DNA of 55,414 nt from Bacillus sp. 103mf (lineage in GTDB: Bacteria; Bacillota; Bacilli; Bacillales; Bacillaceae_G), in NCBI RefSeq assembly GCF_900116295.1, contig NZ_FPAF01000019.1:1-55414 (forward strand). Reading direction: 5' to 3'. The number at the start of each line of letters is the position of its first letter. Position 1 is the stretch's first letter. Of the stretch, positions 1-55,414 are shown piece by piece. The position numbers and the translations under genes are program-made. The notes under the pieces were generated by a model that was given only the letters and a program-made list of their open reading frames with translations, made no database searches and was not told the origin of the DNA.

Positions 1-56
1 TGTACGAATGGAAGTAGTCCACCTACAAATTTTAAAACAGCCATTGCGATTGCCAT
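1..56 (-). CDS. Short amphipathic peptide, copy 1 (partial, runs off the window)
   Basis: The reading frame starts at ATG 56 and is cut by the window edge after 18 codons. The visible product is identical to the first 18 residues of the peptide encoded at 136-216; only one silent base differs. A strong Shine-Dalgarno GAGGAGG lies about 7 bases upstream. The sequence begins MAIAMAVLKFVGG and is hydrophobic with a single Lys in the visible part. It lies downstream of copy 2 on the same strand and probably shares its promoter. The function is unknown to me. Size and composition recall leaderless bacteriocins and phenol-soluble modulins, but no specific family was recognised. Confidence 0.65.
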   Translation of the reverse strand, partial: MAIAMAVLKFVGGLLPFV

Positions 57-135
57 AATGTTTCCTCCTCTGGTCTGTACATCAATTCATCTTTGCTATA
101 CAGATCATTTTTATAAATGATTGCTGAATATGAAC

Positions 136-216
136 TTACATAAATGCTTTTAAAAGCTCTTGTACGAATGGAAGTAATCCACCTACAAATTTTAAAACAG
201 CCATTGCGATTGCCAT
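136..216 (-). CDS. Short amphipathic peptide, copy 2 (26 residues)
   Basis: A complete 26-codon frame starts at ATG 216 and ends with TAA at 136-138. It is preceded by GAGGAGG at ideal spacing. The peptide starts MAIAMAVLKFVGG, has a central Pro at residue 16 and ends VQELLKAFM. Hydrophobic residues alternate with a few charged ones (K9, E20, K23), as in a membrane-active helix-hinge-helix. No signal peptide cleavage motif or double-glycine leader is present. Conservation of protein and SD between the two copies, with a silent change, argues that these are real genes. A sigma-A promoter and CcpA operator lie directly upstream. Candidate roles are a toxin, leaderless bacteriocin or modulin; this is inference. 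Confidence 0.72.
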   Translation of the reverse strand: MAIAMAVLKFVGGLLPFVQELLKAFM

Positions 217-268
217 ATGATTTCCTCCTCTTTTGTGGTATTACGATGTGTTTCATCTTTATACTCTT

Positions 269-297
269 ATTATAGTAAGCGCTTACATTTTTATCAA
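269..297 (-). promoter_or_regulatory. Sigma-A promoter of the peptide genes
   Basis: On the minus strand TTGATA (292-297) is followed by a 17-base spacer and a perfect TATAAT (269-274), about 50 bases upstream of the copy 2 start codon. The spacer is filled by the palindromic cre site described separately, so CcpA binding would block RNA polymerase. Confidence 0.8.
274..287. promoter_or_regulatory. CcpA (cre) operator
   Basis: The 12-base perfect palindrome GTAAGCGCTTAC (275-286) fits the cre consensus TGWAANCGNTNWCA with one end mismatch. It lies exactly between the -35 and -10 of the peptide promoter, which predicts catabolite repression. Confidence 0.75.
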
Positions 298-334
298 CAC
301 ATTTTAATATGCAATATTACATATTAAAATGTGT
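297..334. repeat. Perfect 15-bp inverted repeat next to the peptide promoter
   Basis: Arms at 297-311 and 320-334 are exact reverse complements separated by 8 bases. The repeat touches the -35 box of the peptide promoter. It could be an operator for a second regulator or an AT-rich hairpin; it lacks a T-run typical of a terminator. Confidence 0.6.
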
Positions 335-771
335 TTCAAATTCTCTTCCTTTTCTATGTGTTCATAGATTAAGTGATATAGGGAAATCTTGATACGTATA
401 CAAAGCCGTTCTATATATAAATGACTAATTTTTTCATCCTCTTGTACCTAAGCTTTTGTACTATTATGTATACTACTTAATAAGAAAATAGATAAGGGGA
501 GTGAAGGGCGTATGAGATATTTAAAAATTACAAATCCCCCCTAGGAAATTTTGGTGATTCAACTTTAACAAAAGATTCAGAGTAACTCCAGTTTATAAGG
601 TTTACTCTATTGTGGCGTTTGTATCTTGAATTCAAGAATAGAAAAATTGTTGACAAGCATAGTGATTGTTTGAGTAAACAATTTGTTACGCAATATATAA
701 TTTGTTATTTTTAAATAGAGGATTGTAGGTTATGTATATATCGTTATAATAAAATAGTGGGAAGTTTTTAT
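335..771. other. Intergenic stretch with decayed sequence
   Basis: No complete gene is seen. A frame at 512-544 has a good ribosome binding site (aaggggag) but stops after 10 codons at a run of six C; one extra base would extend it by 14 codons. A small palindrome attgttt-gagt-aaacaat lies at 665-682, just after a TTGACA at 650-655. A TATAAT at 745-750 may serve the downstream sequence. Confidence 0.4.
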
Positions 772-849
772 TTGAAAACATTTCAACCTATAAAGGAATT
801 TAATGTGAATCCAAGTACGATGGAGTTTCAAGAAGAGGGGGAAAAGTAA
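772..849 (+). pseudogene. Possible remnant of a GntR-type (YtrA-like) regulator
   Basis: A TTG-initiated 25-codon frame encodes KEFNVNPSTMEFQEEGEK near its end, which resembles the winged-helix segment of short GntR regulators (typically ...NVNPNTV...ELE.EG). The remainder of such a protein is absent. The match is short, so this is a tentative call from pattern only. Confidence 0.3.
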
Positions 850-913
850 GTGATTTTAGTTTAGGCTTAATGGCTGTTTATAAAATTGTTGTTGTCGATA
901 AAGGAGTTTTAAC

Positions 914-2149
914 ATGGACAAAGCTCATATACTTATACAAGAGGAAGTTAAAGCGTTAAAGCTTTTTTTAAGTTTATTTTATGTAATCTTCTTCTTGAGT
1001 GATATCCTGTATTATTATTTTTATCCAAAAGTGCAAATGGGAGATAGCGATATAGGTTTTCCAGAAGGTGGTTTAGGATTCTGGATGTATCCTTTTATGT
1101 TTTTATTGTTGTTAATTGCTATCTATTTTATAAAAAAGAAAAATATATATATTGTAAAATATATTATTTTTATAGGATATATTTTTATTGAGTTTATTGA
1201 TAATATAATGATTTATTATGGCACTACAAAACCATTTGACAGTGGTAATGCAGTAGAACCGTTTTTATTTTTATTTTCTCCTATTTTTGTAAATAAACGC
1301 TATTTTCGGATCGTGTCACTTGGGATTGTTGGAAAGTATGCCATTTTAGGAATCATGTTACATGCACCAATTGTAATTGTACCTATTGTGCTATGTGTAA
1401 GTTTTGCAACTATCGCGTTTATTCTGTTAACACGTTTTCAATCGTACATATGCACAATTGAAAACATGTTTGAAGAAGCACAACAAGCTGAAAAATTAGC
1501 AGTCATCGGAAAAATGGCGACTACGATTGCACATGAAATACGCAATCCATTAACATCATTAAAAGGCTTTACGCAGATGCAGAGAGAAAAGCACCCTGAA
1601 GATGTAGAATACTATAACATCATGGTGCAGGAAATTGAACGTATGAATGCGATTGTTAGTGAATTAATGGTTCTTGGAAAACCGAAAAAGAGACACTATA
1701 CATTACATAATATAAAAGATATTTTATATTATGTGATTTCGATTGTAGAACAGACAGCTGCTCAATATGGTATTACAATTTCAACAATGTTTGTTAAAGA
1801 ATTACCTTCTATAAAATGTGATGAAAAACAGATGAAACAAGTATTTCTTAATATTATTAAAAATGCGATAGAATCTATGCCTGGCGGCGGTAATATTATT
1901 GTGGAAGCGAATAGAGTTCATGGTGATCAGGTTGTAGTGAGTGTGATTGATGAAGGGTGCGGGATGGAGCAAGAGAAAATAGATAAAATAGGTGAAGCTT
2001 TTTATACGACAAAGGAAAATGGAACAGGTTTAGGTTTAATGGTTACATATAAAATTCTTGAAGAACATCAAGGTGAAATGGAATTTGAAAGCAGACTTGG
2101 TATCGGGACAAAGGTAAATATTAAGTTGCCGGTAGGAGAAGTGAATTAA
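914..2149 (+). CDS. Membrane sensor histidine kinase (sporulation-kinase-like)
   Basis: This 411-residue protein has several N-terminal membrane segments (about residues 15-36, 57-73, 80-100, 115-125, 133-173). They are followed by a HisKA domain with phospho-acceptor His207 in IAHEIRNPLTSLKGF, and a HATPase_c domain with the N box (NIIKNAIESM), the G1 box (DEGCGM) and a glycine-rich G2 segment (GTGLGLM). There is no PAS or HAMP domain and no neighbouring response regulator, so it is an orphan kinase. The architecture is that of B. subtilis KinB or KinD-type kinases feeding the Spo0 phosphorelay; which one cannot be decided here. The start ATG follows AAGGAG at good spacing. A strong terminator follows directly. 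Confidence 0.85.
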   Translation: MDKAHILIQEEVKALKLFLSLFYVIFFLSDILYYYFYPKVQMGDSDIGFPEGGLGFWMYPFMFLLLLIAIYFIKKKNIYIVKYIIFIGYIFIEFIDNIMIYYGTTKPFDSGNAVEPFLFLFSPIFVNKRYFRIVSLGIVGKYAILGIMLHAPIVIVPIVLCVSFATIAFILLTRFQSYICTIENMFEEAQQAEKLAVIGKMATTIAHEIRNPLTSLKGFTQMQREKHPEDVEYYNIMVQEIERMNAIVSELMVLGKPKKRHYTLHNIKDILYYVISIVEQTAAQYGITISTMFVKELPSIKCDEKQMKQVFLNIIKNAIESMPGGGNIIVEANRVHGDQVVVSVIDEGCGMEQEKIDKIGEAFYTTKENGTGLGLMVTYKILEEHQGEMEFESRLGIGTKVNIKLPVGEVN

Positions 2150-2160
2150 ATATACGTGAA

Positions 2161-2200
2161 AAAACTCTTCTTTCATATTCTAGAAAGAAGAGTTTTTTCG
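2161..2200 (+). terminator. Rho-independent terminator after the kinase gene
   Basis: Perfect 14-bp stem (2161-2174 with 2183-2196), 8-base loop, followed by a run of T. Confidence 0.85.
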
Positions 2201-2240
2201 TAATTCTGAATGAAAATATTTGAAACACAAAGCTGTTTAT

Positions 2241-2330
2241 TTTATCCCGCTATTTTTGTGCAATAAGACCACTACCTCAAGATTGGGAGAGAGGTGGAGG
2301 GAAAACTTACTGGTGGAAGTTTCACATTAT
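2241..2330 (+). repeat. Degenerate bcr1 repeat
   Basis: It starts TTTATCCCGC and ends GGAAGTTTCACATTAT, the two conserved ends of the bcr1-type repeat found intact at 19507-19662. The middle retains the segment ACTACCTCAAGATT but most of the internal stem is lost. It abuts an element B copy. Confidence 0.6.
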
Positions 2331-2463
2331 ACAAAGCCATTTTAAATTTTCAACATTCGCTGCTTTGCAGAATACAACATGCCCCGCACTCGTTCTCTAC
2401 GTTTAACCCTTGCACGTGGCAGGAAAAGGGGGTTATGTCGTTTTTTTAATTTGTATTTATATA
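2329..2463 (-). repeat. Element B copy, reverse, internally deleted
   Basis: Reads in reverse as the element B consensus: left terminal repeat near 2452-2463, then CTGCCACGTGCAAGGGTTAAA, and a right end similar to GCATAGCAGC...AAAATGG. The segment with the CTGGCC/GGTCAG hairpin is missing. Confidence 0.6.
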
Positions 2464-2544
2464 CTTTGTAGGTATTCACCTATTTTTTCCTACTTGCATA
2501 TTGTAGCTTATGTAGTGAAACTGCTTACAAGGGAGTGAAAGGCA

Positions 2545-3657
2545 GTGGAAGGAAACATAAAAAATTATTATGCTGGCGGTAATACAGCAAGGGGATTTTA
2601 CAGTTTATATGAAGAGAACGTAACGGGGTTAGACCGATTATTTATTCTAAAAGGTGGTCCTGGAACAGGAAAATCTTCACTTATGAAGGCGATTGGTCGT
2701 GATTGGGTAAAGAAAGGGTACGATATTGAGTTTTTACATTGTTCATCTGACAATCATTCAATTGATGGTGTGATTATTCCGGCGTTAAAAGTAGGGATTG
2801 TTGATGGAACGGCACCGCATGTGATTGAACCGAAAGTACCAGGTGTTGTAGAAGAGTATGTAAACTTAGGTATAGCTTGGGATTCTGCTGAGCTTAGGAC
2901 ACATAAAAGTGAGATTGTACATTATACATCAGAAGCGGCTAATTCGTTTCAGTCAGCTTATGCGTGTTTTAAGACGGCGCTAGAGATTCATGATGAATGG
3001 GAGAAGTTTTATATTGACCACATTGATTTTGAAAAAGCAAATGAATTAACAAAGCAGCTTATACAGCAGTTTTTCACTGATAAAACGTGTATGAAAAAAG
3101 CGAATGTGAAGCATCGTTTTTTAGGAGCGGCAACGCCAAAAGGAGCAGTTGATTTTGTTCCTAATTTAACGGAAGATGTACCGAAGCGTTATTTTATAAA
3201 AGGGCGACCTGGTTCTGGAAAATCGACGATGTTAAAGAAATTAGCAGCGGCAGCTGAAGAGAAAGGATTCGATGTTGAGATCTATCATTGCGGATTTGAT
3301 CCAAATAGTCTTGATATGGTCATTGTAAGAGAACTTGGCTTTGCCATTTTTGATAGTACAGCACCGCATGAATATTTTCCAACTCGTGAGAGTGATGAAA
3401 TCATTGATATGTATGAACTTATTATTGAACCGGGAACAGATGAAAAATATGCAGTAGAAATTCAAGATGTATCAAGACGCTATAGAGAGAAAATGAATGA
3501 AGCGATGTCCTATTTAGCAAAGGCAAAATCTGTGCGTGATAAACTAGAGAAAATTTATATTGCGGCGATGGATTTTGAAAAAGTGGATGCGTACAAAGAT
3601 GAGATTCAAGCTGAGTTTGAGCGGATTGCAGAATTTGTTGCCCAGCAGCAACAGTGA
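2545..3657 (+). CDS. Protein with two P-loop ATPase modules
   Basis: The 370-residue product has two Walker A motifs: GGPGTGKS at residues 37-44 and GRPGSGKS at 220-227. Each opens a homologous half, as shown by parallel segments such as DIEFLHCSSDNHSIDGV / DVEIYHCGFDPNSLDMV and IVDGTAPH / IFDSTAPH. It is therefore an internal duplication of one NTPase domain. I place it with the uncharacterised Bacillus family often labelled PRK06851; no biochemical role is known to me. The start is GTG at 2545, preceded by gggagtg. It stands alone, with its own terminator. Confidence 0.8.
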   Translation: MEGNIKNYYAGGNTARGFYSLYEENVTGLDRLFILKGGPGTGKSSLMKAIGRDWVKKGYDIEFLHCSSDNHSIDGVIIPALKVGIVDGTAPHVIEPKVPGVVEEYVNLGIAWDSAELRTHKSEIVHYTSEAANSFQSAYACFKTALEIHDEWEKFYIDHIDFEKANELTKQLIQQFFTDKTCMKKANVKHRFLGAATPKGAVDFVPNLTEDVPKRYFIKGRPGSGKSTMLKKLAAAAEEKGFDVEIYHCGFDPNSLDMVIVRELGFAIFDSTAPHEYFPTRESDEIIDMYELIIEPGTDEKYAVEIQDVSRRYREKMNEAMSYLAKAKSVRDKLEKIYIAAMDFEKVDAYKDEIQAEFERIAEFVAQQQQ

Positions 3658-3659
3658 AG

Positions 3660-3701
3660 AAAAGGAGCTGACTCGAAAAAGGATTAATGTCAGCTCCTTT
3701 T
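3660..3701 (+). terminator. Terminator after the two-P-loop ATPase gene
   Basis: 13-bp stem aaaaggagctgac / gtcagctcctttt with a 16-base loop, ending in T residues. Confidence 0.75.
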
Positions 3702-3736
3702 CGTGCATTTAGAATGTTGAACATTGTCGAAGTGTC

Positions 3737-3860
3737 TTTATCCCGCATTAACGGGCAGTACAGGTTGGGGAATCACGGGGAAGACAACTGCCCGTAAAAG
3801 CCCGATTGGGCGGGCTTTCCATCAGTGAGAAAAGCGTCACTGATGGAAGTTTCACTTTAC
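3737..3860 (+). repeat. bcr1 repeat, about 124 bp
   Basis: Begins TTTATCCCGCATTAACGGGC, contains CTGCCCGTAAAAGCCCGATT and the stem CCATCAGTG / CACTGATGG, and ends AAGTTTCACTTTAC. It is shorter than the 156-bp copy because the central ACCTCAAG segment is missing. Confidence 0.85.
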
Positions 3861-3871
3861 TTTGTGTCGAA

Positions 3872-3927
3872 TCGCCGATATATCGAAAAAATCGCTGATA
3901 TATTGCAAAAAATGGTCGATATATAAG
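3872..3927. repeat. Phased (C/T)GATA repeat array, 2.7 units
   Basis: Units tcgccgatatatcgaaaaaa (3872-3891), then a 21-base unit at 3892-3912 and a partial unit at 3913-3927. Period is 20-21 bases. Similar arrays lie at 27495-27610 and 30194-30247. It sits between a bcr1 copy and a terminator. Confidence 0.8.
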
Positions 3928-3976
3928 AAGAGGTTGATTCAAAAGACATCTGCATCTCTTTTGAGTCAGCTCCTCT
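3928..3976 (-). terminator. Terminator of the FAD oxidoreductase gene
   Basis: Imperfect hairpin of about 19-21 bases per arm (3928-3946 with 3956-3976), directly after the stop codon of the minus-strand gene at 3978. Confidence 0.65.
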
Positions 3977-3977
3977 T

Positions 3978-5186
3978 TCAAATCGGACGTGTTTGTCTGT
4001 ATAAATCAAGATTTGGACTTGATCCATTTATAATAACATCACGAATAATTCTAGAGAACACCATGCTGTATACTAAGCCATTATCACCATAAGGATAGAT
4101 AAAATAGCAGTTAGGCATTTCTTCATATATACCAATCATCGGTAGTCCATCATGCGTGCCGCCATAAAGGGCACCGAAATAAAATTCAGGTTTCACATCG
4201 ATATTGGGAAACAACTTTTGAAATTCTTTTAATAGTTTATCCCGTTTATGGATTAGTTTCGCATCTCGTTCTTCTGCGATATCCGTATCTTCATCAAGCC
4301 CGCCGATAATAACCCGGTTGTCAGCGGTAGTTCTTATATAAATATATGGGCGAGCAGTTTCCCAAATAAGTGTCCGTTTGTACCAGGAAGAAAAATCAGA
4401 TACAGGGGTTGTGACAATGGCATAAGAACTGCTAAGTGTTGCATTTTTGTCTTTTTTGAACTTTAATCCTTCATAGCCAGCAGCAATTATCACTTTTTTG
4501 GCAGTGATAGAATGACCATTTTTTGTAAAAAAAGTAGCTTTCTCTTTTTCTAATTTCTGCCCTGTTATTTCGGTATCTTCATATATTTTTACTCCTTTAT
4601 TTGAGGCTTGCTTTAATAGGCCGTGTGTAAATTTATATGGGTTAATTTCACCGTCGTTGTATGTATAAAGAGCGGTGCGTTTTTGAAAGGGATACTTTTG
4701 ACCAATTTGTTTTTCTGTTAGCCAAACTGCTTTGAATCCATGCTTTTGTAAGTAATAAAGTTCTTTTTCTAGTTTCTCAATATCATTTTCACAGCTGGCA
4801 TAGTACAAGCTATCACGGCGAATAAAATCAGATGAAATGGGTAAATTTTGAGAAGCAGCTTCAATGTCACAAATAGCTTGTTCGCATAATTTAAAATGAC
4901 GAACGGCATGTTCTTCGCCAAACGTATTCACAAGTTCAAAAAACATTTTATCACCTAAATATTGAATAAGTCCCGTGTTTGGTAAATTGCTTCCATGTCC
5001 AACTTTTCTTTTATCAACAACAACGACACGTAAGTCTGTTTCACTTAAGAAATGTGAAAATTGTGCCCCAGAACTTCCTGCACCTATAATTAACACATCA
5101 CATGTTATATCTTCTTGCAAAGATGAATACGTGGGTGGACTTGGGAGAGTTGTCGTCCAAAACATTTTACCTGTGTGTAAATCCAT
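3978..5186 (-). CDS. FAD-dependent amine/amino-acid oxidoreductase (DAO family)
   Basis: The 402-residue protein has an FAD-binding Rossmann motif (DVLIIGAGSSGAQ, about residues 30-42) followed by VVVVDKRKVGHGSN. A second typical segment KKVIIAAGYEG lies mid-protein and a C-terminal FAD contact DGLPMIG...YPYGDNGL near residues 350-380. This is the pattern of the DadA/glycine oxidase superfamily. It has no signal peptide, so it is probably cytoplasmic. The substrate cannot be read from sequence. The start ATG follows AGGTG at about 8 bases. The gene is monocistronic. Confidence 0.8.
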   Translation of the reverse strand: MDLHTGKMFWTTTLPSPPTYSSLQEDITCDVLIIGAGSSGAQFSHFLSETDLRVVVVDKRKVGHGSNLPNTGLIQYLGDKMFFELVNTFGEEHAVRHFKLCEQAICDIEAASQNLPISSDFIRRDSLYYASCENDIEKLEKELYYLQKHGFKAVWLTEKQIGQKYPFQKRTALYTYNDGEINPYKFTHGLLKQASNKGVKIYEDTEITGQKLEKEKATFFTKNGHSITAKKVIIAAGYEGLKFKKDKNATLSSSYAIVTTPVSDFSSWYKRTLIWETARPYIYIRTTADNRVIIGGLDEDTDIAEERDAKLIHKRDKLLKEFQKLFPNIDVKPEFYFGALYGGTHDGLPMIGIYEEMPNCYFIYPYGDNGLVYSMVFSRIIRDVIINGSSPNLDLYRQTRPI

Positions 5187-5329
5187 TTCTATGCACCTGC
5201 CTAAATGAAAATCATATTTCTAAAGTTACCGATTTAATGGAGTTGTATACGTTTTCGAATAAAAAGAAGGAATGTTATTATATTTGTCGAATTTCCGAGG
5301 AAATGATCAGAAAATGAGAGTGATATAGT

Positions 5330-6103
5330 ATGAGAGAAAAAATCCAATTAGAATTAGAAAGAATTGAGAAAGAGAATGATGTGAAAGTCTTGTTTGCAGT
5401 TGAATCAGGGAGCCGGGCATGGGGATTTCCATCAAAAGATAGTGATTATGATGTGCGTTTTGTATACGTACACCGATTGGAATGGTATTTATCAATTGAG
5501 CCGAAGCGAGATGTTATTGAGTATCCAATTAACGATGATCTTGATATAAGTGGCTGGGAACTCCGCAAAGCACTGCAGCTATTTTCTAAATCGAATCCAG
5601 CTTTGTTAGAGTGGATAAGTTCCCCCATTGTATACAATAAGGCATCAAATCTTCCTGAACGCTTGCAGGAAATGAGTAGTCATTTTGATCCAAAAGCAAC
5701 GATATATCATTATTTACATATGGCATCTAAAAACTATCGCACATTTTTGCAAAGTGAAGAAGTAAAGATAAAGAAATATTTTTATGTATTACGTCCGATA
5801 CTGGCGTGCAAATGGTTAGAAGAGAAAAAAATATTGCCACCTGTTGAGTTTGAAAGATTAATGAATGGATTAGCGTTGGATTCAGCACTTTTAGAAGAAA
5901 TTGAGAAACTGCTTGAGAAGAAAAAAGCGGGTATCGAGCTGGACGTAGGACCAAGAATTACGTTATTGAATAAATTTTTAGAAGAGCAGATTACATATTA
6001 TGAAGAGTACGTGAAGAGTTTAGAAAAGAAATCGGTTATAGATATTGAGCAGTTAAATGTATTATTTCGAGATATGTTACATCAAAGTTGGAAAGAGCAC
6101 TGA
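5330..6103 (+). CDS. Predicted nucleotidyltransferase (RlaP/PF10127-like)
   Basis: The 257-residue protein starts with a short helix and then carries the polymerase-beta-fold nucleotidyltransferase signature GSRAWGF...DSDYDVRFVY (about residues 27-46), with the DxD metal pair in DYD. Further segments (DDLDISGWELRKALQLF, NPALLEW) match the COG3541 / RlaP-type family, originally noted beside RNA ligases. No ligase gene is nearby, and the acceptor is unknown. The ATG at 5330 has a weak ribosome binding site (gagagtgat). An imperfect hairpin follows the stop codon. Confidence 0.75.
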   Translation: MREKIQLELERIEKENDVKVLFAVESGSRAWGFPSKDSDYDVRFVYVHRLEWYLSIEPKRDVIEYPINDDLDISGWELRKALQLFSKSNPALLEWISSPIVYNKASNLPERLQEMSSHFDPKATIYHYLHMASKNYRTFLQSEEVKIKKYFYVLRPILACKWLEEKKILPPVEFERLMNGLALDSALLEEIEKLLEKKKAGIELDVGPRITLLNKFLEEQITYYEEYVKSLEKKSVIDIEQLNVLFRDMLHQSWKEH

Positions 6104-6124
6104 TAAAATATTGGTGCTCTTCCT
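6093..6124 (+). terminator. Short hairpin after the nucleotidyltransferase gene
   Basis: Stem aagagcac / gtgctctt with a 13-base loop, overlapping the stop codon; the T-run is poor, so termination may be weak. Confidence 0.5.
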
Positions 6125-6153
6125 TATATTAGAGGTGAAATTTTATATTTAAC

Positions 6154-6348
6154 TATATAAATCCATTTTCATTTTTCAGACATAAAAGTCGTTGCTATGC
6201 AGAATACATCATGGTCGCTACTTGCATGCTCCCTTTGTTTGAAACCTCGCATGAGGCAGAAAAAGGCCCTGACCGCTGCAATACACGGCCAGGTGCTCTC
6301 GTCCTCCTCTAAAAAAAAGAGGTTTTTATGTTTTTTTACTTTTATATA
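6154..6348 (-). repeat. Element B copy, reverse, full length
   Basis: Both terminal repeats are visible: tatataaatccatttt at 6154 and acttttatata ending at 6348. Reading in reverse shows CACCTGGCC / GGTCAGGGCC with a T-run, then CTGCC...GCATGCAAGTAGCGACC. It lies in the convergent gap between two genes. Confidence 0.8.
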
Positions 6349-6373
6349 AGAGAATAGTTGTAAGCTTACAGCA

Positions 6374-7900
6374 TCACATATCTTCAATTCTTTTTAACGC
6401 TTCATCAGCCGGCCCTTCAATTACCTCTCCTTCAATTGAAAAACGTGAACCGTGACAAGGACAATCCCATGTGCATTCACCGCTATTCCATTCTACTTCG
6501 CAACCTAAATGTGTACAAGTTGTATCGACAATGTGAAGTTTACCGTCATCGTCTTTATATGCACCGGCACGTTTTCCGTTTACACTTACAACAGCACCTT
6601 CTCCGTTTTCGAGATCTTCGGGTTTACGAAGAGCAAATTCCAATTTTCCTTCAATTAAATGTTTTGCTACGTCAAGGTTTTGCGTAACAAACGTTTTTAT
6701 ATCTGGATTCGTATGGAATCGTGATGGTGCGTAGAGTTCTTTATATGGGCTATCGATTTTCATAACGGATGCTTTTAGCAATAGAGCTGCTGCGGTTCCA
6801 TTTGTCATACCCCATTTGCGGTAGCCCGTTGCTACAAAAATGTTAGGATTATTTTCATTGATATGTCCGACATAAGGAACTTTATCGAGTGTAATTAAAT
6901 CTTGTGTTGCCCATCTGTATGGAATTTCCTCTATGCCAAAGGTTTCTTCGCCAAATGTTTGCAGCGCTTCGTAATGGTTCATCATGTTAATGCCTTGTCC
7001 CGTTTTATGACTTTCACCACCAATTAACACGAGCTTTTCACCATCCATTGTGGTGTAGCGGAGGGATCGTTTTGGGTTATCGACGTTTATATACATTCCT
7101 CCTGGATACTCTTGCTTTGTTTTCACGCCAAGGACATAAGAGCGTTCGGCGTACATCCTTGCGAAGAAGAAGCTGGTCGCATCATAAAAGGGGAAGTGTG
7201 AACAAGAAATAATGTAACCACAAGTGATTCGATGTCCGTCCTTTGTAATCACTTGTTGATAAAATCCTTTTTCTACATCAATTGCAGTTGTATTTTCATA
7301 TAGAACGCCGCCAGCTTTAATAAATTCTTCGACAAGTGCTGCGAGGTAGCGAAGCGGGTGGAATTGCGCTTGATTCTTAATAACAAGTGCCGCTTTTATG
7401 GGAATGGGAAGAGGGATACTTTGTACGTATTCTCCAGGAATATCAAGCTTTTTGTATGCCTCTAATTCTGTTGTTAACTTGTGTAGATTATCGGTCTCGT
7501 TTGTATATAGATAAGCATCTTCTTCTGTGAAATCACATTGAATATTGTGCTCTTGTACGGTCTCTTTTATAAATTGCAGTGCTTCATTGTTTGCCTCGTA
7601 ATATAATTTTGCTTTTTCTTCTCCAAAGTGATTAATGAGTTCATTGTAAATAAGATCGTGCTGCGTTGTAATCTTTGCCGTTGTATGTCCAGTTGTTCCG
7701 TTTAAAATATTTCCTGCATCGATTAAAGCAACTTTGACGCCTTCTTTAGCGAGTAAATAAGCTGTTGTGATACCAGTGATACCTGCTCCAACAATGGCAA
7801 CTTCAGTTCTAATGTTCTCTGTTAGCTTTGGGAAGGTAGGCAAATGAATAGAATCACGCCAATATGGTTCTGGAAATTTTGGGAGCTGATTATGTTCCAA
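6374..7900 (-). CDS. yhfW: FAD-dependent oxidoreductase with C-terminal Rieske [2Fe-2S] domain (YhfW-like)
   Basis: The 508-residue protein begins with a DAO-type FAD-binding motif (VAIVGAGITGITTAYLLA, about residues 34-51). It ends with a Rieske domain: CTHLGC with Cys462 and His464, and CPCHG with Cys480 and His483 as predicted cluster ligands. Length and fusion match B. subtilis YhfW (about 509 residues). The substrate is unknown; the Rieske centre suggests electron transfer from the flavin. The start is TTG at 7900, chosen because AGAGGTG lies 7 bases upstream and no better ATG is in frame. A 30-bp perfect palindrome lies about 80 bases upstream. Confidence 0.85.
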   Translation of the reverse strand: MEHNQLPKFPEPYWRDSIHLPTFPKLTENIRTEVAIVGAGITGITTAYLLAKEGVKVALIDAGNILNGTTGHTTAKITTQHDLIYNELINHFGEEKAKLYYEANNEALQFIKETVQEHNIQCDFTEEDAYLYTNETDNLHKLTTELEAYKKLDIPGEYVQSIPLPIPIKAALVIKNQAQFHPLRYLAALVEEFIKAGGVLYENTTAIDVEKGFYQQVITKDGHRITCGYIISCSHFPFYDATSFFFARMYAERSYVLGVKTKQEYPGGMYINVDNPKRSLRYTTMDGEKLVLIGGESHKTGQGINMMNHYEALQTFGEETFGIEEIPYRWATQDLITLDKVPYVGHINENNPNIFVATGYRKWGMTNGTAAALLLKASVMKIDSPYKELYAPSRFHTNPDIKTFVTQNLDVAKHLIEGKLEFALRKPEDLENGEGAVVSVNGKRAGAYKDDDGKLHIVDTTCTHLGCEVEWNSGECTWDCPCHGSRFSIEGEVIEGPADEALKRIEDM

Positions 7901-7982
7901 GTGAATACACCTCTTATTTTAATAAGTTCTTGCTAACTATTTTTTCCAATTGTTAGGGATTTTATGTATTTGAATAGAATTG

Positions 7983-8012
7983 CTAATAAATTATTTTAAA
8001 ATAATTTATTAG
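7983..8012. repeat. Perfect 30-bp AT-rich palindrome upstream of yhfW
   Basis: The 15-base arm at 7983-7997 (ctaataaattatttt) is exactly complementary to 7998-8012 with no loop. It lies between the divergent yhfW and desaturase genes. It could be an operator of a dimeric regulator (MarR type often use such AT-rich palindromes) or a cruciform; the sequence alone does not decide. Confidence 0.55.
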
Positions 8013-8231
8013 TCAACTTTCCATATATGGTTTTGGCTGTTCATTTCATTAGCAGAACGCGGAATAAATAAGGTTAAGTATAGTATTGACCATGAAACGT
8101 AGTAATTAGTGAAGGACAGATGAAAGGATAATAGGAAGTTGAAATGTTGGTAAATAAACGTTTTTCCTTTAGTAACATAGAAAGTAATTATAAAAATATA
8201 ACCAACTTTTATTACTAGGTCATAAAATCTA

Positions 8232-8261
8232 TTGACAATATAGAAAACGTACTGATATGAT
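8232..8261 (+). promoter_or_regulatory. Probable promoter of the desaturase gene
   Basis: TTGACA (8232-8237), 18-base spacer, TATGAT (8256-8261). The start codon is 185 bases further on, leaving a long untranslated leader in which I see no known riboswitch. The rest of 8013-8445 holds nothing else recognisable. Confidence 0.6.
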
Positions 8262-8445
8262 TCATCTTGTGGAAAGGTTGATAAAGGGTAAAAAGAGAAA
8301 TGTTTTTCAATGAATAATAATTGTAAGAGTGAGTGAACATAATTTTCTGTGAGAAAGAAAATTTATAATAATAGTATTATCAATCTGGAAACGAAAATCA
8401 ATATGTGCAAAGTGCGTAAGCGCGGCAAGAGAAAGGGGCAAAAGA

Positions 8446-9525
8446 ATGAAGGATCTTCATACGTTTGGATGGTATGCAGCACGCGTATCACCACATTTGC
8501 CAAAAAAGGCATTTAAACCAGTCCCGGCTCGTTTGTTTGGAGGACTAGCCTATTTACTCGTTACAGTAGCGGGGTTTTTGGCAATTGGCTTATTCAATTT
8601 GAATGTGTGGGCTAATCTTGGAATTGCAATCGTTTTAGGATTGTGTTTTGCATCTATGGGATTTCTTGGCCATGAAATTTTACATGGCACAGTAGTAAGA
8701 AAAGCTTGGCTAAGAGATTTTCTTGGAGCAATTGCGTTCATGCCATTATCAACTGGACCGAAATTGTGGAGAAAGTGGCATAATTTAACTCACCATGTGC
8801 ACACACAACATGAGGAGCATGATCCAGATGCGTGGCCAACGATGGATAAGTTTAAGAAAAGCAAATTTTTACGTTGGGTATATCGCCTACCATTACATGT
8901 TCGTTCTTTCTTCAGCTTTTTGTCGTTAACAATTCAATTTACAATGCATTCGTCTCGTATGTTTTTCCTTTTTATCAAGGAATTTAAACCGCAGAATCAA
9001 AAATCTGTGTGGTTCCAGCTTCTTTTGCCATGGACAGTATGGATTAGTTTATTGTTTATTATGGGTCCTGCAAAATGGTTTTTTGCTTATGTTATTCCAT
9101 TATTAATTGCAAACTTCATTGTAATGGCATATATTGCAACAAATCATCGTTTGAACCCGATTGTTCCTGTAAACGATCCACTTGCAAACTGTTTATCGGT
9201 AACAGTGCCGCGCTGGGTAGATGTATTACATTTTAACTTCTCATATCATACAGAACATCACTTGTTCCCAGGTATGAGTTCGAAATACTATCCGTTAGTA
9301 AAAGAGAAAATTAAAGAAATGTGGCCAGAGCGCTATCATGAAATGCCAATGGGGAAAGCGTTAGCTGCCCTTTGGAATACACCGCGTGTATATTATCAAG
9401 GTAGCGAGTTAATTGATCCGCATAAAGCGCATTTATACGGCTCTTTAGGAAATGGACTAGATCCTGCGAATATTGAATATCGCCAGGAAAATATAAAAGA
9501 ATCAAAAGTTGTGAAAAACGGCTAA
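8446..9525 (+). CDS. Membrane acyl-lipid fatty acid desaturase
   Basis: The 359-residue protein has four or more membrane segments and the three histidine boxes of membrane desaturases: HEILH (residues 76-80), HNLTHH (112-117) and HTEHH (268-272). These bind the di-iron centre. Such enzymes introduce a cis double bond into acyl chains of membrane lipids using ferredoxin or flavodoxin as donor. B. cereus is known to have two such desaturases; the position of the double bond cannot be inferred here. The ATG follows aaagggg. The long leader suggests regulated expression, perhaps by cold, but no DesR site was identified. Confidence 0.88.
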   Translation: MKDLHTFGWYAARVSPHLPKKAFKPVPARLFGGLAYLLVTVAGFLAIGLFNLNVWANLGIAIVLGLCFASMGFLGHEILHGTVVRKAWLRDFLGAIAFMPLSTGPKLWRKWHNLTHHVHTQHEEHDPDAWPTMDKFKKSKFLRWVYRLPLHVRSFFSFLSLTIQFTMHSSRMFFLFIKEFKPQNQKSVWFQLLLPWTVWISLLFIMGPAKWFFAYVIPLLIANFIVMAYIATNHRLNPIVPVNDPLANCLSVTVPRWVDVLHFNFSYHTEHHLFPGMSSKYYPLVKEKIKEMWPERYHEMPMGKALAALWNTPRVYYQGSELIDPHKAHLYGSLGNGLDPANIEYRQENIKESKVVKNG

Positions 9526-9526
9526 A

Positions 9527-9715
9527 ACATAAGTTGAAAAAATGATATAAAAACCCTTTTGTTTTTAGGGGAGGACGAGAGCACCTGGCCGTGTATAGAA
9601 GCGGTCAGGGCTTTTTTCTGCCACGTGCGATGTTTAAAACAAAGAAAGCAAGTAGCGATCATGTTTTATTTTGCATAGTAACGATACATAATATAGAACC
9701 TTCATATTTTTTATA
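9527..9715 (+). repeat. Element B copy, forward, degenerate ends
   Basis: Contains the conserved core ACGAGAGCACCTGGCCGTG, GGTCAGGGC with T-run, CTGCCACGTGCGATGTTTAAA and GCATAGTAACGA. It begins right after the desaturase stop codon and may serve as its terminator through the CTGGCC / GGTCAG hairpin. Confidence 0.75.
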
Positions 9716-9735
9716 GAATGATATTTCAACAAAGT

Positions 9736-9772
9736 GAAAGCACGAACTCGTGGAGAGTTCGTGCTTTTTACA
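9736..9772. terminator. Bidirectional terminator
   Basis: 13-bp perfect stem (9737-9749 with 9755-9767) and 5-base loop, with A/T tracts on both sides; it ends at the stop codon of the ABC permease gene. Confidence 0.8.
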
Positions 9773-10463
9773 TGGGGATTTCTTCCTGTTTCACAGCTTG
9801 TGTATAATTCGTATTTTTTCGTGCCAATCTTTTTTCAAGAAGATGGACAAAGTACGTGAATAAAAGTACAAGCGCAAGGTAATAGACGCTGACGATCATA
9901 TATGTTTCGAGTTGCTGAAAATTTGCGGCAGCTTCAGAAAGCCCAGTGCCCCACAGCTCTGACATTCCTACATAAGCAACGAGCGAAGAGTCTTTTAAGC
10001 CGATAATGAACTGATTACCAAGCGGCGGAATAGATAAACGAAACGCTTGAGGTAAAATAATACGCCGCATTGCTAATGGATATGACATTCCTAAGGAGCG
10101 AGCTGCTTCAAGTTGACCGCGGTCTACAGACTGAATAGACCCTCTAAAAATTTCTGTAATATAAGCACCGTTATGAATAGCGAGAGCAATTGCCCCCGCC
10201 CAGAATGGGGATAATACAATAATAGATGTAATTCCAAAATAGAGGATCATAATTTGTACAACTAATGGTATCCCACGAATAATGGCAATGTATACATGTG
10301 CAATTCCATTTAAGAGTTTACTATTTGAAATACGAAAAAAAGCAAACAACAATCCAATTATGGACCCAAGTAATAGGGATGTTATTGTTAATTGTAATGT
10401 AATGACAATTGCTTTTAGGAACGTTGGATATGTAGATATGAAAATATCAATCACGGTTATCAC
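9768..10463 (-). CDS. Polar amino-acid ABC transporter permease
   Basis: The 231-residue protein has about five membrane helices and the permease signature of the His/Glu/Gln/Arg family (AGAIALAIHNGAYITEI and the EAA loop EAARSLGMSYPLAMRRIILPQA, about residues 95-140). It is the third gene of a three-gene operon read leftward (ATPase, binding protein, permease). A single permease gene implies a homodimer. The neighbouring argR and arc genes make arginine or a related amino acid the likely substrate; this is inferred from context. Confidence 0.88.
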   Translation of the reverse strand: MITVIDIFISTYPTFLKAIVITLQLTITSLLLGSIIGLLFAFFRISNSKLLNGIAHVYIAIIRGIPLVVQIMILYFGITSIIVLSPFWAGAIALAIHNGAYITEIFRGSIQSVDRGQLEAARSLGMSYPLAMRRIILPQAFRLSIPPLGNQFIIGLKDSSLVAYVGMSELWGTGLSEAAANFQQLETYMIVSVYYLALVLLFTYFVHLLEKRLARKNTNYTQAVKQEEIPM

Positions 10464-10540
10464 CTCTATATCTCAGTTTATTTTCGTGTGATTCCGATGC
10501 CCCGTCAAAAGGTGCGGGGCATGATCTATGTGTAAAAAAT

Positions 10541-11326
10541 CTATTTTCCTTTTTCACCTAGAATGTTACGACCGAACCACTTTTTACTGATTTTTTCATA
10601 TGTGCCATCTTGAATGATTTCATCTAGAGCTTTATTTAATTTCTGTAGTAGTTCTTTGTCGTCTTTACGAACAGCAATGGCCATTTCATCAAGAGATAAT
10701 AGCTTTCCGGCGTCTTTTATATTTGCTTTTCCTTCTTTCATTATGCGAAGACCTACCATTTGATCTGTTACAACAGCATCAATTCGTCCTGGTTCTAAGT
10801 CCATAAGGGCGGTAATATCACTATCGTATTCGGTAATTTGGTCTGTTTGTTTAGCAATAAGTGTTTTGAATGTACTTGCTTTCACAACACCTACTTTTTT
10901 TCCTTTTAGATCTTCAGCGGAGGATATGGAGGTGTTCGTTTTTGTAACGAAAATTTGTGCCCCGGAACGATAATATGGGTTCGTAAAGTTAACTGCTTTT
11001 AGACGGTCTTCTGTGATGGCCATACTTCCTAAAATCACATCATATTTTTTAGCTTGCAATCCTTGGATTAATGTTTCCCAAGGATTTGTCACAGGGACAG
11101 CTTTCATATTCATTTTCTTAGCAAGAGCTTCACCAATTTCGACGTCAAAGCCGGCAAGTTTATTATTTTCTTTATAGCTAAACGGTTTATACACACCGCT
11201 CATTGCATAGCGAAATTCTTTCTTTCCTTCGGTTGATGAAGTACTACTTTCTTTACTGCAAGCACCTAATAATAAAGAAGCACATAATGTAATCGCTGCT
11301 ATCGCTTTAAACATATTTCGTTTCAT
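10541..11326 (-). CDS. Amino-acid ABC transporter substrate-binding lipoprotein
   Basis: The 261-residue protein has a lipoprotein signal peptide with lipobox LLLGAC (Cys at about residue 23). The SBP_bac_3 fold follows, with typical segments FSYKENNKLAGFDVEIGEA, PWETLIQGLQAKKYDVI and GRIDAVVTD. It would be anchored on the outer face of the membrane and deliver substrate to the permease encoded at 9768-10463. The ribosome binding site is GGAGGTGC before ATG 11326. A hairpin of gccccg / cggggc type lies in the gap after its stop codon (about 10500-10520). Confidence 0.88.
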   Translation of the reverse strand: MKRNMFKAIAAITLCASLLLGACSKESSTSSTEGKKEFRYAMSGVYKPFSYKENNKLAGFDVEIGEALAKKMNMKAVPVTNPWETLIQGLQAKKYDVILGSMAITEDRLKAVNFTNPYYRSGAQIFVTKTNTSISSAEDLKGKKVGVVKASTFKTLIAKQTDQITEYDSDITALMDLEPGRIDAVVTDQMVGLRIMKEGKANIKDAGKLLSLDEMAIAVRKDDKELLQKLNKALDEIIQDGTYEKISKKWFGRNILGEKGK

Positions 11327-11343
11327 AAAAGCACCTCCAATTT

Positions 11344-12066
11344 TTATAAAATATTTCGTAAAAATTGCTTTGCGCGCTGATTTGATGGAGCCGTGAAAAA
11401 TTGTTCTGGGGGTGCATCCTCTACGATTTGTCCGTCATCCATAAAAATAATGCGGTCAGCTACCTCACGGGCAAATCCCATTTCATGTGTGACGATAATC
11501 ATTGTCATACCTTCTTTTGCGAGATCTTTCATAACTTGTAGCACTTCTCCGACGAGCTCAGGATCGAGAGCTGAGGTAGGTTCGTCAAATAACATAATTG
11601 TTGGGTTCATTGCGAGTGCTCTTGCAATAGCAATTCTCTGTTTTTGACCACCTGATAAAAGATCGGGTGTTACGTTCGCTTTATCTTGTAATCCGACTTT
11701 TTCTAGTAATTCGTAGGCAATGCTTGTTGCCTTTGTTTTATCTAACTTTTTGACGTGAATAGGAGCTTCTATGATGTTTTCTAGTGAGGTCATATGAGGA
11801 AATAAATTGAAATGTTGAAAAACCATACCGACATTTTCGCGGACGTTGTTTAAATTTGTATGTTTCGGATGAATTTGTTCTCCCTGTATCGAAATTTCTC
11901 CATTATCATACACTTCTAGGAAGTTTAAACAACGCAGTAATGTACTTTTCCCTGAACCGCTTGCACCGATTAAGACAACAACTTCTTTTTCTTGTACGTG
12001 TAAATTGACGTTTTTTAACACGTTTAAAGACCCAAAGGATTTTGTAAGGTTTTGAACTTGTATCAT
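11344..12066 (-). CDS. Amino-acid ABC transporter ATP-binding protein
   Basis: The 240-residue ATPase shows Walker [10 protein letters not shown] (about residues 33-41), the Q-loop [12 protein letters not shown], signature LSGGQKQR, Walker B IMLFDEP and the H-loop VTHEM. This set is characteristic of the GlnQ/HisP class. It is the first gene of the leftward operon, with the binding protein gene 17 bases downstream. The ATG at 12066 follows GGAGGGG. Confidence 0.92.
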
Positions 12067-12091
12067 GCATCCCCCTCCAAAGAAATGTAGA

Positions 12092-12108
12092 TGTATAAAA
12101 ATAACTTA
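12092..12108. promoter_or_regulatory. Possible ArgR (ARG) box between the ABC operon and argR
   Basis: tgtataaaaataactta resembles the Bacillus ARG box consensus (CATGAATAAAAATKCAAK) and lies just upstream of the ABC ATPase gene. The neighbourhood is AT-rich, so the match is only suggestive. Confidence 0.3.
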
Positions 12109-12317
12109 TTTTTGTTAATTAGTCATAAATCGTCAAATTCCTTTATTTTTGTTAAAAATTTTAAGGGAATATAGATTGTTGTATATAAATAGAAAACAGG
12201 AAAAATTGTTATAAAAAGTAGAGATATGAACGTTTCCGCAACATTTGTCGTTGTCTCTTTCAGAAGAAAATTATAGCAAGATATAATAAAGCTATAATAT
12301 TAGAGGGAGTGTCTTTC

Positions 12318-12767
12318 ATGAAAAAAGAGAAAAGACAACAACTAATTAAACAATTGGTGAGAGAGAATGAAATAGATACACAAGAAAAATTGGTAGAGTT
12401 GTTAGAGGAACGTGATGTATTGGTCACACAAGCAACGGTTTCTCGAGATATTCATGAATTAAATTTAGTAAAGGGAGCTTCTTCAAAAGGAGTAGCAATA
12501 TATAAGGTTTTTACAGAAGAGAACCAGCGAGCAGATATACAGCTAAAGAAAAAAATAAGAGAAGTAGTTGAAAAAATCGATTATGTAGAACAACTGATTA
12601 TTATTAAAACTTTGCCTGGGAATGCCCATGTTATCGGTGCTTTATTAGATTCTTTAGACTGGAAAGAAAAAATAGGATGTATATGTGGGAATGATACATG
12701 TCTTGTAATTGCGGGGTCAAAAGTAGATAGGGAGATTATAAAAGATAGATTGGGGTTGATTATGTAA
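12318..12767 (+). CDS. argR: Arginine repressor ArgR/AhrC family
   Basis: The 149-residue protein has the N-terminal winged helix with the SR recognition motif (QATVSRDIHELNLV, about residues 38-51). The C-terminal hexamerisation and arginine-binding domain reads PGNAHVIGALLDSLDWKE then GCICGNDTCLVI, where the family norm is GTIAGDDT; the substitutions are conservative. The ATG at 12318 is chosen over GTG at 12309 because GAGGGAG lies at correct distance only from the ATG. It is divergent from the ABC importer and upstream of the arc genes, so it probably regulates both. The last codon and stop overlap the end of an element B copy. Confidence 0.88.
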   Translation: MKKEKRQQLIKQLVRENEIDTQEKLVELLEERDVLVTQATVSRDIHELNLVKGASSKGVAIYKVFTEENQRADIQLKKKIREVVEKIDYVEQLIIIKTLPGNAHVIGALLDSLDWKEKIGCICGNDTCLVIAGSKVDREIIKDRLGLIM

Positions 12768-12957
12768 ATCCAAATTGAAAAAATGACAAAAACTCATTCT
12801 TTTTAGGTGGGTGAGAGTATCTGGCCATGCATAGAAGCGGTCAGGGCCTTTTTCTGCCACACGCGAAGTAAAAACAAAGGGAGAAAGAAAGTAGCAGGCT
12901 CCTTTTTTTCTACATAGCAGCAATCTATATGTCGAAAAATCAAAATGGATTCATATA
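12761..12957 (+). repeat. Element B copy, forward, overlapping the argR stop codon
   Basis: The left terminal repeat tatgtaaatccaaattg starts at 12761, so the final ATG TAA of argR lies within it. The core CTGGCC / GGTCAGGGCC hairpin, CTGCCACACGCGAAG and the right end ATGGATTCATATA (to 12957) are present. Confidence 0.8.
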
Positions 12958-12961
12958 GCTT

Positions 12962-13012
12962 TGTATAGAAGCGACTTGTATGTTAAAACATCAAAATATA
13001 TTTATACATATA
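12962..13012 (+). repeat. Element B right-end fragment
   Basis: tatagaagcgacttgtatg followed by aaaacatcaaaatatatttata repeats the 3' part of element B directly after the copy at 12761-12957. Confidence 0.5.
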
Positions 13013-13017
13013 AATGA

Positions 13018-13056
13018 GAAGGCTGTTTCTAATGAAAATTAGAACAGTCTTTTTTA
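13018..13056 (+). terminator. Hairpin with T-run between repeat copies
   Basis: Stem aaggctgtttctaat / attagaacagtctttt with loop gaaa and a run of T. It may terminate argR transcripts that pass the first element B. Confidence 0.65.
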
Positions 13057-13059
13057 ATT

Positions 13060-13177
13060 TATATATACAAGTTAAAAAAATGACATAAAACCTCCCTTTC
13101 TTTTTAGGCGGGACGAGAGCATCTGGCTGCGCATAGAAGCAACTTATATGTCGAAAAATTAAAATGGATTTATACAT
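13060..13177 (+). repeat. Element B copy, forward, with internal deletion
   Basis: Both ends are intact (tatatatacaagtt... and ATGGATTTATACATA). About 80 internal bases are missing: the sequence jumps from GCATAGAAGC straight to AACTTATATG. The join fits recombination between GCATAGAAGC and GCATAGCAGC, which lie that far apart in complete copies. Confidence 0.7.
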
Positions 13178-13406
13178 AAGGCTTAATCAATCATCAGAAG
13201 GAGTGTCTTTATCTTCATTAATCGGAATGGATCTGATAAAACGTCTTTGTTTTTACTAAACTTTATGCTAATACGATATAAAAAATTTTAACCTTAAATA
13301 GGAGGCAATTATACAGCTAATATGCGTGATATTTTACCTAGTTAGTTAATTATGAGATGAAATATCTTATAAAAATACAATTACATATGATTTTTAAAAA
13401 ATAATT

Positions 13407-13423
13407 TGTGAAATATTTAACTT
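13407..13423. promoter_or_regulatory. Candidate ArcR (Crp/Fnr-type) site upstream of arcA
   Basis: TGTGAAATATTTAACTT closely resembles the Crp/Fnr-type ArcR site known from B. licheniformis arc genes (TGTGAAATATATCACGT). It lies about 60 bases upstream of the likely start point, with a weak -35 and a TATTAT -10 at 13466-13471, as expected for an activated promoter. A second half-site, tttcacaaatt, lies at 13438-13448. Confidence 0.55.
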
Positions 13424-13428
13424 AGTAT

Positions 13429-13442
13429 TGTTAGCGTTTTCA
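13429..13442. promoter_or_regulatory. Candidate CcpA (cre) site upstream of arcA
   Basis: TGTTAGCGTTTTCA fits TGWAANCGNTNWCA with one mismatch and lies between the ArcR-like site and the -10 region, predicting catabolite repression of the arginine deiminase genes. Confidence 0.6.
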
Positions 13443-13513
13443 CAAATTGGTATGTGCATTCTGTTTATTATGTACTTGTAGACATCAAATGAATTTAAAA
13501 GGGGGTACAACAA

Positions 13514-14746
13514 ATGAAACATCCGATACATGTTACTTCAGAAATTGGAGAATTAGAAACGGTTCTACTAAAACGTCCTGGTAAAGAGGTGGAAAACTTA
13601 ACGCCAGATTATTTGCAACAATTATTATTTGACGATATCCCATATTTACCAATTATTCAAAAAGAACATGATTATTTTGCGCAAACATTACGCAATCGGG
13701 GTGTTGAAGTTCTTTATTTAGAAACACTAGCAGCTGAGGCGTTAGTTGATAAAAAACTTCGTGAAGAATTTGTTGATCGTATTTTAAAAGAAGGACAGGC
13801 TGACGTAAATGGTGCATATCAGAATTTAAAAGAATATTTACTTTCCTTTTCAAATGAAGAAATGGTTCAGAAAATTATGGGGGGCGTACGTAAAAATGAA
13901 ATTGAAACTAGTAAAAAAACCCACCTGTATGAATTAATGGAAGATCATTATCCATTTTATTTAGATCCAATGCCAAATTTATATTTTACACGTGACCCAG
14001 CAGCTAGTATAGGCGGCGGTTTAACAATTAACAAAATGAGAGAACCAGCACGGAGACGTGAATCATTGTTTATGGAATATATCATTAAACATCATCCACG
14101 CTTTGCGAGTCACAATGTACCAGTTTGGTTAGATCGTGACTATGATTTTCCAATTGAAGGCGGCGATGAGCTTATCTTAAATGAAGAAACAATTGCGATT
14201 GGCGTATCAGCTAGATCATCGGCTAAAGCGATTGAACGATTAGCAAAAAATTTATTTAGTCGTCAAAATAAAATTAAGAAAGTACTAGCAATAGAGATTC
14301 CAAAATGTCGTGCATTTATGCATTTAGATACAGTATTTACAATGGTTGATTATGATAAATTTACAATTCATCCAGCTATTCAAGATCCAAAAGGAAATAT
14401 GAATATTTATATTTTGGAAAAAGGAGAGAGTGAAGAAGTTCTCAAAATCACACATCGTACTTCTTTAACTGAGGCTTTAAAAGAAGTGTTAGGTTTGAGC
14501 GAATTGGTTCTTATTCCTTGCGGAGGAGGAGATGCGATTGCTTCTGCTCGTGAACAATGGAACGATGGATCTAATACATTAGCAATTGCACCGGGAGTAG
14601 TTGTTACATATGATCGCAACTATGTATCCAATGCTTTATTACGAGAGTATGGTATAGAGGTTGTGGAGGTATTAAGTTCGGAATTGTCTCGCGGTCGTGG
14701 GGGTCCACGTTGCATGAGTATGCCAATTGTTCGAAAAGATATCTAA
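13514..14746 (+). CDS. arcA: Arginine deiminase
   Basis: The 410-residue enzyme hydrolyses L-arginine to citrulline and ammonia in the cytoplasm, the first step of the arginine deiminase route. Family landmarks are the N-terminal [20 protein letters not shown], the substrate loop [12 protein letters not shown], the catalytic His region [10 protein letters not shown] and the nucleophile Cys400 in RCMSMP. Length is typical. The ATG follows aaaagggg. It is the first gene of arcA-arcB-arcD-arcC-arcR, and its upstream region carries ArcR-like and cre sites. Confidence 0.97.
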
Positions 14747-14773
14747 GCTAAATACAAGAGAAAGTAGGGACGA

Positions 14774-15775
14774 ATGATGATGATGACAAAACCAAACTTA
14801 AAAGGAAGAAGTTTTCTTGCTGAAAAAGATTTTACAGAGGAAGAATTATTATATCTTATTGATTTATCGGCAGAGCTAAAAGAGAAAAAGAAAAACGGTA
14901 TCCCGCATCATTATTTAGAAGGTAAAAATGTTGCCCTTTTATTTGAAAAAACTTCAACTCGTACCCGTTGTGCATTTACAGTGGCTTGTACGGATTTAGG
15001 GGCAAATCCTGAATACCTAGGTAAAAATGATATTCAGCTTGGGAAGAAAGAATCTGTTGAAGATACAGCAAAAGTTTTAGGACGTATGTTTGACGGTATT
15101 GAATTCCGCGGATTTTCACATGCAACAGTAGAATCTCTAGCAAATAATTCAGGTGTACCAGTATGGAACGGCTTAACAGACATGTGGCATCCAACACAAA
15201 CACTTGCAGATTTGTTAACAATAAAAGAGCATATTGGAAAATTAAAGGATGTTAAGCTCGTCTATGTTGGAGATGGACGTAACAATGTAGCGAATAGCTT
15301 GTTAGTTGGCGGCTCTATTGTAGGAATGGAAGTACGCATTTGTACCCCAGAATCATTATTTCCAGCACAGGAAGTCATTGATACCGCTAAGAAATACAGT
15401 GATCGGGTAATGGTAACGAGCAATGTGGAAGAAGCTGTTGCAGGTGCCGATGTTATCTATACAGATGTATGGGTATCTATGGGTGAAGAAGATAAATTTG
15501 CTGAACGTATTGAACTTCTTACTCCATATCAAGTAAATATGAAAATGATTGAAAAGACTGGAAATGAAAACATGATTTTCTTACATTGTTTACCTGCATT
15601 TCATGATGTAGAAACATTGTACGGAGAGGAAATATATGAGAAATATGGCATAAAAGAAATGGAGGTAAGCGATGAAGTATTCCGCAGTAAGCATTCAAAA
15701 GTATTTGATCAAGCAGAAAATAGAATGCATACAATTAAAGCGGTTATGGCAGCTACTTTAGGAAATATGGAATAA
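14774..15775 (+). CDS. arcB: Ornithine carbamoyltransferase (catabolic)
   Basis: The 333-residue enzyme converts citrulline and phosphate to ornithine and carbamoyl phosphate. It shows the carbamoyl-phosphate motif STRTRCAF (about residues 57-64), HPTQTLADL and the ornithine-site loop HCLPAF. The gene opens with four consecutive ATG/ATG-ACA codons after gtaggga; spacing favours the second or third ATG (14777 or 14780) over 14774, so the N-terminus is uncertain by one or two Met. It lies 27 bases after arcA. A stem-loop overlaps the stop codon. Confidence 0.97.
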
Positions 15776-15802
15776 AGAAGGAGGAGATTCCTCCTTCTTT
15801 AT
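15772..15802 (+). terminator. Stem-loop between arcB and arcD
   Basis: 14-bp perfect stem (15772-15785 with 15789-15802) with a 3-base loop, overlapping the arcB stop codon. There is no proper T-run after it, so it may be a partial terminator or an mRNA processing and stability element that lowers arcDC relative to arcAB. Confidence 0.7.
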
Positions 15803-15830
15803 CCCTCTACTGATAGAAGTTTCACTTTAT
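15798..15830 (+). repeat. bcr1 remnant between arcB and arcD
   Basis: A 33-bp piece bounded by TTTAT at both ends: TTTATCCC at the left and GATAGAAGTTTCACTTTAT at the right. This is the two ends of bcr1 with the middle deleted. Confidence 0.6.
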
Positions 15831-15859
15831 TCCTATCTGATAAAAGAGAGGTGAGTGTA

Positions 15860-17275
15860 ATGGGTGAAGAAAAGAAATTAGGACTGTTTACTTTGATCGC
15901 CCTTGTTGTAGGCTCTATGATCGGAGGCGGAGCATTTAACTTAGCAAGTGATATGGCAAAGGGTGCAGGCGCAGGAGCAATTATTATTGGTTGGATTATA
16001 ACAGGTATCGGAATGGTTTCACTTGGATTGGCGTTTCAAAACTTAACAGTGAAAAGACCCGATTTAGATGGTGGAATTTTTAGTTATGCAAAAGCTGGAT
16101 TTGGTAATTTTATGGGGTTCAATAGTGCCTGGGGATATTGGTTATCCGCTTGGCTCGGAAATGTAGCTTACGGTACATTATTATTTGCTTCAATAGGTTA
16201 TTTTTTCCCAGTTTTTGAAGGTGGACAAAATGTAGCATCGATTATTGGAGCGAGTATATTACTGTGGTGTGTTCATATGTTGATTTTACGCGGTGTACAA
16301 TCAGCAGCACTTGTGAATTTAGTAACAACAATTGCAAAGTTAGTACCTGTCTTTGTATTTATTGTTGTAGGGATATTTGCTTTTCATATTGATGTTTTCT
16401 TAGATGGATTTTGGGGACAAGGTGCTACTTTTTCGTGGGCGGATGTAGGAAGTCAAGTTAAAAGTACAATGCTTGTCACACTTTGGGTATTTATTGGGGT
16501 AGAAGGAGCTGTAGTCTTATCGAGTCGTGCAAAAAGTCGAAGTGATGTTGGGAAGGCAACTGTTATTGGATTAATAGGAACTCTCATTATTTACATTCTC
16601 CTGACACTATTATCATTAGGGATTATGAAGCAGGCTGATGTTGCAAATTTAAAAAGTCCAGCAATGGCATATTTATTTGAAAGCGTTGTCGGAAAATGGG
16701 GAGCTATCTTTATTAATTTAGGTTTAATTATTTCTGTATTAGGTGCTTGGTTAGGGTGGACGTTACTAGCATCTGAAATTCCTTACTTGGCTGCGAAAGA
16801 CGGTGTATTTCCAAAATGGTTTGCGAAGGAAAATAAAAATAAAGCGCCTGTTAATTCATTATGGTTAACAAATGGTCTGATTCAAATTTTCTTGTTAACA
16901 TTTGTTGTTTCAGATCAAGCTTATCATTTTGCATTTTCACTCGCTTCTTCGGCAATTTTAGTTCCGTATGCTTTTTCAGCTTTTTATCAATTTAAGTATA
17001 GTTTGCAGTCTCAAGAGAAAGATCGCACAAAAAATATTGTCATTGGTTTAGTCGCGAGTATGTATGGGGTTTGGTTAATTTATGCAGCTGGTTTAGATTA
17101 TTTATTGCTGACTATGACACTATATGCACCAGGAATTTTTATCTTTTACAAAGTTCAAAAGCAAACAAATTCAAAACAAATCTTTACTCGTGTCGAGCTT
17201 ATATCCTCAATAGTCATTGGAGCTTTGGCACTGGTTGCAATGTATCAATTGGCTACAGGTGGTATTACTCTTTAA
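15860..17275 (+). CDS. arcD: Arginine/ornithine antiporter
   Basis: The 471-residue membrane protein has about 12 hydrophobic segments and the APC-superfamily start [23 protein letters not shown]. It belongs to the basic amino acid antiporter group (ArcD, LysI). It would exchange external arginine for internal ornithine without energy cost. The ATG at 15860 is chosen over the GTG at 15851 because AGAGGTG is 7 bases before the ATG. Its place between arcB and arcC supports the role. Confidence 0.92.
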
Positions 17276-17309
17276 AAACTCTTTTGAAAAGAAATGGGAG
17301 GGTTACAAG

Positions 17310-18251
17310 ATGACAAGAAAAAAAATCGTCGTTGCACTAGGAGGAAATGCAATCCAATCTGGAGATGCTACTGCAAAGGCGCAACAGGAAGCGTTAGAAA
17401 GAACGGCAGAACAACTGGTTGCAATTATCGAAAATAATGTAGATGTTGTCATTGCTCATGGAAATGGTCCGCAAGTAGGGAACATTTTATTGCAGCAAAA
17501 AGCAGCAGAAACGGAAAAAACACCTGCTATGCCACTAGATACTTGCGGGGCAATGAGCCAAGGAATGATTGGGTATTGGATGGAAAATGCAATTGAAAAG
17601 GCTTTGAAAAAGCGGGGTATCGAAAAAGATGTAGTAACGGTGATCACTCGGGTTGAGGTGGATGAAAAGGATGAGGCGTTCGAAAATCCGACAAAACCAA
17701 TTGGTCCCTTTTATACAGAAGAAGAAGCACGAAAGTTAATGGAGACAACAAAAGCTACATTTAAAGAAGATGCAGGACGTGGATGGCGGCGTGTTGTACC
17801 ATCGCCAAAACCGGTAAGCATTCACGAACATAAAGTGATTAATGCGTTAGTGGAGGATGGTGATATTGTTATTGCTGTTGGAGGCGGAGGCATTCCTGTT
17901 ATTGATTCGAAAGATGGATTAATAGGAACAGAGGCTGTTATAGATAAAGATTTTGCTGCTCAAAAACTAGCTGAATTAGTAGATGCTGATATTCTCGTTA
18001 TTTTAACTGCAGTTGATTATGTGTATGTAAACTTCAATACACCAGATCAGAAGAAATTAGAGCATGTTACAGTTGATGAGCTAGCGCAATATATACAAGA
18101 AGATCAATTTGCACCTGGAAGTATGCTTCCAAAAATTCAAGCAGCTATTAATTTTGCGAATACAGATCCAAAACGAAAAACGATTATTACTTCATTAGAA
18201 AAAGTATATGAAGCGTTAGAAGAGAATGCGGGTACCATTATTTCCAAGTAA
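17310..18251 (+). CDS. arcC: Carbamate kinase
   Basis: The 313-residue enzyme makes ATP from carbamoyl phosphate and ADP, the energy-yielding last step of the pathway. Landmarks are [15 protein letters not shown] at the N-terminus, [25 protein letters not shown] and AVGGGGIPV. The ATG at 17310 follows GGGAGG; a longer open frame upstream overlaps arcD and has no ribosome binding site. A terminator follows. Confidence 0.96.
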
Positions 18252-18276
18252 GATATATAAATAGTAGTTAGATGAT

Positions 18277-18310
18277 AAAAAGGGTGAAGTGCTGTGCTTC
18301 ATTCTTTTTG
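18277..18310 (+). terminator. Terminator after arcC
   Basis: Stem aaaaagggtgaag / cttcattcttttt with a 7-base loop and terminal T-run. Confidence 0.75.
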
Positions 18311-18408
18311 TGTACGAAGGTAAAGTAAGTTCATAAAGTATTCATTATAAAAAAAAGATTCAGCAATTAATTATGATAAAATAGTTTTTGAAGACGCTTT
18401 CTTTACAG

Positions 18409-18441
18409 CTTAGTCCCCAAATGATGAAAGTTTCACTTTAT
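18409..18441 (+). repeat. bcr1 right-end fragment in the arcR leader
   Basis: GATGAAAGTTTCACTTTAT matches the right end of bcr1 apart from a base or two. It lies immediately before the arcR ribosome binding site. Confidence 0.5.
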
Positions 18442-18459
18442 AGAAAGAGAGGACGTTCT

Positions 18460-19149
18460 ATGCAAAGACGAAGCATAGTTAAAGACTTAAAGCAATTTGA
18501 ATTATTTACTGATTTAACAGATAAGAAATTGAAGAGTTTAGCAGATCTTGTTTATTGGCGAACTTATAAAAAAGGGCAATTTCTATTTTTAGAAGGTGAT
18601 TCAAGAGAAAGAATTTATCTTATGTTAGATGGATTTGTAAAATTAGAGCGGGCTAATCAAAGTGGAAATTTATTATATGAAGATTACATAAAGCGTTTTT
18701 CTATTTTTCCCTACTGTGGTATGTTTACAGACAAGTCATATAATTATACGGCTATAGCAATGACAGACGTTGATGTATACTATATTCCCACCTCTATTTT
18801 TGAGGATATGGTGAAATCAAATCATAAGCAGCTCATGTATGTTGTTCAAGAATTGTCTTCTATATTGAAACTAAATGAAAGACGAGTCCAAAATATTACA
18901 ATTCCAAACGCGCAAGATCGCGTCATACAGACATTAAGTTATTTGATGGACGATTTAGGGGAAGAAGCTGGAGAAGAAATTTTAATTTCATGCCCCCTTA
19001 CAACAATTGAAATCTCTAAAATATCTGGGACGTCTCGTGAAACAGTTAGTGGAGTATTAAAGCAACTAAAAAATGATTGTATTGTTACAGTTCTAGATAA
19101 AAAAATTACAATACATGATCCGGCCTATTTTGAAGAAATCTCTATGTAA
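18460..19149 (+). CDS. arcR: Crp/Fnr-family regulator ArcR
   Basis: The 229-residue protein has an N-terminal cyclic-nucleotide-binding-like beta barrel (GQFLFLEGDSRERIYLMLDG, about residues 43-62). Its C-terminal helix-turn-helix reads TIEISKISGTSRETVSGVLKQL, about residues 182-203. No cysteine cluster for an Fe-S centre is seen, which separates it from Fnr. In arc clusters of bacilli this protein activates the operon under low oxygen. The ATG at 18460 follows AGAGAGG; an in-frame extension upstream runs through a bcr1 fragment and is not credible. A matching DNA site lies before arcA. Confidence 0.88.
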   Translation: MQRRSIVKDLKQFELFTDLTDKKLKSLADLVYWRTYKKGQFLFLEGDSRERIYLMLDGFVKLERANQSGNLLYEDYIKRFSIFPYCGMFTDKSYNYTAIAMTDVDVYYIPTSIFEDMVKSNHKQLMYVVQELSSILKLNERRVQNITIPNAQDRVIQTLSYLMDDLGEEAGEEILISCPLTTIEISKISGTSRETVSGVLKQLKNDCIVTVLDKKITIHDPAYFEEISM

Positions 19150-19179
19150 AAACAAAATAATTGATAGTAGGAAAAGTAC

Positions 19180-19224
19180 AAAGAAGATATCAATAACAAT
19201 TTTAATTGTTAATCTTCTTTTTCT
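19180..19224 (+). terminator. Terminator after arcR
   Basis: Interrupted stem aagaagat...aacaatt / aattgtt...aatcttctt followed by T-rich sequence. Confidence 0.7.
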
Positions 19225-19352
19225 CATTTTCTATAATTAAAGTTCTTTATATGTTTATAAAGGGCTTTTTCGCGTTATTAAATATAAAGATTATATATTG
19301 CTGTATTAACAAATGGGATAAAAGTTTCACTTTGTTTAAGACTAATCATACA

Positions 19353-19680
19353 TATATAAATACAAATTAAAAAACTGATATAAAAACGCCTTTCTCTTAG
19401 GTGGACAAGGGTATCTGTTCATGCATAGAAGTGGTCAGGACTTTTGTTTGCCACATGCAAGGGGAGAAAGCAAGTGTAGGTCATGTTGTATTCTGCATAA
19501 CAGCGGTTTATCCCGCATTAACGGGCAGTAAGACCCCTACCTCAAGATTTAGAGAGAAGCAAAGAAGATAGATGGAGGACAACTGTCCGTAAAAGCCCGA
19601 TTGGTCGGGCTCTCCATCAGTGGGGATGAAGAAAACCCCCACTGATGGAAGTTTCACTTTATATGAAATGGATTTATATA
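19353..19680 (+). repeat. Element B copy split by a bcr1 insertion
   Basis: The left part (19353-19506) runs from tatataaatacaaatt through the TGTTCATGCATAGAAG core to GCATAACAGCGG. The right part (19663-19680) is atgaaatggatttatata. Between them lies a complete bcr1 (19507-19662). Removing bcr1 and one TTTAT restores a normal element B. Confidence 0.8.
19507..19662 (+). repeat. bcr1 repeat, complete (156 bp), nested in element B
   Basis: It starts TTTATCCCGCATTAACGGGC and ends GGAAGTTTCACTTTAT, so TTTAT is present at both borders, as expected for a target-site duplication. Internal complementary segments CGGGCAGT / ACTGTCCG and CCATCAGTGGG / CCCACTGATGG indicate strong secondary structure. 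Length agrees with the roughly 155 bp I recall for bcr1. Confidence 0.88.
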
Positions 19681-19747
19681 GATTAACGATAAAAATAGAA
19701 GACTTGTTTTTTAGATGGGTGTTTTAGTAATAGTGTAAAAAATATGG

Positions 19748-19796
19748 TTGCAAACTCTTCATATTTTGTTATGATAGTGTTACGAAAACGTTTGCA
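19748..19796 (+). promoter_or_regulatory. Promoter and cre site of the alpha-glucoside operon
   Basis: TTGCAA (19748-19753), 16-base spacer, TATGAT (19770-19775), then the cre-like CGAAAACGTTTGCA at 19783-19796, placed over the transcription start where CcpA (or a LacI-type operon regulator) would repress. Confidence 0.65.
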
Positions 19797-19825
19797 TAAT
19801 ATTGTGCAAAAGGAGAGAAGAGATT

Positions 19826-21490
19826 ATGAACAAAACGTGGTGGAAAGAAGCTGTAGCTTATCAAATTTATCCGCGCAGTTTTATGGATTCAAACGGTGAT
19901 GGAATTGGTGATTTACAAGGTATTATTTCAAAATTAGACTATTTAAAAGATCTAGGTATTGATGTGATTTGGATTTGCCCAATGTATAAATCACCAAACG
20001 ATGATAACGGCTATGACATTAGTGATTATCAAGATATTATGGACGAATTTGGTACAATGGCTGATTTTGATGAATTGTTAGCTGAAGTGCATAAACGTGA
20101 TATGAAGCTTATTATTGATTTAGTTATTAATCATACAAGTGATGAGCATCCATGGTTCATTGAATCCCGTTCTTCTAAAGATAATCCAAAGCGTGATTGG
20201 TACATTTGGCAGGACGGAAAAGATGGGAAAGAACCGAATAACTGGGAAAGTATTTTTAATGGATCTGCTTGGGAGTATGATGAAGAAACGGACCAATATT
20301 ACTTACATCTGTTCTCACGTAAGCAACCAGATTTAAACTGGAAAAATGAAGAAGTGCGCGAGGCGTTATATAGCACGGTGAATTGGTGGCTTGATAAAGG
20401 AATTGATGGCTTCCGTGTTGATGCGATTAGTCATATTAAGAAGGAAGAAGGATTCAAGGATATGCCGAATCCGAAAGGGTTAAAGTATGTACCTTCTTTC
20501 GATAAACATATGAATGTTAATGGCATTCAGCCACTTTTAGAAGAGTTAAAAGCAAACACGTTTGCCAAGTATGATATTATGACTGTCGGCGAAGCAAATG
20601 GTGTGAAAATTGAAGATGCTGAGCTTTGGGTTGGAGAAGAGCAAGGGAAGTTTAATATGGTATTCCAATTTGAGCATTTAAGCTTATGGGATGCAGAAAA
20701 GAAAAAAGAACTCGATGTTGTAGGGCTTAAAAAAGTTTTAACGAAATGGCAAAAAGGTTTAGAAAATAAAGGTTGGAATGCGTTATATATTGAAAATCAT
20801 GATAAACCTCGTATTGTCTCTACTTGGGGTGATGATACACAATATTGGCGTGAAAGTGCAACAGCTTTAGGGGCAATGTATTTCTTTATGCAGGGTACGC
20901 CGTTTATTTATCAAGGCCAAGAAATTGGAATGACGAATGTTCAGTTCCCGCATATTGAAGATTATGATGATGTGGCGATTAAGAACTTATATCGTCAAAA
21001 GATTGAAGAGGGGACACCTCATCAAGAAATTATGGAGATTATTTGGGCATCTTGCCGGGATAACTCACGTACACCGATGCAGTGGAGTAACGAAGAAAAT
21101 GCTGGTTTTACAACAGGTACGCCTTGGTTTGGAATGAATTCAAATTATAAAGAAATTAATGTAGCTGTGCAGCAAATAGACTCAAATTCTATTTTAAATT
21201 TCTATAAAAAGATGATTGCACTGAAAAAAGAACATGACGTGTTTACTTATGGCACGTATGATTTACTTTTAGAGGATCATCCGCAAGTTTATGCGTATAC
21301 ACGTACGTTACATGATGAAAAAGTTGTTGTAATTAGCAACTTATCAAAGAGTGAAGCTGTATATGATGAGACTGCATTCAAGCTAGAACGCAATCGCTTG
21401 CTTTTAAATAACTATGAAGTAGAAGAGCATGATGTAGTGACAACAATCACTTTAAAACCATATGAAACAAGGATTTATCATATTTATTAA
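19826..21490 (+). CDS. malL: GH13 alpha-glucosidase (oligo-1,6-glucosidase-like)
   Basis: The 554-residue cytoplasmic enzyme has all GH13 conserved regions: DLVINH, GFRVDAI with nucleophile Asp199, VGEANG with acid/base Glu256, and IENHDKPR with Asp326. It resembles B. cereus oligo-1,6-glucosidase (558 residues). The residue after the nucleophile is Ala200, not the Val usually linked to alpha-1,6 preference in this subfamily; this is compatible with alpha-1,4 activity such as on maltose. The ATG at 19826 follows aaggagag. It heads an operon-like set with a PTS permease and an EEP phosphatase, and it is followed by a terminator, so the PTS genes may also have their own promoter. Confidence 0.88.
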   Translation: MNKTWWKEAVAYQIYPRSFMDSNGDGIGDLQGIISKLDYLKDLGIDVIWICPMYKSPNDDNGYDISDYQDIMDEFGTMADFDELLAEVHKRDMKLIIDLVINHTSDEHPWFIESRSSKDNPKRDWYIWQDGKDGKEPNNWESIFNGSAWEYDEETDQYYLHLFSRKQPDLNWKNEEVREALYSTVNWWLDKGIDGFRVDAISHIKKEEGFKDMPNPKGLKYVPSFDKHMNVNGIQPLLEELKANTFAKYDIMTVGEANGVKIEDAELWVGEEQGKFNMVFQFEHLSLWDAEKKKELDVVGLKKVLTKWQKGLENKGWNALYIENHDKPRIVSTWGDDTQYWRESATALGAMYFFMQGTPFIYQGQEIGMTNVQFPHIEDYDDVAIKNLYRQKIEEGTPHQEIMEIIWASCRDNSRTPMQWSNEENAGFTTGTPWFGMNSNYKEINVAVQQIDSNSILNFYKKMIALKKEHDVFTYGTYDLLLEDHPQVYAYTRTLHDEKVVVISNLSKSEAVYDETAFKLERNRLLLNNYEVEEHDVVTTITLKPYETRIYHIY

Positions 21491-21491
21491 T

Positions 21492-21524
21492 AAAAAAGAT
21501 GCTTATATAGCATCTTTTTTTATA
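21492..21524 (+). terminator. Terminator after the alpha-glucosidase gene
   Basis: Stem aaaaagatgct / agcatcttttt with loop tatat and a T-run. Confidence 0.8.
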
Positions 21525-21562
21525 TAAAAATTTATATTTTTTATAAAATTGTTATTGCAATA

Positions 21563-21604
21563 TGAAAACGCTTTTATTAAAATGAATTTATGAAAACGAT
21601 TGCG
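21563..21604 (+). promoter_or_regulatory. Two cre-like operators upstream of the PTS gene
   Basis: TGAAAACGCTTTTA (21563-21576) and TGAAAACGATTGCG (21591-21604) both fit the CcpA/LacI-type operator pattern with one or two mismatches. The second is also part of a gaaaac...gttttc inverted repeat. They suggest separate catabolite control of the PTS-phosphatase pair. Confidence 0.5.
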
Positions 21605-21682
21605 TAAATGTTTTCGTAAGGGGATATGCAATTATTATTTATACATGAGGGATTGTAATTTAGAAAAAGGAGGAACAAAGAA

Positions 21683-23323
21683 ATGAAGAAGCTTGGATCT
21701 TTTGATTTTTGGCAAAAGTTTGGAAAAGCTTTATTAGTAGTTGTTGCGGTTATGCCGGCTGCCGGTTTAATGATTTCCATTGGTAAACTAATCGGTATGT
21801 CTGCTGGTGATGTATCGGCAGTGCAAACAATTGCTAGAGTTATGGAAGATATCGGTTGGGCAATTATTGTAAACTTACACATTTTATTCGCTGTAGCAAT
21901 TGGGGGATCTTGGGCAAAGGACCGTGCAGGTGGTGCATTTGCAGCCTTGTTGGCATTCGTATTAACAAACCGAATTACAGGAGCAATTTTTGGTGTAAAC
22001 GCTGTAATGTTAGCGGATTCAAAAGCGAAAGTATCTTCCCTATTAGCAGGAGATTTACTTGTAAAAGATTACTTTACTTCTGTTCTTGGTGCACCAGCAC
22101 TTAACATGGGAGTATTCGTAGGTATTATTTCAGGCTTCTTAGGAGCTACACTATACAATAAATATTATAACTATGATAAATTACCACAAGCATTAGCGTT
22201 TTTTAATGGAAAACGTTTTGTACCATTCGTAGTAATCGTTGGTTCTACAATCACTGCTATTATTTTATCGTTAGTATGGCCGTTTATTCAAAGTGGATTA
22301 AACGAATTTGGACGTTGGATTGCAACTTCAAAGGATAGTGCACCAATTGTTGCACCATTTGTATATGGAACACTAGAACGTTTATTATTACCATTTGGAT
22401 TACATCATATGTTAACGATCCCAATGAACTATACGGCACTTGGCGGCTCGTACACAATATTGACAGGTGCTAAGGCAGGACAAGTTGTTGCAGGACAAGA
22501 TCCGTTATGGCTTGCATGGATTACAGACTTAAATAACTTATTAACTAAGGGTGATATGAAAGCATATCATGATTTATTAAACAATGTCGTTCCAGCGCGC
22601 TTTAAAGTAGGACAAGTTATCGGTTCAACTGCATCTTTAATTGGTATCGCATTTGCGATGTACCGTAACGTAGACGTAGAAAAACGTCATAAATATAAAC
22701 CAATGTTCTTCTCAGCAGCATTAGCAGTATTCTTAACTGGGGTTACAGAACCAATTGAGTTTATGTTCATGTTTATCGCACCAGTATTATATGTTGTGTA
22801 TGCAATTACAACAGGTTTGGCATTCGCATTAGCAGATTTAATTCACTTACGTATTCATGCGTTTGGTTTTATTGAGTTATTAACTCGTACACCAATGATT
22901 ATAAAAGGTGGATTAACGAGAGACCTTATTAACTTTGTTGTTGTATCAGCTATATTCTTTGGATTAAACTTTACAATCTTCAACTTCTTAATTAAAAAGT
23001 TCAACTTACCAACACCAGGACGTGCTGGTAACTACATTGATAATGAAGATGGTGCTGAAGAAGTAGCAGCAAATGTAAAAGAAGGTTCATTAGCAGCAGC
23101 GGTTATCGAGCTGTTAGGTGGAAAAGATAATATTGCAGATGTAGATGCTTGTATGACACGTCTACGTGTAACAGTAAAAGACTTAGATATTGTTGCAAAA
23201 GAAGCAGAGTGGAAGAAGAACGGAGCACTTGGATTAATTGTGAAAGATAAAGGTGTACAAGCTGTGTATGGTCCAAAAGCTGATGTATTAAAGTCAGATA
23301 TTCAAGATATGTTAGGTATATAA
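21683..23323 (+). CDS. PTS system IICB component, maltose/glucose type
   Basis: The 546-residue protein has an N-terminal IIC membrane domain of the glucose superfamily with about ten helices (PAAGLMISIGKLIG near residue 28; GVTEPIEFMFMF near 353). A C-terminal IIB domain carries the phosphorylated Cys490 in DACMTRLRV. There is no IIA domain, so a separate IIA-Glc is needed. Sequence features resemble MalT/GlvC-type alpha-glucoside permeases rather than PtsG, and the neighbours (alpha-glucosidase, EEP phosphatase) favour maltose or a related disaccharide imported as the 6'-phosphate. The ATG follows AAAGGAGG. Three bases separate its stop from the next start. Confidence 0.85.
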   Translation: MKKLGSFDFWQKFGKALLVVVAVMPAAGLMISIGKLIGMSAGDVSAVQTIARVMEDIGWAIIVNLHILFAVAIGGSWAKDRAGGAFAALLAFVLTNRITGAIFGVNAVMLADSKAKVSSLLAGDLLVKDYFTSVLGAPALNMGVFVGIISGFLGATLYNKYYNYDKLPQALAFFNGKRFVPFVVIVGSTITAIILSLVWPFIQSGLNEFGRWIATSKDSAPIVAPFVYGTLERLLLPFGLHHMLTIPMNYTALGGSYTILTGAKAGQVVAGQDPLWLAWITDLNNLLTKGDMKAYHDLLNNVVPARFKVGQVIGSTASLIGIAFAMYRNVDVEKRHKYKPMFFSAALAVFLTGVTEPIEFMFMFIAPVLYVVYAITTGLAFALADLIHLRIHAFGFIELLTRTPMIIKGGLTRDLINFVVVSAIFFGLNFTIFNFLIKKFNLPTPGRAGNYIDNEDGAEEVAANVKEGSLAAAVIELLGGKDNIADVDACMTRLRVTVKDLDIVAKEAEWKKNGALGLIVKDKGVQAVYGPKADVLKSDIQDMLGI

Positions 23324-23326
23324 GAA

Positions 23327-24118
23327 ATGAAATTATTAACATTAAATTGCCATTCATGGCAAGAAGATGAGCAACTTGCAAAGATTCATTATTTAGCAAA
23401 AATAATTCAAGAAAATGACTATGATGTCATAGCATTGCAAGAGGTAAGTCAGTCAATTGCAGCAAGAAATGTATGCGGTAACATGAAAGAAGATAATTTT
23501 GTAAGCTTATTACAAGTGGAGTTAGAAAAGCTTGGAGCCGCAAAATATGACGCTGTATGGGACTTTGCTCATATTGGATATGATGTGTATGAAGAAGGTT
23601 TAGCAATTTTAACAAAGCATTCAATTATAAAGAGTGATTCATTTTTCGTATCAGACAGTATAGATACAACGTACTGGAAAACACGAAAAATTGTAAGTGT
23701 AACAGTTTCTTATTACAATCAGCCGGTGACATTCTATTCTTGTCACCTTGGCTGGTGGGACGATGAAGAAGAACCATTTAAGAAGCAAGTAGATCATTTA
23801 CTGCATCGTGTAGAGAACGATGAATTGTCATTCTTAATGGGTGACTTCAATAACAATGCGCGTATGCAGAATGAGGGCTATGACTATCTCATACAAAAAG
23901 GTTTATATGACACGTATAAATTAGCCGAAAAAAAAGATGAAGGAACAACTGTGCAAGGAAAGATTGCTGGATGGGATGAGAATAAGAAGAATTTACGTAT
24001 TGATCTTATTTTAAGCAATCAGCCTGTACAAGTTACCTCTTCCAAAGTGATTTTTAATGGTATAAACCGAGAAGTAATATCAGATCATTTTGGTGTTGAG
24101 GCTCAAATTAACGTGTAA
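23327..24118 (+). CDS. mapP: EEP-family phosphatase, probable maltose 6'-phosphate phosphatase
   Basis: The 263-residue protein has the endonuclease/exonuclease/phosphatase fold motifs: TLNCHSW at the start, IALQEVSQ (metal-binding Glu, about residue 40), SCHLGWWDDE, LMGDFNN and SDHFGV at the end. This fold is shared with MapP of Enterococcus faecalis, which removes the 6'-phosphate from maltose 6'-phosphate after PTS uptake. Direct coupling to a PTS permease and an alpha-glucosidase makes that role likely here. It has no clear ribosome binding site and probably relies on translational coupling. A DNase or sphingomyelinase role is unlikely because no signal peptide is present. Confidence 0.78.
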   Translation: MKLLTLNCHSWQEDEQLAKIHYLAKIIQENDYDVIALQEVSQSIAARNVCGNMKEDNFVSLLQVELEKLGAAKYDAVWDFAHIGYDVYEEGLAILTKHSIIKSDSFFVSDSIDTTYWKTRKIVSVTVSYYNQPVTFYSCHLGWWDDEEEPFKKQVDHLLHRVENDELSFLMGDFNNNARMQNEGYDYLIQKGLYDTYKLAEKKDEGTTVQGKIAGWDENKKNLRIDLILSNQPVQVTSSKVIFNGINREVISDHFGVEAQINV

Positions 24119-24120
24119 TG

Positions 24121-24164
24121 AAAAGGCAACCACCGTGTAAAATACGGATTGGTTGTCTTTTTTA
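24121..24164 (+). terminator. Terminator after the maltose PTS/phosphatase genes
   Basis: Stem aaaaggcaacca / ttggttgtctttt with an inner ccgt/acgg pairing and a T-run. Confidence 0.75.
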
Positions 24165-24378
24165 TTACATTTCATATATAATCTTTAATATTGAACGTAA
24201 AACCAAAACAGTCATTTTGTTTGTATACTTTATTGAAACTATCATATAATGATGTATAGCGTTTTTCAGGAACGTATAGATGATGTAAGTGAAATTTTTC
24301 TAGAAACAATGTTATAATGGCGAAATGTATGTATGAATTTGGAAGAAAGGAAAAACATATAATTAGGTGATTAATAAT

Positions 24379-27006
24379 ATGAAACAAATATGGCGTATTT
24401 ATACGACAGACATACGGAATGTAGCGAAACATTGGGCTGCAATTGTTATCATCATAGGGCTGATAATTTTACCATCGCTCTATGCGTGGTTTAATATTAA
24501 AGCCTCATGGGATCCTTATGGAAGTACGAAAGATGTTCCAATTGCAATATCTAATAAAGACAAAGGTGCAAATTTACGAGGGAAGGACATTAATATAGGG
24601 AAGGAAGTCGTAGATTCCCTAAAAAAGAATAAAAACCTCGGTTGGAAATTCGTTGATGAGAAGGAAGCAATACATGGTGTGGAGCATGGTGAATATTACG
24701 CAAGCATTACCATTCCAAAAGATTTCTCAGAAAAAATTGCAACGGTATTGGATGATAATCCGCAAAAACCAGAGATTCAATATTATGTGAATGAAAAGGT
24801 AAATGCCATTGCACCAAAAATCACTTCAAAAGGTGCGTCTGGTATTGTTGAAGAAATAGGCAAAAACTTTGTCAAAACCGCAAATGGTGAGATTTTTAAA
24901 ATCTTTAATGAACTTGGAATTGATTTAGAAACAAACTTACCAAGTATTGAAAAAGTAAAGGACCTCGTTTTCAAATTAGAAGCGCAGTTCCCGGAAATCA
25001 ACAAAATTGTAGATACAGCATTAACAGATGCTGATAAAGCGCAAGGTCTTGTAACGACAGCGCAAGATACGATGCCGAAGATTGAAAGCATCATTCATGA
25101 TAGCCAGCAATTGACGAAGGATGTAGATACGTTTTTTGCAAACAATGATCAAACGTTGGAAGAGGCACCAGCGAGGGTTAAGAGGGATTTAGAGTTTGCG
25201 AAAAAAGCTGCAGATCGTACGGCGCAGATTACGGATTCCTTAAGAGATCCATTGGCGAATGTAAATAAGGAGTCGATTAAAAATAATATAAAATCTGTAC
25301 AAGGAATAGTAAATGGAGTAAAGGGAGTTTCACAAAAGATTCCGAGTTATACAGATAAGGCGCGAGAAGAGTTAAATACAGCTGATCCGGAAAAGGTCAA
25401 AGAGATTGTTGAAGGAATACAACAATTATATCCAGGAGCTATCGAACAGATTGATTTAGCCATTAAAAAATTACAGGATTCAAATCAACCTAACAAAGAT
25501 AAAGAGTTGAAAAGATTAGAGGATCTTAAAACTGCATTTACTGCAATCAATAAAATGGCAACAGAAGCAGCAAACGATCCTAGCAAGAATAAGCAGTCCA
25601 TTGAAAATTCATTAAATCAAATTGATAGTGCAGCAAAAGAGGCTGAAGGGCTTGCAGATAGTGTTATTGATGCTACAAATAATGCGATGAATATCATTGA
25701 TAACGGTGTAGGTGATAAAGGATATTTAGAACCGGCAAAACAAGGATTGTATGATGTTCAATCACAGCTTCAAAAGGGCATTAATTTTATAGATGATATT
25801 ATTCCCGTGTTAAATGACGTAGATAAGCTCGCAGGCCATGCCGGAAAAACAACAAACATTCCTGATACTGTAGCGAAATTAAATAATGCAAAAGGAGATA
25901 TGCAAAAGGGAATTAATGCAACAAATAAGGCTCTTGATGTAATTAATAGCGGGAAACTACCGTCAAAAGATGATATAGAAAATATAAATGCAGCGGCTAA
26001 AGATGCATCTAAAGCAATAGATGATATCCTAGCGAGATATGACTCTGAAATCGTCCCGAATTTCAACGATGCAATTGCTAAAACGAAAAAAATAAATAAA
26101 GAAGCAGCGGATGTTTTAAACACAGCAAATGAAAAGCTGCCTGATGTGAAAAAATTGTTAGAGGATGCATCAAAAGGGTTAGCTCTCGGCAAAGAGGACG
26201 TAACGAAAGTAAAAGCGGAACTTCCTGAAGCTGAGAAGAAAATTAAAGAAATTGCTAATAAAATCCGCGAATTTGAATCACAAGAAGATTTAAAAGACAT
26301 CATTCGTTTGTTAAAGCATGACGTAGAAAAACAAAGTGATTATTTCGCAAATCCGGTAAACTTAAAAGAGAATAAATTATTCCCAATTCCAAACTACGGT
26401 TCAGCGATGTCACCATTCTACACAGTACTAGCGTTATGGGTAGGGGCATTGCTCATGGTGTCATTATTAACAGTAGAAGTACATGAGGAAGATGCGGAGT
26501 ATAAGAGCTATCACATTTACTTCGGACGCTTTTTAACATTCCTATCCGTTGGTCTGGCTCAGGCATTTATCGTAGCAATGGGAGATATGTTCTTATTAGG
26601 CACTTATGTGGTTGATAAATTCTGGTTTGTCCTATTTAGCATGTTAATTGCTGGAGTGTTCGTTTGTATTGTATACTCACTTGTTTCTGTATTTGGAAAC
26701 ATTGGTAAATCCATGGCAATCGTGTTACTTGTATTACAAGTTGCTGGTTCAGGTGGAACATTCCCAATTCAAATGACGCCAAAATTCTTCCAAGCAATTT
26801 ATCCATTCTTGCCGTTCACATATGCAATTCGTATTATTCGTGAGACAGTTGGCGGTATGCTTTGGGATATTGTATGGAAAGACCTTCTTGTATTGGGCAT
26901 ATGGGTCGGTATTATGCTCGTTATTGCGTTGCTCCTGAAAAAACCAATTAATAAGTCCAGTGAAAGATTTGTGGAAAACGCAAAAGGAAGTAAATTGATT
27001 CATTAA
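24379..27006 (+). CDS. yhgE: YhgE/Pip family membrane protein
   Basis: The 875-residue protein has one N-terminal membrane segment (about residues 19-38) and a long extracytoplasmic region of some 600 residues. That region is rich in Lys, Asp, Ala and Asn with heptad-like helices, including repeated A-K-D-A type segments. It ends with about six membrane helices of ABC-2 permease type (from about residue 680). This layout defines the YhgE/Pip group, which includes the lactococcal phage infection protein and ESX/T7SS-linked EsaA-like proteins. The ATG at 24379 is chosen because ttaggtg lies about 9 bases upstream. It is monocistronic, with its own terminator. Confidence 0.82.
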   Translation: MKQIWRIYTTDIRNVAKHWAAIVIIIGLIILPSLYAWFNIKASWDPYGSTKDVPIAISNKDKGANLRGKDINIGKEVVDSLKKNKNLGWKFVDEKEAIHGVEHGEYYASITIPKDFSEKIATVLDDNPQKPEIQYYVNEKVNAIAPKITSKGASGIVEEIGKNFVKTANGEIFKIFNELGIDLETNLPSIEKVKDLVFKLEAQFPEINKIVDTALTDADKAQGLVTTAQDTMPKIESIIHDSQQLTKDVDTFFANNDQTLEEAPARVKRDLEFAKKAADRTAQITDSLRDPLANVNKESIKNNIKSVQGIVNGVKGVSQKIPSYTDKAREELNTADPEKVKEIVEGIQQLYPGAIEQIDLAIKKLQDSNQPNKDKELKRLEDLKTAFTAINKMATEAANDPSKNKQSIENSLNQIDSAAKEAEGLADSVIDATNNAMNIIDNGVGDKGYLEPAKQGLYDVQSQLQKGINFIDDIIPVLNDVDKLAGHAGKTTNIPDTVAKLNNAKGDMQKGINATNKALDVINSGKLPSKDDIENINAAAKDASKAIDDILARYDSEIVPNFNDAIAKTKKINKEAADVLNTANEKLPDVKKLLEDASKGLALGKEDVTKVKAELPEAEKKIKEIANKIREFESQEDLKDIIRLLKHDVEKQSDYFANPVNLKENKLFPIPNYGSAMSPFYTVLALWVGALLMVSLLTVEVHEEDAEYKSYHIYFGRFLTFLSVGLAQAFIVAMGDMFLLGTYVVDKFWFVLFSMLIAGVFVCIVYSLVSVFGNIGKSMAIVLLVLQVAGSGGTFPIQMTPKFFQAIYPFLPFTYAIRIIRETVGGMLWDIVWKDLLVLGIWVGIMLVIALLLKKPINKSSERFVENAKGSKLIH

Positions 27007-27010
27007 TAAC

Positions 27011-27044
27011 AAAAGGTTCCTGCCGGTTGGTAGGAACCTTTTGG
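27011..27044 (+). terminator. Terminator after yhgE
   Basis: 14-bp perfect stem aaaaggttcctgcc / ggtaggaacctttt with loop ggtt. Confidence 0.8.
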
Positions 27045-27054
27045 TTTATGGAAA

Positions 27055-27260
27055 TATATAAATGCAAATTGAAAAACTGACATAAAGACCCCTTTTCTTT
27101 TTAGGGCGGAGAGATTATCTGGCCATGCATAGAAGCGGTCAAGGCCTTTTTTTTCCACGTGCAAGGGTTAAAACAAAGGGAGAAAGCCAGAGCCAGTAGC
27201 GGTCATGTTTTATTCTGCATAGCAGCAACTTATATGTTAAAAAATCAAAATGAGTTTATA
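27055..27260 (+). repeat. Element B copy, forward, full length
   Basis: Left end tatataaatgcaaattg, core ATCTGGCCATGCATAGAAGC / GGTCAAGGCC with a T-run, CCACGTGCAAGGGTTAAA and right end AAAATGAGTTTATATA. A reverse bcr1 fragment begins exactly at its right end. Confidence 0.85.
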
Positions 27261-27312
27261 TAAAGTGAAACTTCTATCAGTGGAGGTTTTTCTTTTCCCC
27301 ACTGATGGAAAG
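27260..27312 (-). repeat. bcr1 fragment, reverse, truncated
   Basis: ATAAAGTGAAACTTCTATCA is the reverse of the bcr1 right end, followed by the CCACTGATGG stem. The other half of the element is missing. Confidence 0.7.
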
Positions 27313-27359
27313 TTCGCCCTCCCTAGTATGTTCGGTGTGTCGGGAAACGTCGAATGGTC

Positions 27360-27483
27360 TTTATCCCGCATTAACGGGCAGTACAGGTTGTGGAAGCATG
27401 GAGAAGAAGACTGCCCGTAAAAGCCCGATTGGTTCAACTAACCATCAGTGAGAAAGTCGTCACTGATGGAAGTTTCACTTTAT
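27360..27483 (+). repeat. bcr1 repeat, about 124 bp, TTTAT at both ends
   Basis: Begins TTTATCCCGCATTAACGGGC and ends GGAAGTTTCACTTTAT. Like the copy at 3737 it lacks the central ACCTCAAG segment, and like that copy it is followed by TTGTGTCGAATCGCCGATAT and a phased repeat array. Confidence 0.87.
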
Positions 27484-27494
27484 ATTGTGTCGAA

Positions 27495-27610
27495 TCGCCG
27501 ATATATTATAAAAAGCGGTCGATATATTGTAAAAGTCGCCGATATATTATAAAAAGCGGTCGATATATTGTAAAAGTCGCCGATATATTATAAAAAATGG
27601 TCGATATATG
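27495..27610. repeat. Phased (C/T)GATA repeat array, 5.6 units
   Basis: Alternating 21- and 20-base units, tcgccgatatattataaaaag and cggtcgatatattgtaaaag, run from 27495 to 27610. The 41-base pair repeats almost perfectly. It ends about 13 bases before a hairpin. Confidence 0.88.
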
Positions 27611-27623
27611 AGTGGACATGAAA

Positions 27624-27649
27624 AAAGGAGTTGGTAAGCCAACTCCTTT
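27624..27649. terminator. Hairpin downstream of the topB-tail remnant
   Basis: 11-bp perfect stem aaaggagttgg / ccaactccttt, loop taag, with T-run on the minus strand; it would terminate transcription coming from the remnant at 27648-27711. Confidence 0.75.
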
Positions 27650-27711
27650 AATCAAACTTCCCCTCTTTTAATGCTTCCGCGAACGCATTATTTGGAGGTT
27701 CTTCTTGAAAA
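27648..27711 (-). pseudogene. Orphan C-terminal tail of a TopB-like gene, inverted
   Basis: On the minus strand the last 20 codons before TAA encode EEPPNNAFAEALKEGKFD, which aligns with the true TopB C-terminus EEPLNNALAEALKGFKFD at 29890-29947. The codons differ at many third positions, so this is an old copy, not a recent duplication. Nothing upstream continues the homology. It is followed by its own terminator hairpin. Confidence 0.7.
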
Positions 27712-27757
27712 CTATGGTATATTAAACGGTATATAGTTAGTAAAGGAGTTTGAATAA

Positions 27758-29947
27758 ATGGCAAAGAGTGTAGTAATTGCTGAGAAACCATCAGTTGCAC
27801 GTGATATAGCAAAAGTATTAAAGTGTACAAAAAAAGGTAATGGATTTTTAGAAGGTGACAAATACATCGTGACTTGGGCTCTTGGGCATTTAGTGACGCT
27901 CGCAGACCCTGAGGTTTATGATAATAAGTATAAAACATGGAATCTTGAAGATCTTCCAATGCTTCCAGAACGTATGAAATTAGTTGTTATAAAACAAACG
28001 GGAAAACAGTTTAATGCTGTGAAACATCAACTTAGTCGAAATGATGTTAATGAGGTGATTGTGGCTACCGATGCCGGAAGAGAGGGCGAATTAGTCGCAC
28101 GTTGGATAATTGAAAAAGCAAAAGTGAATAAACCAATTAAACGTTTATGGATTTCTTCTGTAACAGATAAGGCAATTAAAGATGGTTTTAACAATTTGAA
28201 ACCAGGTAAAGCTTATGATACTTTATATGCCTCAGCCGTTGCCCGTTCAGAAGCAGATTGGTATATCGGTTTAAATGCTACTCGTGCATTAACAACAAAA
28301 TTTAATGCTCAATTAAACTGTGGGCGTGTACAAACACCAACTGTAGCTATTATCGCTAGTCGTGAAGATGAAATTAAAAGCTTTAAAGCTCAAACTTACT
28401 ACGGTATCGAAGCTCAAACAACGAATAAATTAAAACTAACTTGGCAAGATGCGAACGGTAATAGCCGTAGTTTTGATAAAGAAAAAATTGATGGTATCGT
28501 AAAGAATTTAGATAAACAAAATGCTACTGTTGTGGAAATTGATAGAAAACAGAAGAAATCATTCTCTCCTGGTCTTTATGATTTAACAGAACTACAACGT
28601 GATGCAAATAAAATGTTTGGTTACTCTGCTAAAGAAACATTAAACATTATGCAGAAATTGTATGAGCAACATAAAGTGCTAACGTATCCGCGTACAGATT
28701 CACGCTATATTTCATCGGATATTGTCGGAACACTTCCAGAGCGCCTAAAAGCGTGCGGCATAGGAGAATACCGTTCTTTAGCGCATAAAATTTTAAATAA
28801 ACCTATCAAATCTAATAAATCATTTGTTGATGATAGTAAAGTAAGCGATCATCACGCGATTATTCCAACAGAAGGATACGTTAACTTCTCAGCTTTCACA
28901 GATAAAGAGCGTAAAATTTATGATTTAGTTGTAAAACGTTTCTTAGCTGTTTTATTCCCAGCATTCGAATACGAGCAACTAACGTTACGTACAAAAATTG
29001 CTAACGAGACGTTCATTGCGCGTGGAAAGACGATCTTACATGCTGGTTGGAAAGAAGTATACGAAAATCGTTTTGAAGACGATGATGTAACTGATGACGT
29101 AAAAGAACAACTTTTACCTCGCATTGAAAAAGGCGATACATTGAATATAAAACTAATTATGCAAACATCAGGTCAAACAAAGCCACCTGCACGATTTAAC
29201 GAAGCAACTTTACTTTCAGCAATGGAGAATCCGACAAAATATATGGATACGCAAAATAAACAACTTGCTGATACGTTAAAATCGACTGGTGGATTAGGTA
29301 CTGTAGCGACACGTGCGGATATTATCGACAAACTCTTCAATTCATTCTTAATTGAAAAACGTGGGAAAGATATTCACATTACATCAAAAGGTCGTCAATT
29401 ACTCGATCTAGTACCAGAAGAATTAAAATCTCCTACACTAACTGGTGAATGGGAGCAAAAACTTGAAGCGATCGCAAAGGGTAAATTAAAAAAAGAAGTA
29501 TTCATTGCAGAAATGAAAAGCTATACGAAAGAGATTGTTACTGAAATTAAATCGAGCGATAAAAAGTATAAACACGACAATATTTCAACGAAAACTTGTC
29601 CTGATTGTGGTAAGCCGATGCTTGAAGTAAACGGGAAAAAAGGAAAAATGCTCGTATGCCAAGACCGTGAATGTGGTCACCGTAAAAATGTATCCCGCAC
29701 TACAAACGCACGCTGTCCACAATGTAAAAAGAAACTAGAATTACGTGGTGAAGGTGCAGGTCAAATCTTCGCATGTAAATGTGGTTATCGCGAGAAACTT
29801 TCTACATTCCAAGAACGCCGTAAGAAAGAATCAGGTAACAAAGCAGATAAACGCGACGTTCAAAGATACATGAAACAACAACAAAAAGAAGAAGAGCCAT
29901 TAAATAATGCATTAGCAGAAGCTCTAAAAGGATTTAAGTTCGACTAA
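27758..29947 (+). CDS. topB: DNA topoisomerase III
   Basis: The 729-residue type IA topoisomerase opens with a Toprim domain (SVVIAEKPSVARDIA at the start; ATDAGREGELVAR near residue 103). The active-site Tyr310 is in TYPRTDSRYIS. The family core runs to about residue 590, and two zinc-binding segments follow (CPDCGKPML...CQDRECGH and CPQCKKK...CKCGY). It relaxes negative supercoils and resolves single-stranded joints. Length is that of Bacillus TopB. The ATG follows AAAGGAG. It is monocistronic. Confidence 0.95.
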   Translation: MAKSVVIAEKPSVARDIAKVLKCTKKGNGFLEGDKYIVTWALGHLVTLADPEVYDNKYKTWNLEDLPMLPERMKLVVIKQTGKQFNAVKHQLSRNDVNEVIVATDAGREGELVARWIIEKAKVNKPIKRLWISSVTDKAIKDGFNNLKPGKAYDTLYASAVARSEADWYIGLNATRALTTKFNAQLNCGRVQTPTVAIIASREDEIKSFKAQTYYGIEAQTTNKLKLTWQDANGNSRSFDKEKIDGIVKNLDKQNATVVEIDRKQKKSFSPGLYDLTELQRDANKMFGYSAKETLNIMQKLYEQHKVLTYPRTDSRYISSDIVGTLPERLKACGIGEYRSLAHKILNKPIKSNKSFVDDSKVSDHHAIIPTEGYVNFSAFTDKERKIYDLVVKRFLAVLFPAFEYEQLTLRTKIANETFIARGKTILHAGWKEVYENRFEDDDVTDDVKEQLLPRIEKGDTLNIKLIMQTSGQTKPPARFNEATLLSAMENPTKYMDTQNKQLADTLKSTGGLGTVATRADIIDKLFNSFLIEKRGKDIHITSKGRQLLDLVPEELKSPTLTGEWEQKLEAIAKGKLKKEVFIAEMKSYTKEIVTEIKSSDKKYKHDNISTKTCPDCGKPMLEVNGKKGKMLVCQDRECGHRKNVSRTTNARCPQCKKKLELRGEGAGQIFACKCGYREKLSTFQERRKKESGNKADKRDVQRYMKQQQKEEEPLNNALAEALKGFKFD

Positions 29948-30096
29948 TAAAAAGCCTGAGCATGCAAGAAATTCAACATGACTTAGCTTTTTTATCTACA
30001 TTTATTATTTAATTGCAGTATCTTTTCCATTCTTTCTAAATTATTTTGGACATTTGCAATTTATCAAGACCTAATTTGTAAAAGGCCATAAAAAAT

Positions 30097-30134
30097 AAAG
30101 GGTGATACATGACCAATATGTATCACCCTTTTAC
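30097..30134. terminator. Bidirectional hairpin downstream of topB
   Basis: 14-bp perfect stem aaagggtgatacat / atgtatcaccctttt with a 7-base loop and T-run. A weaker imperfect hairpin directly after the topB stop (29950-29993) may also contribute. Confidence 0.75.
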
Positions 30135-30193
30135 TTTTTCTCCATAATTGCACCCGTTTGATAATTATATTGTGTGATGTTGATTTAAAATAA

Positions 30194-30247
30194 AGTTCGA
30201 TCATTTATAATAAAGATTGATAACTTGTAAAAAAGTTTGATAAAAAG
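30194..30247. repeat. Phased GATA repeat array, degenerate
   Basis: agttcgatcatttataataa, agattgataacttgtaaaaa and agtttgataaaaag follow one another with a 20-base period. The pattern matches the arrays at 3872 and 27495, and it again directly precedes a hairpin (30242-30292). Confidence 0.6.
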
Positions 30248-30294
30248 ACGTTATCTTTTTCTATGATTTTTCAGAAAGAATAACGTCTTTTTTC
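30242..30294. terminator. Hairpin with A/T tracts at the left edge of the accessory region
   Basis: About 17-bp stem aaaaagacgttatctttt / aaagaataacgtcttttt with a 15-base loop; symmetrical A and T tracts suggest bidirectional termination. Confidence 0.7.
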
Positions 30295-30528
30295 ATTTCA
30301 GGGGGTATTTTGTTTTGTTAGCTTGATAGCGATGGGATAGCACCAACAAAACGCGAATTTCGTACGCAAAGCAAAATTTTATAAAGAAAAGGCCGATTTC
30401 CTGTACGTTAGGAGATGTAGTGCACCTCCAATAGAAGATATGGCTAAAAAAGTAGCATAGATTTAACTTTTTTGTGTCTAAAATATTAACTCAAATCCAG
30501 TATTTGGTTTTTTCCCTTATTTTCGTAT
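30295..30528. other. Junction region without a recognisable gene
   Basis: No frame with a ribosome binding site is seen. The segment around 30330-30420 has many short stop-interrupted frames and looks like decayed coding or mobile-element sequence. It leads directly into the truncated kinase gene. Confidence 0.4.
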
Positions 30529-31395
30529 ATGGCTTTAGAGTGTATACAGGCTAAAGCATATTATGATGAAGTTGACAGCATATTAGAAAGTTTAGATAAG
30601 AAATACCTACTTCCAGAAGTAATAAAGGAAGCTCATTTTATCCATGGGGAAAAACTAAATCATATACTGAAGCCGGTAAGTAGAGATATGCATGAGAATG
30701 TGAAATACTACAAAGATATGCAGGCAGACTATAGGGAGTATATAGAAACATGGGTACATGAGATTAAAACTCCAATTGCTTCTACAAAGCTAATTATTGA
30801 AAATAATCAAAATGAATTAACGAATAAAATAGACCTCCAGATCGATAGGATTGAGGGATTTCTAGAACAGGTGTTGTATTATTCTCGAAGTAACAATGTA
30901 AGCAAAGACTACATTATTAAACCCATTCATCTTAATGATGCAGTAAGGAATGTCGTGAAAAGAAATTATAGGAATTTCATTCATAAGAGAATCAAACTAG
31001 ATATAAAAGATATCAACGAAATTGTATATAGTGATGGAAAATGGCTCGAGTTTATGCTCAATCAGATAATAGGGAACGCTGTAAAATATGCAAACAGTGA
31101 AACGCCCATGATCAGCATATATTCAGTTAAGAAAGCCAACTCAGTCATGTTAACTATAGAAGATAATGGAGTAGGGATCGTAGATAAAGATATAAATAGA
31201 GTGTTTGAAAAAGGATTTACAGGTGAAAATGGTAGAAGATTTAGTAAAAGTACAGGTATGGGCTTGTATCTATGTGAAAAGCTTTGTTCCAAGCTAGGCA
31301 TAAAAATTACGATTGACTCTAAGGTAAATATAGGAACTAAAGTTACATTTATAATTCCTTTGTCAGATATGATAAACTATGTAGATTATTTATGA
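30529..31395 (+). pseudogene. BceS-type histidine kinase lacking its membrane domain
   Basis: The 288-residue frame contains a kinase core of the intramembrane-sensing BceS group: LDKKYLLPEVI linker, phospho-acceptor His77 in WVHEIKTPIAS, N box NQIIGNAVKYA, G1 DNGVGI and G2 STGMGLYLCEKL. Complete BceS proteins (about 334 residues) start with two membrane helices; here only part of the second (FFPLFSY just upstream) survives and the frame is closed by a stop 42 bases before the ATG. No ribosome binding site, BceR regulator or BceAB transporter is adjacent. It is most likely a 5'-truncated remnant, although a soluble product cannot be excluded. Confidence 0.75.
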
Positions 31396-31402
31396 ATCTT
31401 TA

Positions 31403-31441
31403 AAAAGGAAGGTCTTCCAAATTGAAGAGCCTTCTTTTTTT
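31403..31441 (+). terminator. Terminator after the truncated kinase
   Basis: Stem gaaggtcttc / gaagagccttc (one bulge) followed by a run of eight T. Confidence 0.7.
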
Positions 31442-31796
31442 GTGCACGGATAATGTCCGCTAATACTTATTGCGTGATTTGGTTCCATTGCTACACAGAC
31501 CCCAAAAATAGACCTAATAAAAACGTTGCATATATTATTATGTTGCAAATTAATTTCCGATAATCCTACGACATTTGTAGCAAAATAGAAAAAAGATTAT
31601 TGCAACACTATTAACCCATTTCTGTACAGCGAAACGACTAATTTGTGACGATTATATGTCTAAGCGTACAATTTTCTCGAAATGATATAGTGACCCCTAC
31701 GACACAACAAGCAGGCCAATCCCAAGATTAGCAAGAAAAAATCTGTGATATAATAATGAGCAGCAGTACGAAATGAAATAACGGGCGGGGATACAC
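31442..31796. other. Intergenic stretch, nothing identified
   Basis: No gene, known RNA or clear repeat was recognised. A possible -10 (tataat, about 31749-31754) lies about 45 bases before the WYL gene. Confidence 0.4.
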
Positions 31797-32714
31797 ATGA
31801 AATTGGAGCGATTGATTTCCATAATCTACAAGCTGCTGAATCACGAAGTTTTGTCTTCCTCCATGCTGGCTGAAGAGTTTCAAGTTTCCCAAAGAACCAT
31901 CTATCGGGATATCGATGTGATCTGTGCTGCAGGTTTCCCGGTTGTATCGTATCAGGGAACTAATGGCGGATATGGCATGATGGACGGATACAAAATGGAT
32001 AAAAGCCTGCTCGGTTCTTACGATGTCAATTCCCTGATTACTGTGCTCAGAAGCCTCTCCACCGTGTTTGAAGACGAGCGTGCACAAGGGACCATCGAAA
32101 GACTGCAGGCGATTGGACCAGAGCATCACATCACGAGTCTGTCCGTGGACTTGGAAACCCGACGCACAGAGCCCGACGCGCTTCGTCATTTACGCACGGC
32201 CATTACCCAGCGAAATATCGTTCGCTTTGATTATATCGATGCAAAGAATGAACGTACGACCCGTGATATGGAACCACTAAGGCTTCATTTTAAATATCGT
32301 AATTGGTACATTTATGGATTTTGCCGAACTCGGCGAGATTATCGGGAGTTCCGACTGTCCCGGTTGATGAATTTGTTCGTGACACAGGAAACTTTTCAAC
32401 CGCATCACGAAGTGGCTGAAGAGGTTGCTTTGTCAAACAAGGGATGGCAAGATCAGTTAGAGGATGTAGTGATTCGTGTGGGAACGGAGGCTTTGGCGGA
32501 AGCGATGGATCAGTTTCATCAGGTTGATAAGCAATTTCATGCTGATGGAAGTATGACGATGCGAATTCCTGTCTATAAGCCATTGAGAGCACCATGGCTT
32601 TTGTCCATTCTGCTAAGTTTTGGAAGTGGCGCCGAAGTCCTGGAGCCCCTAGCACTGCGTGTAATCATCAAAGAACAACTTCAAAATGCGCTCAAACTTT
32701 ATGAAGATATATGA
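31797..32714 (+). CDS. YafY-type transcriptional regulator (HTH + WYL domains)
   Basis: The 305-residue protein has an N-terminal winged HTH (SSMLAEEFQVSQRTIYRDID, about residues 20-39) and a WYL domain in the middle (RLHFKYRNWYIYGFCRTRRD, about residues 161-180, where the WYL triad reads WYI). WYL regulators sense small ligands or nucleic acids. GC content is visibly higher than in the flanking genes, suggesting transfer. The ribosome binding site gggcgggga precedes ATG 31797. The DinB gene follows 85 bases downstream in the same direction, probably as its target. Confidence 0.88.
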   Translation: MKLERLISIIYKLLNHEVLSSSMLAEEFQVSQRTIYRDIDVICAAGFPVVSYQGTNGGYGMMDGYKMDKSLLGSYDVNSLITVLRSLSTVFEDERAQGTIERLQAIGPEHHITSLSVDLETRRTEPDALRHLRTAITQRNIVRFDYIDAKNERTTRDMEPLRLHFKYRNWYIYGFCRTRRDYREFRLSRLMNLFVTQETFQPHHEVAEEVALSNKGWQDQLEDVVIRVGTEALAEAMDQFHQVDKQFHADGSMTMRIPVYKPLRAPWLLSILLSFGSGAEVLEPLALRVIIKEQLQNALKLYEDI

Positions 32715-32799
32715 CAGACTGTTGTCATATATCTTTTTTTATTATAACTATAGGAACAAAATTAAATCCATGACAAGTCAAAAGGAGACGATACGAATT

Positions 32800-33312
32800 A
32801 TGAATCATCCAGTAGTAATGTATAACTACCACACATGGGCCAACCAAACAATTGTTGGGAGAATCAAGGAACTCCCGTCCTCTGTGCTGAGTCAAGAAGT
32901 GAACAGCTCGTTTCCCACCATCGCCCATGCCCTTAGTCATATCTATGCAGTTGATAAGATGTGGTATCTGGTTTTAACAGGCACTGGGATGCAAGAGGCG
33001 CTGCAAGCATGCATACCACTGAATGAGAGTATCCTGTCTTCTATAGATGAATACGCTTATAACTTTGCCGAGTTAGCGGAACAATACAGAGAATGGTTCC
33101 GAAGCCAGACCGATTTGGAGCAAACCATTCTGCTTGACAATCCATTTGCCGGCATCCGCCAAACACGCTTATCGGAAATTGTACTGCATCTGGTCAATCA
33201 CGGGACTTATCACAGAGGAAATATTTCTACAATGTTGCGTCAGTTGGGCCACGCATCCACCATGAACGACTATTCACTTTTTTGGTATCAGGAACCTGCG
33301 GAATCAATTTAA
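32800..33312 (+). CDS. DinB family protein
   Basis: The 170-residue product has the DinB/YfiT four-helix pattern with metal-binding histidines in ALSHIYAVDKMW (about residue 45) and LVNHGTYHRGNISTML (about residues 135-150). DinB proteins are metal-dependent thiol-S-transferases or uncharacterised stress proteins. ATG 32800 is preferred because AAGGAG lies upstream (12 bases away); longer frames starting at 32686 or 32770 run across the preceding gene end without a better site. Base composition matches the WYL gene. Confidence 0.78.
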   Translation: MNHPVVMYNYHTWANQTIVGRIKELPSSVLSQEVNSSFPTIAHALSHIYAVDKMWYLVLTGTGMQEALQACIPLNESILSSIDEYAYNFAELAEQYREWFRSQTDLEQTILLDNPFAGIRQTRLSEIVLHLVNHGTYHRGNISTMLRQLGHASTMNDYSLFWYQEPAESI

Positions 33313-33496
33313 TCTCTGACGTCGAAAGAGTATATTAATGATATCCAGTGCAGTTTCCTGTACAACAGACAGGAGAACCTCAATATGATGAAATGACGTC
33401 ATCAGTATCTAAATTCTCAGCAGGAACGTATGAAAAATCATTTTAAAGCCTTGGTTAAGGTACTGGATGTTGCTTTGAATTTAATCAATTCAGTCT
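33313..33496. other. Degenerate coding-like sequence
   Basis: A short stop-ended frame (about 33355-33444) reads EPQYDEMTSSVSKFSAGTYE and looks like the tail of a lost protein. A 22-codon frame follows at 33430-33498. Neither has a ribosome binding site or a recognised family. Confidence 0.3.
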
Positions 33497-33540
33497 AAAA
33501 AGGCCGATATTTCTGAGAACAGAGAAATCGACCTTTTTAC
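33497..33540 (+). terminator. Terminator-like hairpin
   Basis: Stem aaaaaggccgatatttct / agaaatcgaccttttt, 9-base loop region, T-run at the end. Confidence 0.7.
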
Positions 33541-33719
33541 TGCTTGTAAATTTTTTGTATCTTTGTCGCAATTTTATACGAGAAATAAGTTGTCTTTGTT
33601 ATTATGGATATATGTACCCTTACATACTCTTGCTTATAACTTCAACATTGACTAGGGTCATAGGTTCTATAATGAATATAATTACTCTCCATCCTTAGAA
33701 AGGAGATGGTATTTTATCT

Positions 33720-34289
33720 ATGGAAATTGAAAATCTAATTCCAGTAAAATCGAGGAAAAATTTGAGGATTTGGCTACAGGAAAATTGTAATACTGAAAAA
33801 CTTTGTTGGGTAGTAGTTAGTATGAAACCAACCCCAGATACGTTGCTATATTTGGACGCGGTCGAAGAATCTTTGTGCTTTGGATGGATTGATGGAGTCA
33901 AAAAGAAAATATCTGAAACCCAACTAGCGCAGAGACTGTCTCCTAGAAGTAAAAAAAGTTCATGGACTGAATTGAATAAAGAACGTGTCCGCCGCCTCGA
34001 AAAGTTGGGCTTAATGAGAAACGAAGGAATAAGGGTACTTCCTGATATGGATTACGATTCTTTTAAAATAGATAGGGTTATAGAGCAAAGGCTAAAAGAG
34101 GATAAGCAAGTATATGAGAATTTTTTAGCATTTCCAGCTCTTTATAAAAAAATTCGGATTGACACGATACAAAGCAATAAAAATCAGCCAGAATTATTTA
34201 AGAGTAGATTAGACAAATTTATAGCAAACACTAAAGAAAATAAAATGTACGGTCAATGGAATGATAATGGACGCCTACTAGATTATTAA
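33720..34289 (+). CDS. YdeI/OmdA family protein
   Basis: The 189-residue protein matches the YdeI / OmpD-associated group: N-terminal RKNLRIWLQENC, the core YLDAVEESLCFGWIDGVKKK (about residues 42-61), then LAQRLSPRSKKSSWTELNKERVRRLEKLGLM split over residues 68-100 and a C-terminal helix set. Members are linked to peptide or bacteriocin resistance in some bacteria, but the biochemical function is not established. The ribosome binding site AAAGGAGATGG lies 10-15 bases before ATG 33720. It stands alone. Confidence 0.75.
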   Translation: MEIENLIPVKSRKNLRIWLQENCNTEKLCWVVVSMKPTPDTLLYLDAVEESLCFGWIDGVKKKISETQLAQRLSPRSKKSSWTELNKERVRRLEKLGLMRNEGIRVLPDMDYDSFKIDRVIEQRLKEDKQVYENFLAFPALYKKIRIDTIQSNKNQPELFKSRLDKFIANTKENKMYGQWNDNGRLLDY

Positions 34290-34571
34290 GATACGCTAAA
34301 TCGAATAGAGATAAATTGTTTATTTATAAGTGAGCATCAATAGCCCACTCCTAGCGGCTGCTCCCCATATAGGGGTCACCATACATGTCCACCAACTTAA
34401 AAAATATATACCCTAAAAAAAAAGAAAAAAAGAGCTGAATTCTCAAAATAACTAACTATAGAGAAAAAAATCTTCATTTAGGGGTTACTTAAAAACCTTA
34501 GATTGGTGGATACGGGATGGTACTCAGTATTGTAAAGAATGCTCTAATAAGTTAGTATAGATTTGTATAAA
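34290..34571. other. Intergenic stretch, nothing firm identified
   Basis: The segment contains a short ggagcag/ctgctcc-type hairpin near 34350 and a poly-A run near 34415-34435. It may hold decayed mobile-element sequence but no ends were recognised. Confidence 0.35.
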
Positions 34572-34587
34572 TTGGTCGGTTGACCAA
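34572..34587. promoter_or_regulatory. TetR-type operator before the TetR-dltBC genes
   Basis: TTGGTC-GGTT-GACCAA is a 6-bp inverted repeat with 4-base centre, placed about 25 bases before the TetR start codon; typical for autoregulation. Confidence 0.65.
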
Positions 34588-34612
34588 ATAAAAAATAAGA
34601 TGGTGAAATACA

Positions 34613-35212
34613 ATGTCTAGTCCAAAAAAAACAGCTACTCGGGATCAAATACTAATGGCTACGTTTGAATGCTTAGCTGAAAAAGGTACAACCGCTATTA
34701 CATTACGAGATATTGCTACAAAAGCGGGAATTACTTTAAGTTTAATTCACTATTATTTTCCAACAAAGGAGGGTTTATTAGTTAACGCTACCTCTTATGT
34801 CATGCAAAAACAAATTAAAGAAATTCAGAAGGAACTCTCAAATATACAAGATTTTTCAGAGAAATTAAAAAAACTTATATTTGTAGTACATCACCAATTC
34901 AAAAGTTCTGAATGGAGAAAGGTGTATTTTACTTTATTAGCAGCAGCAGCTTGGTCACCGAAAATTATGGAAGAAATTCGAGTTCTACAGAACCAATTGA
35001 TAGACATAATTCAAGAATATGTTCAAACTTCCAATGTAGAGATCATTGACTTAGCAGCATTTTCAAGGGCCTTATTGGCTTCAGTGAATGGATTAGCGTT
35101 ACAAGTTATGCATGGGGCTTCAGAGGAACAAATTGCTCCGGCATATGCGATTATAGAAAAAGCATTTATATCAGCATTTGCCCTCCCAAAAGACGCAATG
35201 AGTGATTACTAA
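34613..35212 (+). CDS. TetR/AcrR family regulator next to dltBC
   Basis: The 199-residue protein has the TetR HTH (GTTAITLRDIATKAGITLSL then IHYYFPTKEGLL, about residues 24-55) and a C-terminal ligand domain. An inverted repeat directly upstream is its probable operator. It precedes dltB by 96 bases in the same direction, so it probably controls the dltBC pair. The ATG follows gatggtg. The ligand is unknown. Confidence 0.88.
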   Translation: MSSPKKTATRDQILMATFECLAEKGTTAITLRDIATKAGITLSLIHYYFPTKEGLLVNATSYVMQKQIKEIQKELSNIQDFSEKLKKLIFVVHHQFKSSEWRKVYFTLLAAAAWSPKIMEEIRVLQNQLIDIIQEYVQTSNVEIIDLAAFSRALLASVNGLALQVMHGASEEQIAPAYAIIEKAFISAFALPKDAMSDY

Positions 35213-35308
35213 ACTCTATAATTCCGAGATAATTCATGTGCCAATCCATTATTCCATGAGACCAAATGGAATGTAGGATTGTAGAACATTATAAAGTGAG
35301 GTTACAGC

Positions 35309-36475
35309 ATGACCGCATATGGATCATTTTATTTTTTCGCTATAGTGGGTATTTTATTGATACCTACTATCATAGCTGGATTAAGAGGTAAAATGTTGCG
35401 TAAATATAATGCTGTCCTAACGCTAATTATGCTTGCTATTATCTTCTCGGATAAACCAAATCAAGCAATGATGTTAGCAGTATTTATTATTTGGCAATAT
35501 GTCCTTATTAAAGGCTATTTACTACTAAGAAAACAAAATAATAATACGTTCATGTTTTACATGACTGTTATTTTGTCGATTTTGCCACTGATTTTGGCAA
35601 AAATCGCACCATTTGTACCTGAATTAAAACTCATTGTTTTTACTGGTATATCTTATGTAACATTCAGGGCAGTACAAATGGTATTTGAAATTCGCGATGG
35701 CTTAATTAAAGAATGCTCATTTTTTAATTTTTGGGAATTCATTTTGTTCTTCCCTGCCATTTCGACCGGACCTATCGATCGGTATCGCAGGTTCCAAAAA
35801 GATATTCAAAAACCACCAGATGCTGAGGAATATCAAAATCTACTATATATAGGTATTAACCATATTTTCCAAGGTTTTCTATATAAATTTATACTTGCTT
35901 ACCTAATAAAAGAACATATTATGGATGCAACATTAGCTCACCAAGACACAATTTTATCGAATATGATTTTCATGTATAGCTATAGTTTATATCTCTTTTT
36001 TGACTTCGCAGGTTATAGCTCATTCGTAATTGGTGTCAGTTATATGATGGGGATTAAAACACCAGAAAACTTTAATAAACCGTTTATCAGTCGTAATATT
36101 AAAGATTTCTGGAATCGTTGGCATATGAGCTTATCATTCTGGCTCCGTGACTTTATTTACATGCGCTTTGTCTTTTTCGCAACAAAGAAAAAGCTCATTA
36201 AAAATCGCCATATGACTTCATATATTGGCGTCTTTTTAAATTTTTTTATCATGGGAATTTGGCATATTACTGGTCATCATATTGCTCAATATATGATTTA
36301 TGGTCTATATCATATTGCTCTGTTTATTTTATTTGATATTTTCGAGCGAAAAAACAAGAAGCATAAATTTTGGCCTAATAATACGTTCATGCATGTCCTT
36401 GCAATTGTGATTACATTCCATTTCGTATGTTTCGGTTTCCTAATTTTCTCTGGTCACCTAAATAATTATTTTTAA
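35309..36475 (+). CDS. dltB: DltB-type membrane O-acyltransferase (MBOAT)
   Basis: The 388-residue protein has about ten membrane segments and the DltB signatures FFPAISTGPIDRYRRF (about residues 147-162), NFNKPFISRNIKDFWNRWHM (about 254-273, with His272) and GIWHITGH with the predicted catalytic His319. DltB takes D-alanine from the carrier DltC and passes it outward for teichoic acid D-alanylation. Normally it lies within dltXABCD; here no dltA precedes it and dltD is reduced to a few codons after dltC. It may serve as a spare copy using the main operon's DltA and DltD, or act on another acceptor; this is inference. Confidence 0.9.
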   Translation: MTAYGSFYFFAIVGILLIPTIIAGLRGKMLRKYNAVLTLIMLAIIFSDKPNQAMMLAVFIIWQYVLIKGYLLLRKQNNNTFMFYMTVILSILPLILAKIAPFVPELKLIVFTGISYVTFRAVQMVFEIRDGLIKECSFFNFWEFILFFPAISTGPIDRYRRFQKDIQKPPDAEEYQNLLYIGINHIFQGFLYKFILAYLIKEHIMDATLAHQDTILSNMIFMYSYSLYLFFDFAGYSSFVIGVSYMMGIKTPENFNKPFISRNIKDFWNRWHMSLSFWLRDFIYMRFVFFATKKKLIKNRHMTSYIGVFLNFFIMGIWHITGHHIAQYMIYGLYHIALFILFDIFERKNKKHKFWPNNTFMHVLAIVITFHFVCFGFLIFSGHLNNYF

Positions 36476-36545
36476 TAAGTAATTTCTTTTCTTGTAACTA
36501 AGAAGTTACTAATAATACATTTCAGATATAAAGGAGATTTTTTTT

Positions 36546-36785
36546 ATGGCAGAATTCAAAAATCAAGTATTAGATATTTTAGAAGAAGTATGTGAAAATG
36601 ATATTGTAAAAGAAAATCCTGATGTGCAATTATTTGAAGAAGGTATCCTTGATTCTTTTGGTACAGTATCTTTACTAGTAGAATTCCAAGAACGTCTAAA
36701 TATTGAAGTATCTATTTCTGATTTCGATCGCGATAAGTGGGCAACACCAAATATGATTATTAAGAAGTTGGAAGATATCCGATGA
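36546..36785 (+). CDS. dltC: D-alanyl carrier protein DltC
   Basis: The 79-residue acidic carrier has the phosphopantetheine attachment Ser37 in [16 protein letters not shown] and the DltC-type C-terminus [17 protein letters not shown]. It would be charged with D-Ala by DltA, which is not encoded here. The ribosome binding site AAGGAG lies 8-10 bases before ATG 36546. Its stop codon overlaps an ATG in the ATGA arrangement usual for the dltC-dltD junction. Confidence 0.93.
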
Positions 36786-36814
36786 AAAAGCAACCTTGGG
36801 TCCGATGCTCCTAG
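36782..36814 (+). pseudogene. Remnant of the dltD start
   Basis: ATG 36782 overlaps the dltC stop (ATGA) exactly as dltD does in complete operons, but the frame ends after [10 protein letters not shown]. No DltD-like sequence follows. Confidence 0.5.
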
Positions 36815-36829
36815 CATTGGACCTTTTTG
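36797..36829 (+). terminator. Terminator directly after dltC
   Basis: 12-bp stem (36798-36809 with 36813-36824, two G-U pairs), 3-base loop and TTTTT. It sits where dltD should continue. Confidence 0.8.
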
Positions 36830-36954
36830 TGATTATGGTACAAAAAATCTATAAAACTTGGACATTTTGATACTCTCACAATTATTTGGGTTCAGCCGCA
36901 TGCCCATCAACCTAAGATTTTGAAATAACCCCATAACGAGAATTTTACCTTTTT

Positions 36955-36974
36955 ACAATTTGTATTTATATAGC
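36955..36974 (-). repeat. Solo element B terminal repeat
   Basis: acaatttgtatttatatag is the reverse of the element B left end; the rest of the element is not present. Confidence 0.4.
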
Positions 36975-37037
36975 TAAGAAGATGAACTTGTTATTTCAAT
37001 AGAATCGGAGTAGACTACGGAAGTAGATGAATAAGAA

Positions 37038-37180
37038 AACACATGGGGGTTTGCGGATGCAAACTGAGAGTACGGCTAATCCGTCGTTGACCATTTGAAC
37101 CTGTTGGGTAATGCCAGCGTAGGGAGAGTGTGAACGCACATTATGAAGACACTTTGCATGCGCAAAAGTGTCTTTTTTGC
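37038..37180 (+). promoter_or_regulatory. TPP riboswitch with terminator upstream of thiM
   Basis: The aptamer (about 37038-37135) has the THI-box landmarks CTGAGA, a variable arm, TTGAACCTG, GGGTAATGCCAGCGTAGGGA. It is followed by a terminator hairpin, agacacttt / aaaagtgtct with a T-run (37147-37178). Thiamine pyrophosphate should switch off thiM-thiE. A bcr1 element separates the terminator from thiM. Confidence 0.95.
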
Positions 37181-37193
37181 TATATCTCCCATG

Positions 37194-37347
37194 ATAAAGT
37201 GAAACTTCCATCAGTGGGGGGTTCATCCCTCCACTGATGGTTAGTTGAACCAATCGGGCTTTTACGGGCAGTTATCCCCCACCTATCTTCTTCGCTTCTC
37301 TCTCAATCTTGAGGTGGAGGTCTTACTGCCCGTTAATGCGGGATAAA
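37194..37347 (-). repeat. bcr1 repeat, complete (154 bp), reverse
   Basis: Begins ATAAAGTGAAACTTCCATCA and ends CCCGTTAATGCGGGATAAA, the reverse of the bcr1 ends. The central CTCAATCTTGAGGTGGAGG segment is present. It lies between the TPP riboswitch terminator and the thiM ribosome binding site. Confidence 0.9.
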
Positions 37348-37362
37348 AAAGGAGAGATACAT

Positions 37363-38172
37363 ATGAAAATGAAAGAAATTGCACAAGTAATTGAAACAGT
37401 ACGTGAAAGAAATCCGCTCGTCCATAATATTACAAATGTGGTGGTGACAAACTTTACTTCCAATGGATTACTAGCATTAGGGGCATCACCTGTGATGGCA
37501 TATGCGAAAGAAGAAGTAGCTGAAATGGCAAGTATTGCGGGAGCGCTCGTTTTAAATATGGGAACACTTCGCCAAGAAGAAGTAGAGGCGATGCTTATTG
37601 CTGGAAAGTCAGCAAATATGCACAACGTACCAATTGTCTTTGATCCTGTCGGTGCCGGGGCAACTTCGTATCGAACAGAAGTGGCAAGGTATATTCCAAA
37701 TGAAATCAAGCTAGCAGTCATTCGTGGTAATGCAGCAGAAATTGCTAATGTGATTGATGAGAAATGGGAGATTAAAGGTGTTGATGCAGGGGAAGGAAAT
37801 GGTGATGTTGTGTCAGTTGCGAAACACGCATCTAAGCAGCTCAATACCGTTATTGTTATTACAGGAAAGGAAGACGTGATAACAGACGGAGAAAGAACGT
37901 TCATTCTTCGTAATGGTCATCCGATTTTAACAAAAGTAACAGGAACGGGTTGTTTGTTAACATCTGTTATCGGAGCGTTTACAGCAGTTGAAAAAGATTA
38001 TGTAAAAGCAGCAGTTGCAGCGGTAACATTTTACGGTGTAGCGGCAGAGATTGCCGCAAGTAAAACAGTTGAACAAGGGCCGGGAAGTTTCCAAGTTGAA
38101 TTTTTAAATCAGTTAGCAAATGTTACTGCAGAAGACGTTGAACAATATGGAAGTGTCGAAGAAGTTTGTTAA
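37363..38172 (+). CDS. thiM: Hydroxyethylthiazole kinase
   Basis: The 269-residue enzyme phosphorylates hydroxyethylthiazole for thiamine salvage. Landmarks are [20 protein letters not shown] (about residues 18-37), [27 protein letters not shown] and the ribokinase-like [18 protein letters not shown] 37363 is used because GGAGAG is 7 bases upstream; the open frame extends further into the bcr1 element but has no start signal there. thiE follows 15 bases downstream. Confidence 0.96.
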
Positions 38173-38187
38173 GAAAGGGTGAGAGAA

Positions 38188-38841
38188 ATGGTACGTATTG
38201 ATAAACAGTATATGTCTGAGTTACTACAAGTGTATTTTATTATGGGCAGCAACAATTGCCGTAAAGATCCATTACAAGTTATGAAAGAAGCACTTGATGG
38301 CGGAGTTGCACTCTTTCAATATCGTGAAAAAGGTGACGGAGCATTAACGGGAGAAAAACGATATGCATTTGCAAAACAGCTGCAAGCTTTGTGCAAAGAA
38401 TATCATGTTCCATTTATCGTAAATGATGATGTGGAATTAGCGGTAGCGTTAGATGCAGATGGTGTTCATGTTGGGCAAGATGATGAAAATATTAAGATAG
38501 TGCGTGAAAAAATGGGTGATAAAATAATTGGTGTATCCGCTCATACAATAGGGGAGGCTCGTTTTGCAATTGCAAATGGAGCGGATTATTTAGGAGTAGG
38601 ACCGATTTTTCAAACAAACACGAAAAAAGATGCAAAAGCGGTACAAGGAACGGCAGGATTACGTTTTTTCCGTGAAAGTGGTATTGAAATTCCTATTGTC
38701 GGTATTGGTGGTATTACAGCTGAAAATGCTGCTTCTGTTGTTGAAGCGGGTGCAGATGGAGTTTCTGTTATTTCAGCGATTAGCTTAGCAGATTCTCCTT
38801 ATAATAGCGCTAAAAGATTAGCCAAGTTAGTAAAAAAATAA
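38188..38841 (+). CDS. thiE: Thiamine-phosphate synthase
   Basis: The 217-residue TIM-barrel enzyme joins thiazole phosphate and HMP pyrophosphate. Landmarks are LFQYREKG (about residue 43), [49 protein letters not shown] and PIVGIGGI. The ATG at 38188 follows aagggtgaga; an in-frame GTG nine bases earlier is part of the ribosome binding site. It is co-transcribed with thiM under TPP riboswitch control. Confidence 0.96.
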
Positions 38842-38855
38842 TCAGTTGATATATG

Positions 38856-38895
38856 AAAAGACCGATTTCTCATATGAAGAAATCGGTCTTTTTTT
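38856..38895 (+). terminator. Terminator after thiE
   Basis: 15-bp stem aaaagaccgatttct / agaaatcggtctttt with a T-run. Confidence 0.85.
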
Positions 38896-38959
38896 GTATA
38901 AAACAAATTGTGCCGTTTGAAACTAAAGTGTATGAATATACTGCTTCGGAGGCGACAAC

Positions 38960-39166
38960 ATGATTACGTTACAAACTATTATAGCTGCTTATGAAAAAAT
39001 GAAAGGGATTGTACATACGACACCGTTAGATTATTCTAGTACATTTAGTGAACTAGCTCATAATGAAATATATTTAAAGCTGGAGAATTTGCAAAAGACA
39101 GGTTCCTTTAAGGTGCGTGGTTCTTATGATAAATATTTAAACAAACGTTTGATTAAAAAGAGCTAG
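38960..39166 (+). pseudogene. Truncated threonine dehydratase (N-terminal fragment)
   Basis: The 68-codon frame starts like threonine dehydratase: MITLQTIIAAYEKM, VHTTPLDYSSTF, and the PLP-lysine motif KTGSFKVRG (Lys about residue 51). After SYDKYL it ends within 15 residues, where a complete enzyme would continue for about 260 residues or more. A proper ribosome binding site (cggaggcg) and start remain, and a terminator lies at the stop. An internal deletion joining start to terminator is the simplest explanation. Confidence 0.75.
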
Positions 39167-39192
39167 CCCCTTATAAAGGCTAGCTCTTTTGT
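39155..39192. terminator. Bidirectional terminator
   Basis: 13-14 bp stem aaaagagctagcc / ggctagctctttt with a 9-base loop; it ends just outside the dcu stop codon and serves the convergent pair. Confidence 0.8.
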
Positions 39193-39194
39193 AA

Positions 39195-40508
39195 TTAAAA
39201 CATCAGTGAAACAAGAAGCATTCCAATTCCAATTGATGTAATTGTTGCAACAAGACCCGGGATCATAAAGCTATGATTTAACACATATTTACCGATACGC
39301 GTTGTACCTGTACGGTCAAAGTTAATTGCTGCAACGATTGTTCCGTAGTTTGGAATAAAGAAATATCCGTTTACAGCTGGGAACATCGCAATTAATAGTG
39401 CAGGTGAAATGCCAAGTGTTAATCCAAGTGGTATTAACGCACGTACCGTTGCAGCTTGGCTATATAATAAGATTGATAGCACGAATAGTGCAATTGCAAA
39501 TAACCATGGTGCACTTGTTACGAGGTCTTGAATAGAACCTTGAATCATTTGTAAGTTACCATTAAAAAACGTATCCCCCATCCATGCGATACCGAAAATC
39601 GCAACAACTGCTGTTGCTCCTGCTTTAAAGACGTTACCAGACACGATGCTTTCTACATTTGGTTTACAAAAAATAATAATAAGTGCTGCGATTGTTAGCA
39701 TAACCATTTCAATGGTGTTTGGCATAGAAAGACGTACAAGTTTTCCGTCTATCATCCAACTAGGACGTAACGTTTCAAAAGACCCAAGAAGAACAACTAG
39801 AACCGTTGCAAGTAAAAAGAGGATAACAGAAAGTTTTGCACCTTTCGGGACAGTAAACTCTTTCTTTTCTTCTAGTTTTGGAATCATGCCTTCTTGTAAT
39901 CGTTTTAAGTATTCTTCATCTTCGTTTAGCTCTTTCCCCATTTTGCTTACGACGAAAGCAGCTAACATACAAGCGATAAAGGTAGATGGAATACTAATTT
40001 TTAAAATATCTAATAATGTAATCTTATAGTCAGCAAGCATAGCGAGAAGTGCAACGGTTGCTGCTGAAATTGGACTTGCCGTAATCGCTTGCTGCGATGC
40101 AATAACAGCAATTGACATCGGACGCTCTGGTCGAATTCCTGATTCACGCGATACTTCAGCAATGACAGGAAGCACTGAATAGGCAACGTGTCCTGTTCCT
40201 GCACAAAGCGTAAATAAATAAGTGACGATTGGGGCGAAGAACGTAATACGTTTCGGGTTTTTGCGGAGCGCTTTTTCTGCAATATGAACAAGATAGTCCA
40301 TCCCCCCAGCAGCCTGCAAGGCTCCAGCGGCTGTAATAACTGCTAAAATCATAAGCATAACATCGATTGGGGGAGAGGTTGGTTGTAAGTGGAAGAAGAA
40401 GACAAAGATTGTCATCCCAACGCCTCCCATTACGCCAAGGCCAACACCTCCAAGGCGTGCGCCGATGAAAATGCAGAGTAATAAGATGATAAACTGTAGC
40501 CAGAACAT
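39195..40508 (-). CDS. Anaerobic C4-dicarboxylate transporter (Dcu family)
   Basis: The 437-residue membrane protein has about 10-12 hydrophobic segments and Dcu signatures: GARLGGVGLGVMGGVGM (about residues 17-33), CAGTGHVAYSVLPVIAE, RPERPMSIAVIASQQAITASP, and a C-terminal FDRTGTTRIGKYVLNHSFM. DcuA/DcuB antiporters exchange fumarate, malate or aspartate for succinate. Which paralogue this is cannot be told. The ATG follows GGAGGTGC. It is monocistronic. Confidence 0.92.
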   Translation of the reverse strand: MFWLQFIILLLCIFIGARLGGVGLGVMGGVGMTIFVFFFHLQPTSPPIDVMLMILAVITAAGALQAAGGMDYLVHIAEKALRKNPKRITFFAPIVTYLFTLCAGTGHVAYSVLPVIAEVSRESGIRPERPMSIAVIASQQAITASPISAATVALLAMLADYKITLLDILKISIPSTFIACMLAAFVVSKMGKELNEDEEYLKRLQEGMIPKLEEKKEFTVPKGAKLSVILFLLATVLVVLLGSFETLRPSWMIDGKLVRLSMPNTIEMVMLTIAALIIIFCKPNVESIVSGNVFKAGATAVVAIFGIAWMGDTFFNGNLQMIQGSIQDLVTSAPWLFAIALFVLSILLYSQAATVRALIPLGLTLGISPALLIAMFPAVNGYFFIPNYGTIVAAINFDRTGTTRIGKYVLNHSFMIPGLVATITSIGIGMLLVSLMF

Positions 40509-40732
40509 AGTATAGCACCTCCGAGATAATAATTAATTGTTATTATCAAATAATTTCATTATGTAATGATTCGAAAGTTGAATAATAAAATGAATCTTTA
40601 AAAATAGCTTTTTTTCATTATATAACACATCAAAAACATGATTTACTCTAGTTGTTAAAATTATGTTACAAAAGGGTTATTTTGGAATTTTATATTCATA
40701 TATTAAAATAAATATAAAAATAATTTAGGGGT

Positions 40733-40764
40733 TATAATCTGTGGACAGAGAATTGTGCAATTCT
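40733..40764 (+). promoter_or_regulatory. -10 box and short hairpin before the c-di-GMP riboswitch
   Basis: TATAAT at 40733-40738 with only a weak -35, followed by the hairpin gagaattg-tg-caattctc at 40747-40764, near the expected 5' end of the riboswitch transcript. Confidence 0.5.
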
Positions 40765-40781
40765 CATAAAAATCCCATATC

Positions 40782-40880
40782 GTTCATCGAGAAAGGCAAA
40801 CTTATGGAAGCATAAGGATGCAAAGCTGTAGGGGCTAAGGGCGGATGAGACTAGGCTAGCCAGTTACCGGACTGATAGGG
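40782..40880 (+). ncRNA. Cyclic di-GMP-I (GEMM) riboswitch aptamer
   Basis: The conserved GEMM-I features are present in order: GAAAGGCAAAC, the first hairpin TTATGGAAGCATAA, GGATGCAAAGC, a second arm with ggggctaag, and GGCTAGCCAGTTACCGGA closing the core. A weak stem TAGCC / GGCTA followed by TTTTTT at 40892-40900 could act as terminator. No plausible coding region follows on the plus strand before the TPP riboswitch at 41213, and an antisense membrane-protein remnant occupies the expected target position. Confidence 0.85.
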
Positions 40881-40890
40881 TTGGTTTAGG

Positions 40891-41064
40891 CTAATGTTTT
40901 TTATGTGTAAAGATAATAATAGTAAGAATACTACTACTAGCAACAAATGGGATATTAGTGTGATTCCGATCAATTGCAAGAGCTAGTGCAATCATCGTGA
41001 CTAGAAGTCCAGCTGAGAAGTAATAACTGAATAGATACTTCTTTTCATACAAAATTAAGAGATA
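40891..41064 (-). pseudogene. C-terminal remnant of a membrane protein
   Basis: An open segment ending in TAG at 40891-40893 encodes two hydrophobic stretches (YYFSAGLLVTMIALALAI and FVASSSILTIIIFTH) and has a stop but no start codon with a ribosome binding site. It looks like the end of a lost permease-type gene. The family could not be identified. Confidence 0.4.
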
Positions 41065-41169
41065 TTAACATATCCATACAAATTCCACCTCTCTACATCA
41101 ATTATTGAGTACAAAATGCATGAAGAGTAACTTGAGGATAGTATTTGTGAGAAGAAAAAATAAATTTGT

Positions 41170-41198
41170 TTGTTCATAAAAATAATACGTGCTACAAT
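41170..41198 (+). promoter_or_regulatory. Promoter of the TPP riboswitch / thiamine-precursor transporter operon
   Basis: TTGTTC (41170-41175), 17-base spacer, TACAAT (41193-41198), about 10-15 bases before the riboswitch. Confidence 0.6.
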
Positions 41199-41212
41199 GA
41201 AGACGAATTGAA

Positions 41213-41378
41213 ACAGGGGAGCCGGTATGGCTGAGAGGATGTAACAAGACATCGACCCTTAACCTGATCTGGATAATGCCAGCGTAGGGAGTTGTATCAA
41301 GAATCGTAGCAATTGTTATTCTATGATAACTTGTATATAAGGCTTTCCTGCTTTTGGCAGGAAAGCCTTTTCTTTTTA
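41213..41378 (+). promoter_or_regulatory. TPP riboswitch with terminator upstream of the ABC operon
   Basis: The aptamer (41213-41300) has GGCTGAGAGGATG, a P3 arm, ACCCTTAACCTGATCTGG, ATAATGCCAGCGTAGGGA. A strong terminator follows (aaggctttcctgc / gcaggaaagcctt, T-run, 41339-41376). It should repress the transporter operon when TPP is plentiful. Confidence 0.96.
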
Positions 41379-41403
41379 TACGAAATTTAAGGAGGAATTT
41401 ATT

Positions 41404-41724
41404 GTGTCACAGCAAGTTACAGTTTCATTTTCAGTTGTACCACAAGCGAAGCATAAAGATGTATATGCGGTTGTAGATAAAGCGATTGAAGTTGTTCAGA
41501 AATCTGGCGTACGCTATGAGGTTGGTGCAATGGAAACGACGATGGAAGGGGAATTAAACGAGCTTCTTGAAATTATTAAACGTGCGCAGCAAGCTTGCGT
41601 AGATGATGGGGCAGAAGAAGTTGTTACTTCTATTAAAATCCACTATCGTCCAAGCACAGGCGTAACGATTGATGAAAAAGTGTGGAAGTATCGTGAAGAA
41701 TATGAAAAAAAAGAAGCGATCTAA
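41404..41724 (+). CDS. Thiamine-binding protein (YkoF/MTH1187-like domain)
   Basis: The 106-residue protein matches the small thiamine-binding family (Thiamine_BP): VTVSFSVVPQAKHKDVYAVV, AIEVVQKSGVRYEVGAMETT, then MEGELNELLEIIKRAQ. It is roughly half the length of the two-domain B. subtilis YkoF. Start is GTG at 41404 after AAGGAGG. It is the first gene behind the TPP riboswitch and overlaps the permease gene by 23 bases, so it belongs to the HMP/thiamine-precursor uptake operon; its exact job (binding or buffering the pyrimidine) is inferred. Confidence 0.85.
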   Translation: MSQQVTVSFSVVPQAKHKDVYAVVDKAIEVVQKSGVRYEVGAMETTMEGELNELLEIIKRAQQACVDDGAEEVVTSIKIHYRPSTGVTIDEKVWKYREEYEKKEAI

Positions 41725-42472
41725 CATAGCGATTACGACAATTTGGCTGTTCCTTCTCATCGCAATATGGGAAGGAGCTGTTTCCATATTCCATATTGAA
41801 CCGTGGATTTTGCCAAAGCCTTCTGCAATTGTACATGAACTTATCGAAATGAAAGATTTGTTACTTCCAAATACGATGCAGACTTTGCAAGAAGTGTTCA
41901 TAGGATTATTTTTTGCAATTATACTTGGAACGAGCATTGCAATTATTATGGATGTGATTCCGTTATTCCGTGTGTTAATGAATCCGTTACTAGTGATTTC
42001 ACAAACAGTTCCGATTGTTGTACTAGCACCTTTATTTATCATTTGGTTTGGCTACGGAATGCTGCCAAAAGTAATGGTTGTTATTCTCGTATGCTTCTTT
42101 CCTATTACACTTAGTATTTTAGAAGGTTTTCAAACCGTAGATAAATCGATGCTAAAGCTACTTCAAACAATGCGGGCAAGCAAGTGGCAAGTATATCAAA
42201 AAGTGAAATTTCCAGCAGTACTGCCATACTTTTTTTCAGGATTAAAAATTGCCGTTACATATAGCGTAATGGGGGCCATTATTGGGGAATGGCTTGGGGC
42301 AAGTGAAGGTTTAGGCGTTATGCTGACAAGGGCGACGAAATCTTTTTTAACAGCGCGTGTGTTTGGGATCGCTGCTGTTATTGCCTGTGTGACACTACTC
42401 TTGTATTTTATTGTTGAATTTATGGCAAGACTAACAGCACCGTGGGTTTACAGAAAGGATGGGAGAAAATGA
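41702..42472 (+). CDS. thiX: ABC transporter permease for a thiamine precursor
   Basis: The 256-residue permease has about six membrane helices and the SsuC/TauC-type EAA loop (LLQTMRASKWQVYQKVKFP, about residues 155-173). Its partners are an NMT1-type binding protein and an ATPase. ATG 41702 within the previous gene is preferred, with a weak ribosome binding site (gtgaaga) suggesting translational coupling; an upstream ATG at 41669 would lengthen it by 11 residues. Stop overlaps the next start (ATGA). Confidence 0.88.
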   Translation: MKKKKRSNIAITTIWLFLLIAIWEGAVSIFHIEPWILPKPSAIVHELIEMKDLLLPNTMQTLQEVFIGLFFAIILGTSIAIIMDVIPLFRVLMNPLLVISQTVPIVVLAPLFIIWFGYGMLPKVMVVILVCFFPITLSILEGFQTVDKSMLKLLQTMRASKWQVYQKVKFPAVLPYFFSGLKIAVTYSVMGAIIGEWLGASEGLGVMLTRATKSFLTARVFGIAAVIACVTLLLYFIVEFMARLTAPWVYRKDGRK

Positions 42473-43461
42473 AAAAAGGGTTAAAAGCATTATTAGCAGC
42501 TTCTTTATTATTTACATTTGCAGGCTGCTCAGCAGGGAAGAAAGAAGAGAGTAAAGAGAAGAAAGTAACCGTAGTATTGGATTGGTTTCCAAATACAAAC
42601 CATACTGGCTTATATGTAGCAAAGACGAAAGATTACTATAAAAAACAAGGGTTAGATGTAGAGATTATTCAGCCAGGTGAAAATACGTCTGCTGAACAAA
42701 TGATTGCATCAGGAAAAGCTGATTTTGGTGTAAGTTATCAAGAGAACGTAACAACAGCAAGGGTTGAAGATATTCCAGTTGTATCAATTGGTGCGGTTAT
42801 TCAACATAATACATCTGCATTTGCATCTCTAAAAAAGGATAACATCACATCTCCAAAAGCGTTTGAAGGAAAAAGATACGGTGGTTGGGGAGCACCGGCA
42901 GAAGAAGCGACTTTAAAAACAATTATGGATAAGCATCAAGCTGATTATAATAAAGTGCAAAAAGTTGTACTTGGACAAACAGATTTCTTTAAATCTATTG
43001 GCCGTGATGCTGATTTTGAGTGGATTTATTATGGCTGGGATGGTATTGAAGCGAAGAGAAAAGGCATTGAGCTAAACACGATTATGCTAAAAGATTTAAA
43101 CCCAGCATTGGATTATTATAGTCCTGTTATGATTACAAGTGAAAAACATGCAAAACAAGATAAAGATTTTGTGAAGAAGTTTATGAAAGCAACAACAGAT
43201 GGCTATAACTTTGCAATTAAGGAACCGAAAGAAGCAGCGGATATTTTAATTAAAAATGTACCGGACATTAATAAAGAGCTCGTACAAGAAAGCCAAAAAT
43301 GGTTAAGTACGAAATACCAAGATGATGCGAAAGCGTGGGGAGTACAGAAGGAAGAAGTATGGACCAATTATATGAATTTCTTATATGACAATAAAGTTAT
43401 TAAAAAGAAAATTGATGTGAAAGCGGCCTTTACGAACGAATTCCTTCCGAGTGAAAAATGA
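42469..43461 (+). CDS. thiY: NMT1/THI5-like substrate-binding lipoprotein
   Basis: The 330-residue lipoprotein has a signal peptide ending in the lipobox TFAGC (Cys about residue 20). An NMT1/THI5-like domain follows: VVLDWFPNTNHTGLYVAKTK, IASGKADFGVSYQE, and a glycine-rich segment KRYGGWGAPAEEA. This group binds HMP-type pyrimidines (such as FAMP) for thiamine salvage. The TPP riboswitch upstream supports this. ATG 42469 follows AGGATGGGAG. It overlaps both neighbours by 4 bases. Confidence 0.92.
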   Translation: MKKGLKALLAASLLFTFAGCSAGKKEESKEKKVTVVLDWFPNTNHTGLYVAKTKDYYKKQGLDVEIIQPGENTSAEQMIASGKADFGVSYQENVTTARVEDIPVVSIGAVIQHNTSAFASLKKDNITSPKAFEGKRYGGWGAPAEEATLKTIMDKHQADYNKVQKVVLGQTDFFKSIGRDADFEWIYYGWDGIEAKRKGIELNTIMLKDLNPALDYYSPVMITSEKHAKQDKDFVKKFMKATTDGYNFAIKEPKEAADILIKNVPDINKELVQESQKWLSTKYQDDAKAWGVQKEEVWTNYMNFLYDNKVIKKKIDVKAAFTNEFLPSEK

Positions 43462-44207
43462 GCGGATTACAAGTAAAAGACGTTACGAAAATATTTGATG
43501 GGAAAACAGTGCTAGAGCATATGAACGTCTTGGTTCAAGAGGGTGAATTTGTCTCTTTCGTTGGACCAAGTGGTTGCGGAAAAAGTACGTTATTAAACAT
43601 TGTTGCTGGAATTGAACAAGCAAATGATGGAGATGTGCTTTACGAAAACCAATCCGTTATGAATCGTAATATTGTTAGCTATATGCCGCAGCAAGATCTC
43701 CTGCTTCCATGGCGTTCAGCTCTTCATAATATTGTATTACCTTTAGAAATTGAAGGACAATCCAAAAGAAAACGGTTAGAAATTGGTATGGAAGCGCTAA
43801 GGCAATTTGGACTTGATGAGTATGCAGATCATTATCCAGATGCTTTATCAGGTGGAATGAGGCAGCGTGTTAGCTTTTTACGTACGTATTTATGTGATAA
43901 ACCGATTATGCTGCTTGATGAACCCTTTGGAAAATTAGATGCATTTACAAAAATGGAAGTGCATAGCTGGTTATTAGAATCATGGCAAAAAGGGAGACAA
44001 ACGATTATTATGGTTACGCATGACTTAGACGAAGCGATTTTGTTATCAGATCGTGTCTTCATTATGTCACAGCAACCATCAACAATTGTTGGGGAAGTGA
44101 AAGTGAACTTGCCGCGCCCTAGAACGATGAACATGTTAACGTCAGAAGAGTTAAAAGAAGATAAAACAGAGATATTAAAAATATTAGCTCCTTATATGAG
44201 GAAATAA
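43458..44207 (+). CDS. thiZ: ABC transporter ATP-binding protein for a thiamine precursor
   Basis: The 249-residue ATPase has Walker A GPSGCGKST (about residues 36-44), Q-loop SYMPQQDLLLPW, signature LSGGMRQRV, Walker B IMLLDEPFG and H-loop VTHDLDEA. It is the last gene of the operon, overlapping the binding protein gene by ATGA, and is followed by a terminator. Confidence 0.94.
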   Translation: MSGLQVKDVTKIFDGKTVLEHMNVLVQEGEFVSFVGPSGCGKSTLLNIVAGIEQANDGDVLYENQSVMNRNIVSYMPQQDLLLPWRSALHNIVLPLEIEGQSKRKRLEIGMEALRQFGLDEYADHYPDALSGGMRQRVSFLRTYLCDKPIMLLDEPFGKLDAFTKMEVHSWLLESWQKGRQTIIMVTHDLDEAILLSDRVFIMSQQPSTIVGEVKVNLPRPRTMNMLTSEELKEDKTEILKILAPYMRK

Positions 44208-44213
44208 GACATT

Positions 44214-44259
44214 ACCTCTTAACGGTTTTTGATACAATTATCGTTAAGGGGTTTTTTGT
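44214..44259 (+). terminator. Terminator after thiZ
   Basis: Stem ccycttaacg-type (cctcttaacg / cgttaagggg) with a 17-base loop and TTTTTT. Confidence 0.75.
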
Positions 44260-44274
44260 TAAGCAAATATTAAC

Positions 44275-44445
44275 TTAGGAAGAAAATGAAATTGCTGCCA
44301 TGCAGACAAAAAGGAGCCTGCACTCGCTTTCTCCTTTTGTTTAAACCTCGCATGTGGCAGAAAAAGGCCCTGACCGCTTCTATGCATGGCCAGATGCTCT
44401 CGTTTCCCTAAAAAGAAAGGGATTTTTACGGATTCTAAGCAGGAG
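44275..44445 (-). repeat. Element B copy, reverse, degenerate ends
   Basis: Reading in reverse, CGAGAGCATCTGGCCATGCA, GGTCAGGGCCTTTTTCTGCC, ACATGCGAGGTTTAAACAAA and CTGCATGGCAGC are recognisable. The terminal repeats are poorly preserved. It follows the thiZ terminator. Confidence 0.75.
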
Positions 44446-44545
44446 TTTTAACAAATTTGTAGAATTTAGCATACGATAGAATAAATGTATGGTTTTTGTT
44501 TATTCTATATACAAATAATAATTTATAAAGAGGTGAAAGGATAAG

Positions 44546-44584
44546 ATGACTTTATCAACTGTTCTTCAAATGGTTTTGGCTTGA
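44546..44584 (+). CDS. Leader peptide of the ABC-F gene (12 residues)
   Basis: ATG 44546 follows AGGTGAAAGG and starts the frame MTLSTVLQMVLA, ending in TGA. The last codons (ggttttggctt) can pair with aaagccaacc at 44614-44624. Further on, aaccttattcc (44643-44653) can pair with ggataaggt in the terminator 5' arm. This is the arrangement of a ribosome-mediated attenuator: stalling on the leader would free segments that block the terminator. Confidence 0.6.
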   Translation: MTLSTVLQMVLA

Positions 44585-44675
44585 TAAGGGAGAAGTCTGC
44601 CCAATTTTTGAGTAAAAGCCAACCGAAAGACAGTAGATAAAGAACCTTATTCCTTTTTTACGATAATAATTTGTA

Positions 44676-44709
44676 ATGGATAAGGTGTGTTTGCCTTATC
44701 CATTTTTAC
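44676..44709 (+). terminator. Attenuator terminator upstream of the ABC-F gene
   Basis: 10-bp perfect stem atggataagg / ccttatccat, 8-base loop, followed by TTTTTA. It lies 80 bases before the ABC-F start codon, inside the leader region. Confidence 0.8.
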
Positions 44710-44787
44710 GTTTAGCGAATTGAATATTGTTTTTTTGTACTGTTCTCTCGTTTGGCTTTAGATGTAAAGCGAAAAGGAGAGAGTAAA

Positions 44788-46326
44788 ATGAGTATGTTAT
44801 CAGTTGAAAATCTTACCCACATGTATGGGGATAAAATAATCTTTCAAAATATTGGTTTTCGATTACTCCGAGGTGAGCATGTTGGTCTTGTAGGGAGCAA
44901 TGGAGCGGGCAAATCGACATTACTGCGTATATTAGCAGGAGAGTTACTTCCTGATGAGGGAATGATTGAATGGTTTCCTCATATGAATATCGGTTTTTTA
45001 CAGCAACATATAGATTTGCAGGCTGGAACAACTATTATGGAGTATTTACAAAGTGCCTTTGCCCACTTGTATGATATCGAAAATAATATGCTGCAAATAG
45101 CAGGGAAAATGGCAGTAGGTGATAACCTTGAACAATTGTTAGTGCAATATGGAGAGTTACAAAGTGTACTAGAGCATTCGGATTTTTATCATATTGAGGA
45201 AAAAATAGAAATGGTCGCTGCGGGATTAGGAATTTTAGAACTTGGTATGGATCGTGATGTAGAACAACTAAGCGGCGGTCAACGAACAAAACTGTTATTA
45301 GGAAAGTTATTATTAGAAGAGCCGCATGTTTTATTACTAGATGAACCAACAAACTATCTCGATAACGTGCATATTGAATGGCTGATGGGGTATTTGAAAA
45401 ATTATGAACATGCTTATATTGTCGTTTCGCATGATGAAAGGTTTTTAAATGAAATTACGAATGTCATTTATCATTTAGAACATAAAGGACTGAAACGTTA
45501 TATAGGTAATTATCAAACATTCATAACAAACTATGAGCAACATAAACAGCAATTACAAGTAGCGTATGATAGGCAGCAAAAAGAAATGGAAAGATTAAAG
45601 GATTTTATTCAAAAGAATAAAATTCGTAAAGCAAAACAAGCAAAAAGTCGTGAAAAAGTATTAGCAAAAATAAATCAAATCGGAAAGCCAACTGCTGTGC
45701 TGCAACCACGTTTTATGTTTCAGGTGTACTTGGAGCCTGTTAGCCGAATTTTAGAGACGAAAGATATGCAGATTGGCTATAAAGAGCCTTTATTTAGCCC
45801 GATTGATTTACAAATAAAGCGCGGTGAAAAAATTGCGATTGTCGGCTATAACGGAATTGGGAAAACAACAATGTTAAAAACATTGCTTGGGTATTTGCAG
45901 CCATTAAGTGGCACGGTGCAAATAGGAGAGCGTGTAAACCCGGCTTATTTTGCCCAAGAGGAATTTGCCACGGAGCAAACACCGCTTGAGGAAGTATGGT
46001 CACTGCGGCCAGATATGACGCAAAAACAGATTCGGCAGGCATTGGCAAGGTGCGGTTTAACTGAGGAGCATATTTTGCAGCCGCTTTGCTCTTTAAGCGG
46101 CGGGGAACAAACGAAAGTACGCTTATGTGAATTAATGTTGAAAGAAAGTAATGTACTTGTATTAGACGAACCGACGAATCATTTAGATATTCGGGCAAAG
46201 GAAGCACTTAAGAAAGCTCTTATGGAATATGAAGGTACAGTTCTGCTTGTTTCCCATGAACCAGATTTTTATAAAGAATGGGTGACGCAAGTTTGGACGG
46301 TGCAAGACTGGTGTAAACGCGCTTAA
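44788..46326 (+). CDS. ABC-F family ATPase (probable ribosome-protection type)
   Basis: The 512-residue protein has two ABC cassettes and no membrane segments. The first has Walker A GSNGAGKST (about residues 37-45) and signature LSGGQRTK; the second has GYNGIGKTT (about 356-364) and LSGGEQTK. Both Walker B motifs end in LDEPTN. A charged linker (about residues 240-310) joins them, as in all ABC-F proteins. A leader peptide plus attenuator upstream is typical for antibiotic-resistance ABC-F genes induced by ribosome-targeting drugs. The drug class cannot be inferred. ATG 44788 follows AAAGGAGAG. A housekeeping ABC-F role is the alternative. Confidence 0.85.
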   Translation: MSMLSVENLTHMYGDKIIFQNIGFRLLRGEHVGLVGSNGAGKSTLLRILAGELLPDEGMIEWFPHMNIGFLQQHIDLQAGTTIMEYLQSAFAHLYDIENNMLQIAGKMAVGDNLEQLLVQYGELQSVLEHSDFYHIEEKIEMVAAGLGILELGMDRDVEQLSGGQRTKLLLGKLLLEEPHVLLLDEPTNYLDNVHIEWLMGYLKNYEHAYIVVSHDERFLNEITNVIYHLEHKGLKRYIGNYQTFITNYEQHKQQLQVAYDRQQKEMERLKDFIQKNKIRKAKQAKSREKVLAKINQIGKPTAVLQPRFMFQVYLEPVSRILETKDMQIGYKEPLFSPIDLQIKRGEKIAIVGYNGIGKTTMLKTLLGYLQPLSGTVQIGERVNPAYFAQEEFATEQTPLEEVWSLRPDMTQKQIRQALARCGLTEEHILQPLCSLSGGEQTKVRLCELMLKESNVLVLDEPTNHLDIRAKEALKKALMEYEGTVLLVSHEPDFYKEWVTQVWTVQDWCKRA

Positions 46327-46387
46327 TAGTGAGGAAAATGTTTCTTGTTAATGGAATAAACTATAGAAGAGAGGAGGTGGTGGAGTC

Positions 46388-46759
46388 ATGGATATCTTTT
46401 CGATTCTTGCTGAGGAACGTATTCGGCAAGCGCTGAAAGATGGTGAATTTGCAGACCTGCCAGGGAAAGGGAAACCCCTTCAGTTAGAAGATTTATCGAT
46501 GATTCCAGAAGAACTTCGCATGAGTTACAAGGTTTTAAAAAATGCTGGTATGATTCCTGAAGAAATGCAGTTGCAAAAAGAGCTGTTAAAAATTGAAGAT
46601 TTATTGGCTTGTTGTCATGATGAGGCAGAGAGAAAACAATTACACGAAGAATTAACAGCGAAATCACTTCGTTTTCAGCAACTGATTGAAAGACGCAAAT
46701 TAAAAGAAACAGCTACATTTAATATATACCGCGATAAGATATTTCGAAAATTTTTGTAA
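46388..46759 (+). CDS. DUF1992 (DnaJ-homologue C28-like) protein
   Basis: The 123-residue protein contains the DUF1992 signature near its start: LAEERIRQALKDGEFADLPG and GKGKPLQLEDLSMIPEELRM (residues about 7-47). The rest is helical and charged. The family is widespread in bacteria and in eukaryotic DNAJC28, but its function is not established. The ATG follows GGAGGTGG. It lies 61 bases after the ABC-F gene and could be co-transcribed. Confidence 0.85.
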   Translation: MDIFSILAEERIRQALKDGEFADLPGKGKPLQLEDLSMIPEELRMSYKVLKNAGMIPEEMQLQKELLKIEDLLACCHDEAERKQLHEELTAKSLRFQQLIERRKLKETATFNIYRDKIFRKFL

Positions 46760-46959
46760 GGGAGTTCGTATAATTTTGAAGTAAACGAGAGCTAACAATT
46801 GTTATCTGTACTATTAGTTTGAAATTAATCATAATATAGGTAAAAATGTAATTTTATTGGAGGATATGGAGGGGGTTTTGGCGAAATATTTAATTGTGAT
46901 TGCTTTCCCTGAAAAATATAAATCGTACTCTAGTTGAAGGGTGAAAGGGGGATTTTAGA

Positions 46960-47202
46960 ATGGAAATGGTAGTAGGCGTTATGTTTTTTATTTTACTGTT
47001 TGCCATTATTGTAAAGGCAAGTGCATCCAGTGGAAGAAAAAGAGGACGAAAACGATATAATTCCGATTCAACGGATAGTACAGGATATAGTGCACCAATA
47101 TTTTTTGCAGGATCTAGTGATAGCTCGGGAGATTGCGGAAGTTCTTTTGGCGGAGATGGTGGCAGCTGTGGCGGTGGAGATGGCGGCGGCGGTGGAGATT
47201 AA
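46960..47202 (+). CDS. Small membrane protein with Gly-rich tail
   Basis: The 80-residue product has one N-terminal membrane segment (VVGVMFFILLFAIIVKA, residues 4-20), a basic stretch GRKRGRKRY and a Ser/Gly/Asp-rich C-terminus ending in a CGGGDGGGGGD-type run. The ATG follows AAGGGGG. A terminator lies directly downstream. I recognise no family with a known role; such tails occur in small uncharacterised Bacillus proteins. Confidence 0.7.
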   Translation: MEMVVGVMFFILLFAIIVKASASSGRKRGRKRYNSDSTDSTGYSAPIFFAGSSDSSGDCGSSFGGDGGSCGGGDGGGGGD

Positions 47203-47211
47203 TGTAGAAAC

Positions 47212-47236
47212 GCGCCTGAAAAGGCGCATTTTTTAT
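47212..47236 (+). terminator. Terminator after the Gly-rich small protein gene
   Basis: Stem gcgcct / aggcgc with loop gaaa and TTTTTT. Confidence 0.85.
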
Positions 47237-47247
47237 TGTTTTGAAAT

Positions 47248-47313
47248 GTAAACAAACGTTTGATTAGTTGGGGGAAAGCCTTGTGAAATGTATTAAACAA
47301 ACGTTTGATTAAT
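47248..47313. promoter_or_regulatory. Two copies of an operator before a 47-residue protein gene
   Basis: AAACAAACGTTTGATTA occurs at 47250-47266 and again at 47295-47311, 45 bases apart. The core CAAACGTTTG is a perfect palindrome. Spacing and position suggest cooperative binding of a TetR-type repressor; the regulator is not identified and differs from the TACTGAACGGTC-type operator used further on. Confidence 0.65.
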
Positions 47314-47345
47314 AAAGAGAAAAAGAGATAAAGAGGGAATATAGA

Positions 47346-47489
47346 ATGGAAAAAAAGCCGAAAGTAAAAAACAAAGGGAAAATGATTGCATTTGCTGTAG
47401 TAGCAGGGGGAGTTGTTCTATTTAAGGTGGCGTTAAAAGTAGGGAAATTGTATACGATTCATAATTGGATCGATAAGATATTTTCTTAA
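47346..47489 (+). CDS. Small membrane protein (47 residues)
   Basis: A 47-codon frame starts at ATG 47346 after AGAGGGAAT. The product has a basic N-terminus (MEKKPKVKNKGK), one membrane segment (MIAFAVVAGGVVLFKVAL, residues 13-30) and a short tail YTIHNWIDKIFS. It lies behind two palindromic operators and upstream of a TetR gene. The function is unknown. Confidence 0.65.
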   Translation: MEKKPKVKNKGKMIAFAVVAGGVVLFKVALKVGKLYTIHNWIDKIFS

Positions 47490-47534
47490 ATAAGAAAATT
47501 GCCTCTTGTAAGGAAGGGGCAGTTTTTGTTAAAA

Positions 47535-47554
47535 TTAGACTGAACGGTCGGTTT
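47535..47554. promoter_or_regulatory. TetR-type operator before the TetR gene at 47566
   Basis: ttagactgaacggtcggttt, identical over 20 bases to the site at 48181-48200. The centre (GACTGAACGGTCGGTTT) has partial dyad symmetry typical of TetR/QacR-type operators. Confidence 0.75.
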
Positions 47555-47565
47555 GGTGAGGTGTA

Positions 47566-48153
47566 ATGATGAGAAAGAGTGCTGAAGAAATTAAAAGAGA
47601 AATTGCTTATAAAGCTGAACAATTATTTTCAAAAACAGGGTATGCAGCAACATCTATGGAAGATATTTGTGAAGTTACTGAGCGGAGTAAGGGCAGTATT
47701 TACTACCACTTTAAAAGTAAAGAAGAATTGTTTTTATTTGTAGTGAAACAGCATACGTACGATTGGCTGGAAAAGTGGGCAGAAAAAGAAAAACAATATC
47801 ATACAAGCACGGAAAAGTTATATGGCCTTGCTGAATATTATGTGGAAGATGTCCAAAACCCAATTTCTAGCACAATTGAAGAATTTCTAACGAGTCAAGT
47901 TGTAAGGAAAGATATAATGGATGAAATGATAGCCTTAACTCGTGAATCGTATAGTATTTTTAAGAAGCTAGTCGAAGAAGGGATGGCATCAGGTGAATTT
48001 CGCCAAGACGATGTAAATGATCTCATGTACGTTGTGAACGGTCTATTAGCTGGGCTTGGACCATTATATTATGAAATGAATGCAGAGGAAATGAAGCGGA
48101 TTTATAAAAAAGCAATTGATGTTTTATTACAGGGAATGGCAGCTGGATCGTAA
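47566..48153 (+). CDS. TetR/AcrR family regulator of the adjacent MFS gene
   Basis: The 195-residue protein has the TetR HTH (GYAATSMEDICEVTERSKGS then IYYHFKSKEELF, about residues 26-57) and a C-terminal ligand domain of TetR_C type. The gene starts with ATGATG after GAGGTG; the second ATG (47569) has better spacing. The same 20-base operator precedes this gene and the MFS gene at 48215, so it very likely represses both. The ligand is unknown. Confidence 0.9.
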   Translation: MMRKSAEEIKREIAYKAEQLFSKTGYAATSMEDICEVTERSKGSIYYHFKSKEELFLFVVKQHTYDWLEKWAEKEKQYHTSTEKLYGLAEYYVEDVQNPISSTIEEFLTSQVVRKDIMDEMIALTRESYSIFKKLVEEGMASGEFRQDDVNDLMYVVNGLLAGLGPLYYEMNAEEMKRIYKKAIDVLLQGMAAGS

Positions 48154-48180
48154 TGTCAGCAGCTTTTCTTTTAAAACAAA

Positions 48181-48200
48181 TTAGACTGAACGGTCGGTTT
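48181..48200. promoter_or_regulatory. TetR-type operator before the MFS gene
   Basis: Exact second copy of ttagactgaacggtcggttt, 27 bases after the TetR stop codon and 15 before the MFS start. Confidence 0.75.
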
Positions 48201-48214
48201 AGTGAAGGGGAGAT

Positions 48215-49414
48215 ATGATGAATGCTTTGTTAAAAAATCGAGTGTTTCTGCTTGTAATCGCTTCTGATATTTTACAGCAATTTGCGATTTGGATCCGAAA
48301 TATGGCGCTTTTGTTTTTTGTTATGGAACATACAAATAATGATCCTGTTGCTGTCTCTTTATTGTCTGTCATGGAATATGCACCTATATTCATTTTTTCA
48401 TTTGTTGGAGGTGCCTTGGCTGATCGGTGGAATCCAAAGCGCACAATGATTACAGGAGATATATTAAGTACGCTATCTATCGTCATGATTGTTTTCTTAT
48501 TAAAGCTTGGATATTGGCAAGCGTTATTTGCTGCAACATTTGTGTCAGCGGTCGTCAGCCAATTTTCACAGCCAGCAACTTCACGAATTTTTAAACATCA
48601 TGTTGAAGAGGAACATGTTAGTGCAGCCGTTGCAATATCTCAAAGTTTACAATCATTGTTCCTTATCTTTGGTCCAGTCGTAGGAACATTCGTATATACA
48701 CAGCTTGGGTTATTTGTATCATTCTATAGCTTAATCATTATTTTTGCTTTATCAGCTCTTTGTCTTTCGTTTCTGCCAGGGTGGATGAAAGACAAAGAGG
48801 TGATGCAATCTTCTTTATGGAATGATATAAAAGAAGGTTGGTTGTATGTGTTACGTTCGAATCCTTTACGAATGCTGGTGGCTACTTTTTCGATCATTGG
48901 CTTAGCAGCAGGTTTAGTACAACCGCTTGAAATCTTTCTCGTTGTGGAGCGATTAGGAATGGAGAAAGAAGCTGTCCAATATTTAACTGCAGCTGATGGC
49001 ATTGGGATGTTAATTGGGGGCGTTGTGGCAGCTCTGGTTGCTACAAAAGTAAAGCAGAAACATTTGCTTGTTTTTGGAATGCTCATTTTAGCCGTCTCGT
49101 TTGTTGTAGAAGGATTTTCAACTTCGTTTTGGATTACAGTATGCATGCGTTTTATAACAGGAATTTGTTTAGCTTGTGTAAATATCGTAATAGGAACGTT
49201 TATGATTCACCTTGTAGATGACAACATGATTGGCCGGGTAAATGGAACGGTATTACCACTATTTATGAGCACGATGTTAATAGGTGTTTCGTTAGGAGGA
49301 GTATTGAAGGAAACAACTTCGCTTGTGATCGTATTTAGCATAGCGGCGGTACTAGGGCTAGCAGCTGTTTTACCGGTACTTCGAATGAAAATAACACAAA
49401 AACAAGAAGTGTAA
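48215..49414 (+). CDS. MFS efflux transporter (MFS_3/enterobactin-exporter-like)
   Basis: The 399-residue protein has about 11-12 membrane helices, the MFS loop motif GGALADRWNPKRTMITGD (about residues 67-84), and an early charged pair WIRNMALLFF. It belongs to the group of drug or macrolide/siderophore exporters with 12 helices. Control by the adjacent TetR supports efflux. The start ATGATG follows AAGGGGAG; the second ATG is better spaced. Substrate is unknown. Confidence 0.88.
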   Translation: MMNALLKNRVFLLVIASDILQQFAIWIRNMALLFFVMEHTNNDPVAVSLLSVMEYAPIFIFSFVGGALADRWNPKRTMITGDILSTLSIVMIVFLLKLGYWQALFAATFVSAVVSQFSQPATSRIFKHHVEEEHVSAAVAISQSLQSLFLIFGPVVGTFVYTQLGLFVSFYSLIIIFALSALCLSFLPGWMKDKEVMQSSLWNDIKEGWLYVLRSNPLRMLVATFSIIGLAAGLVQPLEIFLVVERLGMEKEAVQYLTAADGIGMLIGGVVAALVATKVKQKHLLVFGMLILAVSFVVEGFSTSFWITVCMRFITGICLACVNIVIGTFMIHLVDDNMIGRVNGTVLPLFMSTMLIGVSLGGVLKETTSLVIVFSIAAVLGLAAVLPVLRMKITQKQEV

Positions 49415-49451
49415 AAGAGAGGATACACTAGGAAAAGTAAATCCATCATAA

Positions 49452-49487
49452 GAACGCTCTCCCATATAAGCTGGGAGAGCGTTTTAT
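49452..49487. terminator. Bidirectional terminator between convergent MFS genes
   Basis: 12-bp perfect stem aacgctctccca / tgggagagcgtt with a 7-base loop, flanked by T and A tracts. Confidence 0.85.
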
Positions 49488-50773
49488 TATAATGTTTCTG
49501 GTTTTTGAGAAGGTTCTGTTACAGAAGCAGAAGAAGCCTCTGGTACACGTGTTAACAGAAATCCTCCAATTATAAATAGTACGATAACACTTAAAACACC
49601 AGCGTTTGTTTTACCAGTTAACTGCGTTGTGACACCGACGAGAACCGGGCCCATAATGGCTGCGAACTTACCAAAGATGTTATAAAATCCAAAGAATTCG
49701 TTTGCGGAGTCTTTCGGAATGAGCTTTGCAAAATAGGAGCGGCTTAACGCTTGAATCCCTCCTTGTGAAGTAGCAACGAGCATCGCTAAAATCCAGAAAT
49801 CTAGTGTTGTTTTTAGGAAATAAGCGTACGTACAAATAATAATATAAATAATAATACCAACATATAGCATTTTCTTGCCGGTAAATGTTTCAGATAACCT
49901 CCCATATAATAATGCAAATGGACAGGCGACAATTTGTGTAACGAATAAAATAATTAATAAATTTGTTGCGCTAATTCCAAGGTCTGTTCCATAGGCTGTT
50001 GACATTGTAATGATTGTATCGACTCCATCAATGTAGAAGAAATAGGCAAGGAGGAAGAAAAAAACTGTTCGGTATTGACGGATATTTTTAAATGTATAAA
50101 TAAGGCGTTTAAAGCTTGTTATAACAGGATTTGGCTCACGTTCGATAAAATAGCGCTGTTCAACGTTTTTTAACATAGGAATTGTAAAGAGTCCCCACCA
50201 AAGCGCTGTAATTGCGAATGAAACCTGGCTTGCCACGCCAACTGATAATGGGATGATCTCTTTTTGCGAAAGAATAATAAGAGTCATGCAGCCGATAAAT
50301 GGAATCGTGCTCCCAATATAGCCAAGGGCAAAGCCGCGTGTTGAAATACGGTTCATTCGTTCCTCTGTCGTCACATCTATTAAAAAAGCATCGTAAAAAA
50401 TATTTGCTCCTGCAAATCCAATTAAGGCGAGCATATAACAGCAAAGTAAGAGAATCCACTGCGAAGTTGGTACTACCGCCAACATACCTGTAAAAATAAT
50501 GCCTAATAGGAAAAAGAATGTGAAGAAACGTTTCTTAAATCCTTTATAATCAGCAATTGTACCAAGAATTGGAGCAAGTATAGACACAAGAAGTGTTGCA
50601 AAGGAATTAGCATACCCCCAATATGCAGTTGATGTTGTACCTGCAAGTCCAGCTTCTTTAGCGGCTGCTTTAAAGTAGATTGGAAATAAAGCAGTTGTAA
50701 TAACAAGCGAATACACTGAGTTTGCCCAGTCATATAATATCCAGCTTTTTTCTGGCCTGGACATTTTTTTCAT
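49487..50773 (-). CDS. MFS transporter of the UMF1 (Atg22-like) family
   Basis: The 428-residue protein starts MKKMSRPEKSWILYDWANSV, where YDWANS is the hallmark of UMF1/Atg22-type transporters. It continues with about 12 membrane helices, including PILGTIADYKGFKKRFF and SQGGIQALSRSYFAKLIP. Vacuolar Atg22 exports amino acids in yeast; the bacterial substrates are not known. ATG 50773 follows AGAGGGGG, which decides against a start 13 codons further upstream. Confidence 0.88.
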   Translation of the reverse strand: MKKMSRPEKSWILYDWANSVYSLVITTALFPIYFKAAAKEAGLAGTTSTAYWGYANSFATLLVSILAPILGTIADYKGFKKRFFTFFFLLGIIFTGMLAVVPTSQWILLLCCYMLALIGFAGANIFYDAFLIDVTTEERMNRISTRGFALGYIGSTIPFIGCMTLIILSQKEIIPLSVGVASQVSFAITALWWGLFTIPMLKNVEQRYFIEREPNPVITSFKRLIYTFKNIRQYRTVFFFLLAYFFYIDGVDTIITMSTAYGTDLGISATNLLIILFVTQIVACPFALLYGRLSETFTGKKMLYVGIIIYIIICTYAYFLKTTLDFWILAMLVATSQGGIQALSRSYFAKLIPKDSANEFFGFYNIFGKFAAIMGPVLVGVTTQLTGKTNAGVLSVIVLFIIGGFLLTRVPEASSASVTEPSQKPETL

Positions 50774-50869
50774 ATATGTTCCCCCTCTAATCAATGTAAT
50801 GTTATTGTACAAAAAGGAATTTGTAAAAAAGATAAACTAACTGAAAATTTACATAATTTTTACATAGCT

Positions 50870-52183
50870 TTACAATTCCAATAAATCCTCTATAACCGTA
50901 CCGTCTGTTTCACCAAGGTGTAATCCAAGTAATCTTGCAATTGTAGGACCTTCATCAATTAGTCGCATGTGCGGAATAATGGCGCCTTGACGAATTCCTT
51001 TACCAGCTGCCATGAAAATTGTTTCGTAATTTGGTTTTGATGGAGAATAGCCATGGGTACCAAACGTATATTTTTTATTAGAGGTTACATCTTCTCTTGT
51101 AATCTCTCTTATCAAGTTTCCGGTATGATTTTCTAAAAAGTAATAGCCTTCTCGTGCTTCCAGCATAAAGAGGCAATTTCCATCGGCACCGAAATCTTTT
51201 GCTTCCTCATCAGTTAATAGAAATTCTATGCCGTTTTCTTTATCTTGTATGAGCTCTTGTAGTAAACGGTGTACACTTCCGATTGTTTCTGTATCATTTT
51301 TATCTTTTACGTATACATATGCTGAGCCGTCACAGCTTTGACAATAAGCTTTCCAATTTGTTACTTCTCCTTTTTTATTTACAGTAAGGAGTCCTTTTTC
51401 ACGCAATAAGACATTTAATTGGATTGCTTTATGTTCATCTAATGCGCTGTGATCTCCCAGTGCAACGATGGTTGTTTCTTCATACATATCGCTTTCGTGC
51501 AGCGCATCAATAATTGCACCTAGACGTTTGTCATGGCGATGAATCGCTGCGACTGTTTCCTCAGAAGAAAATCCATGATAATGGCGCTGTGTATCTAAGT
51601 CAGTGAAATGAACAAACATAAGATTTGGTTTTTTCTTTTGAATTGTATGTACCGCAGAAGCAAGTACAAAATCATCTAGCTCCGGTTGTGACAAACCATT
51701 CCGAATGTGACCAAAACGCTGATTTAATTCTAGTTGATACAATGGACTCCCGCTAAATAAGGAAACGAGCACTTGATTTTGCCATGGACGATTTGGAAAA
51801 ATTTCTGGCATGTTGTAGTCAATTTGTGCTTTTCCTGTTACCGGCCATAGAAGTGCAGCTGTTTTTAAATTTGCTTTTCGCGCTTCATCATAAAGGGTTG
51901 TTCCTTGAATCGAGCGACGGTACCAGTGCCAGTCCGGGGATTCTTTTCCGGGCTGTAGTAATGTATTGTTCACAACCCGATGCTTTGCAGGGTAATTTCC
52001 GGTCACAATCGTTGTATGGCACGGATATGTAACAGATGGATAAATACTTTCAACTTTTTCGGCGTATGCACCACGTTTTAGTAAAGAACTGAAGTGAGGA
52101 AGGGTTTGTAATATAGGAAAATCTAAAGCTGATAAACAATCAAAAGATAAAACAATAACATGTTTTGCTGCAGGTTTGTTCAT
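50870..52183 (-). CDS. Type I phosphodiesterase / nucleotide pyrophosphatase family protein
   Basis: The 437-residue protein has the alkaline-phosphatase-superfamily pattern: VIVLSFDCLSALDFP (metal Asp, about residue 17), the nucleophile Thr in YPSVTYPCHTTIVTGNYPAKHRV (about residues 52-74, two halves), FVHFTDLDTQRHYHG and ALGDHSALDEHKAI with metal ligands. No signal peptide is apparent, so it is probably cytoplasmic. Substrate may be a nucleotide or phosphodiester; it cannot be fixed here. ATG 52183 follows TTGGAGGT. It is monocistronic. Confidence 0.88.
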   Translation of the reverse strand: MNKPAAKHVIVLSFDCLSALDFPILQTLPHFSSLLKRGAYAEKVESIYPSVTYPCHTTIVTGNYPAKHRVVNNTLLQPGKESPDWHWYRRSIQGTTLYDEARKANLKTAALLWPVTGKAQIDYNMPEIFPNRPWQNQVLVSLFSGSPLYQLELNQRFGHIRNGLSQPELDDFVLASAVHTIQKKKPNLMFVHFTDLDTQRHYHGFSSEETVAAIHRHDKRLGAIIDALHESDMYEETTIVALGDHSALDEHKAIQLNVLLREKGLLTVNKKGEVTNWKAYCQSCDGSAYVYVKDKNDTETIGSVHRLLQELIQDKENGIEFLLTDEEAKDFGADGNCLFMLEAREGYYFLENHTGNLIREITREDVTSNKKYTFGTHGYSPSKPNYETIFMAAGKGIRQGAIIPHMRLIDEGPTIARLLGLHLGETDGTVIEDLLEL

Positions 52184-52320
52184 AGAAAATACCTCCAAAA
52201 GTTCTACAACCTATTTATATATATTACTATTAATACTTGGTAATAAAAACTACTGCTAATAAGAAAGTTTTTTTAGAATTTTGAGACTTATAAACATATA
52301 ATAGAATTAAGGGAGTGAAA

Positions 52321-52599
52321 ATGATGGAATTTTTTTTAATGAGTAGCATAATCACAACGGTTCTCATTTTTTTAATTTCGTTCACATTACGCAAAAGTTT
52401 TCCTAATCGTTCGCTTGATATTTTGTTCGGACTTATTATGATTATCATTTGCTTGGTTGGTTTTTTATGTACGTTATTTTTTATTGGTGGATGGGAAGGC
52501 ATGGGATATGGTTTCTTATGTTTTTTTCTATTAATTGGAACACTTATTGGGATGTTACTTCATCAAATCGTGAAATTTTTTCGAGAGAAATATATGTAA
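52321..52599 (+). CDS. YesK-like small membrane protein
   Basis: The 92-residue protein has three membrane segments (about residues 5-22, 33-57, 66-83) and resembles the YesK family of Bacillus membrane proteins: ISFTLRKSFPNRSLDILFG and IGGWEGMGYGF. The function is unknown. The ATG at 52321 is placed after aagggag; an in-frame GTG six bases upstream overlaps the ribosome binding site. Confidence 0.75.
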   Translation: MMEFFLMSSIITTVLIFLISFTLRKSFPNRSLDILFGLIMIIICLVGFLCTLFFIGGWEGMGYGFLCFFLLIGTLIGMLLHQIVKFFREKYM

Positions 52600-52663
52600 C
52601 AAAAGTATAAAACAAAATAAATAGAAAAGAATATATAAAAAATCAAAAAATTCCCTATTGCGT

Positions 52664-52669
52664 TATAAT
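52664..52669 (+). promoter_or_regulatory. -10 box of the T-box/proS transcript
   Basis: TATAAT at 52664-52669 lies about 80 bases before the first T-box stem; an upstream -35 is weak. Confidence 0.5.
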
Positions 52670-52744
52670 TGAGTGTGTATTATGATAATCAAAAAATTTA
52701 TATTGTTATGACGATGAAAAAGGATTAGTACATATTCCATCTTT

Positions 52745-52935
52745 TTGCAGAGAGAGAATCCAGTGGCTGAGAGATTCTTAAAAGACAATATGGAACCTAC
52801 CTTTGAGTTCTGCGTATGCAGCGGGAATTCCCGTTATCAAACAAGAGAGCATATACATGTTGTATATGAATCAGGGTGGTAACGCCGGCAAAAAGCTCGG
52901 TCCCTATTTTAGGGATGCGGGCTTTTTTTATTTTT
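52745..52935 (+). promoter_or_regulatory. T-box leader (proline tRNA-responsive)
   Basis: Stem I runs from TTTGCAGAGAG to CTTTGAGTTCTGCG and presents a CCT proline codon as specifier (52796-52798 or 52800-52802). The T-box core reads AGGGTGGTAACGCCGGC (52873-52889; family consensus AGGGTGGNACCGCG). A terminator hairpin with cggtccctat / agggatgcgg and T-run follows (52892-52930). Uncharged tRNA-Pro should allow read-through into proS. Confidence 0.93.
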
Positions 52936-52952
52936 AGAAGGAGGAAAAGAAG

Positions 52953-54383
52953 ATGAAAAAAGAACAAGTACAAGCCATTACAAAAATGGAAGAAGATTTC
53001 GCACAGTGGTATACGGATATCGTAAAAAAAGCTGAACTTGTTGATTATTCAAGTGTAAAAGGATGTATGATTTTACGTCCATATGGGTACGCCCTTTGGG
53101 AAAACATTCAAAAAGTAATGGATGAAAAGTTAAAAGAAACAGGTCATGAAAATGTATATATGCCAATGTTTATTCCAGAAAGTTTACTTCAAAAAGAGAA
53201 GGATCATGTAGAAGGTTTTGCGCCGGAAGTAGCGTGGGTAACGCACGGCGGGGATGAGGAATTAGCTGAGCGTCTTTGTATTCGTCCGACATCAGAAACG
53301 TTATTCTGTGAGCATTTCTCGAAAATTGTTCAGTCGTACAATGATTTACCAAAGCTATATAATCAATGGTGCTCTGTTGTTCGTTGGGAAAAAACAACAC
53401 GTCCATTTTTACGCACAACCGAATTTTTATGGCAAGAAGGTCATACAATTCATGAAACAGCGGAAGAGTCACAGCAAGAAACGATTAACATTTTAAATAT
53501 ATATGCATCGTTTTGTGAGGAGTATTTAGCAATTCCGGTTATAAAAGGGCAAAAGACGGAAAAAGAAAAATTTGCAGGGGCGAAAGCGACCTACACAATT
53601 GAAAGTTTAATGCATGATGGCAAAGTGTTACAAACGGGTACGTCGCATAATTTTGGCACGAATTTCACAGAAGCATTTGATATTAAGTTTCTAGATCGAA
53701 ATGGGAAGTGGCAATATGCCCATCAAACATCTTGGGGTGTATCAACGAGAATGATCGGCGGCCTTATTATGGTGCATAGTGATAATAATGGACTTGTATT
53801 ACCACCAAAGATTGCACCAACGCAAGTGATGATTGTACCAATTGCACAGCACAAAGAAGGCGTGTTAGAAAAAGCAACTGAGCTTCAAACTCGTATTCAA
53901 AAAGTTGCGCGGGTGAAAATGGATGCAAGCAACAAAACACCAGGCTGGAAGTTTAACGAATATGAGATGAAAGGTATACCAATTCGTTTAGAAGTAGGGC
54001 CGAAAGATATTGAAAAAAATCAAGTTGTCCTTGTGCGCCGTGATACGAAAGAAAAAGAATTTGTAGCTATAAATGAATTAGAAGAACGTATTACAAAGCT
54101 ACTTGAGGATATTCAGCGGTCTCTATTTGAAAAAGCAAAAGCGCTGCGTGAAGAAAAAACGTATACGGCTATTACTTTTGAAGAGATGAAGCAAGTAGCA
54201 GCAGAAAAGCAAGGATTTATTAAAGCAATGTGGTGTGGAAGCCTTGCTTGTGAAGAAAAGTTAAAAGAGGAAATAGGCGTTACATCACGTTGTATGCCAT
54301 TTGAAAAAGAGGAATTAGCTAAGCAATGTGTGTGCTGTGAGAAAGATGCAAAGCATATGGTGTATTGGGGTAAGGCATATTAA
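52953..54383 (+). CDS. proS: Prolyl-tRNA synthetase, short (archaeal/eukaryotic-like) type
   Basis: The 476-residue class II enzyme has motif 1 and 2 regions [45 protein letters not shown] and [20 protein letters not shown], and motif 3 as [16 protein letters not shown]. It lacks the long editing insertion of the standard bacterial enzyme. A C-terminal zinc-binding-like domain with several Cys ([18 protein letters not shown]) is present, typical of this type. Bacilli of the cereus group often hold both kinds of ProRS. ATG 52953 follows AAGGAGG. The T-box controls it. Confidence 0.96.
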
Positions 54384-54426
54384 ATAATGGATATAGTTAC
54401 TTGTGTGGCAGTAAATGAGTATAAGG

Positions 54427-54457
54427 GAAAAGGTTAGCGAAATGCTAACCTTTTTCA
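54427..54457 (+). terminator. Terminator after proS
   Basis: 11-bp stem aaaaggttagc / gctaacctttt with loop gaaat and T-run. Confidence 0.85.
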
Positions 54458-54605
54458 GCATTGTAAAGTGCATTTTCTTTGATTTTATTAAATATTAATA
54501 ATTTTCCAATAATTACAATAGTGGTATTTATGCTATAATATTAGATGAGAAAATAAGGAAAGGAAGTGAATAGAGAATATAAAAATCCTTATATTCTAAT
54601 AAATA

Positions 54606-55414
54606 ATGGAAAGAACAACGAAGCAAATAATAGCAGGTACATTTATAGCGACAGGAGCATCTCTTATTTCTACAAATGCTTTTGCACAAGAAGAAAGCAC
54701 AGCTACAGTAAACGCGACAAATTTAAATATACGTCAACAACCAACAACACAAAGTCCAATTGTCGGACAAGTAAAGCAAGGAACAACTGTAAAGGTATTA
54801 GGAGTACAAAAAGATTGGGCAAAAGTTTCTTACAATGGTAAAGAAGGATATGTTTCATTGCAGTTTTTAAAGATAGCAGGAACGAAGCCTACAATAGAGT
54901 CGAAGCAACAACCAAGTATTAATAGTGAACAACGTGAAACGGGTGTTGTAACAGCAGCACGTTTAAATGTTCGTAATAGTCCTGAAATAGGTAGTACTCT
55001 TCTTGGAAGTGTTCAAAAAGGAGAGAGTGTTACCATTATAGGAAAAGCAAATGGTTGGGCAAAAATTGAATACAAAGGAAAAGAAGGGTATGTTTCGCTA
55101 AAGTTTGTGAAGTTAGAAGGTAAGGAAGCAGAGAAGCCAGCGGAAAATATTGCGACAGGTACACAAGAGACAGGAACAGTAACAGCAGTAAGTCTGTGGG
55201 TAAGAAGCGAAGCAAACAAAAGCAGTGAAATTCTGGGGAATTTAAACCACGGCGAGAAAATAACGGTACTAGGAACAGCAAACGGCTGGGCGAAGATGAC
55301 ATACAAAGGAAAAGAAGGTTATGTTTCGCTAAAGTTTGTGAAGTTAGAAGGAAAAGCAGCAGAGAAGCCAGCGGAAAATATTGCGACAGGTACACAAGAG
55401 ACAGGAACAGTAAC
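54606..55414 (+). CDS. Secreted protein with repeated bacterial SH3 domains (partial, runs off the window)
   Basis: The open frame from ATG 54606 to the window end encodes 269 residues. It starts with a signal peptide (MERTTKQIIAGTFIATGA then SLISTNAFA, cleavage after about residue 27). Three SH3b repeats follow (VNATNLNIRQQP, VTAARLNVRNSP, VTAVSLWVRSEA, each ending in WAK..YKGKEGYVSL), joined by Lys/Glu/Pro-rich linkers. The second and third repeat-linker units have a 77-residue period and nearly identical linkers. Such proteins bind the cell wall and often end in a hydrolase domain (NlpC/P60 or amidase), which would lie beyond the window. No ribosome binding site is close to ATG 54606; ggaaaggaagtg lies about 40 bases upstream, so the start is uncertain. 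Confidence 0.82.
   Translation, partial: MERTTKQIIAGTFIATGASLISTNAFAQEESTATVNATNLNIRQQPTTQSPIVGQVKQGTTVKVLGVQKDWAKVSYNGKEGYVSLQFLKIAGTKPTIESKQQPSINSEQRETGVVTAARLNVRNSPEIGSTLLGSVQKGESVTIIGKANGWAKIEYKGKEGYVSLKFVKLEGKEAEKPAENIATGTQETGTVTAVSLWVRSEANKSSEILGNLNHGEKITVLGTANGWAKMTYKGKEGYVSLKFVKLEGKAAEKPAENIATGTQETGTV

What the first reader, a model, noticed from the sequence alone, without database searches (positions are those of the whole stretch)
1..334. Tandem 26-residue amphipathic peptide genes under a CcpA-filled promoter
Two copies of the same tiny gene, each with an ideal GAGGAGG site, differ in the visible part only at a silent base, so selection on the peptide is likely. The sole promoter has a consensus -35/-10 whose 17-base spacer is a cre palindrome, predicting strong glucose repression. 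Size, lack of a leader, and hydrophobic/Lys/Glu pattern recall leaderless bacteriocins or modulins, but I do not recognise the family. Genes of this size are usually missed in annotation. More copies may lie beyond the left edge.
Basis: partly seen in the sequence, partly recalled or inferred. Interest (0 to 1): 0.72.

Follow-up and report, generated by a model that had tools for sequence, protein, structure and literature searches.

The report
Known PlcR-controlled small peptide gene pair
These are two tandem copies of spp, a 26-residue membrane-type peptide gene described in the Bacillus cereus group in 2007 and switched on there by the PlcR quorum-sensing regulator; what is new here is that look-alike genes turn up well outside that group and mostly lack the cleavage motif on which the published secretion model rests.

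Summary
On the minus strand, copy 1 (216-136) encodes MAIAMAVLKFVGGLLPFVQELLKAFM and copy 2 (56-1) is cut by the window edge; their 56 shared coding bases differ at one silent base. Each has a GAGGAGG site; the promoter has a cre-like palindrome in its spacer.

New here: (1) tandem arrays, 2 copies here and 3 and 5 on Bacillus arachidis plasmids, the 5-copy one just ahead of a cytolysin gene; (2) 21 matching places in 18 genomes outside the B. cereus group, all 26 codons; the 2007 paper reported none; (3) 18 of those 21 places (9 of 12 distinct peptides) lack the GG pair, against the published double-glycine leader model. I favour a full-length, leaderless, membrane-acting peptide.

Secretion, cytolysin synergy and glucose repression remain untested.

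The parts
136..216 (-). spp copy 1, 26 codons plus TAA, MAIAMAVLKFVGGLLPFVQELLKAFM
   Evidence: 81% identical to Spp1 of B. cereus ATCC 14579 as printed in PMC1913518
1..56 (-). spp copy 2, cut by the window edge (18 codons visible)
   Evidence: one silent difference from copy 1 in 56 shared coding bases
224..230 (-). ribosome site GAGGAGG of copy 1
64..70 (-). ribosome site GAGGAGG of copy 2
269..297 (-). sigma-A-type promoter TTGATA-17-TATAAT
273..288 (-). cre-like site ATGTAAGCGCTTACTA, in the spacer and overlapping the -10 by two bases
   Evidence: function not tested
308..323 (-). perfect PlcR box TATGTAATATTGCATA, 10 bp upstream of the -35
   Evidence: consensus from PMC1913518 and PMC2464732
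296..335 (.). 40-nt inverted repeat, 95% complementary, centred on the PlcR box
57..135 (-). spacer between the two copies (includes the copy 2 ribosome site), with weak hairpins
   Evidence: one search folded 66-135 only: z-score -0.83, not significant

Best explanation
The locus is a tandem pair of spp genes of the Bacillus cereus group (membership about 0.97). At entry to stationary phase PlcR, activated by its signal peptide PapR, binds the box at 308-323 and drives a transcript carrying both copies. A cre site within the promoter core probably lowers it when glucose is present (inferred). Each copy makes a 26-residue, very hydrophobic, amphipathic peptide with a G12-x-x-[IL]15-P16 hinge. 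My preferred mechanism (about 0.55) is that the whole 26-mer is the active form: made without a leader, exported or released by an unknown route, and inserted in the membranes of neighbouring cells, alongside the secreted cytolysin and enzymes of the PlcR regulon. Tandem copies raise the dose. Shown here: family, PlcR box, tandem arrays, amino-acid-level conservation between distant relatives. Shown by others for B. cereus ATCC 14579: PlcR-dependent transcription, weak antibacterial activity of synthetic peptide. Inferred: co-transcription of the two window copies, export, full-length action, glucose control, dose.
For: Family: 81% identity with Spp1 without gaps, GG at 12-13, PlcR box 91 nt before the ATG. 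Architecture: PlcR box in 5 of 5 cereus-type loci compared (window plus 4 on B. arachidis plasmids), 10 bp before the -35 in the 4 of 5 where the strict promoter pattern matched. Of the 87 loci then held, 11 have the PlcR box, all of them stretches around those B. arachidis spp places. Operon context: 5 tandem copies, then a thiol-activated cytolysin gene, on plasmid NZ_CP127374.1. Full-length action: 21 of 21 strong places outside the group are exactly 26 codons, and 18 of 21 (9 of 12 distinct peptides) lack GG at 12-13. Amphipathicity: for 17 of 17 distinct peptides the helical moment is reached by at most 1.65% of 2000 composition shuffles.
Against: In the 2007 assays the C-terminal 13-mer was more active than the 26-mer and millimolar doses were needed; the authors could not exclude a plain hydrophobicity effect and had no proof of secretion. 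Net charge ranges from -3 to +1 over 17 peptides, unlike typical cationic antimicrobial peptides (recalled). No constant neighbour was seen at 11 loci outside the group: ABC-transporter ATPases lie near 2 of them (L077, L078), unrelated enzymes near others, so no exporter or immunity gene is identified. Among B. arachidis paralogues amino-acid changes are not always fewer than silent ones (for example 6.5 against 1.5). The cytolysin-linked locus lacks a perfect cre. 10 of the 18 places without GG are nearly identical peptides of one family of genomes, so they are few independent losses. All cereus-type peptides read here keep GG, which could matter within that group.
Confidence: 0.6

Rival explanations
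1. Double-glycine bacteriocin, as proposed in 2007: residues 1-13 are a leader, an ABC transporter cuts after GG, and the 13-residue tail kills other bacteria.
For: GG at 12-13 in the window and in all cereus-type copies read; synthetic 13-mer more active than the 26-mer.
Against: 18 of 21 places outside the group (9 of 12 distinct peptides) have GA, GD, GE, GS or SE at 12-13 while the 26-codon length is kept. No transporter with a peptidase domain was found: of ten frames scanned against Pfam (nine of them neighbours outside the group) three had ABC domains and none a cysteine-peptidase domain; other neighbours were judged by eye only.
Confidence: 0.17
2. Small hydrophobic toxin of the type I toxin-antitoxin kind, acting on the producer's own membrane, with tandem copies as in Ibs or Ldr loci (recalled comparison).
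For: Very hydrophobic, sometimes anionic, genes without fixed neighbours, tandem copies in more than one lineage.
Against: PlcR-driven and co-transcribed with a secreted cytolysin in B. cereus. No Rfam antisense family reaches its threshold over window 1-1000; the one weak hit, RNA-OUT at E 0.055, is below gathering. Promoter-like sites over window 1-1000, both strands together, are near chance (7 found, 5.9 expected). The 5' region with copy 1 does not fold better than shuffles (z -0.30).
Confidence: 0.1
3. The small frame is mainly a regulatory leader peptide or RNA element for the cytolysin gene downstream, and the stand-alone copies are duplicates without a product role.
For: One copy precedes the cytolysin gene in every strain of the 2007 paper that has spp, and here on one plasmid.
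Against: The other three B. arachidis places show no annotated cytolysin in the stretches read; conservation is at amino-acid level between distant relatives; five tandem copies would be a strange attenuator.
Confidence: 0.05

Closest known systems
Spp / Sppc1-3 of Bacillus cereus (Brillard & Lereclus 2007, PMC1913518, parts 1-3 of 4 read; Gohar et al. 2008, PMC2464732, passages)
   Same: 26 residues, GG at 12-13, 81% identity to Spp1, PlcR box about 100 nt upstream, consensus promoter, multicopy, poorly annotated
   Different: Two copies in tandem behind one promoter; the parts of the 2007 paper read describe up to three copies per genome, with pep2 and pep3 elsewhere on the chromosome, and mention no tandem array
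Staphylococcal phenol-soluble modulins and delta-lysin (recalled, not compared by sequence)
   Same: Short leaderless amphipathic peptides under quorum-sensing control, several genes together
   Different: No sequence relation tested; their exporter was not looked for here
Leaderless bacteriocins such as the aureocin A70 type (recalled)
   Same: No leader, several similar small peptides in one operon
   Different: Those are longer and strongly cationic with nearby transporter genes (recall); here charge is -3 to +1 and no constant neighbour was seen

Membership tests
Spp (small PlcR-regulated peptide) | 26-residue peptide similar to MEIAMAVLKFVGGVIPLIQELLKAFM | tested here: met
   81% identity, same length, no gap
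Spp (small PlcR-regulated peptide) | Double glycine at positions 12-13 | tested here: met
   Present in the window; absent from 18 of 21 matching places outside the group
Spp (small PlcR-regulated peptide) | PlcR box about 100 nt upstream, consensus -35/-10 | tested here: met
   Perfect box 91 nt before the ATG, 10 bp before the -35
Spp (small PlcR-regulated peptide) | Transcription depends on PlcR | not testable with these tools
   Shown for three ATCC 14579 genes by others
Spp (small PlcR-regulated peptide) | One copy in each genome lies upstream of a cholesterol-dependent cytolysin gene | tested here: inconclusive
   Window ends at the left edge and no genome is held; seen on a B. arachidis plasmid
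Double-glycine leader bacteriocin | GG cleavage motif conserved through the family | tested here: not met
   GG in 8 of 17 distinct peptides, 3 of 12 outside the group; met in every cereus-type peptide read
Double-glycine leader bacteriocin | Dedicated ABC transporter with peptidase domain | tested here: inconclusive
   None among ten frames scanned; other neighbours by eye; distant genes not searched
Phenol-soluble modulins | Sequence or exporter homology | not tested
   No Pfam or NCBIfam family matched the peptides; no direct comparison made

The most novel reading that the evidence does not exclude
Spp is one branch of a scattered family of leaderless, exactly 26-residue membrane peptides across several lineages of Bacilli. 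PlcR control, the cytolysin link and perhaps the GG pair would be features of the B. cereus branch, and the shared function would be a full-length secreted membrane-active peptide, a Bacillus counterpart of staphylococcal modulins with an exporter still to be found.
Probability: 0.4. Interest if true: 0.6.

Novelty: new member of a known kind. Interest (0 to 1): 0.4.

Why it matters
The window itself adds a tandem form of a known, little-studied gene family. The wider result changes the picture of that family: it is not confined to the B. cereus group, and its supposed processing site is mostly not kept outside it, so the 2007 working model (13-residue product after GG cleavage) should be tested against a full-length product. 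The peptides matched no Pfam or NCBIfam model, so annotation pipelines are likely to miss them.

Tried and rejected
Pfam and NCBIfam scans of the window peptide and of four relatives: no family. PHROGs and PADLOC were not searched. Phage records (tblastn) and viral contigs (pattern): no match. The genome contigs pattern scan gave one locus, in Fictibacillus macauensis; no B. cereus-group genome appeared although the group carries spp, so that group is probably not open to this search and its absence says nothing. Primers of the 2007 paper against the window: best match 6 mismatches, several equal chance places, so the window locus could not be matched to spp1, spp2 or spp3 of ATCC 14579. RNA structure of the 5' region and of part of the spacer: no signal. 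The Rfam hit RNA-OUT (E 0.055, below gathering) covers the inverted repeat around the PlcR box and is put down to it. Neighbours outside the group: 11 loci read by eye, nothing constant; loci L046 and L047 were fetched but their neighbours not read; nine neighbouring frames scanned with Pfam gave two ABC ATPases of ordinary size, one two-domain ABC protein with no membrane part matched, two glycosidases, one MFS transporter, one M3 oligopeptidase, one SnoaL-like protein and one without a match above cut-off. Of the 11 weak matches (E 0.017-0.098) three were read, none of 26-codon form; eight were not read. Selection tests within arrays are uninformative because the copies are too similar. In one search the rows with window copy 2 were read out of frame by my script and are discarded. 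Structure prediction was not run (the peptide is below the 30-residue limit).

Full report
WHAT IS THERE. The minus strand of window 1-340 carries an inverted repeat around a PlcR box (323-308), a promoter TTGATA-17-TATAAT (297-269) whose spacer region holds a cre-like palindrome (288-273), then spp copy 1 (216-136) and, 160 nt on, spp copy 2 (56-1, cut by the edge). Copy 1 encodes MAIAMAVLKFVGGLLPFVQELLKAFM. The 56 coding bases shared with copy 2 differ at one silent base. The PlcR box pattern is expected 0.12 times in the window; it occurs twice, the other at 33611. The cre pattern alone is not rare (28 of 100 shuffles had one), so only its place in the promoter makes it noteworthy.

WHAT IT IS. 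A literature search for PlcR and small peptides listed PMC1913518, of which I read parts 1-3 of 4. It describes a 26-residue peptide gene, multicopy in the B. cereus group, with one copy upstream of the cytolysin gene in all genomes that have it; a PlcR box (TATGNAN4TNCATA) about 100 nt upstream; no predicted signal peptide; GG at 12-13; PlcR-dependent lacZ expression of three copies; and antibacterial activity of synthetic peptides at millimolar dose, the 13-mer being stronger than the 26-mer. The printed Spp1 is 81% identical to the window peptide without gaps. PMC2464732 (passages only) lists sppc1-3 in the PlcR regulon and says they are wrongly annotated in ATCC 14579. The window is therefore an Spp locus.

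RELATED CEREUS-TYPE LOCI. tblastn against 72,556 plasmid records found 3 records, all Bacillus arachidis YX15, with 10 places in all and no annotated gene under the 3 best places (that gene table is incomplete). They form a 3-copy array with 146-nt period, a 5-copy array with 163-nt period directly before a thiol-activated cytolysin gene, and two single copies. The PlcR box is present in 5 of 5 cereus-type loci compared (window included). In 4 of 5 it lies 10 bp before a matched -35/-10 and the perfect cre is present. The fifth, cytolysin-linked, has a changed cre and did not match the strict promoter pattern. The five promoters are recent relatives, so this conservation is not independent evidence for cre function. 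In the cytolysin-linked locus the palindrome keeps its AAGCGCTT core with both outer bases changed, which may mean weaker CcpA binding there (inference).

THE FAMILY OUTSIDE THE B. CEREUS GROUP. The 2007 paper found none. A degenerate pattern over genome contigs gave one locus, in Fictibacillus macauensis (MHIALAILKFIGGIIPLVTDLIKSLV after GAGGAGG). A 7-row profile over 398 genomes of its class gave 25 genomes at E up to 0.1: 14 at 2.2e-6 or better, the Fictibacillus seed among them, and 11 weak (0.017-0.098). A 10-row profile over 397 genomes of the seed's order gave 5 genomes with 8 places at E up to 0.01, the seed again among them. A 17-row profile gave 13 of 39 genomes in the family of G144 (all 13 already seen), 5 of 249 in the order of G437 (the same five genomes), 1 of 2 in the family of G437, 1 of 3 in the family of G453, and 1 of 348, the seed itself, in a phylum-wide draw. 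So the family is patchy and absent from most genomes drawn. Counted once each, the strong places are 21 in 18 genomes. A recount read 21 of 21 as exactly 26 codons from start to stop, 20 with ATG and 1 with GTG, with a purine-rich stretch before the start that looks weaker in two. One genome has two copies in tandem, 165 nt apart. To check that they lie outside the B. cereus group I searched a 388-residue window protein (DltB-like by eye) in all 18: best identity 59% in Fictibacillus, 29-35% (partial matches) in 13, none in 4, and loci of several have 40-53% G+C against 36.0% for the window. As control for the profile, the same 17 peptides spelled backwards over the 398 class genomes gave 18 genomes at E up to 0.1, best 0.017, none at 0.01 or better. 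This control is matched to the 17-row profile, whereas the forward run on that draw used 7 rows.

WHAT THE FAMILY SHOWS. In 17 distinct peptides M1, A4, L8, F10, P16 and L21 are invariant, and A6, G12 and I15 nearly so. Position 13 is G in 8 of 17, and in 3 of 12 outside the cereus group; by place, 18 of 21 lack the GG pair. Ten of those 18 are nearly identical GD peptides from one family of genomes, so the number of independent changes is smaller than 18. A double-glycine cleavage site would be expected to persist, so the finding favours a full-length product. It does not prove one, since some transporter-peptidases accept GA or GS (recalled). Charge runs from -3 to +1, and the helical moment exceeds that of shuffled sequences in all 17 (reached by at most 1.65% of 2000 shuffles). 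Among the B. arachidis paralogues this is not seen in every pair (for example 1.5 silent against 6.5 amino-acid changes), so some copies may be relaxed or diversifying. Of 87 loci held, the 11 with a PlcR box are all stretches around the B. arachidis spp places, so PlcR control looks like a feature of the cereus lineage. Neighbouring frames differ between lineages and show no constant partner by eye at 11 loci. Pfam on nine of them found ABC-transporter ATPases about 1.2 kb (L077) and 0.4 kb (L078) from the peptide gene, a two-domain ABC protein beside another (L080), and otherwise unrelated proteins. The two ATPases could be exporters, but such genes are common and nothing ties them to the peptide.

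REGULATION BY GLUCOSE. PMC2358912 (passages only) reports a B. cereus CRE consensus WWGWAARCGWWWWCAW and higher expression of the nhe and hbl enterotoxin operons, which also have PlcR sites, without CcpA. The window site matches 14 of 16 or 15 of 16 depending on strand. So dual control by PlcR and CcpA is plausible and has precedent, but it is untested for spp.

MECHANISM AND VERDICT. Membership in Spp is about 0.97 likely. For mechanism I give 0.55 to a full-length leaderless membrane-active peptide exported or released at stationary phase, 0.17 to the published GG-cleavage bacteriocin, 0.1 to an intracellular type I-like toxin, 0.05 to a regulatory leader, and the rest to none of these. The submitted confidence of 0.6 is a compromise between the near-certain family call and the uncertain mechanism. 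On later work: the phrase 'small PlcR-regulated peptide' occurred, among the 20 of 40 papers listed, only in the 2007 paper; (5 papers) gave the regulon paper and one review that names the peptides (passages) besides three unrelated papers; one search gave the regulon paper alone. The other listed papers were not opened for Spp. The window peptide and four short strings of the family occur in no paper of the library; a 13-residue string of Spp1 occurs only in the 2007 paper. The library holds open-licence papers only, so absence there is weak evidence.

Noticed in passing
33611-33626: A second perfect PlcR box (TATGTACCCTTACATA) lies about 95 bp upstream of a 189-residue frame at 33720-34289; it may or may not be active.
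   Followed up: partly
296-335: A 40-nt, 95% complementary inverted repeat is centred on the PlcR box, longer than the box itself; folded as RNA it is far more stable than shuffles (z -7.28).
   Followed up: partly
914-2149: A 411-residue frame on the plus strand, divergent from the spp pair, is a membrane sensor histidine kinase by Pfam (MASE12, HisKA, HATPase_c).
   Followed up: partly
L001 4510-4644 and L005 41-175: The same annotated 44-residue hypothetical protein (WP_286015199.1) lies near and divergent from the spp genes on two B. arachidis plasmids; no copy in the window or in the other stretches compared. It could be a partner or just shared flank.
   Followed up: partly
L001 5260-5314 and L002 283-337: The last spp copy on two B. 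arachidis plasmids is followed by a 23-24 nt inverted repeat and then a terminator-like GGGACTTTTTT (by eye); the window spacer holds a decayed version of the same hairpin (by eye).
   Followed up: partly
L003 116-685 with L004 1-400: B. arachidis YX15 plasmid unnamed2 has five tandem spp copies between a PlcR box and a thiol-activated cytolysin gene, an expansion of the published spp1-clo arrangement.
   Followed up: yes
   Followed up: partly
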